Shown here: piece by piece, positions 1 through 64,000 of the stretch
Position numbering within the stretch: position 1 is the first letter of the stretch
Layout of the letters: every line of letters starts with the position of its first letter
DNA from: Bacillus sp. RO3
GTDB taxonomy: Bacteria > Bacillota > Bacilli > Bacillales > Bacillaceae_B
Reading direction: 5' to 3'
NCBI RefSeq assembly: GCF_012911895.1
Contig: NZ_JAAXCV010000022.1
Span: 124,001 to 188,000, forward strand
DNA length: 64,000 nt
The notes under the pieces: generated by a model
Seen by the model: only the letters and a program-made list of their open reading frames with translations
What the model was told of the DNA's origin: nothing
Database searches by the model: none
Translations under genes and position numbers: made by a program

Positions 1-1498
1 CTACGTCCAGGTTCTCAATTGGCCACCAGGAGAAGCCGTCTTTGGCAAGCAGGCTGTCGGCGGCTTGCGGACCCATTGATCCTGCTTCATAGTTCGGGAA
101 CTCACCGTCCCGTGTATGCTCCCATACTTCGGAAATCTTATCGACGAATGCCCAGGACAGCTTCACTTCATCCCAGTGAGTGAAATTGGTTGCATCTCCG
201 CGCAGACAGTCGAATAATAACTTTTCGTAGGCTTCTGGAGTGTTCATTCCATCGATACTGTTGTTGGCAAAGTTCAACTTTACTGGCGTCGTTTCGATGC
301 TCTCACCGGATTTCTTCACATTGAGGTGAAGGGTGATTCCTTCTTCAGGCTGGATGTGGATCACCAATAAATTCGGGGCCATCGGCTTATCCGGGTTATA
401 GTACAGATTCATCGGAATATCCTTGAATTGGATGACGATTTTCGTTGACTTTGTTTCCATTCTCTTTCCAGTCCGGATATAGAATGGAACCCCTGCCCAA
501 CGGAAGTTATCTATCACCAATTTCCCTGCCACATACGTTTCCGTATTGGATTGATCGTCCACATTTTCAGCTTCACGGTAGCCCGGTACATCCTGTTGAC
601 CAACCATCCCGGGACCATATTGGCCACGAACGAAATAATCTTTCACTTCATCTTTTTCAAGAGGGCGAAGTGATCGTAATACACGTACCTTTTCACTTCG
701 GATTTCGTCAGTCGTCAATTTAATTGGTGGTTCCATGGCCAGTAATGCGACCATTTGTAGCAGATGGTTCTGGACCATATCACGGAGAGCCCCACTCTTT
801 TCATAGTAACGTCCCCGGTCTTCAACACCCAGCTCTTCAGAGGAAGTGACCTGGATGTTTGAGATGTAGCGGTTGTTCCACAGTGGTTCGAACATGGCAT
901 TGGCAAAACGGATGACTTCGATGTTTTGAACCATTTCTTTCCCAAGATAGTGATCGATTCGGTAAATCTGGTCTTCAGAGAACGACTCACGGATTTGGCT
1001 GTTCAGTTTTTCAGCTGAAGGAAGATCGTGACCAAATGGCTTTTCAATGACCAGTCTCTGGAATCCGTTCGTATCGGTTACACCTTGATCCTTCAGTTGT
1101 TGTGTAATCGTACCGAAGAACTCAGGAGCCATGGCCAGATAGAAAATGCGGTTCCCTTCCAGGTCATATGTTTCATCCAGTTCGTCTGATAGGTTTTTCA
1201 GCGCTTTATATGACTCGCTGTTTGATACATCATTCGGTTGATAGTAGAAATGAGAGACAAACTCATCAATGTTTTCGTTGCTGCCTAACGCATTATGTAC
1301 CGATGTTTTGACGTGTTCTTGAAACTCTTCATTGGACCATTCCCGTCGCGCCACTCCGACAACGGCAAAGCGCTTCGAAATCTTCCCTTTACGGAATAAA
1401 TGATAAAGAGATGGATAGAGTTTTCTTTTGGCTAAATCACCAGTCGCTCCAAAAATCGTAATGAGAGATGCTGGTGTTGTTGATTTATTCAATGTCAT
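1..1498 (-). CDS. zwf: Glucose-6-phosphate 1-dehydrogenase (C-terminal end cut by window edge)
   Basis: Catalyses NADP-dependent oxidation of glucose 6-phosphate, the entry step of the oxidative pentose phosphate pathway in the cytoplasm. The reverse-strand frame is open from ATG at 1498 to base 1 without a stop (499 codons), so only a few C-terminal residues are missing; family length is about 490-500. An N-terminal nucleotide-binding motif GATGDLAKRKL lies at residues 17-27, and the active-site signature RIDHYLGKE at 180-188 carries the substrate-binding Asp-His pair. The ATG follows a GTGAGGT ribosome site. Because the frame runs off the window it is easily missed, and the small ORFs inside it on both strands are shadows. 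In B. subtilis zwf also neighbours the rnz region, which supports the call. Confidence 0.96.
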   Translation of the reverse strand, partial: MTLNKSTTPASLITIFGATGDLAKRKLYPSLYHLFRKGKISKRFAVVGVARREWSNEEFQEHVKTSVHNALGSNENIDEFVSHFYYQPNDVSNSESYKALKNLSDELDETYDLEGNRIFYLAMAPEFFGTITQQLKDQGVTDTNGFQRLVIEKPFGHDLPSAEKLNSQIRESFSEDQIYRIDHYLGKEMVQNIEVIRFANAMFEPLWNNRYISNIQVTSSEELGVEDRGRYYEKSGALRDMVQNHLLQMVALLAMEPPIKLTTDEIRSEKVRVLRSLRPLEKDEVKDYFVRGQYGPGMVGQQDVPGYREAENVDDQSNTETYVAGKLVIDNFRWAGVPFYIRTGKRMETKSTKIVIQFKDIPMNLYYNPDKPMAPNLLVIHIQPEEGITLHLNVKKSGESIETTPVKLNFANNSIDGMNTPEAYEKLLFDCLRGDATNFTHWDEVKLSWAFVDKISEVWEHTRDGEFPNYEAGSMGPQAADSLLAKDGFSWWPIENLDV

Positions 1499-1629
1499 GA
1501 CCTCACTTTATCTTGTTGCTAGCTATTTACCCTGTGTCTTCTTATTTAATAACCTATACAATTACTTAATTTTAAAGATTAGTGGTGGATTTAGCAACTT
1601 ATATGCTGATGACTTTTCACCTTGAAAAT

Positions 1630-1644
1630 ATGAAAGCGTTTTAC
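1630..1644. promoter_or_regulatory. Possible cre (CcpA) site between zwf and rnz
   Basis: ATGAAAGCGTTTTAC resembles the catabolite-responsive element consensus WTGNAARCGNWWWCA with two mismatches at the 3' end. It lies about 130 bp upstream of the zwf start and 160 bp upstream of rnz. The match is only partial and could be chance. Confidence 0.3.
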
Positions 1645-1763
1645 CGGGAATCTCTCCCTCATTATGGTGGCTTTATTTTTCATTCTTATAACTCATTTGT
1701 GCATCACCTGCATTCAACGGGCAACAAAAACGAAGGGATGAAAAGGTAAAGAAGGATTGAATG

Positions 1764-1772
1764 TGCTAAAAT
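1764..1772 (+). promoter_or_regulatory. Extended -10 promoter candidate for rnz
   Basis: TGCTAAAAT fits the extended -10 pattern TGnTATAAT with one mismatch and lies 35 bp before the rnz start. No good -35 hexamer is visible, which is common for extended -10 promoters. The remainder of the 1499-1806 gap shows nothing else I can name. Confidence 0.35.
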
Positions 1773-1806
1773 AAAGGCAGTATGGCTCATTTTGGGAGTG
1801 AACAAG

Positions 1807-2733
1807 TTGGAATTATTATTTTTAGGAACAGGGGCAGGGGTACCTGCTAAACTGAGGAATGTAACCAGTATTGCGTTGAAGTTATTGGAAGAACGTGGTG
1901 CTGTCTGGCTTTTTGACTGTGGAGAGGCGACACAGCATCAAATTTTACATACGAGCTTGAAGCCGAGACGGATTGAAAAGATTTTTATCACCCACTTACA
2001 TGGTGATCATATATACGGGTTGCCGGGATTGTTGGGGAGCCGATCCTTCCAGGGGGGAGAGTCGAAGCTGACGGTATACGGTCCAAGAGGAATTAAAGAA
2101 TACATCGAAGTTTCCCTGTCTGTCAGCCGTACTCACCTTCAGTATACCTTGGAAGTCATGGAGATTGAAGAAGGCATCGTTTATGAAGACGAAGGATTCA
2201 TGGTGGAAGCCAGGGAACTTGATCATGCTATACCAACCTTCGGGTACCGTGTTGTGGAAAAAGACAAACCAGGTGCTCTTCAAGTCGATGAATTGCAGAA
2301 AAGGGGCATTCAACCAGGTCCACTTTACAAGAAGCTGAAATCAGGCGAAACGGTTCAGCTGGAAGACGGATCAGAGGTCAGGGGATCTGATTTTCTCGGA
2401 CCTTCGATTCCTGGCCGGGTTGTCACGATTCTCGGGGACACGAGGATGTGCTCGAATGCAGTGAACCTTGGCAGATCGGCAGATGTACTCGTCCATGAAG
2501 CGACCTTTAACGAAGATCAAGAGGAAATGGCACGTGAATATTACCATTCCACGACAAGGCAAGCAGGAGAGACCGCGCAGGCAGCCCAGGCCGAGAGACT
2601 CTTTTTGACCCACATTTCCTCACGATATGCGAAAGAATCCTGGGAAGAACTCGAGAGGGAAGCAAGGAGGGTTTTTGCAGAAACGTATATAGCAAGGGAC
2701 TTTCTCGAGTATGTGATCCCATTAAAAAAGTAG
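1807..2733 (+). CDS. rnz: Ribonuclease Z
   Basis: Zinc-dependent endonuclease of the metallo-beta-lactamase fold that removes the 3' trailer from tRNA precursors lacking an encoded CCA. The HLHGDH zinc motif falls at residues 63-68 (H63, H65, D67, H68), the numbering of B. subtilis RNase Z. Further ligands are visible in the GDTR stretch and in the C-terminal THIS segment. I place the start at TTG 1807 because the product then begins [11 protein letters not shown] like its homologues and GGGAGTG sits just upstream; an in-frame TTG at 1792 would add five residues upstream of that site. Product is 308 aa, normal for the short bacterial form. It reads divergently from zwf. Confidence 0.96.
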
Positions 2734-2746
2734 GGTGGGGAAAGAG

Positions 2747-3334
2747 ATGAAGACGATTTATGTCATACGTCATGCGAAAGCAAAAGGGCAGCCGTTTCAT
2801 GCACCTTTAACGGAAGACGGGAAACAGCAAGCCCTTGAATTGGCTGACTTCCTGGGGAAGAGGTCGATCGAAGCGGTTTATTCCAGCCCGTTTGTAAGGG
2901 CCCTTGAAACGATAGGCCCATTTGCCAAGCAGTCTGGATTATTGATTCAGGAAGATGAACGATTGGGAGAACGAGTGTTAAGTGACCGAGATCTTCCTGA
3001 TTGGATGGATAGGTTAAAGGAAAGCTTTGAAGATTTCTCCCTTGCGTTACCCGGCGGAGAGTCAAACGGCCAGGCAATGGAGAGAGCCAATGCTTTTATA
3101 GAAGACATTCTGAAAAAAGAAGAAGACCATGTGGTGTGCGTAAGTCATGGAAATTTATCAACACTCCTTCTAAGATTGTTTGATGAGAAATTTGGATACG
3201 ATGAATTGTTTGCTCTGTCAAATCCTGATGTATATGAGGTGATAGTCGAAGATGAGGGGGCGGCTGTTCGACGGATATGGGGACAGGAAGAAGAACAGAT
3301 AAGGGGGATTCAGGTTGAAAGCAATCACGTTTGA
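2747..3334 (+). CDS. Histidine phosphatase (phosphoglycerate mutase-like) family protein
   Basis: Product is 195 aa with the RHA catalytic signature near the N terminus (VIRHAKAKG, residues 6-14), where the His forms a phosphohistidine intermediate. A second conserved His lies in CVSHGNLS near the C-terminal third. This family dephosphorylates small molecules such as sugar phosphates or nucleotides; the substrate cannot be told from sequence. An ATG at 2747 is preferred over the GTG at 2735, because the G-rich TGGGG stretch then acts as ribosome site. The gene begins 13 bp after rnz stops and its end overlaps the next gene by 20 bp, so rnz, this gene and the acetyltransferase probably form one transcript. 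Confidence 0.85.
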   Translation: MKTIYVIRHAKAKGQPFHAPLTEDGKQQALELADFLGKRSIEAVYSSPFVRALETIGPFAKQSGLLIQEDERLGERVLSDRDLPDWMDRLKESFEDFSLALPGGESNGQAMERANAFIEDILKKEEDHVVCVSHGNLSTLLLRLFDEKFGYDELFALSNPDVYEVIVEDEGAAVRRIWGQEEEQIRGIQVESNHV

Positions 3335-4073
3335 CCATATATTTTATCAGGGACATGTCGTTACAGAGAATGATTTGTATGAACATATTCACTTCCCTGA
3401 GATGTTAACGAGGTATGACAGTAATTTTCTTGAATTCAAAAAACAGCCTTCCCTGGCTGAGTTTATGGAGGCGGCTCACTTTTTAAGAAGATTTCATCAG
3501 GCAAGGGGTCAGAAGCATGTGAAGTTCTATTTCCCCCAGGACAGTAAACCTTCAGAGGAATGGATGAACTACTTTAAACAGGAAGGGTATGACGCTGGCT
3601 TTAATGAGCTGTACAGCATACGACCAAGTCAGTTTCCTTCGGTAGAAGCTAATCCAGATATTGAAGTGAAAGAAGTGAAAGAAGCTGAACTTGCGGCCTA
3701 CCTTTCATTTCAATATGACCAGGATCTGGAATATGGAACTCTGTTTGCAGATCAAAAGGTCGATCAGCATAAGCGGAATTTTCTGGATCCGCGTTTCGCT
3801 CAGGTCCTTGCTTACTATAAGGGGGTGCCTGCAGGATCTGTGGATGTCATCATTGAGGACGATACGGCGGAAATAGATGGTCTCATGGTTCATGAGTCGT
3901 TTCAGAAAAAGGGGATCGGCAGCAGACTGCAAGCGTTTGTCATGAAAAAATTCCCGGATAAAACCGTGATTCTCGTTGCGGACGGGGAAGACACTCCGAG
4001 GTTGATGTATCAAAAACAAAACTATTGTTATCAAGGTTTTAGATATGAAGTACAGAAGGTGTTTGAGGATTAA
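3315..4073 (+). CDS. GNAT family N-acetyltransferase
   Basis: A 252-residue protein with the acetyl-CoA-binding motif A in its C-terminal half: hydrophobic beta strand IDGLMVHESF followed by QKKGIG at 197-202, matching Q/RxxGxG/A. The N-terminal half (about 110 residues) has no motif I recognise, so the substrate is unknown. The start is TTG 3315, placed downstream of AAGGGGG, inside the last 20 bases of the preceding phosphatase gene; the overlap suggests translational coupling. A strong hairpin 80 bp downstream ends the run. It could be a two-domain acetyltransferase acting on a peptide or small molecule, but nothing here distinguishes these. Confidence 0.85.
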   Translation: MKAITFDHIFYQGHVVTENDLYEHIHFPEMLTRYDSNFLEFKKQPSLAEFMEAAHFLRRFHQARGQKHVKFYFPQDSKPSEEWMNYFKQEGYDAGFNELYSIRPSQFPSVEANPDIEVKEVKEAELAAYLSFQYDQDLEYGTLFADQKVDQHKRNFLDPRFAQVLAYYKGVPAGSVDVIIEDDTAEIDGLMVHESFQKKGIGSRLQAFVMKKFPDKTVILVADGEDTPRLMYQKQNYCYQGFRYEVQKVFED

Positions 4074-4150
4074 ATTCATTTGTCGCCGGGCTGAAAGGTA
4101 CAACCAGTGAGAATGGGGTCGTTGAATCATTTACAGAGCAGTCGAGGGTA

Positions 4151-4197
4151 TCAAAAAAGAGTGTGAATGGCTTCAGGCCATTCACACTCTTTTTGAT
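4151..4197. terminator. Bidirectional rho-independent terminator
   Basis: A stem of GAGTGTGAATGGC pairing with GCCATTCACACTC around a short loop is flanked by A-run and T-run, so it can stop both the rnz operon on + and namA on -. Confidence 0.85.
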
Positions 4198-4202
4198 CAC
4201 GA

Positions 4203-5219
4203 TCACCAGCCTCGCCCGTACTGCTTAGGCGCTTCTATCTCTACACCCAATTCGTGTGCAGCCGTTCTTGGCCAGTATGGATCGCGCAGCAATTCCCGGG
4301 CAAGTAAAACAAGATCAGCCCGTTCATTCTGAAGGATTTCTTCTGCCTGGATGCCTGTTGTAATAAGGCCCACTGCTCCTGTATGGATATCAGCTCCGTG
4401 TTTGATCGTCTCGGCAAGCTTCACCTGATATCCAGGGAAAACAGGGATTCTTGCAGGAACCACGGCACCGGAGCTTACGTCGATGAGATCGACTCCCTGT
4501 TCCTTCATCCACCGGGCGAAGACTACGTAGTCATCAACGTCAAGGCCTTCTTCGTTATAATCCCTGGCGGAAACGCGAACAAATAGAGGTCCGTCCCAAA
4601 CCTGGTGAATGCCGTCGATGATTTCACGGAGGAAGCGGTAGCGGTTTTCTGCAGATCCCCCGTATTCATCCGTACGTTTATTGGATAGTGGAGACAGAAA
4701 TTCGTTGATGAGATAGCCGTGGGCCCCGTGAATCTCGATCACATCAAAGCCCGCTTTCCTTGCTCTTTCTGCTCCTTGGATGAATGCTGTAATCGTTTGT
4801 TGAATGTCATTCTTCGTCATTTCAAGAGGGATCTTCATATCATCGTTGAAGGGGATGGCAGATGGAGCGAGAATATCACCTTCGAGTACCGCTTTTCTTC
4901 CTGCGTGAGCGAGTTGGATCCCGGTCTTTGCACCTTGTTCCTTGATCAATCCCACTAACTCTTTTAAACCTTCAATCTGTTCATCGTTCCAAATGCCCAG
5001 ATCCTGTGGGGAAATTCTTCCCTGGGGAGTGACAGCGGTAGCCTCCTGTATGATGAGTCCCACTCCTCCGACAGCACGGCTCGTATAGTGAGTGCGATGC
5101 CAGTTTTCTACTTTTCCATCTTCATTATGAGAAGAGTACATGCACATAGGTGCCATGACGATTCTATTCTTCAGTTCGACATTCCTGAGATTATATGGTT
5201 CAAATAGTTTAGCGTTCAA
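4203..5219 (-). CDS. namA: NADPH dehydrogenase, old yellow enzyme family (YqjM)
   Basis: FMN-dependent ene-reductase that reduces activated C=C bonds of alpha,beta-unsaturated aldehydes and ketones and related electrophiles, thought to act in oxidative and xenobiotic stress. The 338 aa match the length of B. subtilis YqjM. Diagnostic residues line up by number: Cys26 and Tyr28 in PMCMYSS, and the substrate-binding His164 and His167 in HGAH followed by GYL. The usual second residue of that motif is Ala (HAAH); here it is Gly. Start is TTG 5219 behind GGAAGGTGATC. It is followed by a bidirectional terminator and preceded by about 100 bp without clear promoter, so it is probably a single-gene unit. 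Confidence 0.95.
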
Positions 5220-5317
5220 CTTTGATCACCTTCCATGACATGATAGTTGTTTCGGGTCACTAAATAGTGCTTATAGGAATTATATCAACACTCATTTTAT
5301 TCAGAAAGAAATGTGCC

Positions 5318-6472
5318 TTATCTTCTTTTTCTCTTCAGTTCCTTGAAGGTATAGAGTGTTCCACGCCATTCTATACCACCCCGCTTAAAAGTTAAAAATA
5401 TGGCCCTTCCAATGGAGTAGATAAACAAAAGGGATGTGACTGGTAAGGCAAGGAATAGAAGGGGAGACTCACGGGTCATCCTCTTGATGACATTCACATA
5501 GGTGATGCCGATGAAGAGGATAATCAGCACACTCATGATTCGGATACCCGGATCACTTGACAACACCGTAATGAAAGGAAGCACGGTTGAAGAGAAGACC
5601 CCCAATATGGCGAACAAAACGAGGAGAAGAGAGTAATGCAGGCCGGCGAACGTATTTTTTTCCAGTCCGTTGAAGGCTTCATTCAATGATCGGTACCATT
5701 CCACTTCAAGTGACTCAAGGGCTGTGAGGAAGAATTGCCTCTTCCCATGTTTTTTCAGCTGGACCCCAAGCTGCAGGTCATCATCGGGCATATGCTTGAT
5801 TCCTTCGTGAGTACCGATTTCCTCATATGCCGATCGAGTGATGAGATTGAAGGCACCGATGCCCATACCTGTCTTAGAGTCCGGATCGTTCGCCTTCCAG
5901 GGTCTTTTATAGAAAGTGAATCCGAATAAGAAGAATGCAACGAAGCTTTTCAGCCAAAAGGACCCCGACCGAATATGAGGAGCCAGGGTAAGATGGTCCA
6001 GTTTCCGGATTTGAAGATAGGACACCGCCCTCGACAGGATGGTGGAATCTTTAAAGATGACATCGGCATCGGTGAATAGAATGAGGTCTCCTTTTGCGAG
6101 CTCACACCCCTTATATAATGCCTGGTTCTTTCCCAGCCATCCCGGCTCCAGGAAATGGACATGAAGCACGCTGATTCGTTCATCCTTTTCCCCTAAAGCG
6201 TCCAGTTTTTCAGGTGTTCCATCTGTTGAACGGTCATTGACCAGGATCCATTCAACGGGATGATAGTCCTGTTTCAACTGTGACAGCACACTGTCTGTAA
6301 TCGTCCCTTCCTCATTTCTTGCAGGAATGACCACGGAGAGGAGAGGGCGTTCAATTGGTGTATTCGAGTGTTCCTCAATGGAGGTAAGGGTTGTTAGGCC
6401 CCTCCACACATCCATCCCGATAAAAATCCAGACAATAAGAATAGAAGCAAGGTAAAGGTGCAGGAGGATCAT
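5318..6472 (-). CDS. Membrane-anchored family 2 glycosyltransferase
   Basis: A 384-residue GT-A enzyme: an N-terminal membrane helix (about 3-20), the catalytic domain from residue 44 (SVVIPARNEEG, then DRSTDGT at 81-87), the metal-binding DAD at 135-137, an acceptor-side PDDD at 228-231 and an EWYRS segment reminiscent of the Q/RxxRW motif. Three or four hydrophobic helices follow from about residue 280. The layout resembles enzymes that glycosylate lipids such as carotenoid acids or hopanoids (CrtQ-like), but the acceptor is unknown. It sits between namA and proI, where I do not recall such a gene in B. subtilis (yqjN lies there), so it may be an insertion relative to that genome. Confidence 0.82.
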   Translation of the reverse strand: MILLHLYLASILIVWIFIGMDVWRGLTTLTSIEEHSNTPIERPLLSVVIPARNEEGTITDSVLSQLKQDYHPVEWILVNDRSTDGTPEKLDALGEKDERISVLHVHFLEPGWLGKNQALYKGCELAKGDLILFTDADVIFKDSTILSRAVSYLQIRKLDHLTLAPHIRSGSFWLKSFVAFFLFGFTFYKRPWKANDPDSKTGMGIGAFNLITRSAYEEIGTHEGIKHMPDDDLQLGVQLKKHGKRQFFLTALESLEVEWYRSLNEAFNGLEKNTFAGLHYSLLLVLFAILGVFSSTVLPFITVLSSDPGIRIMSVLIILFIGITYVNVIKRMTRESPLLFLALPVTSLLFIYSIGRAIFLTFKRGGIEWRGTLYTFKELKRKRR

Positions 6473-6541
6473 GGTATCGACCTCGTTTTTGTTTTGATTG
6501 TATCAATGAAATTGGAAATGAGCGAGTAAGGGTGGGTTTTT

Positions 6542-7351
6542 CTACGAATGTCTTTTCAATTCCTTCCCAAGATATTCTGAACGGCTTTTCGCTGATGAGA
6601 TACAGGTGAAAAATGCCTCTCTAACCCTGTATCCCTCCAGTGTGCTGATCCCTGCCTCTGTTGTTCCGCCTGGACTGGTTACGTTCTTTCTTAATTCTCT
6701 TGCTTCAAGACCTGACTGTTCAAGCATGGCACTTGCACCGGAGATCGTTTGGGTGACGAGGCTTTCAGCGAGTTCTTCCTCCAGTCCCAACTCTACCGCC
6801 GCATCCTTGAGTAACTCCGCCACATAATAAATATAAGCAGGACCGCTGCCAGATAGAGCGGTTATCAGGTCCAATTGTTCTTCCTCCACTATTACTGCTG
6901 TTCCGACTGATTGAAATAAGAGGGAAGTCCATTCTCTCTGTGAGTGGGACATGTACGGATTGAACGAAACCCCCGTAGCTGATTTTCCCAAGGCGGCACT
7001 CGTATTGGGCATCGCTCTTGCAATCGCTCCTTGGAAGGAAAGTCTGTCACTGATATGTTCCGTGGTGATCCCTGCCAAAACAGAAATGACAAGCGTATTC
7101 TTTGAGAGATAGGTCCTGATAGAGTCCGCTGCCTCATGGAAGTCTTTCGGTTTCATTGCCAGGATGACGACGTCGTATGGTAAATCTCGTTCCCCATGAC
7201 GCACACCGAATTCAGCCACGATTTCATCTAAACGCTCTCTGTTAGTCCTGTTGGTTACATAGACTTTTTCATTCATCAGGACCCCTGCCTTCAGTGCCCC
7301 TTTCATTAAGGCATGAGCCATCGACCCTGCTCCAATAAATAGTGTTTTCAT
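6542..7351 (-). CDS. proI: Pyrroline-5-carboxylate reductase
   Basis: Last step of proline synthesis: NAD(P)H-dependent reduction of pyrroline-5-carboxylate. The 269-residue product has the Rossmann motif GAGSMA at 7-12, SGSGPAYIYY at 167-176 and the family signature around TSPGGTTEAG at 225-234. B. subtilis has several paralogues (ProG, ProH, ProI); position next to yqjP-yqjQ and the T-box leader favour ProI. The ATG follows GGAGGAAT. Expression should rise when uncharged proline tRNA accumulates, by readthrough of the leader at 7383-7668. Confidence 0.93.
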   Translation of the reverse strand: MKTLFIGAGSMAHALMKGALKAGVLMNEKVYVTNRTNRERLDEIVAEFGVRHGERDLPYDVVILAMKPKDFHEAADSIRTYLSKNTLVISVLAGITTEHISDRLSFQGAIARAMPNTSAALGKSATGVSFNPYMSHSQREWTSLLFQSVGTAVIVEEEQLDLITALSGSGPAYIYYVAELLKDAAVELGLEEELAESLVTQTISGASAMLEQSGLEARELRKNVTSPGGTTEAGISTLEGYRVREAFFTCISSAKSRSEYLGKELKRHS

Positions 7352-7382
7352 TTGTTTATTCCTCCTTCATTTTCCCCCAAAA

Positions 7383-7668
7383 AAAGCAGACCATCTCATC
7401 CATAAAGGACGAAAGGGTCTGCTTCCGTGGTACCACCTTGTTTTGTCCATGACTCAATAAATGAAATGAACACACTTTAGTTCCAGGTAACGTTGGAAAA
7501 ACGTTCTGCTTTAAGACGCTCAAAAGGCAGGTTCACAAATAGAGGGGATGACGGCACCTTGCAGCCGGTGGGCACCGATCTCTGACATCGTCTATTCGCT
7601 ACTAGTCTTTATCATCGCTTTTACGGTATCGTTAAGTCAGGTGACTTTTCAATCGTAATTGTATATTA
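7383..7668 (-). promoter_or_regulatory. T-box riboswitch (proline) leader of proI
   Basis: On the minus strand the leader ends with the T-box core GGTGGTACCACGG (7425-7438) followed by a terminator: AAGCAGACC pairing with GGTCTGCTT and a T-run near 7383. The 5' half holds the Stem I landmarks, including the GATCGGTG...CACCGG arm. In the specifier loop GAA-CCT-GCC-TTTTGAG places CCU (7529-7531) in the specifier position, a proline codon followed by a purine, which agrees with the downstream proI. Uncharged tRNA-Pro would stabilise the antiterminator. Family knowledge gives the mechanism; the specifier assignment is mine by pattern. Confidence 0.9.
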
Positions 7669-7674
7669 TAGGTG

Positions 7675-7704
7675 ATTATCGTAGAAACATGGCTTGTCTG
7701 TCAA
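7675..7704 (-). promoter_or_regulatory. Sigma-A promoter for the proI T-box transcript
   Basis: TTGACA (7699-7704) and GATAAT (7675-7680) are separated by 18 bp, a near-consensus housekeeping promoter reading toward the T-box. This would place about 50 nt ahead of Stem I. A weaker pair (TTGAAA, GATACC, 16 bp apart) lies closer to Stem I and is the alternative. Confidence 0.6.
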
Positions 7705-7876
7705 GTGTTAATTTCAGTAAGTTCAGTCTTTTTAAAATGACATTTGTTAGGAAAAAATGTACACTATTAAATGAAGTCTCATTCATTTTTTGTGAATGTT
7801 CCAGAATTGGATGGCTGAGCGGGGAGAGCATCTGTTTTGCTGCCTGCCCTTTTATTATGAAGAATGTGGTGAATAT

Positions 7877-8836
7877 ATGACAACCTTTGTGAATGATATA
7901 GCAAAAATGACTCTCTCGACTCCTTTTGCCGTCGGAGATGTGAATGTTTATTTGGTGAAAAGTGATGCCCTGACATTGATGGATGCAGGACCTCTGACAG
8001 ATACAGCCTGGTTTCAACTGACGGATCAGTTGTCCCTTTTAGGATATAAACCCCAGGACATTGAACAAATTGTTTTGACTCATCATCATCCTGACCATGC
8101 AGGTTTACTTGATCGTTTCTCATCTCATGTGAAAATGATCGGACATCCGTATAACAAGTTCTGGCTTGAACGGGATGATCATTTCCATGAAGTGTATGAC
8201 CGCTTCTTCCTGCAATTGGCCACTGAATCGGGTTTGCCGCAGGAGTATTTACGTGCCATCCCTAAATTCAAGGCCCCCTTGAGATTTATGGGGAACAGAA
8301 AACTGGATATGGATATAAACGAGGGAGATGTCATTCCAGGAATGGAAGAATGGAAGGTCATTGAAACTTTGGGGCATGCCCAGAGTCACTTATCCTTTTA
8401 CCGGGAGAGTGATGGTGTTTTAATAGCGGGAGATCATTTGCTTGCGAACATTTCTCCCAATCCACTCATTGAACCGCCTTTTGATGGGGAGTTCATACGT
8501 ACTAAACCGTTACTTCAATACAATGCCTCTTTGAAAAAGCTGCTCGATATCCCGATTTCCCTTGCCTATACAGGTCATGGTGACAATATCAGGGATGTCC
8601 ATAAGTTAATTCCGAAGAGACTTGAAAAACAGGATGAAAGAGCACGGGGGGTGCTAGAGATGCTTAAAGGAAACCGCCTGACCGTATTTGATATTTGTAA
8701 GACATTATTCCCTTCCGTCTATCAAAAAGAACTTGGCCTGACTCTATCTGAAACGATCGGCCAATTAGATTATCTGGAATCCTTTCCCTACATAAAGAAA
8801 GAAATGCAAGATGGGGTTTATTATTATTTTGCCTAG
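7877..8836 (+). CDS. yqjP: MBL-fold metallo-hydrolase (YqjP)
   Basis: The 319-residue product carries the metallo-beta-lactamase zinc motif HHHPDH at 69-74 and the later GHAQSHLS and GDHL metal-binding segments. The C-terminal region of about 90 residues contains a winged-helix-like tail typical of the LACTB2/YqjP subgroup. Substrate is unknown. I choose ATG 7877 because the product then starts MTTFVNDIAKM and has the length I recall for YqjP; the frame is open upstream to 7796 but that extension looks non-coding. The stop lies only 16 bp before the following reductase start, so both are probably cotranscribed. Order proI / yqjP / yqjQ matches B. subtilis. Confidence 0.86.
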   Translation: MTTFVNDIAKMTLSTPFAVGDVNVYLVKSDALTLMDAGPLTDTAWFQLTDQLSLLGYKPQDIEQIVLTHHHPDHAGLLDRFSSHVKMIGHPYNKFWLERDDHFHEVYDRFFLQLATESGLPQEYLRAIPKFKAPLRFMGNRKLDMDINEGDVIPGMEEWKVIETLGHAQSHLSFYRESDGVLIAGDHLLANISPNPLIEPPFDGEFIRTKPLLQYNASLKKLLDIPISLAYTGHGDNIRDVHKLIPKRLEKQDERARGVLEMLKGNRLTVFDICKTLFPSVYQKELGLTLSETIGQLDYLESFPYIKKEMQDGVYYYFA

Positions 8837-8852
8837 AAAGATGGGAATCTAT

Positions 8853-9647
8853 ATGAACAGAAGAATAAAAGGAAAGACCATTGTCATCACCGGTGCCTCT
8901 GGGGGGATCGGTGAACAGATGGCGATCAAAGTGGCAGAAAATGGCGGGAATCTCGCATTGATTGCCCGTCGCGTCCATCTGCTTGAATCATTAAGACAAA
9001 AGCTTATGACTGAATTCGATTGCAAGGTGAAAGTATATCCGTTAAATGTGACGGATTACGACCAAATCCCGAGGACCTTCGACTCTATCCTGAAGGACTT
9101 TGGTGAGATTCATGCCTTGATCAATAATGCAGGATACGGGATTTTTCAGGAGGCCCACGAAACTTCATTCCAGGATGTGAAGGGGATGATCGACGTGAAT
9201 GTTCTGGGCCTCATGGCATGTACGGGAGAAGTACTTCCTCACATGCGCCAACAAGGGTCGGGACATATTATCAACATTGCCTCCCAAGCAGGGAAATTCG
9301 CTTCTCCAAAGTCCAGTGCATACTCTGCCTCAAAGCATGCTGTGCTCGGGTATACGAACAGCTTGAGGATGGAAGCCAAAAGATATGGTGTGAACGTAAC
9401 GGCAGTCAATCCCGGCCCGATAGCCACAGACTTTTTCTCCATTGCTGATGAATCGGGGACATATGTTCAGAACGTGGAAAAATTCATGCTCGATCCGAAA
9501 GAAGTGGCTCAAAAAGTGGTGGATGCCCTTTTTACAAGCAGAAGGGAAATAAATTTACCGGGATGGATGAATCTGGGCAGCATCTTGTATCAAATTTTCC
9601 CATCTTTTGTAGAAAAAGTAGGAAATAACCTTTTTTTCAAAAAATAG
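8853..9647 (+). CDS. yqjQ: Short-chain dehydrogenase/reductase (YqjQ)
   Basis: Classical SDR of 264 residues: cofactor motif GASGGIG at 14-20, NNAG at 91-94, catalytic Ser144, Tyr157 and Lys161 (YSASK). Arg39-Arg40 after the second strand point to NADP(H). The substrate is unknown. The start is ATG 8853; an upstream in-frame ATG at 8811 would extend into the end of yqjP and is unlikely. The short C-terminal hydrophobic tail may touch the membrane. Confidence 0.88.
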   Translation: MNRRIKGKTIVITGASGGIGEQMAIKVAENGGNLALIARRVHLLESLRQKLMTEFDCKVKVYPLNVTDYDQIPRTFDSILKDFGEIHALINNAGYGIFQEAHETSFQDVKGMIDVNVLGLMACTGEVLPHMRQQGSGHIINIASQAGKFASPKSSAYSASKHAVLGYTNSLRMEAKRYGVNVTAVNPGPIATDFFSIADESGTYVQNVEKFMLDPKEVAQKVVDALFTSRREINLPGWMNLGSILYQIFPSFVEKVGNNLFFKK

Positions 9648-9696
9648 TGAAACCTTTACATGAGTGTATTCGTCTAATTTAATAAGGGGGGAGTCT

Positions 9697-10218
9697 ATGA
9701 AAAAATGGTTGACTGTTTTGCTGCTTGGTTTCTGCTTTCTATTTACTGGCTGCGGGTCGTCCACATCTGTCAATTCTCAGTCCAGCGAAACTTTCATAGG
9801 CTTTGTTACCCAGCTTGAAAGCAATCAGGTACTGATCAATGATGTCTGGTTTTCTTTCGATGAACGAACCGTCATGAAAACTGACAGGGATAAAAAACTA
9901 CATAAAGAACAAATAGAGATGGCTAAGAAAGTGAGGGTGACGTTCAAGGGGGGGCTTCAGGAATCATTTCCCCGCAGAGCTTCTGCAGAACGGTTGGTTT
10001 TCCTGACGGACAAGGAAAGTGAAAACGAAGAAAGCGCCGTGGAACTTGTTATGAAAGATCCGCGATTTTCTCAAGTTGTCATACAATCCATCGAAAAAAA
10101 TCCTACCGGCCTATATTCATTGCGGTTCAAAGATCGTTCCATTGATAGAGATGTCCATGTCATTGTGAATGTGGAAAATGATAGAGTGATTGTCCCGATA
10201 CATACCTCCACTAAATGA
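9697..10218 (+). CDS. Predicted lipoprotein of unknown function
   Basis: The 173-residue product starts MKKWLTVLLLGFCFLFTGC, a short lipoprotein signal peptide with lipobox FTGC, so Cys19 should be lipidated and the protein anchored outside the membrane. The mature part is hydrophilic and resembles no family I can name. ATG 9697 has an excellent AAGGGGGGAG ribosome site; the upstream in-frame ATG at 9664 lacks one. It follows yqjQ by 50 bp and ends at a strong bidirectional hairpin. Confidence 0.8.
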   Translation: MKKWLTVLLLGFCFLFTGCGSSTSVNSQSSETFIGFVTQLESNQVLINDVWFSFDERTVMKTDRDKKLHKEQIEMAKKVRVTFKGGLQESFPRRASAERLVFLTDKESENEESAVELVMKDPRFSQVVIQSIEKNPTGLYSLRFKDRSIDRDVHVIVNVENDRVIVPIHTSTK

Positions 10219-10262
10219 CAAAGAAAGAAGCGTTGATTATAGACCAACGCTTCTTTCTTTGT
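10219..10262. terminator. Bidirectional terminator
   Basis: AAAGAAAGAAGCGTTG pairs with CAACGCTTCTTTCTTT around a 9-nt loop, flanked by A and T tracts. It ends the lipoprotein gene on + and lies inside the end of the hydrolase gene on -. Confidence 0.8.
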
Positions 10263-11184
10263 TTTCATTTGCCTTTATTCTCTCCAACTGATCAAGAATC
10301 GCCTTTGTCACCAGTGGCGGATTCTCCATGTGGATGCTATGTCCGTGAGAGGTTTGGATGACGGCTGGTTGATTTGTGAGTCTCTTTAATTTCTCCTGAT
10401 ATCTTAGCCACTCTTCTGACTGATTATTAGACTGGATGATGGTCATGGGAAGGTGAGGGGAAACGGGTTCGCATGCCGCGACCTGGCGTGCTGTCCTTTG
10501 GCTGTCCCGTAACTCTTTATATACGGCTTCATAAGCACCAGGCTTATAGCCTGTGAAGGGGTGATAGGGCTCCATCTCTTTGGCAATGAGCTTTCCCCCT
10601 ACTTTCATGTTCAGTAGCCTCGGCAGGCCCGTAAAGGCACTATAATATGCGATCCTCATGAATCTCAAGCTTTTCTTTAGTGCTTTGATCCGGTCGGGAT
10701 CTTCAGTTTCATACCTCTCTTCATGGACTGCATCCACCAGTACGATCCCTTTCACCCGTTCCCGGTGTTCGTGTGCAAACAGCCGGACATTAAGCCCCCC
10801 ATATGAATGCCCTACTGCGACAAGGGGGGAGGTGCAATTCACAGCTTCCAAAATGGCTGTCATATCCTGAACATTTTCTTCTCCATCATGCAACCCTTTC
10901 CGCTTATCGCTCCAACCATATCCTCCCCGGTCGAAAGAAATCGTATGAGTGTGCTGACTCAGTTCTTCCTGCACATGATGCCAGTGCAGCGAATTTCCTG
11001 ATAAGCCGGCATCCATGATCACTGTGATCGGTCCTCTTCCTTTTTCAATGACGTGAAATGCTCCTCGCCTTGTTTGAACGATTCTCCCAGGCGGTTTCCT
11101 GTAGTCTTTCTTCCTCAGTATGGAATTAAGTATGCTCGCTGGGAACAGCAGGGATGTGACTCCACATTGTATCCATTTATCCAT
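10237..11184 (-). CDS. Alpha/beta hydrolase fold protein
   Basis: The 315-residue product has the nucleophile elbow GHSYGG with Ser127, an oxyanion-region MDAGLSGN, and a C-terminal SHGHSIH that supplies the catalytic His. It has the form of the haloalkane dehalogenase/esterase branch, with no hint of substrate. A short hydrophobic N terminus (about residues 8-22) may anchor it. Start ATG 11184 follows AAGGAGAG; the frame is open 90 bp further upstream without support. Position near yqjP-yqjQ suggests a counterpart of B. subtilis YqjL, which is a shorter alpha/beta hydrolase, but I am not certain of orthology. Confidence 0.82.
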   Translation of the reverse strand: MDKWIQCGVTSLLFPASILNSILRKKDYRKPPGRIVQTRRGAFHVIEKGRGPITVIMDAGLSGNSLHWHHVQEELSQHTHTISFDRGGYGWSDKRKGLHDGEENVQDMTAILEAVNCTSPLVAVGHSYGGLNVRLFAHEHRERVKGIVLVDAVHEERYETEDPDRIKALKKSLRFMRIAYYSAFTGLPRLLNMKVGGKLIAKEMEPYHPFTGYKPGAYEAVYKELRDSQRTARQVAACEPVSPHLPMTIIQSNNQSEEWLRYQEKLKRLTNQPAVIQTSHGHSIHMENPPLVTKAILDQLERIKANENKERSVGL

Positions 11185-11348
11185 GAATTTCTCTCCTTGT
11201 GTGCTGATTATCCATACTTCTGTAAGAATGGTGGAAAATCCTTCTGTTTTTAGAAGGACACTAAAAATAAACAATTTCTTTCATAGCTCATATTGGTGAA
11301 ACGTCTGATCCTCAATCATTTGGTTTAACACATTTCACCTCTCTTTGG

Positions 11349-11374
11349 GGTTAAATGGGACAAAATAGGGGTAT
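11349..11374 (+). promoter_or_regulatory. Sigma-B-like promoter for the sugar transporter gene
   Basis: GGTTAA and GGGTAT are 14 bp apart, against the general-stress sigma-B consensus GTTTAA-N14-GGGWAT (one mismatch). It lies about 88 bp before the start codon of the downstream transporter. Confidence 0.45.
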
Positions 11375-11461
11375 GCATCATGAAGCGGGCATGATTTTTA
11401 ACGTCTAGAAATGATGTTTCAGAGAAAACTATGAGTATGGTTTGAAAAAGGATGTGGATGT

Positions 11462-12316
11462 ATGATAGGGATTTTTTTGGCCCTGATTCCCGCAGTTGCC
11501 TGGGGGAGTCTTGTATTTGTAAGTGTGAAGCTTGGAGGCAATGCCTATAGCCAGACAGTGGGGATCACCATTGGGGCATTGTTGTTTGCTATCGGTGCTT
11601 TCTTTATTAAATCACCGGATATGACGTTATTTGTGTGGGGGATAGGGTTTATATCCGGCATTTTCTGGGCAGTGGGGCAAGTCAATCAGTTAGCCAGCGT
11701 TGCATTCATCGGAGTTGCCAAAACGGTGCCGGTTTCAACGGGGATGCAGCTGATCGGGACGACTCTCTTTGGCGTTTTAGTGTTTAAAGAATGGAACACA
11801 ACCGAGACCATTCTCCTCGGAAGTGGGGCCGTTTCAGCTCTTATTATTGGTGTTGTGTTAACCTCATTCACCCAAAAATCCGAGGGTGGTGAAAGTTCTC
11901 AACTTCAAAAAGGTTTGCTTACTTTATTGCTGTCCAGCTGTGGATACATAGCCTATGTTGTCATTTTGCGATGGTTCGCTATTGACGGATGGGAAGCCAT
12001 ATTACCCCAGGCGATTGGAATGTTTATCGGGGCGGTCGTCATTACCTTCAGACATAAGCCCTTTACAAAATATACCGTACGCAATATTTTAACCGGTCTT
12101 ATGTGGGCATCAGGTAATTTAGGGCTGCTCCTTGCCCTTCCGCGTGTGGGAGTGGCAACAAGCTTCTCCCTCTCTCAAACAGGAATTGTCATTTCCACCC
12201 TTGGAGGTTTGTTTTTCCTTGGTGAAAAGAAATCCATAAAGCAGGTCATTCTTGTCATTGCAGGCTGTGTTCTCATCATTCTCGGCGGTGTCTTATTAGG
12301 CTTTACAAAAGAATAA
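11462..12316 (+). CDS. GRP-family sugar transporter (GlcU/RbsU type)
   Basis: A 284-residue, almost wholly hydrophobic protein with about ten predicted membrane helices, starting MIGIFLALIPAVAWGS, the typical first helix of the glucose/ribose porter family (B. subtilis GlcU, staphylococcal RbsU). It should take up a sugar by cation symport. The internal duplication of five helices is suggested by the similar glycine-rich segments in each half (TVGITIGALLFAIGAFF and QAIGMFIGAVV). Which sugar is unknown. It is a single gene with a candidate general-stress promoter and a shared terminator. ATG 11462 has a GGATG-type ribosome site. Confidence 0.85.
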   Translation: MIGIFLALIPAVAWGSLVFVSVKLGGNAYSQTVGITIGALLFAIGAFFIKSPDMTLFVWGIGFISGIFWAVGQVNQLASVAFIGVAKTVPVSTGMQLIGTTLFGVLVFKEWNTTETILLGSGAVSALIIGVVLTSFTQKSEGGESSQLQKGLLTLLLSSCGYIAYVVILRWFAIDGWEAILPQAIGMFIGAVVITFRHKPFTKYTVRNILTGLMWASGNLGLLLALPRVGVATSFSLSQTGIVISTLGGLFFLGEKKSIKQVILVIAGCVLIILGGVLLGFTKE

Positions 12317-12414
12317 ACAAGGACCCTCTGAACTTTTGTGTTTGAAGAAGTGGCAGAAGGCGATCAATATGATCCTGACAGCTGCTTTCCAAGCGTCGGG
12401 GCTTGTGTGAACGG

Positions 12415-12449
12415 AAAAGGCCAAAATCAGAAGGGGATTTTGGCCTTTT
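12415..12449. terminator. Bidirectional terminator
   Basis: Perfect 14-bp stem AAAAGGCCAAAATC / GATTTTGGCCTTTT with a 7-nt loop, between the transporter gene and the convergent EthD-family gene. Confidence 0.82.
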
Positions 12450-12461
12450 GGCTGTTTTATA

Positions 12462-12767
12462 TTATTCGTCAACAATGGTGATGATAGGAGGCTTTTCTAA
12501 GTATTTCATCAAGTTGGGAACGTCAGCTCCTACTGCTTTCCACTCTTCTGTGGCAAATGCTTCTTTCATAGCCGCTTTGTCTTCAAACTCGATCTCGGTT
12601 ACCAGGTAGAGCTCTAAGTCCGTATTTTGATTCGATAACACTTTTTGCACCTTTGCATCTTTTACATGGGGAACCTTTCCTGCAATTGGCATATGGGAAT
12701 TAACGTAATATTCCTCAAATCCCTCTTGCTCCTTTGGTTTCTCATACATCACAATGACCTTCGCCAT
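12462..12767 (-). CDS. EthD-family small protein
   Basis: 101 residues in the dimeric alpha/beta-barrel fold: MAKVIVMYEKP at the N terminus, then the EEYYVNSHMPIAGKVP segment with the conserved His that marks EthD-type proteins. These are small reductase- or stabiliser-like proteins of uncertain role. The start ATG 12767 follows GAGGAGG. The gene stands alone between a terminator and the repeat at 12897. It may occupy the place of yqjZ, which in B. subtilis encodes a protein of the related dimeric-barrel monooxygenase group; that is a positional inference. Confidence 0.85.
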   Translation of the reverse strand: MAKVIVMYEKPKEQEGFEEYYVNSHMPIAGKVPHVKDAKVQKVLSNQNTDLELYLVTEIEFEDKAAMKEAFATEEWKAVGADVPNLMKYLEKPPIITIVDE

Positions 12768-12896
12768 ACTAGTCCTCCTCGTCAGCATTTGTCTTCAATT
12801 GGATTTTAACAATTATAGGAAAATACGACTGTGTATTTCATAACAAAAATATCGACAAGGTTTGACGTTCATCTTTAGTGAAAGCTCCCGGTTACT

Positions 12897-13060
12897 ATGC
12901 TTGTCGCCCCAGGGCAAGCCCCTTCCGCTTTTCTTGATCCAGCTCCAGGGGCTAGGCCCTCTAGGTCATAAGCTAAATAGGCCCAAAAGGCAAAGAACGC
13001 CTTTCCGGCCTATTCATCTTATGCTTGTCGGGCCTGACCAAGCCCCTTCCGCTTTTCTTG
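12897..13060. repeat. Dispersed Bacillus-type intergenic repeat with internal hairpin
   Basis: A 40-bp block beginning ATGCTTGTCG and ending CAAGCCCCTTCCGCTTTTCTTG-like sequence occurs at 12897-12936 and again at 13021-13060. Between them AATAGGCC and AAAGGC pair with GCCTTT and GGCCTATT to form a hairpin at about 12977-13013, and the element contains the CCAGCTCCAGGGGCTAGGCCC motif region that I recall from intergenic repeats in many Bacillus genomes. It carries no ORF and lies between the EthD gene and the SOS polymerase. Confidence 0.7.
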
Positions 13061-13095
13061 TTTTTCTCTGGTTTTCCATTAATTTAAGTTGAAAG

Positions 13096-13109
13096 GGAAC
13101 GTATATTCG
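13096..13109. promoter_or_regulatory. Second, imperfect LexA/DinR box
   Basis: GGAACGTATATTCG matches the Bacillus SOS box core GAAC-N4-GTTC with one changed base in the right half. It lies 26 bp upstream of the perfect box. Confidence 0.5.
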
Positions 13110-13134
13110 TATAGAATCATAACTATACTATATA

Positions 13135-13148
13135 AGAACGTTTGTTCT
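13135..13148. promoter_or_regulatory. LexA (SOS) box upstream of the Y-family polymerase
   Basis: AGAACGTTTGTTCT contains an intact GAAC-N4-GTTC palindrome (13136-13147), the LexA-binding core of Bacillus, 29 bp ahead of the polymerase start. A TATACT/TATATA-rich -10-like region precedes it, so LexA would cover the promoter. Confidence 0.82.
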
Positions 13149-13176
13149 ATTTTTAGGAAAGATAGGGGGCGACTAT

Positions 13177-14439
13177 ATGACTGTCGATTACAGTGTGCTG
13201 CCACACCACAAGATTCTGTGCATCGATATGAAGAGCTTTTATGCTAGCTGTTCGGCTGTCATGGAGGGTCTGGACCCCCTTGAATGTCACTTAGCTGTAG
13301 TGGGGGACAGGAATCGCCAGGGAAGTATTGTATTAGCGGCGTCACCAAGGTTGAAGAAGGACTTCGGGATTAAAACGGGTTCCCGTATGTTTGAGATCCC
13401 GAAGGACCCGCGCATCCGCCTTGTAGAGCCCAAGATGGCTACGTACGTCAGGATTTCTACTGAGTTGACCCGGTTGTTCCATCGCTACGTACCAAAGGAT
13501 GCCATTCATACGTATAGCGTGGATGAAAGCTTTATTAAGATTGATGGAGCGACGAATCTCTGGGGGGACGCTGCGACCATTGCCCGTAAAATTAAAGATG
13601 ATATGGAAAGGGAGTTTCAGCTGCCGTGCGCCATAGGGATTGGCCCCAATATGCTCTTGTCTAAGCTATGCCTGGATCTTGAAGCAAAAAAAGAGGGGAT
13701 TGCCGAGTGGACGTATGAAGACGTACCTGAAAAGCTATGGCCCCTGTCCCCTTTACGTGAGATGTGGGGGATAGGGGGCCGTTTAGAGAAGACCCTCAAC
13801 CGCATGGGGATCTTCTCTGTTGGTCAATTGGCGCAGTATGACTTAGAGAAGCTGGAGGCCAAATTCGGGGTTATGGGCAATCAGCTTTATTATCATGCAT
13901 GGGGAGTCGATTTGTCTGAAATAGGAGCCCCGATCATGGAGGGGCAAATCAGCTTTGGCAAGGGGCAGATTCTGCTCCGCGATTATAAGGAGAAACAGGA
14001 AATCAAACGGGTCATTCTAGAAATGTGTGAAGAAGTCGCCAGACGTGCCCGCACTCATCGCAAGGCCGGGAGGACGATCAGCTTTGGTGTGGGGTACAGT
14101 CATGAAGAGTTTGGAGGAGGGTTTCACCGGTCAAGGACGATAGATGAACCGACGAATATCACCATGGATTTGTATCGTGTTTGCCTGGAGTTATTCGAAG
14201 AGAATTATAACGGGAAAACCGTTCGGAAAATCAATATCGCCCTCTCGAATATTGTAGACGATGGAGCACTGCAGGTTTCTTTGTTCGAACCTGACCGGTG
14301 GGAAAAGCGGGAACTGGGATATGTGGTGGACCGCATCCGAAATAAATATGGGTCGGCAGCCCTTCTCCGGGCCGTATCCTATACAGAAGCGGGAACAGCG
14401 AGGCACCGGGCCAGACTGGTCGGTGGACATAAATCGTAA
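13177..14439 (+). CDS. polYB: Y-family DNA polymerase (YqjW / UvrX / PolYB type)
   Basis: Translesion DNA polymerase of 420 residues. The palm carries catalytic Asp17 (CIDMKSFYAS) and the Asp116-Glu117 pair in SVDES. A helix-hairpin-helix region follows around WGIGGRLEKTL (198-207), then the little-finger domain. Residues 366-370, QVSLF, fit the beta-clamp-binding motif QLxLF. The fold class is UmuC/UvrX rather than DinB, and its tandem YolD-like partner fits yqjW-yqjX of B. subtilis. Two LexA boxes upstream predict SOS induction. Start ATG 13177 follows GATAGGGGGCG. No damage to the reading frame is seen. Confidence 0.92.
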   Translation: MTVDYSVLPHHKILCIDMKSFYASCSAVMEGLDPLECHLAVVGDRNRQGSIVLAASPRLKKDFGIKTGSRMFEIPKDPRIRLVEPKMATYVRISTELTRLFHRYVPKDAIHTYSVDESFIKIDGATNLWGDAATIARKIKDDMEREFQLPCAIGIGPNMLLSKLCLDLEAKKEGIAEWTYEDVPEKLWPLSPLREMWGIGGRLEKTLNRMGIFSVGQLAQYDLEKLEAKFGVMGNQLYYHAWGVDLSEIGAPIMEGQISFGKGQILLRDYKEKQEIKRVILEMCEEVARRARTHRKAGRTISFGVGYSHEEFGGGFHRSRTIDEPTNITMDLYRVCLELFEENYNGKTVRKINIALSNIVDDGALQVSLFEPDRWEKRELGYVVDRIRNKYGSAALLRAVSYTEAGTARHRARLVGGHKS

Positions 14440-14461
14440 CGAATGACAGGAGGTGGAAAGG

Positions 14462-14794
14462 GTGATCCGTGATCGAGGAAGAATCAAGTGGACATCCATG
14501 ATGCTCCCGGAGCATGTGAAATTATTGAGGGATTGGGCAAAGGAAGATACGTACGAAAAGAGAAAAGAACTGGATGAACAAGAACTCGACAGGATGAATG
14601 AAGTGGTGGCCGAGGCCATGGAGTTTGGGAAATGGGTGTCTATTACACATTATGTGAAGCATCGTCATCAGCTTTTAATCGGAACCATCCATCACGTGGA
14701 CTCTTTAGAAGGAAAGCTCCATGTTGTCGACCGTTTTGAGGAAGTATACTATATTTCATTGTCAAACATCACTGACATTCGTTTTTTTGAATGA
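14462..14794 (+). CDS. yqjX: YolD-like family protein (YqjX)
   Basis: 110 residues beginning RDRGRIKWTSMMLPEHV, the signature opening of YolD-like proteins, small partners encoded next to UvrX/YqjW-type polymerases on chromosomes, phages and plasmids. Their biochemical role is not settled; a UmuD-like accessory function has been suggested. GTG 14462 is preferred over GTG 14453 because it leaves the GGAGGTGG ribosome site at correct distance. It lies 22 bp after the polymerase and shares its SOS control. Confidence 0.88.
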   Translation: MIRDRGRIKWTSMMLPEHVKLLRDWAKEDTYEKRKELDEQELDRMNEVVAEAMEFGKWVSITHYVKHRHQLLIGTIHHVDSLEGKLHVVDRFEEVYYISLSNITDIRFFE

Positions 14795-14805
14795 TAGCGG
14801 AAATG

Positions 14806-14842
14806 AAAAGAGAGGCCACACCCTAGGGAAGCCTCTCTTTTT
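14806..14842. terminator. Terminator after yqjX
   Basis: AAAAGAGAGGC pairs with GCCTCTCTTTT followed by T residues; it can also serve the convergent CDGSH gene. Confidence 0.75.
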
Positions 14843-14849
14843 ATTCCAT

Positions 14850-15065
14850 TTATTCTTCGTCCAATACCTTTTCTGCACGTACACAGGATTCGAATTTCCC
14901 TTTATGAGACGCGTCACAAAACGGCATATTTGCCGATAAACCACATCGGCAAAGAGTAAACACCTGCTTCGTTGGAAATACATTTCCGTCAGCATCAATA
15001 AGTTCCACGTCACCGCTTACGCGGAAAGAACCATTGTCATTCACTTTAATTTGAGCTTTTGCCAT
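14850..15065 (-). CDS. CDGSH-type iron-sulfur domain protein
   Basis: 71 residues with the CDGSH cluster ligands Cys39, Cys41, Cys50 and His54 in CRCGLSANMPFCDASH, which bind a labile 2Fe-2S cluster. The canonical CDGSH tetrapeptide reads CDASH here, a Gly to Ala change next to the ligands that is seen in some bacterial members. Such small proteins are thought to act in redox sensing or cluster transfer. ATG 15065 has an AAGGGTGG ribosome site; the upstream in-frame extension has none. It is divergent from the HesB-like yqkB gene, another iron-sulfur-related product. Confidence 0.9.
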   Translation of the reverse strand: MAKAQIKVNDNGSFRVSGDVELIDADGNVFPTKQVFTLCRCGLSANMPFCDASHKGKFESCVRAEKVLDEE

Positions 15066-15197
15066 GAAAAACCACCCTTTCAATAAATTACAAAAGAATT
15101 CCCCTCTATCGATAGTAAATTGAAAACAGGAAAAATGCAATATTCTAAAGGAAACGAATGAAATGTGATACTATGGTGGAGTAAGGGAGGGCTTAGA

Positions 15198-15530
15198 ATG
15201 AAAATCCAATTAACAAATGAAGCAACCAAAAAGATTCAAGATAAAATAGAGGGCCAAAGTGGCCACCTGAAATTAAAATACGATACGGAAGGCTGCGGAT
15301 GTGTAGTGAGCGGCATCCCCACCCTGTGGTTTGTCCATCAACCCGATGAAGGGGATGATATGACGATAGAAACCAACAGTTATCCGATTCTGGTGGAAAA
15401 GTCTAAAATGGTCTTTCTTGATGAAGAACTGAAAATTGACTTCTCCTCACAAAGTAATACGTTTCAATTAAAAAGCCCTGGACAGATTATAAATGGAAGA
15501 ATGAACTTCCGGATGTTTCCGGGTTTATAA
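15198..15530 (+). CDS. yqkB: HesB/IscA-like protein (YqkB)
   Basis: 110 residues, beginning MKIQLTNEATKKIQDKI, in the HesB/YadR fold. Cys33 and Cys35 in EGCGC are conserved; the C-terminal CGC motif of true A-type iron-sulfur carriers is absent, as in B. subtilis YqkB. A role in iron-sulfur assembly is therefore possible but not shown. The ATG follows AAGGGAGG. The gene keeps the B. subtilis position downstream of yqjX/yqjY. Confidence 0.86.
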   Translation: MKIQLTNEATKKIQDKIEGQSGHLKLKYDTEGCGCVVSGIPTLWFVHQPDEGDDMTIETNSYPILVEKSKMVFLDEELKIDFSSQSNTFQLKSPGQIINGRMNFRMFPGL

Positions 15531-15597
15531 TTAAACGCTCTTTTCGATTGTTGCTTTTACCATAATCTCTCCAATGCTCTGTCAGTTAGTAGGTGAT

Positions 15598-15719
15598 AGA
15601 TGGTGAGGGGACCTGCTCCGCCAGCAGCTGGCGTTCCGCCGAGCCTCCTAAGCTTAGCCGAATAGGGTCTCGGCACGTCTTTACTTACGGAGAAGTCTAC
15701 GCAGTGGCCCTATCCATCT
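15598..15719. repeat. Imperfect-palindrome element with 12-bp terminal inverted repeats
   Basis: A 122-bp block begins AGATGGTGAGGG and ends CCCTATCCATCT, inverted repeats matching at 10 of 12 positions. Inside are a 15-bp palindrome CGCCAGCAGCTGGCG (15619-15633) and a GCCGAG/CTCGGC pair. It is richer in G+C than its surroundings and has no ORF. It looks like a small non-autonomous mobile or REP-like element. The rest of the 15531-15961 gap is AT-rich and otherwise featureless apart from the repeat at 15902. Confidence 0.55.
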
Positions 15720-15901
15720 TTAGAATTTGTAATGACGGAGCTGAATGTGCCAATGTACAATGAAATAAAAAATCAACATTTTTCTTCCTTAATAAAAAAG
15801 CAATCTTCTAATAAACTTTAATGAGGTTGTTTTAACATTTTGATATCGGATTCTATTTAGATACATGCTCAGAAAGCTGATTGAAGCGAGCATCCTGCAG
15901 C

Positions 15902-15924
15902 GGAAATCAACATCTACTTTCTTC
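15902..15924 (+). repeat. Dispersed 23-bp repeat, copy 1
   Basis: GGAAATCAACATCTACTTTC plus TTC recurs with a single mismatch at 55027-55049. Both copies are intergenic and both are preceded by an ATCC-containing stretch and followed by AAAAGAGC at about 30-40 bp. Confidence 0.6.
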
Positions 15925-15961
15925 TTCAAGATAGAGACAATGGTTGAGAAAAGAGCCTAAT

Positions 15962-16004
15962 AAAAAGCATCGGACCTTACTAAGATCAAGGTCCGATGCT
16001 TTTT
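15962..16004. terminator. Strong terminator, 17-bp perfect stem
   Basis: AAAAAGCATCGGACCTT pairs exactly with AAGGTCCGATGCTTTTT around a 9-nt loop. It overlaps the stop of the minus-strand kinase gene and ends that transcript; it can act in both directions. Confidence 0.85.
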
Positions 16005-16911
16005 AGCGGCAAGAATCACCCATCAATTCCTCAAAGAGAAGGGCAACGGAAAGCCCGGTTTTCCACCCGTCCATCCCGTCCTCTACAGACCAGCAGGCAG
16101 ATAAAACCGAATGACAGAAGCCGTAATGAATCAGCCGCTCATAAGAAAGGGAAAGGAGGGAAGCCATTGTATGGGTCCTGTAGCGAAGCAGTTCTAATGG
16201 TACATCCCATTTATTCCACTCATTCAACATAAACTGGATGCAGTCGTATTCTCTCTCTCCCACAAGCCCTTTAGGGTCAATGACCGTCCAGCCGGAAGAG
16301 GCTGAGAATAGAATATTACCTTGATGCAGGTCACCATGGAGAAGAAAGAGTTCGCCGGCAGTATCCAGTAGCTGAGGGAAGAGTCTTTCCGCTTTTGAGA
16401 CGATTTCATCAGGAAGGGGACCGGTCCCTCCTTTGAAGCGTTCCCGCAACCGTGAGATCCCGTTCGACCAGGTCTCTACGGTAGGATATGAGTGTTGACT
16501 GGCAGGCTTATGCCAGAGGCGTTGAGCCACATGGGAAAACACCTTCAGCACCTCTTCTTCATCCTCGATAGAATGAAGGGGAGATCCAGGCAGCAGTCGA
16601 TCTAAAAGGATCCATCCTTCTTCCTTATTGAAGTCAATGACCTCAACCATCCCCTTCCCCTGGAAATCTTGCAGCGCATGAAACTCATTGAGAAAATCAT
16701 TATTAGGGTACCCGACCTTTAAAACGGCATACCGTTCACACGCGATTACAGCAGGCACAACAAAGTTATAACTTAATGAAAAGGGATCACCGTACGTTAG
16801 GTGGTATCGCTCCTTCAATGACTGCATGAGACCATCCACATAGGAAATCCAGTTTCCACCTGATTCTCCATACATCGTTTCCATTTTCACCCTGAAATCA
16901 GTTGGAATCAC
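16003..16911 (-). CDS. Aminoglycoside/hydroxyurea phosphotransferase family kinase
   Basis: 302 residues with the kinase-fold catalytic loop HGDLHQGN (192-199, Asp194 as base) and the metal-binding IDPKG (211-215), the form IDPKGLVGE being typical of the streptomycin 6-kinase/hydroxyurea kinase group. Members phosphorylate aminoglycosides such as streptomycin, but many chromosomal homologues have no known substrate, so resistance should not be assumed. Its start overlaps the stop of yqkD by four bases (ATGA), which implies translational coupling downstream of that hydrolase. It lies where B. subtilis has yqkC. Confidence 0.85.
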   Translation of the reverse strand: MIPTDFRVKMETMYGESGGNWISYVDGLMQSLKERYHLTYGDPFSLSYNFVVPAVIACERYAVLKVGYPNNDFLNEFHALQDFQGKGMVEVIDFNKEEGWILLDRLLPGSPLHSIEDEEEVLKVFSHVAQRLWHKPASQHSYPTVETWSNGISRLRERFKGGTGPLPDEIVSKAERLFPQLLDTAGELFLLHGDLHQGNILFSASSGWTVIDPKGLVGEREYDCIQFMLNEWNKWDVPLELLRYRTHTMASLLSLSYERLIHYGFCHSVLSACWSVEDGMDGWKTGLSVALLFEELMGDSCR

Positions 16912-17834
16912 GACACATCATCCTTTTCGGTTAATACGAATTGCTTTAAAAAACGTTGAATCACTTCCTCGTATTGTTGAGGATTATCATTATACGATTG
17001 TGCATGAGTCCCGCGAAAGTCGAGAAACATTTCTTTCGGCCCCTGCTTCTTATCAAAAAGATCCTTCGTCATTTTAGGAAGGATATAATCATCATGTGAA
17101 CTGTGGATAAATAGTACAGGTTTTTGAATGTTTTGAACAACTGAAATAGGTGATAAATCCCTCAATGTATAGCCTTGGCGAAGCTTCAAAGTGCTGTTGA
17201 CGAGGGGGAAAAGGAATTTTGCAGGCATCTTCAGATCCACGCTCATCCGATAGGCGAGCTGCTCCCCGAAATCAGAAAAGGGGCAGTCTGCAATATAGAA
17301 ATCAGCCCGGTCTTCCACACTTCCAGCATAGAGGAGCAGAGTAGCTGCACCCATGGACTCCCCGTGAATTCCAAAGAAGACGCCCTCGCCTTCCCTTCGG
17401 ATCAGTTCATCCACCACGGTCTTTAGATCATATTTCTCAAAGTAGCCGTAACTGGTCGTCTTCCCGCCGGATTCCCCATGACGTCGATGATCATAGATGA
17501 CGGCATTGAACCCGTATTTAATAAAAAGGTTCATATACTTTATCGAATTCCATTTATTTTCCGTTACCCCGTGTGAAAAGATCATGAATTTATTATGGGG
17601 ATGGGGCTTGACGAATACTGCTTTAAGATCATAACCGTATCGGGAGGGGAGCAGAACCTCTTCTTTAGGGAGAGAGTCATAGTGCGCTTCAATGAGCCGG
17701 GTCGCTTCGGTTTCACGTGACCGGATGAAGTCATCCTCTTTTTTTGGTAAATACATCAATCGGTTTGTAACATACACCCCGAGCAGACCCATGGACGAAA
17801 GGGTGCCACCGAGGATGGCAAGTGTTTTTTTCAC
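16908..17834 (-). CDS. yqkD: Alpha/beta hydrolase (YqkD)
   Basis: 308 residues matching B. subtilis YqkD throughout, including DHRRHGESGGKTTSYG (115-130) and the nucleophile elbow HGESMG with Ser160. A late Asp in HSSHDDY and His in GTHAQSY complete the triad. A hydrophobic N-terminal helix (about 4-22) suggests membrane attachment or export. The substrate is unknown. GTG 17834 is chosen because GAGGTGAT precedes it and the product then starts like YqkD; the open frame continues 105 bp upstream without support. It is the first gene of a two-gene unit with the kinase. Confidence 0.9.
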   Translation of the reverse strand: MKKTLAILGGTLSSMGLLGVYVTNRLMYLPKKEDDFIRSRETEATRLIEAHYDSLPKEEVLLPSRYGYDLKAVFVKPHPHNKFMIFSHGVTENKWNSIKYMNLFIKYGFNAVIYDHRRHGESGGKTTSYGYFEKYDLKTVVDELIRREGEGVFFGIHGESMGAATLLLYAGSVEDRADFYIADCPFSDFGEQLAYRMSVDLKMPAKFLFPLVNSTLKLRQGYTLRDLSPISVVQNIQKPVLFIHSSHDDYILPKMTKDLFDKKQGPKEMFLDFRGTHAQSYNDNPQQYEEVIQRFLKQFVLTEKDDVS

Positions 17835-17907
17835 CTTTATCACCTCAAGCAGAATCATTCTTACTGTCATTGTAGCAAAAAGAGAAAAAAGGAGGAATTT
17901 CTGAACG

Positions 17908-17933
17908 AAAAAAAGTGCCCCAAAAAGAGGCAC
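17908..17933 (-). terminator. Weak terminator after the 43-aa gene
   Basis: On the minus strand GTGCC and GGCAC form a 5-bp stem followed by seven T residues. It would end transcription of the small gene at 17950-18081. Confidence 0.45.
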
Positions 17934-17949
17934 GGTCAATCAATGATAG

Positions 17950-18081
17950 TTACGATTTAGCGTTTTGCCCTTTAGCAGGGTGGATGGCTTTTTCAAGTTC
18001 TTCCTTGGCCATCGGATTAGAAACCGTATCTGAATTGGGTTTGCCTTTTTGACTGAATCCTTTATCGCGTTTTTGACTCAT
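17950..18081 (-). CDS. Small basic hydrophilic protein, 43 aa
   Basis: ATG 18081 lies seven bases after AGGAGATGA and opens a frame of 43 codons ending TAA. The product starts MSQKRDKGFSQKGKPN and ends HPAKGQNAKS: rich in Lys, Gln, Asn and Ser, without hydrophobic segment or cysteine. I do not recognise the family. Composition is reminiscent of small spore-enriched proteins but there is no proof. Support for a real gene is the good ribosome site, a following hairpin with a T-run, and isolation between two units on the same strand. Confidence 0.55.
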   Translation of the reverse strand: MSQKRDKGFSQKGKPNSDTVSNPMAKEELEKAIHPAKGQNAKS

Positions 18082-18146
18082 TGCACTCATCTCCTTCAAA
18101 TTTTATCTACTTTAGAATGCTCGAAGGAGATGAACAGTATTCACGA

Positions 18147-19043
18147 TTAATTTAATTCATGAAGCCGGTAGTAACCGCTTTCGACGGGGCGGCTGACATG
18201 AGGTTCCACAACCTCGATGGCATGGGCAAGTTTCTCTAAATCAATCCCTGTGGAAATGCCCATTTGTTCCATCATGTATACGGCATCCTCGGTGGCCACA
18301 TTCCCTGTTGCACCAGGGGCAAAAGGGCAGCCGCCGAGTCCGCCCGCCGAGGTGTCGAATCGGTCTATACCAGCTTGCAGGGAAGCAAAGATATTAGCCA
18401 GTGCCATCTTGCGGGTGTCGTGGAAATGGGCGGTAATCAGCGTGCCGGGCAATTCCTGTTTTAATAAAGTAAATAGATGAAAGGCTTCAGAAGGGTTAGC
18501 TTTTCCTATCGTATCAGCCACGCTTAATTCATCGACCCCCAATGAAACAAATTCCTTGCAAAGAGAAAGAGTCTCCTCTGGTAAGATCTGACCTTCATAT
18601 GGACAGTAGAAAGCAGTGGAGATACAAGCCCTTACGAAATAACCCTTTTCTTTCAGTTCTGAAATAATCGGTGCAAGGTCATTAAGGGCTTCATCTGTTG
18701 TCTTGTTTATGTTTTTTTGGTTGAAGGTATCGCTTACGCCTACAAAGACCGCGACAGACCTGCAGCCTGTTTCGTATACGCGCTCAATCCCTCTTTTATT
18801 AGGGGCAAGGACCAGATCCCTTGAATCCATGGTCATACAGGAGTCCACAATTTCACTGGCATCTTTCATTTGTGGAACCCATTTAGGGGAAACAAAAGAA
18901 GTCAGTTCCATTTCCTTGATTCCTGATTGTTTCAAACGAAGGATAAATTCTTTTTTTACATCCGTTGGGACAAAATTCTTCTCATTTTGTAACCCGTCCC
19001 TCGGACCTACTTCAATGATTGTTGCTTTATTAGGTAATTTCAT
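18147..19043 (-). CDS. mvaB: Hydroxymethylglutaryl-CoA lyase
   Basis: Cleaves HMG-CoA to acetoacetate and acetyl-CoA, the last step of leucine breakdown. The 298-residue TIM-barrel protein shows Arg15-Asp16 in EVGPRDGLQNE, the metal-binding HFHD at 206-209 and the signature GGLGGCPFAPGATGN at 234-248 with catalytic Cys239. ATG 19043 follows GAGGGAGG. It diverges from the thiolase-scoAB genes, whose products turn acetoacetate into acetyl-CoA, so the two units make one pathway. A cre-like site lies between them. B. subtilis encodes this enzyme (YngG) elsewhere, in a leucine-degradation cluster. Confidence 0.94.
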   Translation of the reverse strand: MKLPNKATIIEVGPRDGLQNEKNFVPTDVKKEFILRLKQSGIKEMELTSFVSPKWVPQMKDASEIVDSCMTMDSRDLVLAPNKRGIERVYETGCRSVAVFVGVSDTFNQKNINKTTDEALNDLAPIISELKEKGYFVRACISTAFYCPYEGQILPEETLSLCKEFVSLGVDELSVADTIGKANPSEAFHLFTLLKQELPGTLITAHFHDTRKMALANIFASLQAGIDRFDTSAGGLGGCPFAPGATGNVATEDAVYMMEQMGISTGIDLEKLAHAIEVVEPHVSRPVESGYYRLHELN

Positions 19044-19061
19044 AATTTCCCTCCCTCTCTT

Positions 19062-19091
19062 ATTTTAAGAAAATTTCGACATATAAATCAA
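19062..19091 (-). promoter_or_regulatory. Candidate sigma-A promoter of mvaB
   Basis: TTGATT (19086-19091) and TAAAAT (19062-19067) on the minus strand are 18 bp apart and 18 bp ahead of the mvaB start codon. Confidence 0.45.
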
Positions 19092-19121
19092 TATAAAAAT
19101 TTTTTGGCGAAATTAGAGGAA

Positions 19122-19136
19122 TTTAACCGCTTACAT
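19122..19136. promoter_or_regulatory. cre (CcpA) site between mvaB and thiolase
   Basis: ATGTAAGCGGTTAAA on the minus strand matches WTGNAARCGNWWWCA at 14 of 15 positions. It lies centrally in the divergent promoter region, overlapping a possible + strand -35 element, so glucose repression of the acetoacetate pathway is predicted. Confidence 0.6.
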
Positions 19137-19216
19137 AGAATGAGATAAAGTGGAACTACTTTTATGAGCAAGTGCCATACAAATCAATCAGTCAGAAGAG
19201 AAAGGGAGGAAGAAAG

Positions 19217-20404
19217 ATGTCGAATGAAGTCGTCATTGTAAGTGCAGTACGAACGGCCATCGGAAGCTTTAACGGTTCTTTAAAAGGTATTTCAGCTCCG
19301 GAACTTGGAGCGATCGTGATTAAGGATGCCCTTGAAAAGGCTGGTTTAAATGGTAGTGATGTAGATGAGGTGATAATGGGGAATGTATTGCAGGCTGGTT
19401 TAGGTCAAAATCCCGCACGTCAAGCATCCATCAAAGCAGGACTGCCAGAGCATGTCCCTGCCTTGACCATTAACAAAGTGTGTGGTTCAGGATTAAAAAC
19501 GGTTCATCTTGCAACGCAGGCCATCCTTTCAGGGGATGCTGACATCATTGTTGCAGGTGGAATGGAGAATATGAGTCAGGCTCCATATTTACTTAAAGGA
19601 GCTAGAGACGGATATAAAATGGGGGACCAGAAAGTGGTCGACAGCATGATTTCAGACGGCTTATGGTGTGCCTTTAATGATTATCATATGGGTGTAACGG
19701 CAGAGAATCTGTGCGACCGTTATTCCCTTACAAGAGAAGAGCAGGACGAATTTGCAGCATGGAGCCAGCAAAAGGCAGGTGCAGCCATTGAATCGGGACG
19801 ATTCGATGATGAAATCGTTCCCGTTCATATACCAGTGCGTAAAGGGGAGCCCGTTGTATTCGATCAGGATGAATTCCCCCGTAAAGGATCGACTGCCGAG
19901 AAGCTTTCAGGCTTACGTGCAGCCTTTAAGAGAGAGGGAAGTGTGACAGCCGGAAACGCATCAGGAATCAATGATGGAGCAGCTGCAGTTGTGGTCATGT
20001 CAAAGAAGAAAGCAGAGGAACTGGGCATCACTCCACTGGTGACGATCAAAGGAAATGCCAATGCAGGTGTCGACCCGAGCGTCATGGGTATAGGGCCCGT
20101 TGCAGCCGTTAAAAAAGTCTTGGAAAAAACGAAGCTGACCCTGGAGGATATGGATCTGATTGAAGCAAATGAAGCATTCGCAGCCCAGTCACTAGCTGTT
20201 GATAAAGAACTTCAATTCAAGAAGGATGCCTTGAATGTGAACGGTGGGGCCATCGCACTGGGTCATCCGATTGGAGCAAGCGGGACACGGATCCTCGTGA
20301 CGTTGATTCATGAAATGAAGAAACGGGGAGTAAAGAATGGATTAGCCACCCTTTGTATTGGCGGGGGACAGGGTGTCGCCACTGTGGTTGAACTTCATAA
20401 ATAA
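19217..20404 (+). CDS. Acetyl-CoA C-acetyltransferase (thiolase)
   Basis: Interconverts acetoacetyl-CoA and two acetyl-CoA. The 395-residue product carries the full thiolase triad: Cys89 in NKVCGSGLK, His350 in GHPIGASG and Cys380 in [11 protein letters not shown] 19217 is preferred because GGGAGGAAG precedes it; the frame is open to 19172 but that part looks non-coding. scoA follows 35 bp later. Together with the CoA transferase it lets the cell burn acetoacetate. Biosynthetic use, for example toward HMG-CoA or polyhydroxyalkanoate, is possible, but the neighbours argue for breakdown. Confidence 0.94.
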
Positions 20405-20439
20405 GCAGCGGCAAAAAAGAGATTTGAGGAGGGAATGCA

Positions 20440-21132
20440 ATGAAACAAGTATACACTTCATATGATGAAGCGGTGGCGGACATCCATGATGGAGCCACGT
20501 TAATGGTTGGAGGATTCGGTCTGTGTGGAATCCCTGAAAAACTCATTCTGGCCCTGGTAGCGAAAGGTGTAAAAAATCTCACCGTCATTTCAAATAACTG
20601 TGGTGTAGATGACTGGGGGCTGGGTCTATTATTGAAGAATAAGCAGATTGATAAGATGATAGGTTCCTATGTCGGGGAAAATAAAGAATTTGAAAGACAG
20701 GTTCTGTCGGGAGAGCTTGAAGTAGAATTGGTTCCTCAAGGTACGCTTGCTGAGAAGATCCGTGCCGGGGGAGCGGGGATCCCTGCATTCTATACGCCTG
20801 CAGGAGTCGGGACACCGGTAGCAGAAGGAAAAGAAACCCGCACATTTAATGGAAAAGAATATTTGCTGGAAGAAGCCTATACCGCAGACTTCTCACTTGT
20901 ACGGGCGTGGAAGGCCGACAAGATGGGGAATCTGATCTATAACAAAACAGCTCAAAACTTTAATCCGATGATTGCGGCTGCAGGGAAAGTGACGATTGCC
21001 GAAGTGGAGGAGCTCGTTGAAATCGGGGAAATCAACCCGAATGAAGTCCACACACCAAGCATCTACGTTCAGCGTCTGATTCAGGCCGAGCAGGAAAAGC
21101 GCATTGAAAGAAGAACAGTGAAGCAAGCATAG
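20440..21132 (+). CDS. scoA: Succinyl-CoA:3-oxoacid CoA-transferase subunit A
   Basis: Alpha subunit of the heteromeric transferase that moves CoA from succinyl-CoA to acetoacetate. 230 residues; the glycine-rich [10 protein letters not shown] (24-33) and [11 protein letters not shown] are subunit signatures. ATG 20440 follows GAGGAGGG. scoB starts 18 bp downstream and supplies the catalytic Glu. Confidence 0.93.
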
Positions 21133-21150
21133 AAGGGGGAGTGGAACGGG

Positions 21151-21813
21151 ATGGATCGTGCCAAAATGCGAGAAAGAATAGCAAGAAGAGCAGAAAAGGA
21201 AATAGAAGATGGTTTCTATGTCAACCTAGGAATCGGGATGCCTACACTGGTGGCCAACTATATGACAGAAAACAAGCAGGTTGTTCTTCAATCGGAAAAT
21301 GGATTACTTGGAATCGGACCTTATCCAGGAGAAGATGAAGTCGATCCCGACCTCATCAACGCAGGAAAAGAGACCGTTACCGCGATACCGGGCTCCTCTT
21401 ACTTTGATAGCTCGGAATCATTCGGGATGATTCGCGGAGGGCATATCGATATCGCCATCCTTGGTGGAATGGAAGTAGCCGAAAACGGGGACCTTGCCAA
21501 TTGGATGATCCCCGGAAAAATGATCAAGGGGATGGGAGGAGCGATGGATCTTGTTCACGGTGCGAAGCGTATCATCGTCATTATGGAGCATGTCAATAAA
21601 GCAGGCGAAAGCAAGATCCTGAAAGAATGCACCTTGCCTTTGACTGGAAAAGGGGTCGTGCACCGTATCATCACGGACCGTGCCGTGATGGATGTCACGG
21701 AAGAAGGTTTACTGCTTCGTGAAGTAGCGAACGGATTCTCTGTGGAAGATATCCAATCGTCCACGGAAGCGACGTTGATCGTTGATGAGAACGTGAAACT
21801 GGAAGCTTATTGA
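21151..21813 (+). CDS. scoB: Succinyl-CoA:3-oxoacid CoA-transferase subunit B
   Basis: Beta subunit, 220 residues, holding the catalytic glutamate in SENG (Glu49) that forms the enzyme-CoA thioester, followed by LLGIGPYP. The N-terminal NLGIGMPT motif is also typical. ATG 21151 follows AGGGGGAGTGG. The operon ends at the hairpin 21820-21861. In B. subtilis scoAB is at another chromosomal site, so its presence between yqkD and yqkE is a local insertion or rearrangement. Confidence 0.94.
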
Positions 21814-21819
21814 AGCTGG

Positions 21820-21861
21820 AAGCCGGTTAAAAGGGGTTGACTCCTTTTGGCCGGCTTTTTT
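21820..21861 (+). terminator. Terminator of the thiolase-scoAB operon
   Basis: AAGCCGGTTAAAAGG pairs, with two wobble pairs, with CCTTTTGGCCGGCTT and is followed by T residues. Confidence 0.82.
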
Positions 21862-22074
21862 ACGCTGGATGATCATAAGTGGAAACGGAGGTATAGACGT
21901 CTTTTGGTTCATAAATTCAAGAAGAGTTTTAAACCCTATCCAGGGTTTAGTCAAACCTGAGGCAGTTTACCTTCGTACTCCCAAAATGGAGTGCATCGTA
22001 AACTTCATTAAGCCCGTCCTTTGACTAAATGTCCAAAAAGATTTATAACTATGACAGATAGGGGGAATCACTAC

Positions 22075-22305
22075 ATGTCCAAGAAAAAGAAACAGGAAGT
22101 AGAATTGACATTAAAGAATTCAATCAACCAGGATCTCTTCGAGCAATTGAAGCAAAAGAAGGCAGAGCTTGAAAAAGTAGAGTCTGTGAAGAAGGAAGAA
22201 GAACGCCTCCGGAAAATAGAAGACAAAAAGAAGCGCGAGAAGAACAAGAGCTTTGAAGAACTGTTGAATGAAAGCAATATGGATTGGAAGAATTACAAGG
22301 ATTGA
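22075..22305 (+). CDS. yqkE: YqkE-like coiled-coil protein
   Basis: 76 residues, very rich in Lys and Glu (MSKKKKQEVELTL at the start; the middle is a charged helix), ending KSFEELLNESNMDWKNYKD, the ending I recall for B. subtilis YqkE. Function unknown; predicted to be one long soluble helix. ATG 22075 follows AGGGGGAAT. Its stop codon overlaps the start of the next gene by one base. Confidence 0.82.
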   Translation: MSKKKKQEVELTLKNSINQDLFEQLKQKKAELEKVESVKKEEERLRKIEDKKKREKNKSFEELLNESNMDWKNYKD

Positions 22306-22832
22306 TGAGGGATGTAAAAGTAGTGCCCCATCAAGCAGATTGGAAGGAAAAGTTCCTAAAGGAAAAGCGCACTCTGTCAAAACTTCTTCCAGACGCTGCC
22401 ATTCATCACATAGGATCAACGTCTGTACCTGGATTAGCAGCTAAGCCGATCATTGATATTCTAATAGAAGTCCCGGAGCTTCGGAGCGTCGATGAACAGG
22501 GAGAGGCATTCAGTCAACTGGATTTTGTCGGGAAAGGGGAGAATGGCATCTCGAACCGTCGCTATTTCTATAAAGGAGAAGGTAATGAGAGAGCCGTTCA
22601 TCTGCATATTTTCCCTTTTGGGATCGATCATGTGATCAGGCACCTGGCGTTTCGTGATTATGTCAGGGAGCACGACGGGGAAGCGCGGCAATACGGTGAA
22701 CTGAAAATAAGCCTTGCAAAGAAGTTCCCACATGATATGGAAAGCTATATACAAGGTAAAGACCAATTTGTGAAGGATATGGAGAGAAAGGCGTTAAAGT
22801 GGTATGAAAAACATAAGGGGACAGGAAACTAA
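22305..22832 (+). CDS. GrpB/UPF0157 family protein
   Basis: 175 residues with the family core IHHIGSTSVPGLAAKPIIDI, which belongs to the nucleotidyltransferase-like fold, and a later LHIFPFGIDHVIRHL segment. Some members are dephospho-CoA kinase-linked or glutamate-rich GrpB proteins, but the reaction is unknown. I set the start at ATG 22305, where TGATG joins the yqkE stop; this product begins MRDVKVVPHQADW. An in-frame TTG at 22284 has no ribosome site. I do not recall it between yqkE and yqkF in B. subtilis. Confidence 0.83.
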   Translation: MRDVKVVPHQADWKEKFLKEKRTLSKLLPDAAIHHIGSTSVPGLAAKPIIDILIEVPELRSVDEQGEAFSQLDFVGKGENGISNRRYFYKGEGNERAVHLHIFPFGIDHVIRHLAFRDYVREHDGEARQYGELKISLAKKFPHDMESYIQGKDQFVKDMERKALKWYEKHKGTGN

Positions 22833-22865
22833 GAATCCTGCCCCGCTTAGTTACTTGCTTCTTCA

Positions 22866-23786
22866 TCATCTGTGCTGCTCGTACCTGGATGTCTTGGTCA
22901 GCTGTTTAAGCATATCCACCTCTTCTATGGATAAACGAGGAGTATTGACAGCATCTATGTTCTCCTGAAGCTGTTGAATCGAACTTGCTCCCGGAATGAC
23001 GGCAGCCACAGAATCATGAGCGAGGTTATATTGAAGGGCAAGGGCATTCATCGATCGGGTTTCCCCCATTTTACTGTGAATGGACTCGATTGTTTCCTTA
23101 AGTTCAGAGTAGGTATAGTCAAGATACCCATTTTCTTTCATACTGGAAGAAGCCTTGGTGAGCATCTTTTCAGAAAGAAGTCCTTTGGCCAGAGGCCCCC
23201 GGGCTAAGACGCTTACCTTGTTCCCATCCAGCAATTCCATCCACTCTTCAGGGCGGCGATCCAATAAGCTGTACTGCATCATCACACTTTGGATGGAGCC
23301 TTCCCTCAGGAATCTCTTTATCACATTCGGCCTGATTGAAGAGATGCCGTAATAACGGATCAGTCCTTCTTTCTTCAGCTCTTCAAATGCCTCGATTGTT
23401 TCGTCAAAGGGATCTTCGATCGTTCCGCCATGCAGCTGATAAAGATCGATATAGTCCACTTTCAGGCGGGTTAAACTGTCCTTTACGGCTGACTTGATAT
23501 AAGATTTGGACGGGTCCCAGCGCCAGCCATCTTCAACGTCATCCCAGCGGTTCCCTACCTTCGTAGCCAGTATGATATCATCCCGTACGCCACGGATGGC
23601 GTTGCCCACAATCTCTTCATTTTGACCATAATCATATAAATCAGCAGTATCCAAATAATTGATCCCGTTCCCTATGGCATGTTGCACGATTTCCTTCGCA
23701 GTACTCTCTGCGGTACCAAGGGACATGCAGCCGAGCCCCATCTTTGATACATATAATTCTGAGGTTCCAATTTGTCTTTTTTCCAT
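22866..23786 (-). CDS. yqkF: Aldo/keto reductase (YqkF)
   Basis: NADPH-dependent oxidoreductase of the TIM-barrel aldo/keto reductase superfamily; 306 residues, the length of B. subtilis YqkF. The catalytic Asp-Tyr-Lys-His set is visible as LDTADLYDYG (Asp, Tyr), ILATKVGNRW (Lys) and DLYQLHGG (His). C-terminal LGASS-type cofactor motif reads VIPGASS. Substrate unknown. Start is ATG 23786. A GC-rich hairpin in the end of the facing GrpB gene (about 22816-22844) may end this transcript. Confidence 0.92.
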   Translation of the reverse strand: MEKRQIGTSELYVSKMGLGCMSLGTAESTAKEIVQHAIGNGINYLDTADLYDYGQNEEIVGNAIRGVRDDIILATKVGNRWDDVEDGWRWDPSKSYIKSAVKDSLTRLKVDYIDLYQLHGGTIEDPFDETIEAFEELKKEGLIRYYGISSIRPNVIKRFLREGSIQSVMMQYSLLDRRPEEWMELLDGNKVSVLARGPLAKGLLSEKMLTKASSSMKENGYLDYTYSELKETIESIHSKMGETRSMNALALQYNLAHDSVAAVIPGASSIQQLQENIDAVNTPRLSIEEVDMLKQLTKTSRYEQHR

Positions 23787-23865
23787 AGTATCCGTCCTTT
23801 CGACAATAGCACTCTCTATTATATTAACGAAAGTGATGACGAATAAACAAAGAAAACGACCGGTT

Positions 23866-23991
23866 TTAATGATTGGCTTCGATCCATTCCTTTACCGTGA
23901 CATAGTGTTTATTATATTCCTTCAGCTTTGCCTGGATTTCCCACGCTTTTCCTGCCAGGATGATCCGGTCTTTTTCAGCAATCACCTTCAA
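23866..23991 (-). CDS. mciZ: MciZ, mother-cell inhibitor of FtsZ assembly
   Basis: A 41-residue product starting at TTG 23991, seven bases after GAGGTGAG. Residues 14-25 read GKAWEIQAKLKE, followed by Y and later VKEWI, which align with the B. subtilis peptide MciZ (GKAWEIRAKLKEY...VKDWI). MciZ caps FtsZ protofilaments in the mother cell during sporulation and blocks an unwanted second Z ring. The locus between yqkF and nudF fits what I recall of B. subtilis. The gene is too short for ordinary ORF calling. A CATACATT box upstream suggests sigma-E control. Confidence 0.85.
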   Translation of the reverse strand: MKVIAEKDRIILAGKAWEIQAKLKEYNKHYVTVKEWIEANH

Positions 23992-24024
23992 GGGTTCTCA
24001 CCTCGATCCTCGAATCAGTTATGG

Positions 24025-24035
24025 TAAAATGTATG
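24025..24035. promoter_or_regulatory. Overlapping divergent -10 elements of mciZ and nudF
   Basis: On the minus strand CATACATT (24028-24035) is an exact match to the sigma-E -10 consensus CATACAnT, 37 bp ahead of the mciZ start; its -35 is poor. On the plus strand TAAAAT (24025-24030), preceded by TGG, is an extended -10 for nudF. The two overlap by three bases. Confidence 0.4.
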
Positions 24036-24069
24036 AGGACAAGGTCAATGACAGAACAAGGAGAGTTGA

Positions 24070-24621
24070 ATGATGAAAAAATTTGAAGAAAAGACGATTA
24101 CAACAGAAACGATCTATCAAGGGAAAATCATTGATCTTCAAGTGGACGAAGTGGAGCTTCCCAACGGTAAGACCTCTAAGCGTGAACTGATAAAGCACCC
24201 TGGTGCTGTAGCGGTCATTGCGTTAACACCGGAAGGGAAATTGGTGATGGTGGAGCAGTATCGTAAAGCATTGGAGAAGTCCATCATCGAGATCCCTGCA
24301 GGAAAGCTTGAGCCGGGGGAAGAACCGGATAAAACCGCCTTACGTGAGTTGGAAGAAGAGACGGGCTATGGTTGTGAAAATCTGGAGCATCTGATTTCGT
24401 TCTACACGTCTCCCGGGTTTGCAGACGAACTGGTTCACTTGTATGTTGCTCACGATATTTATCCCATTCAGGAATCAAGAGAAACGGATGAAGATGAATT
24501 TGTCGAGCTGATTGAAGTGACAGCAGAGGAAGCCCAGCAGCTGATTAATGAAAAGCGGATTTACGACGCGAAAACCGCATATGCGGTTCAATATTTGCAG
24601 CTGCAGAAGCTGACCAAATAA
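24070..24621 (+). CDS. nudF: ADP-ribose pyrophosphatase, Nudix family
   Basis: Hydrolyses ADP-ribose to AMP and ribose 5-phosphate, clearing a reactive by-product of NAD turnover. The Nudix box GX5EX7REUXEEXGU is complete at residues 78-100 (GKLEPGEE, then RELEEETG). 183 residues, normal size. Two adjacent ATG codons at 24070 follow AAGGAGAG. Divergent from mciZ, as in B. subtilis yqkG. Confidence 0.93.
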   Translation: MMKKFEEKTITTETIYQGKIIDLQVDEVELPNGKTSKRELIKHPGAVAVIALTPEGKLVMVEQYRKALEKSIIEIPAGKLEPGEEPDKTALRELEEETGYGCENLEHLISFYTSPGFADELVHLYVAHDIYPIQESRETDEDEFVELIEVTAEEAQQLINEKRIYDAKTAYAVQYLQLQKLTK

Positions 24622-24977
24622 GAGGGGAACAGGCCAGTCTAAAAAGCTGGCCTTAGTGGCTTGTTGACAGGAGAGGGGGCTTCATTACGAGAAACTGGAG
24701 GAGATGGATCACAAATGTGCATAAACCCAAATAACACGTGATGTTGACGCAAAAAATAAAAATACGACGCACTCGAACCTTCCATCGGGCACTCTTGAAT
24801 CACGCGCCCCCCCCCTCTGGAGTGTATGTTGATATCAGTATTAGCATTTACAGCTGAAAAGGTTGTAAAGTAACGGTTTTTTACTGTATATGGATCCCTT
24901 TTTTAAAAAGGCATGTTCTATTCACACCCACTAACCACTCCCAAACGCTGATCCCGTTTTTGAATGAAATCTCTGTT
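24622..24977. other. Intergenic stretch with a nine-C tract
   Basis: No gene found. A hairpin AGGCCAG/CTGGCCT near 24633-24654 without a T-run may help end nudF. A run of nine C at 24807-24815 is unusual in this AT-rich sequence. The rest is AT-rich without visible motif. Confidence 0.5.
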
Positions 24978-25556
24978 TTATTTAAGATCCCCGGGAATGA
25001 GGGAATAAACACATGTATTTCGAGGGGAGGTACCATCTTCATCGAGATGATCATGCCGGATGATGGCTTCCAGCATAAATCCAAGTTTTTCAGGTACCAT
25101 GCGTGAAGCAGTATTTCTCTCATCGCAGCGAATTTCCACCCGCCTGCAGGAAAGGTCGTGTAATGCAAAATGGGCAAGAGCCTTCACGGCTTCAATCATA
25201 TATCCATTTTTGGTGTGTTCTGTGTGAAGCCAATATCCGATTTCCATTTTAGGCACGTCCCAATCAATGCGGTGAAGCCCTGTGGATCCAATGAATTTAT
25301 CGGTTTCTTTCAAATAAACATGCAGGCGAATGTCGGTCTTCTTAATGAATTCTGCATAGGAATCCCGTACCCCGGCCTCCACCTCTTCAATGGATTGTTC
25401 TTTCCTGGCGAAAGGAAGCCATGGTTTTAATTCCTTTCTTGATTCTGAAATCGCCGTAAATACGTCAGGTCCGTCTCCAGGCATGCACGGTCTCATATAT
25501 AGGCGATCTGTTTCAATCCTATCTGGAAATTCAATTAAACTTGATTTGCCCATCAT
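24978..25556 (-). CDS. GNAT acetyltransferase of the RimJ/RimL type
   Basis: 192 residues with the layout of the ribosomal-protein/antibiotic acetyltransferase group: ETDRLYMRPCMPGDGPDVF at the N terminus, the acetyl-CoA strand-loop region MEIGYWLHTEHTKNGYMIEA, and the C-terminal DERNTASRMVPEKLGF (the N..S....EKLGF motif). The substrate may be a protein N terminus or a small amine. Two ATG codons at 25556 and 25553 follow GGAAGGG; either may be used. It stands alone, transcribed away from spoIIM. Confidence 0.86.
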   Translation of the reverse strand: MMGKSSLIEFPDRIETDRLYMRPCMPGDGPDVFTAISESRKELKPWLPFARKEQSIEEVEAGVRDSYAEFIKKTDIRLHVYLKETDKFIGSTGLHRIDWDVPKMEIGYWLHTEHTKNGYMIEAVKALAHFALHDLSCRRVEIRCDERNTASRMVPEKLGFMLEAIIRHDHLDEDGTSPRNTCVYSLIPGDLK

Positions 25557-25625
25557 TTTTCCCTTCCCTTCCATAATAAGGTTTCTATGATTATACGTTT
25601 ATCCAATTGGAAGTTCAATAGAATA

Positions 25626-25653
25626 GAATAAACTTGCCTCTCCCTTCATATAG
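25626..25653 (+). promoter_or_regulatory. Candidate sigma-E promoter of spoIIM
   Basis: GAATAAA and CATATAG are 14 bp apart, near the sigma-E pattern KMATATT-N13/14-CATACAnT, about 33 bp before the start codon. SpoIIM is a known sigma-E gene in B. subtilis. Confidence 0.4.
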
Positions 25654-25685
25654 ATTAGTAATCGATATCTAGGAGGAGCACTGTG

Positions 25686-26339
25686 ATGCGCAAAAAAATA
25701 TCTAATTCAAATCCACTCATTCAACATGTACAAGCACATTCCTCGATCTATTTATTTATCATTACGCTGTTTCTTATGGGGATCATTTTTGGGGCAATCG
25801 TAGTGAATTCTTTATCTTTCGCCCAAAAAGAAGACCTGTATTTCTATTTAAGTAAATTCTTCAGTGAAATGGAAGAAGGCAGCATGACGTCAGCAGAAGA
25901 GCTCTTTCGTCAGAGTTTCCTTCATAATGTAAAGTACCTTGGGTTGATGTGGCTACTGGGAATATCCATTATCGGACTTCCTCTTATCTTCGTTCTATTA
26001 TTTATGAAGGGGGTAGTGGTGGGATTTTCGGTTGGGTTCCTGGTGAATCAGATGGGATGGAGCGGATTTTTATTATCCTTTGTCAGTGTCCTGCCACAGA
26101 ACATCATTATTATTCCGGCGTTTATCTTCATCGGGGCGATCAGCGCCAGCTTCTCCCTTACATTGATTCGGAAGATTTTCATGAGACAGACAACGTCCAT
26201 GCAATTTCAAATGATTCCGTTCTTATCCAGGTACGTGATATTTTTTGTGATTGCCATCGGGATCGTCACGATCGCAGCCAGTATTGAAGCGTATCTTTCC
26301 CCAAATTTAATGGAAGCGGTTATTTCCAGATTAAAATAA
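25686..26339 (+). CDS. spoIIM: Stage II sporulation protein M
   Basis: Part of the SpoIID-SpoIIM-SpoIIP engulfment machine; SpoIIM is the membrane partner in the mother-cell septal membrane. 217 residues with about five membrane helices, including SIYLFIITLFLMGIIFGAIV at 20-39 and two long helices near residues 90-150. Start ATG 25686, preceded by AGGAGGAG; GTG 25683 is the close alternative. Followed directly by fur, as in B. subtilis. Confidence 0.94.
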   Translation: MRKKISNSNPLIQHVQAHSSIYLFIITLFLMGIIFGAIVVNSLSFAQKEDLYFYLSKFFSEMEEGSMTSAEELFRQSFLHNVKYLGLMWLLGISIIGLPLIFVLLFMKGVVVGFSVGFLVNQMGWSGFLLSFVSVLPQNIIIIPAFIFIGAISASFSLTLIRKIFMRQTTSMQFQMIPFLSRYVIFFVIAIGIVTIAASIEAYLSPNLMEAVISRLK

Positions 26340-26343
26340 AATA

Positions 26344-26359
26344 ATTATTATATAATAAT
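26344..26359. repeat. 16-bp perfect AT palindrome upstream of fur
   Basis: ATTATTATATAATAAT is self-complementary over its full length. It has even symmetry, so it does not fit the 7-1-7 Fur/PerR box, but its place next to the fur promoter suggests either an operator or part of the spoIIM termination region. Confidence 0.4.
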
Positions 26360-26375
26360 CATTTCATTTGTTTAA

Positions 26376-26390
26376 TTATAATAATTTTAT
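26376..26390. promoter_or_regulatory. PerR/Fur-type box upstream of fur
   Basis: TTATAATAATTTTAT matches the PerR box TTATAATNATTATAA at 12 of 14 fixed positions. It ends next to the -35 region of fur. In B. subtilis fur is a PerR target, so peroxide control is a reasonable prediction. Confidence 0.5.
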
Positions 26391-26391
26391 T

Positions 26392-26419
26392 TTGCTTATT
26401 CCTCCCTTTTTGATATAAT
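26392..26419 (+). promoter_or_regulatory. fur promoter
   Basis: A perfect TATAAT -10 at 26414-26419 with TTGCTT at 26392-26397, 16 bp apart, 31 bp ahead of the fur start. Confidence 0.6.
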
Positions 26420-26450
26420 AGTAAAGACATTGACGAGGGAGGAGAGGACT

Positions 26451-26909
26451 ATGGAAAGCCGCATTGAACGAATTAAGAAACAGCTTCATTCAGCCAGCTA
26501 TAAGCTTACGCCTCAGCGCGAAGCAACGGTACGCGTGTTATTAGAACATGAAGAAGATCACCTCAGCGCCGAAGATGTATACCTCCTCGTTAAGGAAAAA
26601 TCTCCGGAAATTGGACTGGCAACCGTATATCGTACGTTGGAATTGCTGTCTGAACTGAAAATTGTAGATAAAATCAATTTTGGCGATGGTGTATCGCGCT
26701 ATGACCTCAGGCAGGAAGGGGCAGCCCACTTTCATCATCATTTAGTATGCATTGAATGTGGAGCGGTCGATGAAATACAAGAAGATCTCTTGGAAGATGT
26801 AGAGACGATTGTTGAACGGGATTGGAATTTTAAAATAAAAGACCACCGCCTTACCTTTCATGGCATTTGTTCCAGATGCCAGGATAAAGATGAGGATCCA
26901 GAAGAATAA
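26451..26909 (+). CDS. fur: Ferric uptake regulator
   Basis: Iron-dependent repressor of siderophore and iron-uptake genes. 152 residues: an N-terminal winged helix (to about residue 85, with SPEIGLATVYRTLELL as recognition region), the HFHHH metal site at 93-97, and structural zinc Cys pairs C100-C103 and C140-C143. PerR and Zur share the fold; location between spoIIM and yqzK-xerD matches B. subtilis fur and decides the call. ATG 26451 follows GGGAGGAGAGG; seven upstream codons are open but lack support. Confidence 0.95.
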   Translation: MESRIERIKKQLHSASYKLTPQREATVRVLLEHEEDHLSAEDVYLLVKEKSPEIGLATVYRTLELLSELKIVDKINFGDGVSRYDLRQEGAAHFHHHLVCIECGAVDEIQEDLLEDVETIVERDWNFKIKDHRLTFHGICSRCQDKDEDPEE

Positions 26910-27101
26910 GAAGATGTCTGAAAGCCTTAAAGACCCTGTTGTTGTTTCTGTGAAGAAACTCCCATACATACTCTTTAGGGCTTTTTTTCATATCATGACA
27001 GAAAATTTCACCGTTTTCTCTCCAAAAGGTATAAAACAGTTTAAAAACGTCATAGCTTGTATTAAAAGGCATAAGTACCGATGAATATGGAGGATGACGG
27101 G

Positions 27102-27329
27102 ATGATAAAAGGTATTCAAATGGTGTGGCAAACCATTAAAGTATTTATCTTATTTACTGGATCAACGATTTTATTTTACTATGGTATTATGTGGATCAGT
27201 GAAGAATACGAAGGCTATCACAAATATGATGAACCTGAAGGAGCAGCAGTCAAGGTTTATTCCTCTGTTACCGAGGACGAAAGCCATTGGTATGACCGAC
27301 TATTATTTTTTTATATGAACGGGGAGTAA
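27102..27329 (+). CDS. yqzK: YqzK family membrane protein (DUF4227)
   Basis: 75 residues: one membrane helix (about 13-30, FILFTGSTILFYYGIMWI) followed by a Glu/Tyr-rich tail. Function unknown; conserved between fur and xerD in Bacillus. ATG 27102 follows GGAGGATGACGGG. Its stop lies six bases before xerD. Confidence 0.85.
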   Translation: MIKGIQMVWQTIKVFILFTGSTILFYYGIMWISEEYEGYHKYDEPEGAAVKVYSSVTEDESHWYDRLLFFYMNGE

Positions 27330-27335
27330 TGCAGT

Positions 27336-28229
27336 GTGGAACACCATATTCAAGATTTCATGCACTTTTTAATAGTAGAAAAAGGACTGGCGAAGAACAC
27401 GATCGAGTCGTATCAGCGTGACTTGAAAAATTATGCACGATACTTAACGAAGGTAGAGGAAGTTTCGGAACTGAATGCCGTTTCGAGGATGAATATCGTT
27501 CAGTTTCTCGGACATCTAAAGAGCCAGGGGAAGTCCTCAAAGACGGTGGCTCGCCATGTGGCATCCATCCGGTCTTTTCATCAATTTCTATTAAGGGAAA
27601 AGGCGACGGAACAGGATCCGACGGTTCATATCGAGACTCCTAAAACAGACCGGACCCTTCCCAAGATATTAACCATAGCCGAAGTGGAAGCGTTGCTCGA
27701 AGCCCCTGAGGAATCGACGCCCCTTGGTATGAGGGACAAAGCGATGCTTGAAATCCTCTATGCTACGGGAATCAGGGTCAGTGAGCTTATTCAACTTAAA
27801 TTAGAGGACGTCCATTTGACCATGGGATTTGTAAGATGTATAGGAAAAGGGAACAAAGAGAGGATCATCCCGATTGGACAAACTGCTATGAATGTCCTTG
27901 AGAGCTATCTGGGTGATGCCAGGCTGAAGCTAAGGAACAAGAAGCACAAAGATGACCATTTATTTTTGAATCACCATGGAAAAGGACTGACAAGACAGGG
28001 GTTCTGGAAAAATTTAAAGGCACTTGCCAAGAAGGCAAATATAGAAAAGGACCTGACACCCCATACGCTTCGTCATTCATTTGCGACCCATTTATTAGAG
28101 AATGGGGCGGATCTCAGGGCGGTCCAGGAGATGCTTGGTCATGTGGATATTTCCACGACCCAGATTTATACACATGTGACGAAGACACGCTTAAAAGATG
28201 TCTATTCACAGTTCCACCCACGGGCTTAA
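27336..28229 (+). CDS. xerD: Tyrosine recombinase XerD (RipX)
   Basis: Site-specific recombinase that with XerC (CodV in Bacillus) resolves chromosome dimers at dif. 297 residues: N-terminal SAM-like core-binding domain to about 100, then the catalytic domain with all six residues: Arg147, Lys171, His243, Arg246, His269 and Tyr278. Start GTG 27336 follows GGGGAGTAATGCA. No att site or cargo is nearby, so it is the housekeeping enzyme and not an integrase. Confidence 0.96.
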
Positions 28230-28235
28230 AAGAGG

Positions 28236-28291
28236 AAGGGAGATCCCTTAAAGAAAAATAAGATTCTTTAAGGGATCTCCCTTGTTTTTTT
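28236..28291. terminator. Terminator, 20-bp perfect stem, after xerD
   Basis: AAGGGAGATCCCTTAAAGAA pairs exactly with TTCTTTAAGGGATCTCCCTT around an 8-nt loop, followed by GTTTTTTT. Confidence 0.88.
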
Positions 28292-28389
28292 GGATAGGGA
28301 AAAGTAGAATATAGATGTCAGACTTCTGACGTTAAATCCGGTCGATTGCTATTATGCAGTTAAGGGTAAGATACGATTAAAGAATGAAA

Positions 28390-28404
28390 ATGTAACCGCT
28401 TTTT
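28390..28404. promoter_or_regulatory. Possible cre site upstream of deoB
   Basis: ATGTAACCGCTTTTT resembles the CcpA site, failing at the right end. It lies about 36 bp before deoB. Glucose repression of the homologous drm-pupG operon is known in B. subtilis, which lends some weight. Confidence 0.4.
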
Positions 28405-28439
28405 TAAAATGAGGAACAACATATAGGAGGTTTACTTGA

Positions 28440-29624
28440 ATGAGTAACTATACATACAAACGGGTTCATTTGATCGTAATGGATTCTGTGGGAATCGGGG
28501 AAGCACCAGATGCTGAATTATTCAACGATAAAGGAACGGATACGCTTGGTCACATTGCTGAACATATGAATGGACTGAACATGCCGAATATGGGGAAGCT
28601 GGGACTTTCCAATATCAAAGAAGTGAAGGGTATCGAGAAAGCCGACAAGCCGTTAGCATACTTTACCAAGATGCAGGAAGCATCTGTCGGGAAAGATACG
28701 ATGACAGGACACTGGGAAATAATGGGTCTTAATATAGATAAACCGTTTAAAACCTATCCGGATGGATTCCCGGAAAAATTAATTCAGAAGCTCGAAGCCG
28801 AGACAGGTAGGACCATCATTGGAAATAAGCCTGCGAGTGGAACCGAGATCATTGAAGAGTTAGGAAAAGAGCATATGGAAACAGGAGCTCTTATTGTCTA
28901 TACTTCCGCCGATCCAGTCCTTCAAATTGCAGCCCATGAAGACATTATCCCAATTGAAGAACAATACAAAATTTGCGAAATTGCCCGTGAGATCACGAAA
29001 GATGAGGAATACCTTGTAGGCCGGGTCATTGCCCGACCGTTCGTAGGTGAGCCGGGTGCGTTCAAACGTACGTCGAATCGTCATGACTATGCGTTAAAAC
29101 CTTTTAACCGTACCGTCATGAATGATTTGAAAGATTCGGGATATGACGTGATTGCCATTGGTAAAATATCAGATATTTTCAATGGAGAAGGGGTCACTGA
29201 ATCCATTCGAACCAAGCATAATATGCATGGGATGGACGGCCTCATCGAATCATTCGACCGAGACTTCACAGGCTTAAGCTTCCTGAATCTTGTAGACTTC
29301 GATGCACTATACGGACATCGCCGCGATCCAGAAGGTTATGGGAAAGCGTTGGAAGAATTTGATACAAGACTTCCTGAAGTATTTGAAAAAATGACGGAAG
29401 ATGATCTGCTTATCATTACAGCGGATCATGGGAATGACCCGACGGCACCAGGAACAGATCACACAAGAGAATATGTGCCGCTTCTTGCTTATTCTAAGCG
29501 CTTTAACGGAGGGAAGGAACTTCCTATCTCTGAAACCTTTGCAGATATCGGTGCAACAGTGGCGGATAACTTCAATGTGACCATGCCGAAATTTGGACGA
29601 AGCTTCTTATCAGATTTAAAATAA
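28440..29624 (+). CDS. deoB: Phosphopentomutase
   Basis: Interconverts (deoxy)ribose 1-phosphate and 5-phosphate, linking nucleoside phosphorolysis to the pentose phosphate pathway. 394 residues of the alkaline-phosphatase-like metalloenzyme fold: metal ligand in [13 protein letters not shown] at the start, DTMTGHWE at about 83-90 with the phosphorylated Thr, and [10 protein letters not shown] near residue 325 with further metal ligands. ATG 28440 follows ATAGGAGG. First gene of deoB-punA-pdp. Confidence 0.96.
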
Positions 29625-29725
29625 GATTAAATGGACAGGAAATAGTCAAAGGAGAAGAGTGGAAAAGGGCTAAAAGGCCACTTCCTCCTCTTCATGATGA
29701 ACCAAGTTGAAAAGGAGTTATGAAA

Positions 29726-30541
29726 ATGAATTATGAAAACATACAAAATGCGGCAGGTCATTTGAAAAATCAATACACAGGGCAGCCGAAAATCGGTCTG
29801 ATCCTTGGATCAGGCTTGGGCGTGTTAGCTGATGAAATCCAACATTCGGTGAAGATCCCTTATAAAGAAATCCCAGATTTTCCTGTTTCTACAGTGGCAG
29901 GGCACGCTGGACAGCTTGTATTCGGTAAGTTAGCCGGACAGGAAGTCGTGGCCATGCAAGGACGCTTTCATTATTATGAAGGATATGGATTCGATAAAGT
30001 CACTTTTCCTGTACGTGTCATGAAGGAGTTAGGTGTCGAAGTCTTAATCGTGACAAATGCTGCCGGAGGAGTGAATGAGAGCTTTAAGGCAGGAGACTTG
30101 ATGCTGATCTCGGATCATATTAATAATATGGGAGGAAATCCACTTATCGGAGCGAATGACTCCCGTTTAGGACCGAGGTTCCCTGATATGTCTGAAGCAT
30201 ATTGTAAAGAGCTCCGACATAAAGCGAAAGAAATCGCTGCACAGCTCTCAATCGACGTTCAGGAAGGTGTCTACGTGGGGAATACGGGACCGACTTATGA
30301 AACACCTGCAGAAGTTCGACTCGCCCGTACCCTTGGAGGAGATGCAGTGGGAATGTCGACTGTTCCTGAAGTAATCGTAGCGCGTCATGGTGGAATGAAA
30401 GTCCTTGGTATCTCATGCATTTCAAATATGGCAGCAGGGATCCTGGATCAGCCTCTATCCCATGATGAAGTAATTGAAACAACGGAAATGGTTCGTGCGA
30501 ACTTTTTAAGTTATGTGAAAGAAATCGTAAAATCGATCTAA
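29726..30541 (+). CDS. punA: Purine nucleoside phosphorylase
   Basis: Phosphorolysis of inosine, guanosine and deoxy forms to base plus (deoxy)ribose 1-phosphate, the substrate of DeoB. 271 residues with GLILGSGLG (phosphate loop), VTNAAGGVNESF and PEVIVARHGGMKVLG; this is the trimeric PNP class (PupG), not DeoD. The second ATG (29726) has the better distance from AAAGGAG than the first (29720). Confidence 0.95.
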   Translation: MNYENIQNAAGHLKNQYTGQPKIGLILGSGLGVLADEIQHSVKIPYKEIPDFPVSTVAGHAGQLVFGKLAGQEVVAMQGRFHYYEGYGFDKVTFPVRVMKELGVEVLIVTNAAGGVNESFKAGDLMLISDHINNMGGNPLIGANDSRLGPRFPDMSEAYCKELRHKAKEIAAQLSIDVQEGVYVGNTGPTYETPAEVRLARTLGGDAVGMSTVPEVIVARHGGMKVLGISCISNMAAGILDQPLSHDEVIETTEMVRANFLSYVKEIVKSI

Positions 30542-30609
30542 TAGAAGGAAAAGAAGAATGACCAAGGGAGGAGTCCCGAGGTTTACTATTAAAAGAGCGG
30601 GTGAATACA

Positions 30610-31914
30610 ATGAGAATGGTTGACTTAATAGAGAAAAAGCGTGAAGGAAAAGAACTCTCTACTGAAGAAATTAACTTTATCGTTGAAGGCTATACAGATG
30701 GAAGCATACCTGACTATCAGGTAAGTGCCCTGACGATGGCCATCTTCTTTAAAGATATGAGTGACAGGGAAAGAGCCGACTTAACGATGGCCATGGTTGA
30801 ATCAGGCGATCAAATCGATTTATCTGCCATCGAAGGCATAAAAGTAGACAAACACTCCACTGGCGGTGTGGGTGATACCACGACCCTTGTTCTTGGACCG
30901 TTGGTGGCTTCCGTTGGTGTGCCTGTAGCGAAGATGAGTGGCAGGGGTCTTGGACATACGGGGGGAACCATCGATAAGCTTGAATCTGTTGAAGGTTTCC
31001 ATGTGGAAATAGAAAACGATGAATTCATCCGATTGGTGAACAAGAATAAATTAGCTGTTATCGGACAGAGTGGTAACTTAACACCGGCTGACAAGAAACT
31101 TTATTCCCTGCGTGATGTGACAGCAACGGTGAACAGTATTCCCCTGATTGCAAGCTCCATCATGAGTAAAAAAATCGCTGCAGGAGCCGATGCCATCGTA
31201 CTGGATGTTAAGACGGGTGCCGGAGCCTTCATGAAAACTCTTGATGATTCAAAAGATCTTGCAAAGGCCATGGTGAATATAGGAAATAACGTTGGCAGAA
31301 AAACGATGGCTGTCATTTCCGACATGAGTCAGCCTCTGGGCTTTGCAATCGGAAATGCACTTGAAGTGAAAGAAGCGATTGATACGCTGAAAGGTGAGGG
31401 TCCGGAAGACTTGACAGAGTTATGCCTGACTCTTGGAAGTCACATGGTATATCTTGCTGAAAAGGCATCGACTTTAGAAGAGGCAAGAGAATTATTGAAT
31501 AAAGCGATTGAAGATGGATCTGCTCTTGATAATTTTAAAGTTTTCCTTGAATCACAAGGTGGGGACCCGTCGTGTGTGGATGAACCATCCAAGCTTCCTC
31601 AGGCACAATACAAAATCGAGCTTGAAGCAAAGGAAGATGGGTATGTATCTGAAATCGTTGCCGATGCAGTAGGAACGGCTGCCATGTGGTTGGGTGCAGG
31701 CCGTGCAACCAAAGATTCTGTCATCGACTTGGCAGTGGGTCTTGAACTGCGCAAGAAGATCGGGGATTCAGTAAAAGCGGGTGAATCCCTTGTAACCATC
31801 TACAGCAATCAAGAGAATATTGAAGAGGTAAAAGAGAAATTATATGAAAGCATCAAGGTGACATCTGAACATGTAAAAGCACCTACATTGATTCATACAG
31901 AAATCACGGGCTAA
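30610..31914 (+). CDS. pdp: Pyrimidine-nucleoside phosphorylase
   Basis: Phosphorolysis of uridine, thymidine and deoxyuridine. 434 residues, nearly identical in layout to B. subtilis Pdp: signature [13 protein letters not shown] (phosphate and cation binding), [11 protein letters not shown], and [15 protein letters not shown] 30610 gives the expected MRMVDLI start. In B. subtilis pdp sits in the dra-nupC-pdp operon; here it is the third gene of a deoB-punA-pdp run, so all three phosphorolysis steps are grouped. Ends at the terminator 31933-31971. Confidence 0.96.
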
Positions 31915-31932
31915 TCGCCTGTTGAAGAGAAG

Positions 31933-31971
31933 CCTCTGCCAAGGAAGGAATCCTTTGGCGGAGGTTTTTTT
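31933..31971 (+). terminator. Terminator of the deoB-punA-pdp operon
   Basis: CCTCTGCCAAGGA pairs with TCCTTTGGCGGAGG, followed by seven T. Confidence 0.85.
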
Positions 31972-32115
31972 GTGAAGAAATCGGCAGTGCATAAACAGGA
32001 AGGTCAGAGATTTTTTCACTGACCATTCGAAAGGCTACAGGCTGTTGTTTTTGTTCAGAAGAAAGGATGACAAACCTGTATCGTACTATTCAGCAAGGAT
32101 AGGATCTTCCATCAG

Positions 32116-32559
32116 TTAACCACCGGTATACACACTTTCACATGTTCCGGCTGACGGTTCATAATAACAATGGTTTTTATATTGACCGGAAAAAGGCTGG
32201 CTGTACCATGTTGGTGGACATGGAGCATATGGATTGAAATACCAGAGAGCATATTTCGCCGGATGTTGACTCCAATAGTCCAAATTCTTTTTCGCTAATT
32301 TTTTTTCAACGGATCTCGCTCTGTTATAAAAAAGATTCCCCTTTTGGACCGCTTCGAACGAATAATTTCCTCCCTGTACTTGAAAAATGACTTGTCGGAT
32401 GCTTCTTACCTCTTTGAAGTCCAAACAATCCGCTTTGGCACGGTTCACGATGACATTGCCCACATAAAGCATCCCTTGCTTTCCTTCACCTTCCGCTTCC
32501 GCTCTCATCATTCTTGCCATCAGGGCAACATCTGCATCTGTGTATTTCACTCTTGGCAT
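32116..32559 (-). CDS. CwlJ-like spore cortex-lytic hydrolase
   Basis: 147 residues closely following B. subtilis CwlJ: MARMMRAEAEGEGKQGMLYVG early, NRAKADCLDFK with a conserved Cys, ALWYFNPYAPCPPTW, and the C-terminal HCYYEPSAGTCE. CwlJ degrades the muramic-lactam cortex peptidoglycan on germination and needs no signal peptide because it is made in the mother cell. ATG 32559 follows GAGGTGAAAAAT. It is convergent with pdp and divergent from dacF; I do not recall a cwlJ homologue at this place in B. subtilis, so this may be a second, paralogous copy. Confidence 0.88.
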   Translation of the reverse strand: MPRVKYTDADVALMARMMRAEAEGEGKQGMLYVGNVIVNRAKADCLDFKEVRSIRQVIFQVQGGNYSFEAVQKGNLFYNRARSVEKKLAKKNLDYWSQHPAKYALWYFNPYAPCPPTWYSQPFSGQYKNHCYYEPSAGTCESVYTGG

Positions 32560-32577
32560 ATTTTTCACCTCAAAAAT

Positions 32578-32585
32578 AGTGTATG
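32578..32585 (-). promoter_or_regulatory. Possible sigma-E -10 for the cwlJ-like gene
   Basis: CATACACT on the minus strand is an exact CATACAnT match, 18 bp ahead of the start codon; the -35 is weak and the leader would be short. Confidence 0.35.
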
Positions 32586-32722
32586 AAAAAAGCCTGCATT
32601 GATGTCATTTATTATAGATAACGCCTGACCTCATTCTCATTCATGATCATTTCTCCAAGGTGAAACCTTCAAAGTCCTACTTATTTTATATACACCTGAC
32701 ACTTTTCTTTTTTACCAATGTT

Positions 32723-32751
32723 TGTATAAAAATGATGCAGTTGGAAAAAAT
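32723..32751 (+). promoter_or_regulatory. Sigma-F-type promoter of dacF
   Basis: TGTATA and GGAAAAAAT are 14 bp apart, fitting the forespore sigma-F pattern (GTATA, then GGnnAnAnT). It lies 50 bp before dacF, a known sigma-F gene. Confidence 0.6.
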
Positions 32752-32800
32752 GGGTCTATGAGTACTGATTTATAACGAGAATGGATTGGAGGACAGTTGA

Positions 32801-33967
32801 ATGAAACGTTTTGTGTATATAGTGGTGACATGTATGCTTCTGGCATTAATATTTCCTTCAATGGGGTTTGCTCAGGAGAAGAAATCTGAATTGGCAGAGG
32901 CAGCGAAATCAGCTGTTTTGATTGAGCGTGATACTGGGACGGTATTATATGAGAAGAATAGTCATGAGAAGCTGGCGCCTGCATCCATGACCAAGATCAT
33001 GACCATGGTGTTGATCATGGAAGCACTTGAAAAAGGTCAAATAAAATGGGATGACGAAGTCCGAACAAGTGAATATGCAGCGTCCATGGGAGGATCCCAG
33101 ATATTCCTCGAGCCTGGTGAAGGCATGACGGTGGAAGAAATGCTCAAAGGGATTGCAATTGGTTCTGCCAATGATGCATCCGTGGCCATGGCTGAGCACA
33201 TTTCAGGAAGTGAAGAAGCCTTTGTTGATGCCATGAACAAAAAGGTCCAAGAGATGGGGTTGAAAGACACTAAGTTCAAAAACCCTACAGGCTTACCATC
33301 TGAAGATCATTATAGTTCTGCCCATGATATGTCCATGATGGCCAAGGAACTTCTTAAATATGAAGGAATCACTAAATTTACAGGTAGCTATGAATCGTAT
33401 TTACGTGAAGATACAGAAAAGAAATTCTGGTTGGTGAACACGAATAAACTGGTTCGTTTCTATGACGGGGTGGACGGTTTAAAAACCGGGTTCACCAATG
33501 AAGCGAAATACTGTTTAACGGCAACAGCGAAAAAAGACAATATGAGAGTCATAGCTGTCGTGTTCGGGGCACCTACGCCTAAAGAGAGAAATAACGAGAT
33601 AAGTAAAATGCTGGATTATGCCTTCAATCAGTATTCAACCAAGCCACTCTTTAAAAAAGGGGAATCACTGGCCAAGGCGGATGTGTCCAAAGGGAAAGAA
33701 AATAAAGTGGACGCAGTGACGGAAGAGCCTATATCCCTGCTTACACCAAAAGGTGAAAAAATGGATGGGATAGAACAAAAGATCACTCTATCGAAAGACC
33801 TGAAAGCTCCTATTAAAAAAGGAGACAAAGTCGGTACACTCGTGGTGATGAACAAAGGGAAAATAGTGGTGGAAAGCACCTTGGTCGCGAAGAAAAATGT
33901 GAATAACGCTAGCTGGTGGGAACTGTATAAAAAGTCCTTTGGGCTGTTCACGAAAGTCGGGAAGTAA
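32801..33967 (+). CDS. dacF: D-alanyl-D-alanine carboxypeptidase DacF
   Basis: Forespore low-molecular-weight penicillin-binding protein that trims D-Ala from peptidoglycan stems and affects cortex cross-linking. 388 residues: signal peptide to about residue 24 (ending GFAQ), SMTK at 62-65 with catalytic Ser62, SAN at 122-124, KTG at 228-230, then the C-terminal PBP5-type domain and an amphipathic tail. ATG 32801 follows GGAGGAC. It lies directly upstream of the spoIIA operon as in B. subtilis, where readthrough couples the two. Confidence 0.94.
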   Translation: MKRFVYIVVTCMLLALIFPSMGFAQEKKSELAEAAKSAVLIERDTGTVLYEKNSHEKLAPASMTKIMTMVLIMEALEKGQIKWDDEVRTSEYAASMGGSQIFLEPGEGMTVEEMLKGIAIGSANDASVAMAEHISGSEEAFVDAMNKKVQEMGLKDTKFKNPTGLPSEDHYSSAHDMSMMAKELLKYEGITKFTGSYESYLREDTEKKFWLVNTNKLVRFYDGVDGLKTGFTNEAKYCLTATAKKDNMRVIAVVFGAPTPKERNNEISKMLDYAFNQYSTKPLFKKGESLAKADVSKGKENKVDAVTEEPISLLTPKGEKMDGIEQKITLSKDLKAPIKKGDKVGTLVVMNKGKIVVESTLVAKKNVNNASWWELYKKSFGLFTKVGK

Positions 33968-34008
33968 TTGCCTATTCGCGCAAAATGAAAATAACCACTA
34001 ATTATGAC

Positions 34009-34043
34009 GAATTCCTTCTAGTTTTGTCATGGGGAAGGAATTC
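34009..34043. repeat. 10-bp perfect inverted repeat in the dacF-spoIIA gap
   Basis: GAATTCCTTC and GAAGGAATTC are separated by 15 nt. No T-run follows, so it is not a standard terminator. Its right arm overlaps the putative sigma-H -35 of spoIIA, so it may be an operator or a hairpin that limits readthrough from dacF. Confidence 0.6.
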
Positions 34044-34062
34044 ACTAAAAGAATAGCGAAAT
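34036..34062 (+). promoter_or_regulatory. Candidate sigma-H promoter of spoIIA
   Basis: AGGAATT and GCGAAAT are 13 bp apart, near the sigma-H pattern RnAGGAWWW / RnnGAAT. spoIIA is a sigma-H and Spo0A~P operon in B. subtilis. I did not find a clear 0A box (TGTCGAA). Confidence 0.38.
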
Positions 34063-34098
34063 GACTCACTATACGACAGAGAAGGAGGCTTTCTGATA

Positions 34099-34449
34099 GT
34101 GAGTCTTGCTATTAACTTAGAAGTCAAAAGAGATGTTTTGTGTATCCGTTTAAGTGGTGAGCTGGATCATCATACTGCCGATGAGCTCAGGGAAAAAGCT
34201 TCGAACCTGATTGAAAGTGAAGATGTGAAGCATATCATTTTGAATTTAGAGGAATTAGGTTTTATGGATAGTTCTGGTTTGGGTGTCATTTTGGGCCGGT
34301 ACAAGCAAATCAAACAAAAGCACGGAGAAATGGTTGTTTGTGCGATCTCCCCTTCGGTAAACCGATTATTTGAAATGTCAGGGTTGTTTAAGATTATCCG
34401 TCTTGAACCGTCTGAAGAAAACGCATTACAAAGATTGGGGGTCGCCTAA
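34099..34449 (+). CDS. spoIIAA: Anti-sigma-F factor antagonist
   Basis: STAS-domain protein that frees sigma-F by binding SpoIIAB; active when dephosphorylated by SpoIIE. 116 residues; phosphorylation site Ser58 in FMDSSGLG is at the B. subtilis position. GTG 34099 follows AAGGAGG. Ends one base before spoIIAB. Confidence 0.97.
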
Positions 34450-34450
34450 C

Positions 34451-34894
34451 ATGAGGAATGAAATGAACATTCAATTCAGTTCTTTAAGCCAAAACGAGTC
34501 CTTTGCCAGAGTCACCGTTGCATCATTTATCGCCCAGTTGGATCCCACGATGGATGAGTTGACAGAAATCAAAACAGTTGTATCCGAAGCTGTGACCAAT
34601 GCCATCATTCACGGATATGATAACAGGCCAAATGGAACGGTTTATATTTCCGTTGTCATGGAAGAAGATGGATTCATTGATATGACGATCCGGGATGAAG
34701 GGGTCGGAATCGGTGATGTAGATGAAGCCCGTCAGCCATTGTTCACATCCAAACCTGAGTTGGAGCGTTCTGGGATGGGCTTTACCATCATGGAAAATTT
34801 CATGGACGAAATAGAAGTATCCTCACACCCAGGTACAGGCACCACGGTAAGACTAAAGAAGCACTTGACCAATAGTAAAGCGCTATGCAATTAA
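34451..34894 (+). CDS. spoIIAB: Anti-sigma-F factor and serine kinase
   Basis: GHKL-fold protein that holds sigma-F inactive in the predivisional cell and phosphorylates SpoIIAA. 147 residues: Arg20 for partner contact, N-box Glu46/Asn50 ([12 protein letters not shown]), DEGVGIGD at about 80-87 and [10 protein letters not shown] nucleotide-binding loops. ATG 34451 lies one base after the spoIIAA stop with GGGGGT as ribosome site. Confidence 0.97.
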
Positions 34895-34906
34895 GGAGTC
34901 GTGCCC

Positions 34907-35671
34907 ATGGATGTCGAAGTGAAAAATGAAAAGGAACAGACCTTTTTGAAGGATCATGAGGTGAAAGAGCTGATAAAGCAAAGTCAGGCAGGTGACCAAA
35001 GCGCACGGGATTTAATCGTCCAGAAGAATATGCGCCTTGTGTGGTCAGTTGTCCAACGTTTCCTTAATCGGGGGTATGAGCCTGATGATCTCTTTCAGAT
35101 AGGTAGTATCGGGTTGCTGAAATCAGTCGATAAGTTTGATTTAAGCTACGACGTCAAGTTTTCAACATATGCTGTTCCGATGATTATCGGAGAAATCCAA
35201 CGGTTCATCCGGGATGACGGAACGGTAAAGGTGAGTCGATCCCTCAAGGAAATGGGGAACAAAATCCGCAAGGCCAAAGATGAACTTTCCAAGAAATTTG
35301 GAAGGGTACCGACCGTGAGTGAGCTTGCAGAGCATCTGGAATACTCGGTTGAAGAAGTAATCATGGCCCAGGAAGCGAGCCGGACTCCTTCTTCCATTCA
35401 TGAAACAGTCTACGAAAATGACGGTGACCCTATTACCTTGTTGGATCAGATTGCTGATAATACTGATAATAAATGGTTTGATAAAATTGCTTTAAAAGAA
35501 GCGATAAGGGAGCTGGATGATCGTGAACGGCTGATTGTGTACTTAAGATATTATAAAGACCAAACCCAATCTGAAGTAGCAGATCGCCTAGGTATATCAC
35601 AAGTCCAGGTGTCGAGGCTTGAGAAGAAAATTTTACAAACAATGAAAGATCATATGCATACAGAATCATAG
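34907..35671 (+). CDS. sigF: RNA polymerase sigma factor F
   Basis: First forespore-specific sigma factor. 254 residues with region 2 (RDLIVQKNMRLVWSVVQRFLN; FDLSYDVKFSTYAVPMI), region 3 and region 4 ending QTQSEVADRLGISQVQVSRLEKK. ATG 34907 follows AAGGAG. It ends at a long perfect hairpin that isolates the spoIIA operon from spoVA. Confidence 0.97.
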   Translation: MDVEVKNEKEQTFLKDHEVKELIKQSQAGDQSARDLIVQKNMRLVWSVVQRFLNRGYEPDDLFQIGSIGLLKSVDKFDLSYDVKFSTYAVPMIIGEIQRFIRDDGTVKVSRSLKEMGNKIRKAKDELSKKFGRVPTVSELAEHLEYSVEEVIMAQEASRTPSSIHETVYENDGDPITLLDQIADNTDNKWFDKIALKEAIRELDDRERLIVYLRYYKDQTQSEVADRLGISQVQVSRLEKKILQTMKDHMHTES

Positions 35672-35674
35672 GTG

Positions 35675-35725
35675 GAAATAACCCTGCCGTTTCAATGAAT
35701 CATGTTGAAACGGCAGGGTTATTTC
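35675..35725. terminator. Terminator after sigF, 21-bp perfect stem
   Basis: The arm beginning GAAATAACCCTGCCG (35675-35695) pairs without mismatch with 35705-35725 around a 9-nt loop. The tail TTATTTC carries few T, so the stem strength must compensate. The 35726-35844 stretch beyond it shows nothing. Confidence 0.8.
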
Positions 35726-35844
35726 TGTATTTACATGACAGTTCCCAATTCGAAATGATTCATATTCAATGGCATGTAAGGCTAAAAATGGAACAAGCCC
35801 CATTCTTTCTCTGTCCAATATCCTTAGGCAGGAAAACCAGTCAT

Positions 35845-35874
35845 TACATAAATAATGTCCGTTAACCCATACTA
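35845..35874 (+). promoter_or_regulatory. Sigma-G promoter of the spoVA operon
   Basis: TACATA (35845-35850) and CATACTA (35868-35874) are 17 bp apart. CATACTA equals the sigma-G -10 consensus and TACATA differs from TGMATA at one base. It lies 41 bp before spoVAA, a known sigma-G operon. Confidence 0.72.
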
Positions 35875-35915
35875 TTGTTACGAAGGGAAAATCATGTTTT
35901 CAGGATGTGAACTGC

Positions 35916-36536
35916 ATGGAAGGTATTCTTTATATACGCTTACGTCATCGAGTGCAGGTAAGGGAAGAGAGTAGGGTCAGGCTTGGGCAACTCGCTCAAA
36001 TCATAGCACCTGAAAATATTTTAGATGAGTTAAGGGACATTCCGATTCATCAGGTCAAAGAATCCGATAAGAATATCATTGTAGTGGATGTCATGAAGGT
36101 GATAAAGGAAATTTGCAAGAATTTCGGGGACCTGGATATCCAGACCATCGGACCTACACAAAGTATCATAGAAGTGATTTATGAGAAAAAGAAAGTCTCT
36201 CTTCCTCTCTTTATTGGAGTTTGGCTGCTTTTATTCATCGGTGCAGCCCTGGCAATTATGAATTTTCATGAAGATGTAAGCATGAGGGAGGTTCATCAAA
36301 GGCTGTATCACTTTGTGACGGGTAATGAAGATCCCCATCCCTTACTGTTTCAAGTTCCATATTCATTGGGGTTGGGTCTTGGGATGATTTTATTTTTCAA
36401 TCACGTATTCAGAAAAAGGCTGAATGAAGAACCGAGTCCATTAGAGGTTGAAATGTTTAATTATCAGCAGGATTTAGATCAGTATGTCATCATGAATGAA
36501 AACAAAGAAAGTCAGAAGAGAATAGATGACCATTAA
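35916..36536 (+). CDS. spoVAA: Stage V sporulation protein AA
   Basis: Inner-spore-membrane protein of the SpoVA dipicolinate channel complex. 206 residues: a soluble N-terminal domain of about 95 residues, two membrane helices (around LFIGVWLLLFIGAALAIM, and PYSLGLGLGMILFF), and the conserved RLNEEPSPLEVEMFNYQ stretch near the C terminus. ATG 35916 is chosen because the product then starts MEGILYIRLRHRV like B. subtilis; GTG 35907 is an alternative. Confidence 0.93.
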   Translation: MEGILYIRLRHRVQVREESRVRLGQLAQIIAPENILDELRDIPIHQVKESDKNIIVVDVMKVIKEICKNFGDLDIQTIGPTQSIIEVIYEKKKVSLPLFIGVWLLLFIGAALAIMNFHEDVSMREVHQRLYHFVTGNEDPHPLLFQVPYSLGLGLGMILFFNHVFRKRLNEEPSPLEVEMFNYQQDLDQYVIMNENKESQKRIDDH

Positions 36537-36948
36537 TGTACTGATCACCATCTTTATTGGTTTTGCTGGTGGATTGGCAGTAGGTTCTGGGTTCGTTGCA
36601 TTCTTAACTGTATTGGGGATTATACCCAGATTGACCCAATTAACAAAGACCATGAAAATGATACACCACTATGAACTCGCTGTCATTTCAGGAGCTCTGG
36701 CTGGGGGATTTATAAGCTTAAACAACTATACATTCCATTTTTCCCCATTCGTCCTGATACCTATCGGTTTGGCGAGCGGAGTGTTCATAGGATTGCTGGC
36801 AGCTGCTTTAACAGAAGTATTGAATGTTTTTCCTATTCTCGCCAAGCGGATTGGGATAGAAGGTCAAATCGTCATCCTTATCATGGCGATTGTGTTCGGC
36901 AAAATCACAGGCTCCCTCTTTCATTGGCTCTACTTGGTTCATCAATAA
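36526..36948 (+). CDS. spoVAB: Stage V sporulation protein AB
   Basis: 140-residue integral membrane protein with four or five helices (VLITIFIGFAGGLAVGSGFV at 5-24). Overlaps the end of spoVAA by 11 bp, so translation is coupled. Required with SpoVAA for SpoVA channel function in B. subtilis. In that species spoVAC follows; here spoVAEA follows after only 22 bp. Confidence 0.93.
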   Translation: MTINVLITIFIGFAGGLAVGSGFVAFLTVLGIIPRLTQLTKTMKMIHHYELAVISGALAGGFISLNNYTFHFSPFVLIPIGLASGVFIGLLAAALTEVLNVFPILAKRIGIEGQIVILIMAIVFGKITGSLFHWLYLVHQ

Positions 36949-36970
36949 ATAGTAAGGGGCAGGGGTTCGT

Positions 36971-37540
36971 ATGGACAACAAGAGAAAAGTGATCCTGATA
37001 ACAGACGGAGATGAATATGCCAAGCGGGCTATAGAGTGCGTTGCAAAGGAGTATGGAGGGCGATGCATCTCAAGTTCAAAGGGCAATCCGTCTGTACTCT
37101 CAGGCCCGGAAATAGTGAAATTAATAAAAAGTGCCAAGAACGACCCTGTATTTGTGATGTTTGACGATAGTGGATTCATTGGAGAAGGTGCAGGTGAACG
37201 AGCCCTTAAGCATGTAGCGAGACACCCTGATATGCAGGTTCTCGGGATCATTGCCGTTGCCAGTAAAACGAAGCAGGCAGAATGGACAAAAGTGGATGTA
37301 TGCATTGATAAATTTGGTGAATTGACTCCATATGGAGTAGATAAATTTGGAGTACCTGAAATGGATGTGGGGAGGTTGACAGGTGATACGGTCTATTGCC
37401 TAGATGAGTTGGATGTCCCTGTCATCGTCGGGATTGGTGACATAGGCAAAATGGCGAAAAGAGATCATTACTCCCAAGGAGCCCCCATTACGAAGAAGGC
37501 TGTCGAAATCATCTTGGAAAGGAGCGGGTACCATGCCTGA
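36971..37540 (+). CDS. spoVAEA: Stage V sporulation protein AEA
   Basis: Soluble 189-residue protein starting [22 protein letters not shown]; contains [17 protein letters not shown] and ends [19 protein letters not shown]. Its fold and role are unclear; it is part of the spoVA operon and located on the outer face of the germination complex in Bacillus studies. ATG 36971 follows AAGGGGCAGGGG. Overlaps spoVAF by 8 bp. The genes expected just upstream (spoVAC, spoVAD, spoVAEB) are absent. Confidence 0.9.
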
Positions 37541-39011
37541 GAAAACGAAGAAAACACCGATTCCAAAAGACATCGGGATTATGGAAGACTACATGAAAAA
37601 TCATGTGGGGCTGAATAAGAGCTTCGATCTGGGTGTAAGGAAGCTCATGATCTTGAAAAAGGGCGTGCACATCTACTATATCAATGGCCTGACGGATGCT
37701 TCCTACATTATCCAAATCGTAGAGGAACTTGTTGAAATCAATGATCATGAACGTGCAACCAGCCGTTTATATGAGATTGTACATAATCGACTTGTTCATC
37801 AGTCGGTTGAGCCCGTGAAAACGATTGAAGAAGCAGTGGACGAAGTCCTGTCAGGGCTGATAGCTGTCATTGTTGAAGGCTACGAAGAGGCGATCATTGT
37901 TGATGTCCGCAGCTACCCTGGAAGACAGCCGTCAGAGCCGGATACAGAAAAGGTGGTCCGTGGGTCACGTGATGGCTATGTAGAGAACATCATTGTGAAT
38001 ACGGCATTAACGAGACGGAGAATCAGGGATCCGCGCTTAAGGTTTGAGATCTTTCGCATAGGTGAAAGGTCAAAGACAGACATTTCAATTGCGTATATCA
38101 AAGATGTGGCCAACCCAAGCCTGATAGAGGTCATTAAAAAAGAATTGAAAAGTATAAAAATCGATGGCTTGACCATGGCAGATAAAACCGTTGAAGAATT
38201 CCTTGTGAAACAGGGGTATAATCCATACCCGCTTGTACGGTACACGGAAAGGGCAGATGTAGGGGCCACTCACTTACTGGAGGGACATGTTCTTATTTTT
38301 GTGGATACTTCCCCAAGTGTCATCATTACTCCAACAACCTACTTCCATCACCTCCAGCACGCCGAGGAGTACAGACAATCACCCGCAGTGGGGACATTTG
38401 TCAGATGGACCAGGTTCCTTGGGATCTTGGCCTCGCTGTTTTTACTCCCGTTATGGTATCTGTTTGTGTTGGACCCTTCTTTATTACCAGAAATGATTAA
38501 ATTTGTCGGACCGAATGAACAGACAAATATTCCAGTTATTGTTCAGTTATTCATAGCGGATTTCGGGGTTGAAATGTTCAGGGTGGCTGCCATTCATACT
38601 CCAACCCCATTGTCTACAGCCATGGGGTTGATTGCAGCCGTTTTAATCGGGCAAATTGCCATTGATGTAGGTTTATTTCAGCCGGAGGTCATTCTCTATG
38701 TAGCGGTTGCATCCATCGGGACGTTTGCAACGCCAAGTTATGAATTAAGTGCGGCGAACAAAATGGCTAGGCTGTTCCTTCTCATTGCAGTAGCGTTTTT
38801 CCACATCCCGGGTCTTATGGTGGGAACGACACTGTATATCCTATTCGTCACAAATATCAAATCGCTGAATACGCCATATTTATGGCCTCTTATGCCATTC
38901 AGTCCGAAAGCGTTCATGCAGATCCTGATTCGACGTTCTATGCCTGGTGCGAAAATCAGACCAAGCATTGTACAGCCGAGAAACAAGTATAAGCAGCCGG
39001 CGAAATCGTAG
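37533..39011 (+). CDS. spoVAF: Stage V sporulation protein AF (GerA-like)
   Basis: 492-residue member of the GerAA/SpoVAF family: a large N-terminal soluble region to about 285, then five membrane helices (for example [18 protein letters not shown]), and a basic cytoplasmic tail [18 protein letters not shown]. In B. subtilis SpoVAF works with FigP as an ion-release amplifier in germination and also helps SpoVA function. ATG 37533 lies within the end of spoVAEA. Confidence 0.94.
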
Positions 39012-39088
39012 GAATATTGCAACAATTCTCATTCTGTGGTAAATTACGTTTAATCAGTAGAGTATTATAGAGGGGAATGAGGCGCTTC

Positions 39089-40390
39089 ATGCATCTTCAT
39101 GGATCATCAGAAATACAAAATGGTCATCTTATCATAGGCGGAGTGAGTACCGTAAAGTTGACAGCACAATACGGTACTCCCCTTTATGTATATGACACAA
39201 CACTCATCAGAGAACGTGCAAGAGGTTTCAAAGAGACGTTTGAGGCCCTGGGAGTAAAGGCTGAAGTTGCGTATGCCAGTAAGGCATTTTCATGTATAGC
39301 CATGTTTCAATTAATGAAAGAAGAAGGATTATCGCTGGATGTGGTTTCAGGTGGGGAATTATATACTGCTTTAAAGGCAGATTTCCCCCTTGAACGCATC
39401 CATTTTAATGGAAATAATAAGTCCAAGGATGAATTGAAAATGGCCGTTGAAAAGAAAATAGGCTGCATTGTGGTGGATAACTTTTATGAATTGGAACTTG
39501 TGAACGACATGTCAAGCTCTGCCGAAAGTAAGACGAATGTTCTATTGAGAGTGACCCCTGGGATTGAAGCTCATACACATGACTATATTCTTACCGGTCA
39601 AGAGGATTCCAAATTCGGATTCGACTTAGGTAACGGTCAAGCTGAAGCAGCCATGAAAATGGCGATGAGTTATGAAGGGATTGAATTATTGGGGCTGCAT
39701 TGTCATATTGGGTCACAAATATTTGAAACGACAGGCTTCATTCTTGCTGCCAAAAGGATTATTGAAAAAGTTGCCCAATGGAAATCACAATATGATTTTG
39801 ACCCGAAAGTAATCAATTTAGGTGGGGGCTTCGGAATCCGCTATACAAAAGATGATGACCCGATCCCTCCTTCGCAATATGTTAAGGAAATGATTACTGC
39901 TGTTAAAGACGAAGTGAGCAGATACAATCTTGAAATGCCTGAAATCTGGATTGAACCAGGAAGGTCCCTCGTAGGTGATGCAGGAACCAGCCTGTATAAA
40001 TTGGGTTCTAGAAAAGAAGTCCCGAACATCCGCAAGTACTTAGCTGTTGATGGAGGCATGAGTGATAACATCAGACCTGCACTCTACAAGGCGAAGTATG
40101 AAGCTGTGATTGCCAATAAAGCAGATCATGCGCCTGAAGAAACGGTTTCAATCGCTGGTAAATGCTGTGAATCAGGGGATATGTTGATTTGGGATCTGCC
40201 GCTTCCAGAATCTGAAGCCGGCGATATCCTTGCTGTGTTCTGTACAGGAGCATACGGGTACTCCATGTCGAATAACTACAATCGTATTCCCCGCCCTGCA
40301 GTCGTGTTCGTCGAAGATGGAGAAGCAAGATTAGCTGTTCATAGAGAAACGTATGAGGATATCGTTTCCCTTGATGTAACCTTTAAGTGA
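39089..40390 (+). CDS. lysA: Diaminopimelate decarboxylase
   Basis: Last step of lysine synthesis: PLP-dependent decarboxylation of meso-diaminopimelate. 433 residues, alanine-racemase-like barrel with PLP lysine Lys65 in YASKAFS, GGGFGIRY (phosphate loop), WIEPGRSLVGDAG, and the dimer-partner Cys in GKCCESGDML. ATG 39089 gives MHLHGSS, as in homologues; the frame opens at 39077. Position after spoVAF is the B. subtilis arrangement. Confidence 0.96.
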   Translation: MHLHGSSEIQNGHLIIGGVSTVKLTAQYGTPLYVYDTTLIRERARGFKETFEALGVKAEVAYASKAFSCIAMFQLMKEEGLSLDVVSGGELYTALKADFPLERIHFNGNNKSKDELKMAVEKKIGCIVVDNFYELELVNDMSSSAESKTNVLLRVTPGIEAHTHDYILTGQEDSKFGFDLGNGQAEAAMKMAMSYEGIELLGLHCHIGSQIFETTGFILAAKRIIEKVAQWKSQYDFDPKVINLGGGFGIRYTKDDDPIPPSQYVKEMITAVKDEVSRYNLEMPEIWIEPGRSLVGDAGTSLYKLGSRKEVPNIRKYLAVDGGMSDNIRPALYKAKYEAVIANKADHAPEETVSIAGKCCESGDMLIWDLPLPESEAGDILAVFCTGAYGYSMSNNYNRIPRPAVVFVEDGEARLAVHRETYEDIVSLDVTFK

Positions 40391-40531
40391 GACAAATGCA
40401 TAGTCTTCGAGAATCTTAAACTTAAAACTACTTTCTTGCATATTGCATTACATACTTTAATAAATCGCGATTTTACTATACAATAACAATGACTTAAAAG
40501 GGTGAATACATTACAGACAAAGGAGTCAGTT

Positions 40532-40624
40532 ATGAAGATCGGTAATAAGGGATTGTTCGTGCTGTTATTGGTAGCGGGGATCATTTGGGGGATTATTTAC
40601 TGGGTGTTCCTGGCCGGCAGCTAA
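40532..40624 (+). CDS. Small single-helix membrane peptide, 30 aa
   Basis: ATG 40532 lies seven bases after AAAGGAG. The 30 residues are MKIGNKG, then a hydrophobic stretch of about 18 (LFVLLLVAGIIWGIIYWV) and the tail FLAGS. I do not recognise it. The strong ribosome site, positively charged N terminus (inside) and clean hydrophobic segment make a real membrane peptide likely. It stands alone between lysA and ribT, in a place where other Bacillus carry the riboflavin operon. Confidence 0.6.
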   Translation: MKIGNKGLFVLLLVAGIIWGIIYWVFLAGS

Positions 40625-40738
40625 ATGGTTAAAGTTGATTAATAATAGTAAATTTAGTAAGATAAATAAACGTTCATAACAATTAAATTTTCAGTTTCTG
40701 TCTATGATATAAAATAAAAAAAGTAGACATGAACATAA

Positions 40739-41122
<384 letters not shown>

Positions 41123-41167
41123 AAGAGGCCGGCCACCTGGCGAACAGGTGGTCAGCCTCTTTTTTTT
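41123..41167. terminator. Bidirectional terminator of ribT and ypuF
   Basis: AAGAGGC and GCCACCTG pair with CAGGTGG and GCCTCTT around the loop GCGAA, with T8 after and A residues before. Confidence 0.82.
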
Positions 41168-41673
41168 CGTTCTAATGCCTTTTTTCGCTCTAAGATCACG
41201 TCTGTCCTGTCACGTAAGGAATGGCGATGGATGAGGTCATGATTCGATAAATCACTCGGAGTGCACCAGTTGAACCCGCTGTCCTCGCAAAGTGCCTGGA
41301 CCTCATTTAAGAGTGAAGAGTCCGTTAAAGGGAGGTTGATACTCCTATAGGACTGATTGGTGTTTAATTCTTGGATGATAGCCTCCAGCATATCCTGAAG
41401 CCTGGCTGCGTCCATTCCGAACCGGGAAAGTTCCTTATGATTCGATTGTATATTTAGGACGGCTTTCTTGAAAGTACGGACTGCACCTGTAAGATTTCCC
41501 CTCCTATAATGATAAAACCCTACCGCAACCTGGATTAGCCCCACCCAATGAGAAGAGCGGTTCTTTGGATCCACCTCTTTCCAATATTCCTCCAATACTT
41601 CATGGCATTCGAAATAATCACGATTTCCATGGAAATACATTAAAAATTCTAAGTAAGGCTTCGGATAAACCAT
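41152..41673 (-). CDS. ypuF: DUF309 protein (YpuF)
   Basis: 173 residues; the DUF309 helical core carries FHGNRDYFECHEVLEEYWK and a later QVAVGFYHYRRGN, with conserved His and Glu residues that suggest metal or nucleotide handling. Function unknown. I set the start at ATG 41673 behind AAGGGGG; the frame opens 78 bp upstream but a product from 41673 has the B. subtilis YpuF length. Divergent from scpAB. Confidence 0.86.
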   Translation of the reverse strand: MVYPKPYLEFLMYFHGNRDYFECHEVLEEYWKEVDPKNRSSHWVGLIQVAVGFYHYRRGNLTGAVRTFKKAVLNIQSNHKELSRFGMDAARLQDMLEAIIQELNTNQSYRSINLPLTDSSLLNEVQALCEDSGFNWCTPSDLSNHDLIHRHSLRDRTDVILERKKALERKKRG

Positions 41674-41836
41674 GGGATCCCCCTTTTGATGTAAGTAGTT
41701 AAATTGTAGCACATTCCCTTGGTGGAACGACAGATCCTCCCATTCATACAAAACTTTCTATTGGAGAATAGTGGTCAATCTACTATACTATTAAGTAGCT
41801 ATCAGGAATGACTGCAATTAGAAATTTGGTGATAAA

Positions 41837-42601
41837 GTGGAATATAATGTGAAGATTGACGCTTTTGAAGGTCCTTTAGATCTTCTTCTGCATCTGATTA
41901 ACTCCCTGGAAATTGATATATATGATATTCCTATGGCTCAAATCACTGAGCAATATATGTTATATGTACATACAATGAAAAGCTTGCAGCTTGATGTTGC
42001 GAGTGAATACTTAGTGATGGCTGCCACATTACTGGCCATTAAAAGTAAAATGCTCCTCCCTAAACATGATGATGGACTTCTAAATGATGAGATTGAATTT
42101 GAAGAAGAAGATCCCCGTGACGAATTAGTAGAGCGGCTGATCGAGTATCGTAAATTCAAAGAAGCGGCCAATGAACTCAAACACCGTGAAGAAGAACGGG
42201 GGCAGGTATATACGAAGCCTCCAAGTGATCTTTCAGAATTCTCAGCTGAAGCGGAGCTGAAGAATAGTGATGTTCAAGTTTCTTTATATGATATGTTAGG
42301 TGCTTTCCATAAATTATTGAGGCGTAAAAAGTTGCAAAGACCTGTTCAAACCAGAATAACCAGACAGGAAATATCCATTGAGAAAAGAATGAATGATATC
42401 CTTCAAAGCTTGAGGAATGTAAAAAAGCGCACTTCTTTTACCAGTCTCTTTCCGTCTGATAATAAGGAGCATCTCGTTGTTACCTTCTTGGCGGTACTGG
42501 AACTAATGAAGAGGAACCAAATCATTGTCAATCAGGAGAAAAACTTCACAGAAATATTTGTTGAAGCGGGAAAGGAGGTAGAACTTGTTGAACAGCAGTA
42601 A
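41837..42601 (+). CDS. scpA: Segregation and condensation protein A
   Basis: Kleisin subunit bridging the SMC heads in the condensin complex. 254 residues with the N-terminal SMC-neck-binding motif [16 protein letters not shown] and an acidic middle. Start GTG 41837. scpB overlaps its end by 17 bp, indicating coupled synthesis. Confidence 0.95.
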
Positions 42602-43181
42602 TTGGAAAGGAATACTGGAAAGCCTGTTGTTTGCAGCCGGTGATGAAGGCCTTTCTCTCAAACAAGTCTGTTCCGTTCTTGAAATCGGGGAGCGGGAAGC
42701 TATGGAGGTTATTGAAGAGCTGAAGGTAGATTATGAAGAAGATTCCAATCGGGGAATATATATGATCGAGATAGCGGACACCTTTCAATTGGTGACAAAA
42801 AAAAGCAATGCCGATTACTTAAAGAAATTGGTTGAATCACCCAATGTAAGCTTCTTGTCTCAAGCCGCTCTTGAAACGTTGGCGATTGTTGCTTATAAGC
42901 AGCCAATCACAAGGATGGAGATCGAACAAATCAGGGGTGTCAAGACCGAGCGTCCGATCCAGACGTTGACGTCCAAAGGACTGGTGAAGGAAGTAGGACG
43001 GGCAGAAGGGACCGGTCGTGCCTACTTGTTTGGTACGACGAAAGAATTTTTGGACTATTTTGGGCTAAAAGGAATAGATGAACTTCCACCTTTACCAGAG
43101 AACATCGAGGAAGAATTCATGCAGGATGAAGCAGATCTATTCTTTGAAAAATTCCAGGAAACGATTGAGTCGAAAGAGTAA
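42585..43181 (+). CDS. scpB: Segregation and condensation protein B
   Basis: Winged-helix dimer that binds the ScpA middle region. 198 residues; [27 protein letters not shown] is the family signature. Starts at TTG 42585 or 42588 after AAAGGAGG. Confidence 0.95.
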
Positions 43182-43206
43182 GCTAAATAGCATGGGCAAC
43201 AGACTG

Positions 43207-43252
43207 GCAGGTACTCCCAGGAAGTTCCGTCCCTTGACGGAAGGATACCTGC
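43207..43252. other. Nested double hairpin after scpB
   Basis: GCAGGTA pairs with TACCTGC, and inside it TTCCGTC pairs with GACGGAA around CCTT. No T-run. It may be a folded RNA element or the remnant of a dispersed repeat. Confidence 0.4.
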
Positions 43253-43272
43253 TCCTTGAGAATCCGTCTCAA

Positions 43273-43317
43273 TCACATAAAAACACAGCCTGGACATCAG
43301 GCTGTGTTTTTATGTGA
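43273..43317. terminator. Terminator of scpAB, 20-bp perfect stem
   Basis: TCACATAAAAACACAGCCTG pairs with CAGGCTGTGTTTTTATGTGA around GACAT; the internal T5 serves as the release tract. Confidence 0.85.
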
Positions 43318-43352
43318 TCAGAAAGTTGAAAGTGTAATATCCTGATTTTCAT

Positions 43353-43380
43353 TCATATTACCCCTTGTCCTGCATAGACT
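43353..43380 (+). promoter_or_regulatory. Sigma-E promoter of dacB-spmAB
   Basis: TCATATT and CATAGACT are 13 bp apart; the -35 is consensus and the -10 differs from CATACAnT at one base. It lies 31 bp before dacB, a known sigma-E gene. Confidence 0.68.
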
Positions 43381-43410
43381 TGTACAAACACGTAAGAAAT
43401 AAAGGAGTAG

Positions 43411-44577
43411 ATGGGTGTGAATCGAAGAAAAGTGAAATTTTACATATATTATTTTATTATCTTTACCTTCCTGTTTGTAACCGTTTCAAAACAAGTTCAG
43501 GCCACACCTTCTGTTAGTTCACACCGGGCGATTTTAATGGATCAGGAGACGGGCAGGATTCTTTTTGAAAAGGATGCTTACAGCCAAAGCCGGATTGCCA
43601 GTATCACAAAAATCATGACGGCGATCCTTGCTGTGGAGTCAGGAAAGATGGATAAGGAAGTGACGGTGTCCTCCAACGCTGCAGGAACCGAGGGATCTTC
43701 CCTGTACCTGAAAGCGGGGGAGAAGGTAAAGCTTGAAGATCTGGTGTACGGGCTAATGCTGAGATCCGGGAATGATGCAGCAGTCGCTATAGCTGAATAT
43801 GTTGGCGGCAGTCTCGATGGGTTTGTATACATGATGAATCAAAAGGCGGACGAAATTGGAATGAAGGACACCCATTTTTCCAACCCTCATGGTCTTGATG
43901 ACCATGAAGACCACTTATCAACGGCATATGATATGGCCGTACTCACAAGATATGCAATGGAAAATGAAAATTATAGGACAATAGCAGGAACGAAGATTCA
44001 CACTGCACCCAATCCAGATGAAAAATGGGACCGGAAATGGAAGAATAAAAACAGACTGCTGACAGAATTGTACAAACACAGTACGGGGGGCAAAACGGGA
44101 TATACAAAACGTGCGAAACGTACGCTTGTATCGACAGCTTCCAAGGATGGAGAGAATCTGATTGCCGTTACCCTAAATGCTCCCGATGATTGGAATGATC
44201 ATATTGCATTGTTCGAATATGGATTTAAGCAATATGATTACAAAATTGTCCTGGAAAAAGGGAAAATCGAAAAGATGGATGATGATATATATAAGGGTCG
44301 AGCCTATCTTAAACGGGATTCCGTCCTGACGCTTCAGGATGACGAAGTAGATGATGTAAAGGTAGAGTACAAAATGTTAAAGCCAAAAGAGGAATGGTTA
44401 AAGAATAAAAAGGTTCCTGAAGTAGTCGGAAAGGCTGTCGTATTTCTAGAAGGGGAAGAAGTGGACACCCTGCCCATATTCTATAAAGCTTCGGTTGAAA
44501 AGGATAAAGGTAAAAGCTGGTGGAAGTTCTGGGCATACTCATTCGAGTCCTTTATAGGAGTACGGAAACATGGTTAA
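43411..44577 (+). CDS. dacB: D-alanyl-D-alanine carboxypeptidase DacB (PBP5*)
   Basis: Mother-cell low-molecular-weight PBP that controls cross-linking of spore cortex. 388 residues: N-terminal signal/anchor (about 9-31, ending VQATPSVS), SITK at 64-67 with nucleophile Ser64, SGN at 119-121, KTG at 228-230 and a C-terminal domain. ATG 43411 follows AAAGGAGTAG at short spacing; GTG 43417 is the alternative start. Followed by spmA with an 8-bp overlap. Confidence 0.94.
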   Translation: MGVNRRKVKFYIYYFIIFTFLFVTVSKQVQATPSVSSHRAILMDQETGRILFEKDAYSQSRIASITKIMTAILAVESGKMDKEVTVSSNAAGTEGSSLYLKAGEKVKLEDLVYGLMLRSGNDAAVAIAEYVGGSLDGFVYMMNQKADEIGMKDTHFSNPHGLDDHEDHLSTAYDMAVLTRYAMENENYRTIAGTKIHTAPNPDEKWDRKWKNKNRLLTELYKHSTGGKTGYTKRAKRTLVSTASKDGENLIAVTLNAPDDWNDHIALFEYGFKQYDYKIVLEKGKIEKMDDDIYKGRAYLKRDSVLTLQDDEVDDVKVEYKMLKPKEEWLKNKKVPEVVGKAVVFLEGEEVDTLPIFYKASVEKDKGKSWWKFWAYSFESFIGVRKHG

Positions 44578-45163
44578 TCTCATTTGGGTCGGGATGACCA
44601 TCATCGGATTACTATTTGCTGTGATAAATGGGAAAATGGAAGAAGTGAACGAAGCCATTTTCTCATCTGCCAATGAAGCCGTTACCCTCTGTATAGGGTT
44701 GGTCAGCGTATTGGTGTTTTGGTTAGGAATCATGAGGATTGCCCAGGAAGCAGGACTTTTGGATAAACTGGCCAGGCTTTTCAGACCCTTAGTGACCAGG
44801 TTGTTTCCTGAAGTGCCGGACAATCATCCTGCAATGGGGTATATATTATCAAATATGATGGCCAATATGTTTGGCCTTGGGAACGCTGCAACTCCACTGG
44901 GGATCAAAGCGATGGAGCAGTTAAAGGAGCTTAACGGGGGAAAAGACAACGCCAGCAGATCAATGATTACTTTCCTCGCGATCAACACATCAAGTTTGAC
45001 CATTATTCCAACCACCGTCATTGCCATCCGGATGAAATATGATTCAGCTTCTCCAACGGAAATTGTAGGACCTACTTTGATTGCCACATTGTTGTCCACG
45101 ATTGGAGCCATACTCATAGACCGTTACTTTCATTACAGACGTACCCGTCGAGAGGTGAAATAG
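44570..45163 (+). CDS. spmA: Spore maturation protein A
   Basis: 197-residue membrane protein with NupC-type gate repeats (VFWLGIMRIAQEAGLLDKL; GNAATPLGIKAM). SpmA and SpmB influence spore core dehydration; mechanism unknown. Starts inside the end of dacB and stops one base before spmB. Confidence 0.94.
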   Translation: MVNLIWVGMTIIGLLFAVINGKMEEVNEAIFSSANEAVTLCIGLVSVLVFWLGIMRIAQEAGLLDKLARLFRPLVTRLFPEVPDNHPAMGYILSNMMANMFGLGNAATPLGIKAMEQLKELNGGKDNASRSMITFLAINTSSLTIIPTTVIAIRMKYDSASPTEIVGPTLIATLLSTIGAILIDRYFHYRRTRREVK

Positions 45164-45691
45164 ATGCAATGGATATCCACTATCTCATTATGGCTGATTC
45201 CGGTTATGATCGGCTTTATATTAATTTACGGCACGTATAAAAAGGTCCCCACCTATGAAGTATTCGTAGATGGTGGGAAAGAAGGCATTAAAATTGCCGT
45301 ATCGATTATCCCCTTTCTGATTGGAATGCTTGTAGCCATAACCATATTTAGAGAATCAGGAGCTCTTGAATTTTTTGTGAACCTCATCCGTCCCGGATTA
45401 CTTGCACTTGGCATTCCCCCTGAAATTGTGCCCCTGGCTATCATCAGGCCCATTTCAGGAACTGCTGCACTGGGTATGATGAGTGATATAGTCGCTACCC
45501 ACGGGCCTGATTCCTTTATCGGGAGATTAGCATCAACCTTACAGGGAAGTACCGATACGACACTTTACGTATTGACCGTGTATTTCGGGGCGGTAGGAAT
45601 CCGTAAGATGGGAGATGCCCTGAAGGTGGGTTTATTGGCTGACGTCGTTGGGATCATCGCCGCCATCTTCATCGTCACGCTCATGTTTTAG
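45164..45691 (+). CDS. spmB: Spore maturation protein B
   Basis: 175-residue membrane protein, partner of SpmA, again with the gate-like motif IRPISGTAALGMM. Start ATG directly after the spmA stop. Ends the dacB-spmA-spmB operon. Confidence 0.94.
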   Translation: MQWISTISLWLIPVMIGFILIYGTYKKVPTYEVFVDGGKEGIKIAVSIIPFLIGMLVAITIFRESGALEFFVNLIRPGLLALGIPPEIVPLAIIRPISGTAALGMMSDIVATHGPDSFIGRLASTLQGSTDTTLYVLTVYFGAVGIRKMGDALKVGLLADVVGIIAAIFIVTLMF

Positions 45692-45720
45692 AGTGGGTTC
45701 CTAGTTAAAAATGAAACAGA

Positions 45721-45769
45721 AGGGTATAAAGAAATCGACTGAAAAGGTCGATTTTTCTTTATACCTTTC
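45721..45769 (+). terminator. Terminator of dacB-spmAB
   Basis: AGGGTATAAAGAA plus CGAC pair with GTCG and TTTTCTTTATACCT around a short loop. Confidence 0.75.
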
Positions 45770-45837
45770 TATTTTGCCTGGATTATGTAATAATTCATGA
45801 AGACAAAAGTATTGAAAATCAAATGAGGTGAAAGACC

Positions 45838-46569
45838 GTGGAACGATTACAGAAGGTTATTGCTCATAGTGGCGTAGCGTCAAGACGGAAAGCCGAGCAA
45901 TTAATTATAGAAGGTAAAGTGAAAGTCAATGGTGTGGTAGTGAAGGAACTCGGAACAAAGGTTTCTAATTCCGATAGAGTTGAAGTGACTGGAATTCAGA
46001 TTGAAAGAGAAAACAAAGTGTATTATATGCTTTATAAACCGAGGGGGGTCATTTCAGCTGTGACGGATGATAAAGATCGTCAAGTTGTAACGGATTTCTT
46101 CCCTGAAATACAAGAAAGAATCTATCCCGTAGGAAGACTGGACTATGAAACGTCAGGTATTCTTCTCTTAACCAATGATGGGGACTTTGCCAATGCCCTC
46201 ATGCATCCAAGCAACGAAATTGAAAAAACCTATGTAGCAAGATTAAAAGGGATCCCTCCTAAATATAAAATCAGAGAACTTGAAAAGGGAGTTAAACTGG
46301 AAGACGGTATGACGGCTCCGGCAAAGGTGAAAGTATTGAGCATTGATAAGAAACAGGAAAAATCCATCGTTGAAATTACCATCCACGAGGGAAGGAACCG
46401 TCAGGTCCGCAGAATGTTTGAAGCTCTTGGATACCCGGTTCAAAAACTGAAACGTGAGCGGTATGCATTCCTGACTCTGCATGGACTGAATGCAGGCGAG
46501 GGAAGAGAGCTTACTCCACATGAAGTCAAACAGCTTAGAACCCTTGCAGAGACAGGAAGTATCAGGTAG
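45838..46569 (+). CDS. rluB: 23S rRNA pseudouridine synthase RluB
   Basis: Isomerises a uridine in helix 90 region of 23S rRNA. 243 residues: S4 RNA-binding domain (1-60), then catalytic GRLDYETSGILLLTNDG with Asp102. GTG 45838 follows AGGTGAAAG. Ends 260 bp before resA. Confidence 0.94.
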   Translation: MERLQKVIAHSGVASRRKAEQLIIEGKVKVNGVVVKELGTKVSNSDRVEVTGIQIERENKVYYMLYKPRGVISAVTDDKDRQVVTDFFPEIQERIYPVGRLDYETSGILLLTNDGDFANALMHPSNEIEKTYVARLKGIPPKYKIRELEKGVKLEDGMTAPAKVKVLSIDKKQEKSIVEITIHEGRNRQVRRMFEALGYPVQKLKRERYAFLTLHGLNAGEGRELTPHEVKQLRTLAETGSIR

Positions 46570-46632
46570 GGGATAAGTTCGGAAAGTGTCACATATCCTT
46601 CATATAATTTACACTATCCCTAAAGTGATAAA

Positions 46633-46641
46633 TGATATAAT
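46633..46641 (+). promoter_or_regulatory. Extended -10 promoter candidate upstream of resA
   Basis: TGATATAAT matches TGnTATAAT exactly. It would give a leader of about 180 nt before resA. Confidence 0.45.
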
Positions 46642-46794
46642 GGGAGAGGAATTTTACCCTGAAACCCAAGGTGTATTCCCCTGCTTATCTTGAAGGAATG
46701 ATACATCACATTATTGCAGGGACTGATGTCTTAAGAACTCTCTTATGACGTCAGGCCCTTTGCTACTGTAAAGAGAGAAAAACATCTCCATTTA

Positions 46795-46809
46795 ATGAGA
46801 ACGATTTCA
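46795..46809. promoter_or_regulatory. Candidate cre (CcpA) site at resA
   Basis: ATGAGAACGATTTCA matches the CcpA consensus WTGNAARCGNWWWCA at 14 of 15 positions and lies 19 bp before the resA start, inside the transcribed leader. A roadblock type of repression would be expected. Confidence 0.5.
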
Positions 46810-46828
46810 ATATGGGAGGCAAACGCAC

Positions 46829-47359
46829 ATGGATAAGAAAAAACGCAGATTACTCCTCCGGACAATGATTCTCATCGTCCTGACTTCTGCGGTTGCATAT
46901 ACCCTGTATGCAAACTTTACGAAGGATGAAAGAGGGCAGTTAAAGGTAGGAGATCAAGCTCCTGATTTTGTATTGGAAGATATGGAAGGGAATAAGCATA
47001 AATTGTCCGACTATGAAGGACAGGGCGTATTCCTGAATTTCTGGGGAACATGGTGCAAACCATGTGAAAGGGAAATGCCCTACATGAATAATCAGTATGG
47101 GAAGTATAAAGATCAAGGTGTAAAGATATTAGCCGTAAATGTAGGGGAATCGGATTTTCTCATCAATCGATTCGTATCTAAACACGGGTTGGAGTTCCCT
47201 ATATTAGTCGACAAAGAAGAGGAAGTTCAAAATGCTTATGGCATTGATCCGTTACCGACGACTTTTCTCATTAACCCTCAAGGTGAAATTGAAAAGATCA
47301 TTACGGGTACAATGTCAGAAAAAGATATCATTGAAGATTTAGAGAGCGTCAAGCCTTAG
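46829..47359 (+). CDS. resA: Thiol-disulfide oxidoreductase ResA
   Basis: Membrane-tethered extracytoplasmic thioredoxin that reduces apocytochrome c cysteines for haem attachment. 176 residues: N-terminal anchor (about 9-27), CKPC at 76-79 followed by Glu80, and the cis-Pro loop PLPTTF with Pro143. ATG 46829 follows GGGAGG. Confidence 0.96.
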   Translation: MDKKKRRLLLRTMILIVLTSAVAYTLYANFTKDERGQLKVGDQAPDFVLEDMEGNKHKLSDYEGQGVFLNFWGTWCKPCEREMPYMNNQYGKYKDQGVKILAVNVGESDFLINRFVSKHGLEFPILVDKEEEVQNAYGIDPLPTTFLINPQGEIEKIITGTMSEKDIIEDLESVKP

Positions 47360-47393
47360 CTCGGCAGTTTAACTTGATATAAGGAGTTTTAAC

Positions 47394-49061
47394 ATGAAAG
47401 AGATTAAATGTGTATGCGGTCATGTGAACCCGAACGGTACCGTTCTCTGTGAATCCTGTGGACGGGCATTGACGGATGAAGCGAAGAACGAGAAGCTTCA
47501 TGACATGCGTTATGAGGGTAGTGCCAGACGTTCCCAGACATATAACAAGTCGATTGTAGATAAAATTTGGAATTTCTTCTCATCTGTCAAAGTGGGTGTG
47601 TGGTTAATTGTCATCACCCTTATCGCCTCGGCAGTAGGTACGATTTTGCCTCAGGAACAGTATATTCCTAATGGACAGCCCGCCAATGAGTATTATGAAG
47701 ACGTATATGGCTTCTTCGGGGAATTATATTACACTTTAGGTTTTCATGATTTATATAGTTCATGGTGGTATTTACTTCTGATTGCATCGATTGGGGTTTC
47801 CTTAGTAATTTGCAGTTTAGACCGCGTGATTCCTCTCTATCGTGCCCTCAAGAACCAGCGTGTTTCAAGACATACCGGTTTCCTGAAGCGGCAGCGCATC
47901 TATGGGAAGACAGAAATTGTCGAAGTCAATGAAGCTGTCAGTAACATGAAAGAAAAATTAACTCTAAAAAAATATAGGATCCGGGAAGAAGACGGAAACA
48001 TCCTTGCAGAGAAGAACCGCTTTTCAAGATGGGGCCCCTATGTGAATCATATCGGTCTGATCATCTTCCTATTCGGAGGGATGCTTCGGTTTGTACCTGG
48101 TATGTATATCGATGAAACCGTCTGGATACGTGAAGGGGAAACGAGGGCGGTACCTGGAACCAATCAGGAATATTACTTAGAGAACAAAGGATTTACATTA
48201 GAGACTTACGATAAAGAAAATGACAAAGAAGTATTTGGGGAAGCGATTGATAAAAACGGAATGATTGCGAAGAATTTCCAGTCAGATGTGATCCTTTATA
48301 AAGAGTCGGGGGATAAACTTCCTGGACAAACGGCTGAACGGGTAGTGGAGAAAGAGGATTCAATCAAAGTGAATCACCCTCTGAAATTTGGGAACTTTGC
48401 CGTCTACCAGACCAGCTATAAGTTGGATGAATTTAAATCCATGTCCTTTACGTTTGATAATAAAGAGTCGGGGAAGAGCTTCGGTAAATTCACTGTCGAT
48501 TTATTTGATCCCCAGGATACCTACTCCTTTGAAGAAGGCTATAAAGTGGAATTGATGGGATATTACCCGGATTTCTCTGGATTCAATGAACAAGGAGAGC
48601 CGCAAACCAAGTCTCCTTTACCAAATAATCCTGCGTTCCTTTTTAAACTATTTTCTCCTGAAAAGCCTGATGGAGAAGTGAGTTTTGTAGGAATCCAACA
48701 GAACCTGGAGCCACTTGGTGATAATGAGAATAAATTGTCCTTTGCCGGAGTGGAGACGAGAGATGTATCGGCGCTTACGGTTCATAAAGATCTAACTCTT
48801 TGGATCTTGGCTGTCGGTGGAGCTATCTTTATGATCGGTGTCGTACAAGGCGCCTATTGGCATCACCGGAGAATCTGGATTCGCCGTAGTGACGATGGTG
48901 TTATAATAGCCGGTCACACGAATAAAAACTGGCACGGACTAAAAAATGAAATCAACTTCATGTTAGAAGGTACTGGAATTCAGGAGCCTGAAGATCAACA
49001 ACAAAAAGACGAAGCAAGGAGGAAAGAGGATGTCAACGACAACAATGGCAGAGTGGAGTAG
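47394..49061 (+). CDS. resB: Cytochrome c biogenesis protein ResB
   Basis: Membrane part of the system II haem-delivery complex. 555 residues: a short N-terminal zinc-ribbon-like segment with [21 protein letters not shown] (four Cys), helices near 60-80 and 125-145, a large extracytoplasmic region and a final helix near 475-495. The zinc-ribbon N terminus is also found in B. subtilis ResB. Overlaps resC by 32 bp. Confidence 0.95.
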
Positions 49062-50220
49062 TCATTTACTCTATGTATCTTTCATTATGTATTTGATTGC
49101 TACGTTGTTTTTTGGAGGAAGTATCCGCCAAAAGAATACAACTGAAACGAATCAGCGGAAATGGGGTTTAATTGGAATCGGATTAACCCTCTTTGGATTT
49201 ACCGCTCAATTAGGTTATTTCTTTTTAAGATGGGGAGCGGCAGGACATGCTCCAGTAAGTAATTTATTTGAATTTACAACCTTTTTTGGAATGATGCTTG
49301 TCGGGGCATTCATCATTCTTTATTTCATGTATAAAACAACGGTACTCGGTGTCATTGCATTACCATTTGCACTTCTTGTGATTGCCTATGCCAGTATGTT
49401 TCCAAAAGAAATCAGCCCGTTGATCCCTGCCCTTCAAAGCGATTGGCTGAAAATTCACGTTACAACCGTTTCAGCAGGGGAAGCCATTTTATCCATCAGT
49501 TTTGTGGCTGGGTTAATCTACCTGTTGAAATCAGTACAGCATACAAAAGGAAGCAGGCAATCGTTTTGGCTTGAAACCGTCATGTATTCTTTAGTTGTCG
49601 TGTTAGGGTTCGTAGTGGCATCAACTGCCTTTACCCTCGGAAATTATGAAGCGAACTTTCAATATGTAAATCAAGAAGGGGCCGAAGCCATTTCTGAATA
49701 CACGCTTCCTGCCATCGTCGGTCCCAATGAAGGCAAATTATTGACAGATAATGTAATGGAACCACTTGTCGAAATGCCAGCTTTGATTAATGCTAAGAAA
49801 CTGAATACCGTAATTTGGTCATTTGTAATCGGAACAGGCATTTATCTGCTTTTACGCCTGATATTCAGAAAGCGGATTGCTGCTAAATTACAACCGTTGG
49901 TGAAAAATGTAAATTTAGACCTGATGGACGAAATTGGCTACAGGTCCGTTTTAATTGGTTTTCCCGTATTCACTCTGGGCGGTCTCATCTTCGCTATGAT
50001 CTGGGCCCAAATCGCCTGGACACGATTCTGGGGATGGGATCCTAAAGAAGTGTGGGCACTGATTACATTCTTATTTTATGCAGCCTTTCTGCATCTACGC
50101 CTTTCTAAAGGATGGCACGGTGAAAAATCTGCATGGTTAGCTGTCATCGGGGTTGCGATTATTTTATTCAACCTAGTGGCCGTTAACCTCATTATTGCAG
50201 GTTTACATTCATACGCATAA
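49030..50220 (+). CDS. resC: Cytochrome c biogenesis protein ResC
   Basis: Haem-handling partner of ResB, 396 residues with about eight helices and the haem-binding WWD-type motif [17 protein letters not shown] near residues 334-350. Conserved His residues flank it ([10 protein letters not shown]). ATG 49030 follows AAGGAGGAAAGAGG and lies inside the end of resB. Confidence 0.95.
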
Positions 50221-50235
50221 ACAACGGACGGGAGG

Positions 50236-50285
50236 GAGCTGACTATAACGGGAATGATATTCTCTTTGAGTCAGCTTCTTTTTTC
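50236..50285 (+). terminator. Terminator between resC and resD
   Basis: AGCTGACT pairs with AGTCAGCT around a 24-nt loop and is followed by TCTTTTTT. It suggests that resDE also has its own promoter, as known in B. subtilis. Confidence 0.55.
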
Positions 50286-50336
50286 ATATAAAATATAGGA
50301 TAATATGGTTTAATTAGACAAAAGGGGGATATAGCC

Positions 50337-51053
50337 TTGGAGGAAAATATTCGAATCTTGGTTGTGGATGATGAAGACCGGATCCGCAGGCTTTTGAAAA
50401 TGTATCTTGAAAGAGAAAATTATGAAATCGACGAAGCGGAAAATGGGGAAGAAGCCTTGGCTTTGGCATTAGAAAATAATTACGATTGTATCTTGCTGGA
50501 TATTATGATGCCAGGTATGGATGGGATCGAAGTGTGCAAGCACCTTCGCGAAAAGAAAGCGACTCCTGTGATCATGCTCACTGCCAAGGGAGAAGAAGTG
50601 AACAGGGTGCAAGGGTTCGAAGTTGGAACCGACGACTACATAGTGAAACCTTTTTCCCCACGTGAAGTGGTACTGAGAGTGAAAGCGCTATTAAGGCGTT
50701 CTTCAAAAACGAGTTTCATTCAAACCGATGCGAAAGCAAAGGACCTGATTGTCTACCCTCATCTGACGATTGATAACGATGCCCACCGGGTAACGGCGGA
50801 TGGGAAAGATGTGAATTTGACGCCAAAAGAATACGAGCTCCTATACTTCCTTGCGAAAGCACCAGACAAAGTGTTCGATCGTGAACATTTACTCAAGGAA
50901 GTTTGGCATTATGAATTCTTTGGGGACCTTCGGACGGTGGATACACACGTAAAGCGTCTAAGAGAAAAGCTGAATAAAGTCTCTGAAATGGCCGCCAAGA
51001 TGATTGTCACCGTTTGGGGTGTAGGCTACAAGTTCGAGGTAACAAATGAATGA
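50337..51053 (+). CDS. resD: Response regulator ResD
   Basis: OmpR-type regulator of aerobic/anaerobic respiration. 238 residues: receiver domain with Asp11, Asp12 and phospho-acceptor Asp55 ([11 protein letters not shown]), then winged-helix domain ([26 protein letters not shown]). Starts at TTG 50337 after AAGGGGGAT. Overlaps resE by four bases. Confidence 0.96.
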
Positions 51054-52816
51054 GGTTATGGCGCAGTGTTGTAGGGAAACTATGGCTGACCATCCTGCTA
51101 TTGGTTTCCTTTGTATTGTTCATACTTACGATCCTTCTGCTGGAATTCTTTCAAAACTACCATGTCGATGAAGTTGAAAAAGAATTAACCAATACAGCAG
51201 AAAAGGTTGCAAGGGTCATTGAAAATCATAAAGATCTGGAGCTTGGATTGGAACTTGGAAAAGAAATCATTGATGATCCTGTCAATATCCTTATCTCTCT
51301 GGATCAGAATGAATCAATCTATTCCCAGGACTCGACGACTTTTGAAAAAGATGTTCACGACTATATTTCAGGTGATGAACAGCTTCAATCAGTCAAATCG
51401 AAGGAAATCACCATCAAGAAAGAGGTCGAATTATCTTCTGAGATGACGGCGAACAGATATGAAAACGTCATTATAGTCGGGACACCCCTTCATATCAATC
51501 AAGAGGACGGCGCAGTATACCTTTATCAATCACTCGACGTCATTAAAGACACTACCCGTCAAACAACGAAGCTGATCTTACTGGCTGCAGGGATTGCCAT
51601 CATATTGACCACCATATTTGCTTTTTTCCTCTCCACCCGTATAACCTCACCATTGCGGAAAATGAGAGAGGCGGCCTTTGAGGTGGCCAAAGGCAAATTC
51701 GATACAAAGGTTCCTATCCTGACAAAGGATGAAATCGGTGAACTTGCCACAGGGTTCAACCAAATGGGCAGGCAGTTAAAATTTCATATTAATGCGTTGA
51801 GCCAAGAGAAAGAGCAGCTCTCCTCCATATTGAGCAGTATGGCTGATGGAGTGATCACGTTTAATCGGGACGGGACCATTCTCATAACCAATCCACCAGC
51901 TGATCGGTTCCTGCAGCATTGGTATTATGAGCAGAATGAAAGCAGTGAGGAAGCGATTCCCACTACTGTAAGAGAATTATTGCAAAGCGTCGTCGTAACG
52001 GAAATGGAACAGACAGGGGAATTGAGTCTGCAGGGCCGTTCGTATGTGGTGATTATCAGCCCCCTATATAATAACAACAACATCCGAGGAGCAGTGGCGG
52101 TTGTCCGCGACATGACAGAAGAGCGGAGATTGGATAAATTGAGGAAAGACTTTATTGCCAATGTCTCTCACGAACTCAGAACACCCATTTCCATGCTTCA
52201 GGGATATAGTGAAGCGATCGTTGACGATATAGCGGAGTCTGAAGAAGAGAAGAAAGAAATTGCCCGAATCATCTATGATGAGTCATTGCGTATGGGGCGC
52301 TTGGTGAATGATCTTCTGGATTTGGCGAGGATGGAAGCAGGCCATATTACTCTCAATAAAGCAAGGATAGGTGTCATGTCTTTCACAGAAAGAGTGACAA
52401 ATAAATTTATCGGGCTTGCCAAAGAAAAAAAGGTCTCCATATTCTTTAAAAGCGATGTTGCCATTAACGATGAAATCCAAATGGACCCGGACAGGATCGA
52501 ACAAGTACTGACAAATCTTATAGATAATGCTTTGAGGCACACACCGACTGGCGGAGAAGTCATCGTGTCTCTTACTGGAAGCAAGGGCGGCTATTTGTTC
52601 AACATAACAGACACAGGCTCGGGGATTCCTGAAGAAGATCTTCCTTTCGTATTTGAGCGTTTCTACAAAGCGGATAAAGCGAGAACAAGAGGGAAGTCAG
52701 GGACGGGGCTTGGACTTGCCATTGCCAAGAACATCATAGAATCCCACAGGGGTCATATACAAGTGCAAAGCAAAGTCGATCAAGGGACAACCTTCACTTT
52801 CTTTCTTCCTTTTTAG
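51050..52816 (+). CDS. resE: Sensor histidine kinase ResE
   Basis: Redox-linked sensor, 588 residues: helix 1 (about 10-32), extracytoplasmic loop, helix 2 (about 175-195), HAMP domain, PAS domain (about 255-360), HisKA with His374 in SHELRTP, and HATPase_c with [21 protein letters not shown] and [14 protein letters not shown] overlaps the resD stop. Confidence 0.96.
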
Positions 52817-52929
52817 CTAAGAATCGATGATTTTCATAGAAACCTGACGTTTTTTCTTGTTACATGGGAAACATTCTTTATTTGAGGTTGAATGAAGAGA
52901 ATGTTGTTGAAATAAAAAGAAATAAGATG

Positions 52930-52966
52930 AGCCAACAGTGAACCGGGGAAACTGTTGGCTGTTTTT
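52930..52966 (+). terminator. Terminator of resDE
   Basis: AGCCAACAGT pairs with ACTGTTGGCT around an 11-nt loop, followed by GTTTTT. Confidence 0.85.
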
Positions 52967-53070
52967 GTTGCAGGAGTTGAATGGATATGAATGTGAGGAT
53001 CCTGAGTGGCGGGGATTGGTTAAATATTAGTCTTTCTTTTTTACCAGGATAATACTATATTGATAGTGTG

Positions 53071-53096
53071 CGTAACTTTTTTACATACTTTACGAC
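53071..53096 (+). promoter_or_regulatory. Sigma-X-type autoregulatory promoter
   Basis: GTAAC (53072-53076) and CGAC (53093-53096) are 16 bp apart, fitting the ECF sigma-X pattern TGTAAC-N17-CGWC. It lies 27 bp before sigX. Confidence 0.7.
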
Positions 53097-53122
53097 TAAT
53101 AAATTGACGGGGAGGGGAACAA

Positions 53123-53677
53123 GTGGACTCCGTTTTTGAGAAGCTATACTCTGCATATCATAAAGATGTATTCCAATTTTTAGTATACATGGTTCAGAAT
53201 AAGCAGCAGGCCGAAGATCTGGTGCAGGAAGTATATATTCGAGTACTTAAATCGTATGAGCGATTTGAGGGAAAAAGCTCGGAAAAAACATGGCTTTTTT
53301 CGATCGCAAAAAATGTAGCCGTCGATCATTTTAGAAAACAAAAGAATTGGAATAACCGAATCTTCGATAAATTCGATTGGAGTCGGAATGAACTGCCGGA
53401 TGATGGAGCGCTTCCTGAGGAAATTGCCGTCGCAAAGGAAGAGATAAAGGTATTATATGAATGCTTAAAGAAGTGTTCGACGGACTATCGCATGGTGATT
53501 ATCATGCGTTACTTACAAGAGCTTTCAATCACTGAAACATCTGAAATTCTGGGTTGGTCTGAAAGTAAAGTCAAAACGACCCAGCATAGAGCGGTCAAAT
53601 GGTTAAGAAATGAAATGAACCAGCGGCTTTTAAAGGAGGAGAGAGACATTGAAGAAATCAGAATGGAAAGATCGTGA
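53123..53677 (+). CDS. sigX: ECF RNA polymerase sigma factor SigX
   Basis: Controls cell-envelope charge and antimicrobial-peptide response in B. subtilis. 184 residues: sigma region 2 (YSAYHKDVFQFLVYMVQNKQ; EDLVQEVYIRVLK) and region 4 (MVIIMRYLQELSITETSEIL; SKVKTTQHRAVKWL). GTG 53123 follows GGGGAGGGG. Overlaps rsiX by 29 bp. Confidence 0.94.
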   Translation: MDSVFEKLYSAYHKDVFQFLVYMVQNKQQAEDLVQEVYIRVLKSYERFEGKSSEKTWLFSIAKNVAVDHFRKQKNWNNRIFDKFDWSRNELPDDGALPEEIAVAKEEIKVLYECLKKCSTDYRMVIIMRYLQELSITETSEILGWSESKVKTTQHRAVKWLRNEMNQRLLKEERDIEEIRMERS

Positions 53678-54869
53678 TATAGAGGAACTTGTGAGAAAGC
53701 TGCCTCAAATCTCTGATGATCGGACTCCTCAATCTATCTACGCGAATATAGAAAGACAGAATAAAAAACGCTTGATCTCATTTAATCGTGTCATTCCAAC
53801 AGTCGCTGCCCTGGCAGTCATGTTCATACTAGTGATGTTAGCACCAAGCGTTCTAAATCAGTTCAATGAAGAGAGTATGGAAAAGTCGGAAATGAATTCC
53901 TTAGAGTCTTCAGATAAAACAACAGGGAATACGGCTCAAGAATCCGAACATCATCCGAAATTGGGTAATTCCGAAATGAAAGAGAGCTCTGTGCAAGAGG
54001 AGACCAGTCAGTTCAGTATGGCCGTTGAAGAAAGGGAAGGCAATCCCGTTGCGGCTGATAAATTATCCTTGTATAAGGAAGACCTGGAAGGGAACGATTT
54101 TTACTCTTACGGCCTGATTTCCCCCGAAGCAATACCTGTCCCCATCTCCGTAGTGGACGAACAGGGAGAAGAGGCGGATGGCTGGCTTGTGCGTCAAGAA
54201 GAGCTTGCGGGTAAGCTACCTGAAGGAAGCTGGGGAATGGAAGAATACCACCCATTGAAAGGGAATTTTGAGATGGGGGATAACAGGATTCTTTTCACTC
54301 TTGATGAAGGCCATCCTTACAGTGGGAGCAGTGCAGTGGAATATGCCTTTTATCACTCCCTGCTCTACTCTTTTCAATATAAGGATGTAAATGAAATCGT
54401 ACTTCAAGAACACGACGGATCCGTTCCTCAATTCAGCAGTACAGGTGAATTCCCAAGAATTGAATTGAATGAAAATGTTCATACAGCTTATTATCTGTAT
54501 TCACCCAATGGAAAGGAACGGTTCCTTGTACCTGACAACATTAATAGAGGAAATATCAAAAAGTCCATTCAAGCCATGAAAAACCCAGACAGAAACGTCT
54601 TCCAAAGCGTTATTCCGAAAAACATCAATATAAGCGTTTCGGATTCAGATGATGATTTAACCATTAACTTCTTGAATGAATTGGATATTGAAGCCCTCCA
54701 TCATGACAGGGCTTTAGAGATGATAGAAGGCCTGTTGCTGACTAGCAAAAGCTCGGGATATGAGAAAGTTAAATTTGAAAATATTAAGCAGCAAAAATGG
54801 AATGGATTCGATTTTCAAGAACCCATTGAGACACCCATAGGCCCGAATAAGAAAAGGCTGGATAGGTAA
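53649..54869 (+). CDS. rsiX: Anti-sigma-X factor RsiX
   Basis: Single-pass membrane protein, 406 residues: cytoplasmic SigX-binding part (1-47), membrane helix (48-69), Ser/Glu-rich linker and a large extracytoplasmic part whose tail (about 310-400) has GerMN-like character (EALHHDRALEMIEGLLLT). TTG 53649 follows GGAGGAGAG. It is longer than the B. subtilis protein as I recall it, mainly in the linker. Confidence 0.88.
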   Translation: MKKSEWKDRDIEELVRKLPQISDDRTPQSIYANIERQNKKRLISFNRVIPTVAALAVMFILVMLAPSVLNQFNEESMEKSEMNSLESSDKTTGNTAQESEHHPKLGNSEMKESSVQEETSQFSMAVEEREGNPVAADKLSLYKEDLEGNDFYSYGLISPEAIPVPISVVDEQGEEADGWLVRQEELAGKLPEGSWGMEEYHPLKGNFEMGDNRILFTLDEGHPYSGSSAVEYAFYHSLLYSFQYKDVNEIVLQEHDGSVPQFSSTGEFPRIELNENVHTAYYLYSPNGKERFLVPDNINRGNIKKSIQAMKNPDRNVFQSVIPKNINISVSDSDDDLTINFLNELDIEALHHDRALEMIEGLLLTSKSSGYEKVKFENIKQQKWNGFDFQEPIETPIGPNKKRLDR

Positions 54870-54881
54870 TGATGAAAGAAA

Positions 54882-54917
54882 GGCCGTAAACGGTAAAATC
54901 CGTTTACGGTCTTTTTT
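54882..54917 (+). terminator. Terminator of sigX-rsiX
   Basis: GGCCGTAAACGG pairs with CCGTTTACGGTC around TAAAAT, then T6. Confidence 0.87.
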
Positions 54918-55026
54918 AGTGCTTCTACAGAGAATAATACCAGGATACTGTATCCATGCCTGTAAACTCTCATCATGCCTCAGCTATTGTGATGAGCAGC
55001 CCCTTGGAACGCCGCTATCCTTCATG

Positions 55027-55049
55027 GGAAATCAACTTCTACTTTCTTC
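55027..55049 (+). repeat. Dispersed 23-bp repeat, copy 2
   Basis: Same unit as 15902-15924 with one mismatch (A to T at the eleventh base). The surrounding 54918-55236 gap has no gene; 55070-55091 holds an AAAAGAGCTCTTTT palindrome. Confidence 0.6.
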
Positions 55050-55236
55050 ATGACAGCAGCAAAGTTTACGAAAAGAGCTCTTTTCGTAAGAATATTGAAT
55101 AGGGCAAAATCATATAGTGTGGAATGCATGAAATGAAAGGGAGAAGGTAAGAATGGATGAATAGATGAAAAAGTAGTAGTGAAATATTGATCCAGTTACT
55201 GGAAAGGTTTTGCTTAAAAGGCTAAGGAGGACAAGC

Positions 55237-56139
55237 ATGGTATTCGATTATATGCGAAGGTTATTGATTGTATTTCTGTTGGCGTTGTGTATGAGCATGA
55301 TATTCTTCACTGGAAAAATAGCAAAAGCAGAGACATCTATAATCGCGGAGGATACAGCATCATGGATATTTCCAGTTGAGGGAGTGATTACAGATTCGTA
55401 TGGGACGAGATCTGGAACTCATAAAGGGATGGATATTGGAGGAGACATCGGTTCTCCTGTGTATTCAGTCGCGAAGGGTACAGTCATTAAATCATATTTT
55501 TCCCCAAGCTATGGCCATGTGGTCTTTGTCAGGCATGATAACGGATATGAAACCGTATATGCTCATCTTAAAGACCGCTTGGTGGAAGAGAACCAAGAGG
55601 TGGGGCAGGGGGCTCAACTTGGGAGTTTAGGAAACACAGGCAGATCGACAGGTGCCCATTTGCATTTCGAAGTGCATAAGGGGGAATGGACGATCGATAA
55701 AGAGAATGCCGTTGATCCATATTTAGTCTATGGAAAAGGCGAGGTGGGCCAGCTTGTGTTCGCGCAGGAGAAAGATCCTTATCAAGCATTGGATGTATCA
55801 AGTTCTCCTAAGGTTAATTTAACCAGAGGAGATCACTCTCATGGAAATACGGTAAATCATTCCGTACATAAAGGTGAAACACTTTGGAGCATATCGAGGC
55901 AGTATCATATAACCGTCGAAGATATCATGATTGCGAATGACTTAAAGGATACAAATTTAATGGTGAATCAAACGTTAAAAATCCCCGGGGCAGATAGGAC
56001 AGGATATGTAGTGAAAACAGGTGACACATTATACTCCATATCAGTTTCGACGGGAATCGATCTCGATGTATTAGTCGCTTTGAATGGGTTGGACCTTAAG
56101 TCCCCCATTTATCCACTACAAGTATTGCTGATTCGGTAG
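55237..56139 (+). CDS. Secreted M23 endopeptidase with two LysM domains
   Basis: 300 residues: signal peptide to about 31 (ending KIAKAE), an M23 lysostaphin-type zinc peptidase domain (about 44-165) with His62 and Asp66 in HKGMDIGG and the HLH pair at 141-143, and two C-terminal LysM domains at about 208-250 and 257-300. It should bind peptidoglycan through LysM and cut peptide cross-links outside the cell. All zinc ligands are present, so it is probably active and not a SpoIIQ-like scaffold. ATG 55237 follows AAGGAGG. A wall-remodelling role next to the envelope regulator sigX is plausible but not shown. Confidence 0.9.
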   Translation: MVFDYMRRLLIVFLLALCMSMIFFTGKIAKAETSIIAEDTASWIFPVEGVITDSYGTRSGTHKGMDIGGDIGSPVYSVAKGTVIKSYFSPSYGHVVFVRHDNGYETVYAHLKDRLVEENQEVGQGAQLGSLGNTGRSTGAHLHFEVHKGEWTIDKENAVDPYLVYGKGEVGQLVFAQEKDPYQALDVSSSPKVNLTRGDHSHGNTVNHSVHKGETLWSISRQYHITVEDIMIANDLKDTNLMVNQTLKIPGADRTGYVVKTGDTLYSISVSTGIDLDVLVALNGLDLKSPIYPLQVLLIR

Positions 56140-56200
56140 CAGCATGTATCATTGATATTTCAACGATTTGCTATTTTTATTTCGATTTCAAACTGTTTAC

Positions 56201-56229
56201 TTCACATAATCCCCATCATTATGTATAAT
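56201..56229 (+). promoter_or_regulatory. Sigma-A promoter of ribU
   Basis: TTCACA (56201-56206) and TATAAT (56224-56229), 17 bp apart, 22 bp before the FMN aptamer. Confidence 0.72.
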
Positions 56230-56250
56230 AAAGGTGTACAAAAAAATAAA

Positions 56251-56384
56251 GATTCGTCTTCGGGGCAGGGTGAAATTCCCTACCGGCGGTAATGAAACAT
56301 TTGTTTCTAAGCCCGCGAGCCTTTTGGGGCAGGATTTGGTGAGATTCCAAAGCCGACAGTATAGTCTGGATGGGAGAAGATGAG
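56251..56384 (+). promoter_or_regulatory. FMN riboswitch (RFN element)
   Basis: The conserved aptamer is complete: TCTTCGGGGCAGGGTGAAATT at the 5' side (split across 56257-56277), CCCTACCGGCGGTAATG, AGCCCGCGAGC, and GATTTGGTGAGATTCC with AAAGCCGACAGT, closed by GAAGATGAGG. FMN binding should favour the terminator at 56447-56476 and shut off ribU. Confidence 0.95.
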
Positions 56385-56446
56385 GGTTTATGCCAAACGT
56401 TTGGAAAATGGGAAGCTGAACGTTTATTCGGGTATGCCTTATCATT

Positions 56447-56476
56447 CTCCTAGATACATGTATCTAGGAGTTTTTT
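56447..56476 (+). terminator. Riboswitch-controlled terminator
   Basis: CTCCTAGATA pairs exactly with TATCTAGGAG around CATG, followed by T6. Confidence 0.88.
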
Positions 56477-56537
56477 AATGCTACCTTGGCAGGAACAATC
56501 TTCGATATGAGATGAATCTCCTAAAGGAGAGAGAGTT

Positions 56538-57107
56538 ATGAAGAAAATGAATACCCGCACGTTTGTAACAGTAGGTATGTTAAGTGCCGTATCCTATGTA
56601 TTAATGTTATTTAACTTCCCAATTCCGCCATTTCCAAAATTTTTAATGGTGGATTTCAGTGATGTGCCTGCATTGATGGCGACTGTAACACTAGGGCCAT
56701 TGGCAGGAATATTAGTTGAATTATTTAAGAATGTGATCGATTATATTATGACAGGAAGCGATACCGGCGTTCCCATCGGTCATGCAGCCAATTTCATGGC
56801 TGGAGTGCTTCTGATTCTTCCGACATATTATATTTATTCACGTTTTCAATCGAAAAAAGGTTTATTGATTGGACTTATTACAGGAACCGTGGTCATGAGT
56901 ATCAGCATGGGAATCCTTAACTACTTCGTATTCCTTCCAGCTTATAAGTACTTCATGAACTTCGAACTTCCTGCTGAAATCATCATTACAGGAATTGTCC
57001 CCTTCAACATGTTAAAAGGGATTCTTGTCACAGCAGTCTTCATCTTACTATTTGTACGACTACAAGCCTGGTTGACAAGACAAACCGCCATAAATAAAGC
57101 GGCGTAA
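56538..57107 (+). CDS. ribU: Riboflavin transporter substrate-binding component RibU
   Basis: S component of an ECF transporter that imports riboflavin with the shared EcfA1A2T module. 189 residues, six helices; the N-terminal AxxxA-like surface (VGMLSAVSYVLMLF) contacts EcfT and PKFLMVDFSDVP is typical. ATG 56538 follows AAAGGAGAGAG. Controlled by the FMN riboswitch. Confidence 0.95.
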   Translation: MKKMNTRTFVTVGMLSAVSYVLMLFNFPIPPFPKFLMVDFSDVPALMATVTLGPLAGILVELFKNVIDYIMTGSDTGVPIGHAANFMAGVLLILPTYYIYSRFQSKKGLLIGLITGTVVMSISMGILNYFVFLPAYKYFMNFELPAEIIITGIVPFNMLKGILVTAVFILLFVRLQAWLTRQTAINKAA

Positions 57108-57122
57108 TGATCATATAAGTGT

Positions 57123-57152
57123 AAAACCCCTCATTTAAGGTGAGGGGTTTTT
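57123..57152 (+). terminator. Terminator of ribU
   Basis: AAAACCCCTCA pairs with TGAGGGGTTTTT. Confidence 0.83.
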
Positions 57153-57172
57153 CGATGTCATTTTTCCAAAAT

Positions 57173-57203
57173 AAAAGCTGAGGGAAATTCCCCTCAGCTT
57201 CTA
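57173..57203 (-). terminator. Terminator of fer
   Basis: On the minus strand AAGCTGAGGG pairs with CCCTCAGCTT, followed by TTATTTT. Confidence 0.75.
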
Positions 57204-57209
57204 AAACCA

Positions 57210-57527
<318 letters not shown>

Positions 57528-57682
57528 TCACTTATTGTTTATTTTATAGAGGATTGAATAACTTTTCAATAGTTAGGTGCTTTCTTTTTATTTTTATCCT
57601 ATTTATGAGAAACAAAACATGGTGAAAGACCAATTTCATGGTACAATATTTGACAATAACCTACATATGAAGGAGAAGTGAA

Positions 57683-58753
57683 TTGACTTATCTTAACTAT
57701 GTGATTTTATATTGCTTTTTACAGATAAATGGAGAACGCTCGATTTATTCTGTTTTTCATATCCTAAAAGGGAAAAAGTCTTCCCAATCGATACAGGATG
57801 CCCATATCTTTAATTTGCAGCCTTTTTTCCTCTCTTTACCAAAGCTTGAGAGAACGTACTTCTATGATAAGGTGAAGCAACTGGAGAAAGAGGAATTTGT
57901 CTGTGTCGATGAAAACGATAAAGCGACTGTCACTCCAGATGGGGCTGAAACGGTTCAACGGCATTTTCTTAATGGAGACTTCCCTTCGCATATGAACGGA
58001 CTTGTGTTTGGTGATCAAGCTTTCCTTTTCTGGAAAAGACTTAGCTTGCTTGTTCAGGTTCTTTCAAATGCGAAAGAGCAGGAAACACACTATTTTCCTG
58101 TCCAACGAAACAAATCCGTTCAAGAGTGGGTGAAGGGTTATCTGAGAGCGAATCCTTCTATCAATCAACTTACTTCCGACTTACATAAGGAGATGCAGCG
58201 CCTGCTAAAGGAGCTTTCAGATACCTTTGATCCAAACATTCTCGTATCCCGTTTGTCGGGACACCAGGATTATGGGTGGACGGAACTTCAGATTGCAGAA
58301 AAGTTAAAGATGCATGAAGAAGAAATCCGCTTCCGGTTTCTTGATATGATCCATGGTTTGTTAACTGTATTAGAAAGGGAACCTTCAAGATACCCTTTAT
58401 TATATTCAATTGGCTTAAAAAGTGATCAACAGCAGAACCTGACCATCTCTACAAGTAAAACCTATAACCTCTATCAAAAGGGCCATACAATCGAGGAAAT
58501 TGCCCGTATACGCAATTTGAAGATAAACACCATTGAAGATCATTTGATCGAACTAATATTAACTGATAATGGTTTTGTCATTGATCCTTTTTTATCCCGG
58601 GAGGAGCTTGAGGATGTACTTTTAGTCATGAAAGAACGACAAACCAAAAGGTTAAAGCACATTAAAGAAAAACTCCCCCATTTATCTTATTTTCAAATAC
58701 GGGTAGCAATTGCGAAGGCAGGTGAAAACCGTGAATTTGAAACAAGAGCTTAA
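57683..58753 (+). CDS. ypbB: YpbB, helix-turn-helix domain protein
   Basis: 356 residues; the C-terminal region has an HTH_40-type domain (YQKGHTIEEIARIRNLKINTIEDHL). This domain is often fused to or encoded next to RecQ helicases, and recS follows here with a 23-bp overlap. The N-terminal part is unrecognised. TTG 57683 follows GAAGGAGAAG. Confidence 0.87.
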   Translation: MTYLNYVILYCFLQINGERSIYSVFHILKGKKSSQSIQDAHIFNLQPFFLSLPKLERTYFYDKVKQLEKEEFVCVDENDKATVTPDGAETVQRHFLNGDFPSHMNGLVFGDQAFLFWKRLSLLVQVLSNAKEQETHYFPVQRNKSVQEWVKGYLRANPSINQLTSDLHKEMQRLLKELSDTFDPNILVSRLSGHQDYGWTELQIAEKLKMHEEEIRFRFLDMIHGLLTVLEREPSRYPLLYSIGLKSDQQQNLTISTSKTYNLYQKGHTIEEIARIRNLKINTIEDHLIELILTDNGFVIDPFLSREELEDVLLVMKERQTKRLKHIKEKLPHLSYFQIRVAIAKAGENREFETRA

Positions 58754-60203
58754 AGAGAGGTTTGGATACTCCTCCTTCAGGGAAGGCCAGGAGGACATTA
58801 TTCTCTCTGTACTTGATCAGCGGGATACCCTCGCTATGCTGCCTACAGGTACAGGTAAATCCCTGTGCTATCAATTACCAGGGTATTTGATGAGGGGACA
58901 AGTGTTGATCGTTTCTCCCCTTTTGTCATTAATGCAGGACCAAGTGGAACAAATGAAAGTCATGGGTGAAAAAAGGGTTATCGCTCTCAATTCCTTTTTA
59001 CCTTTTGCTGAGAGAAAAGCGGCACTTGAGCAGCTTCATGTGTACAAATTTATTTTTATTTCACCCGAGATGGTTATGAACCCTGGTATCCTCTCATCTC
59101 TTCAAAAATTAGATGTTGAGTTGTTCGTAACCGATGAAGCTCATTGCATTTCACAGTGGGGACCGGACTTCAGGCCTGATTACTTGAAGCTTGGAGAACT
59201 GAAAGGCATGCTTGGGAACCCGACCACATTGGCCTTGACAGCCACTGCGACTGAAGAAGTCAGGAAGGATATTATTGACGTGCTTCAAATGGAGAAGCCA
59301 GTAGAAAAAATTTATTCAGTGGATCGAGAGAATATCGGTTTATTCGTCGAGAAGGTTCACAATCACAGGGGAAAATTGGATGCACTTTTAGAGTATGTCT
59401 CTACATGGGGTGGATCGGGTATCATTTATTTCACTAGTAAACGAATGGCCGAGGAGGTTGCTTTCTGGCTTGGTGAAAAGGGGATATCCGGCGTTGCTCA
59501 TTATCATGGAGGGATGGAGCAGGAGGACCGGATTTTTATTCAGCAGCAATTTCTATCCGATAAATTAAGAATCATCTGTGCCACTTCCGCCTTTGGAATG
59601 GGTGTGAATAAAGAAAACATCCGATTTGTCATTCATTTTCATTTCTCTCAGAGTATTGAAGCGTTTTTACAGGAAATTGGAAGGGCAGGAAGAGATGGGG
59701 AAAGCAGTGTATCGGTTGTTTTATACTCAGAACAAGACTTTTCGATCCCGTCTCAGCTGATTCAAACTGAATTACCTGATGACGCACAAATACAAGGGTT
59801 TGTAAACTTGAAAAAACAGGGTCTGGGTAAAGAAGTCATGGACCTGTTGCAGCTGTCAGATGTTCAAAGTCGATTCCTTACTTTTTATTCGGTTGAACTG
59901 ATACAAGGAAAAGACGTAAGTGATGATAGATTGATAGAAAAAATGAAACAAATAAGGGATAATCGTTTACAATACAAAAAGGACAAGCTGCTTTCCATGA
60001 TCAAATGGCTACAGGCACGCACATGCAGAAGAAAAATCCTCCTGCACTATTTCGATGAAGAACTTCAAAAGGAAAATGGTTATTGCTGTGATCAATGCGG
60101 CCATTCCCCAAAGGATTTCAAAAGCACGTCTCTCAAAGAGGGAACGGAGGAATCCTTGGAACCCACCTGGGAGTTAAGGTTAAAAAAATTATTATTAGGA
60201 TAA
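58731..60203 (+). CDS. recS: RecQ-family ATP-dependent DNA helicase (RecS)
   Basis: 490 residues: Walker A PTGTGKS (38-44), DEAH box (135-138), helicase C with SAFGMGVNKENIRFVIH and QEIGRAGRDG (motif VI), then a RecQ zinc-binding region with the Cys set in TCRRK and CCDQCG. No HRDC domain, so it is the short RecS form. GTG 58731 follows AGGTGA; the frame opens at 58710. Confidence 0.92.
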   Translation: MNLKQELKERFGYSSFREGQEDIILSVLDQRDTLAMLPTGTGKSLCYQLPGYLMRGQVLIVSPLLSLMQDQVEQMKVMGEKRVIALNSFLPFAERKAALEQLHVYKFIFISPEMVMNPGILSSLQKLDVELFVTDEAHCISQWGPDFRPDYLKLGELKGMLGNPTTLALTATATEEVRKDIIDVLQMEKPVEKIYSVDRENIGLFVEKVHNHRGKLDALLEYVSTWGGSGIIYFTSKRMAEEVAFWLGEKGISGVAHYHGGMEQEDRIFIQQQFLSDKLRIICATSAFGMGVNKENIRFVIHFHFSQSIEAFLQEIGRAGRDGESSVSVVLYSEQDFSIPSQLIQTELPDDAQIQGFVNLKKQGLGKEVMDLLQLSDVQSRFLTFYSVELIQGKDVSDDRLIEKMKQIRDNRLQYKKDKLLSMIKWLQARTCRRKILLHYFDEELQKENGYCCDQCGHSPKDFKSTSLKEGTEESLEPTWELRLKKLLLG

Positions 60204-60212
60204 GTGGTAACG

Positions 60213-60812
60213 ATGCAGAAACAAGGAGAAATCATACAACAGCTTACCAAGGAACAATTAACATTTCACTTGTATTTTACTCAGTTCGTACTATTAACGA
60301 TTGCATTTGGATCAGGTATATTTTTATTTGATCGGTGGTCAGATTTTTGGGGACAGTTTTACATGTCTCTGGATATATTAACGATTGGTCTGACAAGCGG
60401 TTTGGTGATCGTTGTTGTCGACATTGTGTTAATGAAGTATTTACCGGCTAAATATTACGATGATGGAGGCGTGAATGCACGAATATTCACGGACAGAAGC
60501 ATTGGTGAAATAGCACTGCTCGCATTATGTATCAGCATCAGTGAAGAAATATTATTCAGGGGCGTGCTGCAATTTCATTTTGGACTGATCATTTCAAGCA
60601 TAATATTTGCTATCATACACTTCAGATATTGGGCTCACTGGTTCCTGATTGTCAATATCGTCCTGCTCAGCTTTTGGATTGGTTTCATATATGAACTTAC
60701 GGAGAATTTATTGGTAACGATCAGCATGCATTTCATGATCGATTTCTTACTAGGTTTATACATGCGTAAGAAAGGAAGACAAGGAAGTAAAGAAGGGATG
60801 TCTCATGAGTAA
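60213..60812 (+). CDS. ypbD: CPBP-family intramembrane metalloprotease (YpbD)
   Basis: 199 residues with six or so helices and the CAAX/ABI motifs: EE(111-112)ILFR with Arg116, FAIIHFRYW with His136, and SMHFMID with His173 and Asp177. Target unknown. ATG 60213 is preferred to GTG 60204. Confidence 0.86.
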   Translation: MQKQGEIIQQLTKEQLTFHLYFTQFVLLTIAFGSGIFLFDRWSDFWGQFYMSLDILTIGLTSGLVIVVVDIVLMKYLPAKYYDDGGVNARIFTDRSIGEIALLALCISISEEILFRGVLQFHFGLIISSIIFAIIHFRYWAHWFLIVNIVLLSFWIGFIYELTENLLVTISMHFMIDFLLGLYMRKKGRQGSKEGMSHE

Positions 60813-61485
60813 AGACCCATATCGAGATCAGGCAGCAAAATTAAAGAAAAAAATTGAACGTGTCAAAGTCCCGGAAGAAACAACAAATAACAAAAGGGAG
60901 CCTCTTCCGGCAAGAAGTGAACTGCATAGAAAGAAAAAGCAGAAGAACAAATGGAAGTTGAAATATCCACTGATTAGTTTGCTGCTCTTCTTTTTTATTC
61001 TAATGCCCTTGACGGTCTTCAGCATCTATTCTTATTTCGACAACAGGGATGGCCCTTTGTTGGTTATGTCAGAAGATGCAGGCGGCGTGGAAGAGGTACG
61101 TTACGATCAGGGAGACCCGACGAATGAAGAAAATGCTGGAGTAGAGGATCGGGAAGAAGTCGAGGCAGATGCAAAAGGCAAGAATATTGATGAAACCGAC
61201 GAAGAGGTTGTTTCACCTGCTGCTAATGGAAAGGAGCAGCAGGCTCCTCCTGTTCAACATGAAACGGAAAATGAAAAGCGAGAGGAAGAAAAAAAGGAAG
61301 AACCAAAGGGTGAAGGAAACAATAATATTGTCTATCATACCGTTCAACCTCAGGAAACATTGTTTCGAATCGCGATGAACTACTACAATTCCCAAACAGG
61401 AGTGGACCGTATAAAGGAATGGAATAACATCCAAGAAAATGAAATACAGGCAGGTCAAGTTCTGGAAATCCCATTAGGTCAATAA
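60805..61485 (+). CDS. ypbE: YpbE, LysM-domain membrane protein
   Basis: 226 residues: basic N-terminal cytoplasmic part (1-50), membrane helix (about 54-77), acidic Glu-rich linker (80-170), and a C-terminal LysM (YHTVQPQETLFRIAMNYY to VLEIPLG). Topology puts LysM outside, binding peptidoglycan. Overlaps ypbD by 8 bp. Confidence 0.88.
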   Translation: MSKDPYRDQAAKLKKKIERVKVPEETTNNKREPLPARSELHRKKKQKNKWKLKYPLISLLLFFFILMPLTVFSIYSYFDNRDGPLLVMSEDAGGVEEVRYDQGDPTNEENAGVEDREEVEADAKGKNIDETDEEVVSPAANGKEQQAPPVQHETENEKREEEKKEEPKGEGNNNIVYHTVQPQETLFRIAMNYYNSQTGVDRIKEWNNIQENEIQAGQVLEIPLGQ

Positions 61486-61487
61486 CT

Positions 61488-61520
61488 GCACCCATCCCTT
61501 GAAAAGGGGGGTGCTTTTTT
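61488..61520 (+). terminator. Terminator of the ypbB-ypbE run
   Basis: GCACCC and CCCTT pair with AAGGG and GGGTGC, then T6. Confidence 0.8.
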
Positions 61521-61631
61521 GATGCTTACAATTTCTTTACAGTTGGTCTTATTAATTTTTACATGGATGTATAAGAGGAGTTACAAAGAGTAGATAAAAT
61601 AATGGTGAGCTAATGAAAAGGGGTTGGTTTG

Positions 61632-62159
61632 ATGGATAGAATGATCTTACGGTTTAGGAAAGCGGATGATGTGCTGTTTTATCGAATCAATGGCAGTAAA
61701 CCGCTGTTTCGTTCATTCTTCGGCTATGTAACTCATCTTGGTGGTGCGAAGGTTATTGTCACCTCCATTCTGATGCTGTTCTTTATGATTCCGTATTATC
61801 CAGTAATGGAGAAGACGGTAATGGCGGCAATGATTTCATTATGTATCAGTCACATTTTGATGGCCGTCATCAAAAAATTGGTTAAAAGAATTCGGCCGTA
61901 TTTAACATTACCGGATGCAATGGTACACGGTTTTAAGTTCACTGATCATTCATTCCCTTCTGGTCATACAACCGCAATCTTTTCTGTTTCGATCCCATTT
62001 ATGATTCAGTATCCACTTACGATGATCGCACTGTTTCCTTTGAGTTGTTTAGTTGGATACTCCAGAGTGGTTCTAGGGGTACATTATCCTTCAGATGTGA
62101 TTGCAGGGGCGTTGCTTGCCTTCTCCACCAATTTGCTGGTTCTTTTGTTTATTTCATAA
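61632..62159 (+). CDS. PAP2-family membrane phosphatase
   Basis: 175 residues, about five helices, all three PAP2 motifs intact: K81-X6-R88-P89, PSGH at 109-112 and S144-R145-X5-H151-X3-D155. Likely substrates are lipid phosphates such as phosphatidylglycerol phosphate or undecaprenyl pyrophosphate. ATG 61632 follows AAAAGGGG. With the GT4 gene it separates ypbE from ypbF. Confidence 0.88.
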   Translation: MDRMILRFRKADDVLFYRINGSKPLFRSFFGYVTHLGGAKVIVTSILMLFFMIPYYPVMEKTVMAAMISLCISHILMAVIKKLVKRIRPYLTLPDAMVHGFKFTDHSFPSGHTTAIFSVSIPFMIQYPLTMIALFPLSCLVGYSRVVLGVHYPSDVIAGALLAFSTNLLVLLFIS

Positions 62160-62194
62160 ACCATTAGAATTCCCTGTAGAGAGGAGACGTTTAC

Positions 62195-63343
62195 ATGCGT
62201 GTGGCATTGTTTTCAGATACTTACTACCCCCAGGTGAACGGCGTCGCAAGGACGTTAAAAAGGTTGACGAATTATTATGAAGAAAAGGGGATCCAATATA
62301 AAGTATTTATACCCGATCTTCAAGAGAAGAAAGGGGATTATCCCAATGTACATTCCTTCACCAGTTTTCCTTTTTTGTTTTATCCAGAATGCAGGACAGC
62401 TATTGCAAATCCCAAAATGATTGAAAAACAGGTGCGGGATTTTTCTCCTACCTTGATTCATGTCACCACACCCCTGACAATGGGCCTTTACGGGGTGCGT
62501 TGTGCAAAGAAGATGAATATCCCTCTGGTCGCGTCTTATCACACCCACTTTGACCTGTACTTGAACTATTATAAAATGATGTGGGTGGCGCCGTTACTTT
62601 GGAAATACATGAAATGGTTCTATTCCCATGCGGATCGGATTTTTGTACCGTCTGCTGAGACGAAACTTCATCTGGAGAATCATGGATTCACCGATTTGTC
62701 CATATGGAGCAGAGGGGTGGATTGTAAAACCTATTCGCCGGCTAAGCGCAATCTTCAATTAAGGAAGGAAATCCTTAATGATGAAAAGAAATATATTTTC
62801 CTGTATGTAGGAAGACTGGCTCCAGAGAAGGATTTGGATACACTCGAAAAGACGATTAAATACCTCCCTCAAAAACTAAAGGATCAGGTTAAGTGGGTAA
62901 TTGTAGGAGATGGTCCCATGAAGAATGACCTGATGGAAAGAACAAAAACGGAAGATGTGGTCTTTACAGGGTACGTAACGGGAAATGAATTATCAGAATT
63001 ATATGCTTCCTCAGACCTGTTTGTATTTCCATCAGCTTCAGAAACGTTCGGCAATGTGGTACTTGAGGCATTTGCATCAGGTTTACCGGCTGTGGTGGCT
63101 GATAAAGGAGGGGTTACAACGATTGTTGACCACGATCAGACTGGAAGAATAGCTGAAGCCCATCGGTATCAATCTTTCATTCATCATATTGAAGAGATAG
63201 TAAAGAAGGATCATCTTAATAATATGAAAAAAAATGTTCTTCAAATGGCCGAAGAACAGTCCTGGGACCGGATTTTTGATCAACTCATATCGGATTTCCG
63301 TGAAGTATGTTTTTACGCCAATCAGAGTCAAATGTCAGGTTGA
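62195..63343 (+). CDS. GT4-family glycosyltransferase
   Basis: 382 residues, GT-B fold: FSDTYYPQVNGVARTL at the start, ASYHTHFD, YVGRLAPEKDLDTL, VGDGP, and the EX7E motif in SASETFGNVVLEAF. The form is that of lipid mannosyl- or glucosyltransferases (MgtA/PimB group), which use a nucleotide sugar. Acceptor unknown; the neighbouring lipid phosphatase hints at a lipid acceptor. ATG 62195 follows AGAGGAGACG. Confidence 0.88.
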   Translation: MRVALFSDTYYPQVNGVARTLKRLTNYYEEKGIQYKVFIPDLQEKKGDYPNVHSFTSFPFLFYPECRTAIANPKMIEKQVRDFSPTLIHVTTPLTMGLYGVRCAKKMNIPLVASYHTHFDLYLNYYKMMWVAPLLWKYMKWFYSHADRIFVPSAETKLHLENHGFTDLSIWSRGVDCKTYSPAKRNLQLRKEILNDEKKYIFLYVGRLAPEKDLDTLEKTIKYLPQKLKDQVKWVIVGDGPMKNDLMERTKTEDVVFTGYVTGNELSELYASSDLFVFPSASETFGNVVLEAFASGLPAVVADKGGVTTIVDHDQTGRIAEAHRYQSFIHHIEEIVKKDHLNNMKKNVLQMAEEQSWDRIFDQLISDFREVCFYANQSQMSG

Positions 63344-63378
63344 AGGTTACCGTTCCCACCTGCCTGAAAGAGGTGTCG

Positions 63379-63403
63379 AGGATCTGTGAAAGATCCTTTT
63401 TTT
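63379..63403 (+). terminator. Terminator after the GT4 gene
   Basis: AGGATC pairs with GATCCT around TGTGAAA, followed by seven T. Confidence 0.75.
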
Positions 63404-63467
63404 AATGAGCTATTCTATCCAGAGGGACAAGTTCATAAACTATAGGAAAGGAAAGGAGATGGCAGCA

Positions 63468-63923
63468 ATGGATGATTTCAAGAATGATTTCGGAGACCTG
63501 ACAGATCGGGCAACCGGGCAAATGCTACATAATTTAATAGAAAGAAAACAGAAGTTTGATAAAGCCAAAGTATTGCATCTCTATATCTTGTGGACAACTA
63601 TGCTTGCCAGCTTCTTTTTTCTCTATTATGTAACAAAATTTGTGATCGGACCTTATTCATATTCGTTTGCAGCGATGTTTTCTGTATTTGTATCAAGTTC
63701 TTTTCATGTGTTTATCACGATGATTCTTGCAGGACTGTTCGGTGCTACAAAAATCTTATATGAAAAAAAAGAGAAAAAAGAGAAAGAATATCATGCATTA
63801 AGGTGTGAAATCATCGATAGAAGCAAAGATTTATGGAAAGAAGAAGCGTGGAAAAAAAGGCATCATGTTTACCAAAAAATGAAGAAAGATTGGGATATCA
63901 ATTTGTTTCATGCAAGTAAATGA
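63468..63923 (+). CDS. ypbF: YpbF family protein (DUF2663)
   Basis: 151 residues: two membrane helices (around LYILWTTMLASFFFLYYV and FHVFITMILAGLFGATKIL) and a basic C-terminal helix. Function unknown. ATG 63468 has AAAGGAG at 9-bp spacing; ATG 63459 abuts it. Nothing recognisable follows to the window end at 64000. Confidence 0.82.
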   Translation: MDDFKNDFGDLTDRATGQMLHNLIERKQKFDKAKVLHLYILWTTMLASFFFLYYVTKFVIGPYSYSFAAMFSVFVSSSFHVFITMILAGLFGATKILYEKKEKKEKEYHALRCEIIDRSKDLWKEEAWKKRHHVYQKMKKDWDINLFHASK

Positions 63924-64000
63924 ATGGAACAACTGGCTTGTTGAGCGTGAGTTGACATGATGATTGATTCCTTTCAGCTTTAAAGCTCCCAGACATAGAA

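Follow-up and report, generated by a model that had tools for sequence, protein, structure and literature searches.

In Bacillus subtilis, the spoVA1 operon comprises seven genes in the order spoVAA-AB-AC-AD-AEb-AEa-AF; their products are abbreviated here as AA, AB, C, D, Eb, EA and AF. According to a review (PMC11841064), C, D and Eb constitute the minimal channel for dipicolinic acid (DPA), and DPA transport is impaired by deletions of spoVA genes other than EA and AF. The same review describes AA and AB as probable helpers of C-D-Eb in DPA release, and it reports that B. subtilis mutants in AA or AB germinate prematurely in a receptor-dependent manner and have normal DPA after gerA has been removed. 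SpoVAF, together with FigP, is assigned there to an ion channel which amplifies the germinant-receptor signal in B. subtilis. A STRING prediction cited in PMC11837508 points to a possible binding of SpoVAF to C, D and Eb. A related system is the spoVA2 set of the B. cereus group, whose complex is given as C2/D2/Eb2/NJ2 and does not include AA, AB, EA or AF; in B. subtilis devoid of its own spoVA operon, this set is reported to suffice for the import of DPA (PMC13059800). Finally, Galperin (2012, PMC3533761) lists spoVAC, spoVAD and spoVAEB for all spore-forming bacilli and clostridia, AA and AB being less widely kept.

The DNA analyzed here (the window) is a stretch of 64,000 nucleotides from Bacillus sp. 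RO3 (contig NZ_JAAXCV010000022.1, positions 124,001 to 188,000). As in B. subtilis, AA, AB, EA and AF follow one another in this order between sigF and lysA, preceded by a candidate forespore promoter; all features lie on the plus strand. The upstream flank is sigF of the spoIIA operon (34901..35671; TIGR02885, 1.6e-113). It is followed by spoVAA (35907..36536; PF12164, 1e-21), for which a GTG start is listed and an alternative ATG exists at 35916, by spoVAB (36526..36948; PF13782, 6.2e-36), spoVAEA (36971..37540; PF14097, 3.7e-83; NF052647, 4e-104), and spoVAF, coding for a GerA-A-like ion-channel subunit (37533..39011; PF03323, 3.5e-155). The downstream flank is lysA (39077..40390; TIGR01048, 8e-156). 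In contrast to the B. subtilis operon, however, C, D and Eb are all missing from the profile matches of the window: AB and EA are separated by only 22 bases (36949..36970), a purine-rich stretch resembling a ribosome site, at the position where intact operons contain spoVAC-spoVAD-spoVAEB. The initial annotation had noticed this absence, and the observation is correct. The candidate promoter, ACATA-N17-CATACTA (35846..35874), agrees without mismatch with the pattern used for the sigma-F/sigma-G consensus, and ends 32 bases before the listed spoVAA start. Its -10 element CATACTA is identical in eight aligned sequences, namely the window and seven of ten other loci of the genus; one locus (L072) deviates in the -35 element. 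Over 11,531 bases, this part of the window matches the complete-genome record CP128835.1 of Rossellomorea sp. AcN35-11 with 99.7% identity, which assigns the organism to Rossellomorea; the junction is common to both. A tRNA search of the window yielded none. For SpoVAEA, a sequence search found no solved relative. Its predicted structure (pLDDT 80.6, based on only nine sequences) had no PDB match at an E-value of 0.001, and the top-ranked PDB match, with TM-scores of 0.42 and 0.54, gave no usable clue to function.

A search of the entire genome, 4.22 Mb in 34 contigs, revealed exactly two matches to PF03862 (SpoVAC/SpoVAEB), both within C20:10257-12013, and a single match to SpoVAD (C20:10620-11618), which is located between C and Eb. 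The core is thus encoded elsewhere, in one spoVA2-like cluster, as had been anticipated. On the minus strand of contig C20, the order is a 155-residue lipobox protein, SpoVAC, SpoVAD, SpoVAEb, and a DUF421 (YetF-like) gene (PF04239, 2.4e-37); this is the order described for the B. cereus-group spoVA2 cluster and for the mobile spoVA2mob operon (PMC13059800, PMC5133452, PMC10126465). Unlike in those clusters, none of the ten reading frames that were scanned in the C20 region matched DUF1657. Moreover, whereas the B. cereus group possesses spoVA2 beside a complete spoVA1 operon (PMC13059800), spoVA2 is the only channel set of the window genome; neither the whole-genome search nor the trees described below indicated a spoVA1-type core copy elsewhere. 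For the C20 set, we propose a function in DPA transport across the inner spore membrane.

The protein encoded just upstream of spoVAC in C20 has the lipobox LIGC and scores 18.9 bits with PF09580, the profile used to look for a YhcN/YlaJ-type lipoprotein such as NJ2, which is under the cut-off of 26.3 bits. Ten related proteins upstream of C all match this family at an E-value of 0.1 or better, five of them above the cut-off; for the protein of locus L069, a ribosomal-protein family outscores PF09580, yet stays under its own cut-off. A reading frame of at least 90 residues precedes C directly in 36 of 37 spoVA2-type core loci, and 31 of these 36 contain the lipobox pattern. Ahead of the lipoprotein gene, where the initial annotation had proposed to look for a sigma-G promoter, a comparison of 8 of the 11 genus loci brought out only a conserved AT-rich block with a weak -10 element. 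Another DUF421/YetF gene (L003:6703-7395, where L003 is C20:1-20000) is encoded on the opposite strand and follows the spoVA2 cluster downstream at a distance of 2 kb.

In the genus Rossellomorea, AB adjoins EA without a core between them in all 25 genomes, each of which has exactly two PF03862 matches. The EA and AB matches are without stops in 25 of 25 genomes, although the AB of G016 is truncated where its contig stops; three of the genomes (G003, G012, G017) consist of one contig. Note that one genome (G024) is 10% contaminated and has the locus twice. The initial annotation had described a clean junction that looked established, and it was right on both points, the age of the junction being considerable; CP128835.1 shares it with these 25 genomes.

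For the order, an even sample of 150 genomes with a completeness of at least 90% was used. AB occurs in 139, EA in 107, and C/Eb in 147 of them; the three genomes without a core are also those without AB, EA, and FigP. EA is absent from 43 of the 150 genomes, and AB from 8 of the 147 which have a core. The listing of the three core genes as general and of AA and AB as less widely retained (Galperin 2012, PMC3533761) is in keeping with these findings. Among the 103 genomes with both AB and EA, 35 are split and 68 have the core intact in the operon. The gap between the AB and EA domain matches is 48-256 bases in the split genomes versus 1,723-2,241 bases, which is the size of the trio, in the intact ones; the genes themselves were inspected in 10 of the intact loci and, beyond the genus, in 17 split ones, the others being assigned by gap size. 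Of 39 families, 15 are split only and 24 intact only, and none is mixed. For the 36 genomes with AB and without EA, placements were read by eye from the listed places (one of three hits of G082 is unlisted): C/Eb lie away from AB in 18, C adjoins AB in 11, and the place is indeterminate in 7. Altogether, 53 of the 132 placeable AB-bearing genomes have C/Eb at a site other than the operon (35 of 103 with EA, by gap; 18 of 29 without EA, by eye). The split arrangement is common in the order, not rare. The original statement that B. subtilis and most relatives have the trio at this place is correct at the level of the order (68 of 103), but not for the near kin: the trio is missing there in all 25 genomes of the genus and in each of the 80 top-ranking loci among 478 named ones (from Rossellomorea, Neobacillus, Cytobacillus, Mesobacillus, Niallia, and other genera), which were ranked by likeness to the SpoVAEA of the window and are consequently biased towards near kin, one genome being represented twice (L117, L118). 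At the junction of G048 (family f25), which measures 254 bases between the domain matches, tblastn detected no C, D or Eb at an E-value of 1e-3. In another split locus (L012 of G126, family f30), spoVAEA is broken by an in-frame stop.

The origin of the C20 trio can be read from a tree of C, D, and Eb with 43 rows, in which 13 of the 15 split families are represented and the outside rows of G033 and G035 hold no D. A branch with a support of 100/100 parts 32 cores located outside the operon, the C20 trio among them, from 11 in-operon cores. Six genomes whose operon is intact (G027, G028, G029, G034, G036, G051) contribute their second trios to the 32 outside cores. The same branch was obtained at 100/100 once two very long in-operon rows (G028, G036) had been removed, and a tree of D is concordant (39 against 15). 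The split families f19 and f27 were judged by identity only: their C reaches 77% and 80% identity with its best spoVA2 counterpart, as against 64% and 68% with its best spoVA1 counterpart. Exactly two C/Eb hits were found in 31 of the 35 split genomes; in the 68 intact genomes, there are at least four hits in 40, three in one, and two in 27. Since the C20 trio clusters with second trios that occur beside intact operons and has neighbours of its own, the core of one paralogue has been lost: on the evidence of these sequences, the operon's own core is gone and the spoVA2 paralogue stands in for it, the trio itself not having moved.

A further tree was based on the markers AA, AB, AF, LysA, and SigF and has 39 rows, each of which was required to have AB and AF. 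With the reservations that the bootstrap is not fully settled, that the markers are located within the operon or next to it, and that the count is blind to direction (gain versus loss), the core-in-operon state changes five times on this tree, and five times also across the 5-95% range of the bootstrap trees. The starred branches alone force at least four changes, none of the bootstrap trees has a single change, and a single origin is rejected (p-AU 3e-5). Because of the two-paralogue tree, loss is the simpler reading of the five changes, which would correspond to four to five separate core losses with AB and AF persisting; losses that took AB or AF as well are uncounted. The repeated loss of the core in relatives points to an independent function of the genes that remain.

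Several genomes display mixed or half-way states. In family f10 (G033, G078; L046, L047, L088, L089), AA-AB-D-AF are found in the operon, and the lipoprotein gene, C and Eb elsewhere. Each of these genomes has a single D of the in-operon type, together with C/Eb of the spoVA2 type (according to the tree for G033 and to identity for G078). Judged by these assignments, the family appears to be a natural hybrid which combines the plug D1 with the channel C2/Eb2. In families f12 (G035, G080) and f40 (G063), the sole D is of the spoVA2 type and is found at a third location, next to a DUF421 gene and away from C-Eb (L084, L085, L090 with L049, L086, L189). A lone SpoVAD of the in-operon type, with no C/Eb at its side, was found in L091 (G127) and in L102 (G068), where a complete spoVA2 set is also present; in the G068 locus, AA and AB are gone too. 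The in-operon C and Eb of L057 (G028) and L059 (G036) are open frames, only 25-38% identical to those of the window genome, and a normal spoVA2 set is present; these divergent genes possibly represent a stage before loss.

The genes left behind in the operon are under strong purifying selection in the genus. The median dN/dS values are 0.058 for AA, 0.027 for AB, 0.029 for EA, and 0.027 for AF, the flanking genes having 0.019 (sigF) and 0.082 (lysA). These values were computed from named genus loci, 25 in number (24 in the case of lysA), with pairs of dS 0.05-1 only, that is, from 13 to 80 pairs per gene out of 300 possible ones (276 for lysA); most of the dropped pairs were presumably too diverged. 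When divergence is scaled to LysA, the values for split versus intact families are 1.64 and 1.54 for AA, 1.32 and 1.23 for AB, and 1.33 and 1.19 for EA, whereas AF evolves more slowly in the split families (1.03 versus 1.19); the 120 and 36 pairs compared are non-independent, and these figures are descriptive. Both partners of the SpoVAF/FigP channel are encoded in the window genome, as in the described system: the gene for FigP/YqhR is located at C15:61960-62448, on the same contig as spoVAF and outside the window. In contrast to that system, the operon neighbours of spoVAF do not include the DPA channel genes. FigP occurs in 146 of the 150 genomes of the order sample, that of strain RO3 (G000) included; its presence is non-discriminating, since it is nearly universal in the sample. 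In all four sampled genomes of family f28 (G051, G093, G124, G151), the FigP (YqhR) match was flagged with an internal TAG stop. The window genome has eight GerA-A-type matches, SpoVAF included.

Taken together, we consider it probable that the core was lost, that spoVA2 is the sole DPA channel, and that the remaining operon is a germination-signalling module which passes its signal to SpoVA2. The absence of the core, the presence of its paralogue, the recurrence of the arrangement, and the purifying selection are features of the sequences themselves. In the proposed sequence of events, an ancestor would have possessed two core sets, a classic SpoVA1 set in the seven-gene operon and a spoVA2-type cluster (lipoprotein "NJ2"-C2-D2-Eb2-YetF-like). 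The stretch C1-D1-Eb1 would then have been lost cleanly in this lineage, which joined spoVAB to spoVAEA. As a consequence, the spoVA2 complex would have become the only DPA channel of the inner membrane, responsible for import in sporulation and for release in germination. AA, AB, EA, and AF would be expressed and still yield working proteins, and the window operon, devoid of a channel, would signal to the paralogous SpoVA2 channel. The role as germination-signalling module is the most likely one, because the split follows the reported functional border between channel genes and receptor-signal genes. Several points tell against this reading: the description of AA and AB as helpers in DPA release, a role with which the split is compatible, and the impaired DPA transport after deletions other than EA and AF (PMC11841064); the STRING prediction for SpoVAF (PMC11837508); the near-universal presence of FigP; the slightly higher scaled divergence of AA, AB, and EA in split families; the genomes in which AB or EA is missing; the PF09580 score under the cut-off; and the weak -10 element ahead of the lipoprotein gene.

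Three alternatives conflict with the loss of the core or with a function of the remaining genes. The initial annotation had favoured a rearrangement that relocated the C-D-Eb trio of the operon, such that two halves of one channel would be made from two transcripts. A trio does sit elsewhere in the genome, but it is a paralogue belonging to the 100/100 group of second trios from intact genomes, and it is embedded in the recurrent spoVA2 gene order; relocation is for this reason highly improbable. An assembly collapse or error at 36948-36971 has next to no probability: the same junction occurs in the 25 genomes of the genus, among them the three that consist of one contig, and in CP128835.1, and an absence that is shared by independent assemblies is no assembly fault. 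The third alternative regards AA, AB, EA, and AF as decaying relics of a dead operon. Members can indeed be lost, as is evident from the 43 of 150 genomes without EA, the stop in G126, and the 8 of 147 core-bearing genomes without AB; this interpretation is nevertheless very unlikely in view of the strong purifying selection, the EA and AB genes free of stops throughout the genus, the conserved candidate promoter, and the persistence of AB and AF after four to five core losses, in rows chosen for having AB and AF.

Two further readings concern the relation of the remaining genes to the channel. SpoVAA, SpoVAB, and SpoVAEA could be genuine accessory subunits of a DPA channel which, in place of forming a separate signalling module, have switched their partner and bind the SpoVA2 core directly. 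The description of AA and AB as channel helpers (PMC11841064) speaks for such a switch, as do the slightly higher divergence that AA, AB, and EA show in the split families and the combination of D1 with C2/Eb2 that makes up the sole set of family f10, which implies that parts of the two sets are combinable in one genome. On the other hand, C2/D2/Eb2/NJ2 are the reported components of the spoVA2 complex in the B. cereus group, and this set is reported to import DPA in B. subtilis devoid of its native spoVA operon (PMC13059800); AA or AB mutants of B. subtilis are reported to be at normal DPA once gerA is removed (PMC11841064). We judge a partner switch rather unlikely. A more far-reaching idea, for which the chances are slightly less than even, is that AA-AB-EA-AF stand outside the DPA channel altogether and form an autonomous germination-signal module, which would have been freed from the channel several times. 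The "spoVA operon" of the Bacillales would then consist of two machines under one promoter, the channel side being exchangeable or mixed, as in the combination of D1 with C2/Eb2 in family f10.

If, as we propose, a signalling module is left in the operon and spoVA2 serves as the channel, the balance between two separately transcribed halves, about which the initial annotation had asked, is a less pressing question, because C-D-Eb is reported as the minimal channel in B. subtilis (PMC11841064) and the spoVA2 set as sufficient for import there (PMC13059800). The components and the paralogues were already known. Our literature search, with its partial coverage, brought up neither an experiment in this genus nor an earlier description of the split arrangement or of its recurrence; an earlier notice is possible. 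For the biology of these spore formers, the finding has three implications. The split-operon species naturally part AA, AB, and EA from the channel genes, which makes the two sides separately deletable and open to study. They also let the spoVA2 channel be studied without any spoVA1 core. Finally, B. subtilis is an unsafe guide to the organisation of spoVA genes.
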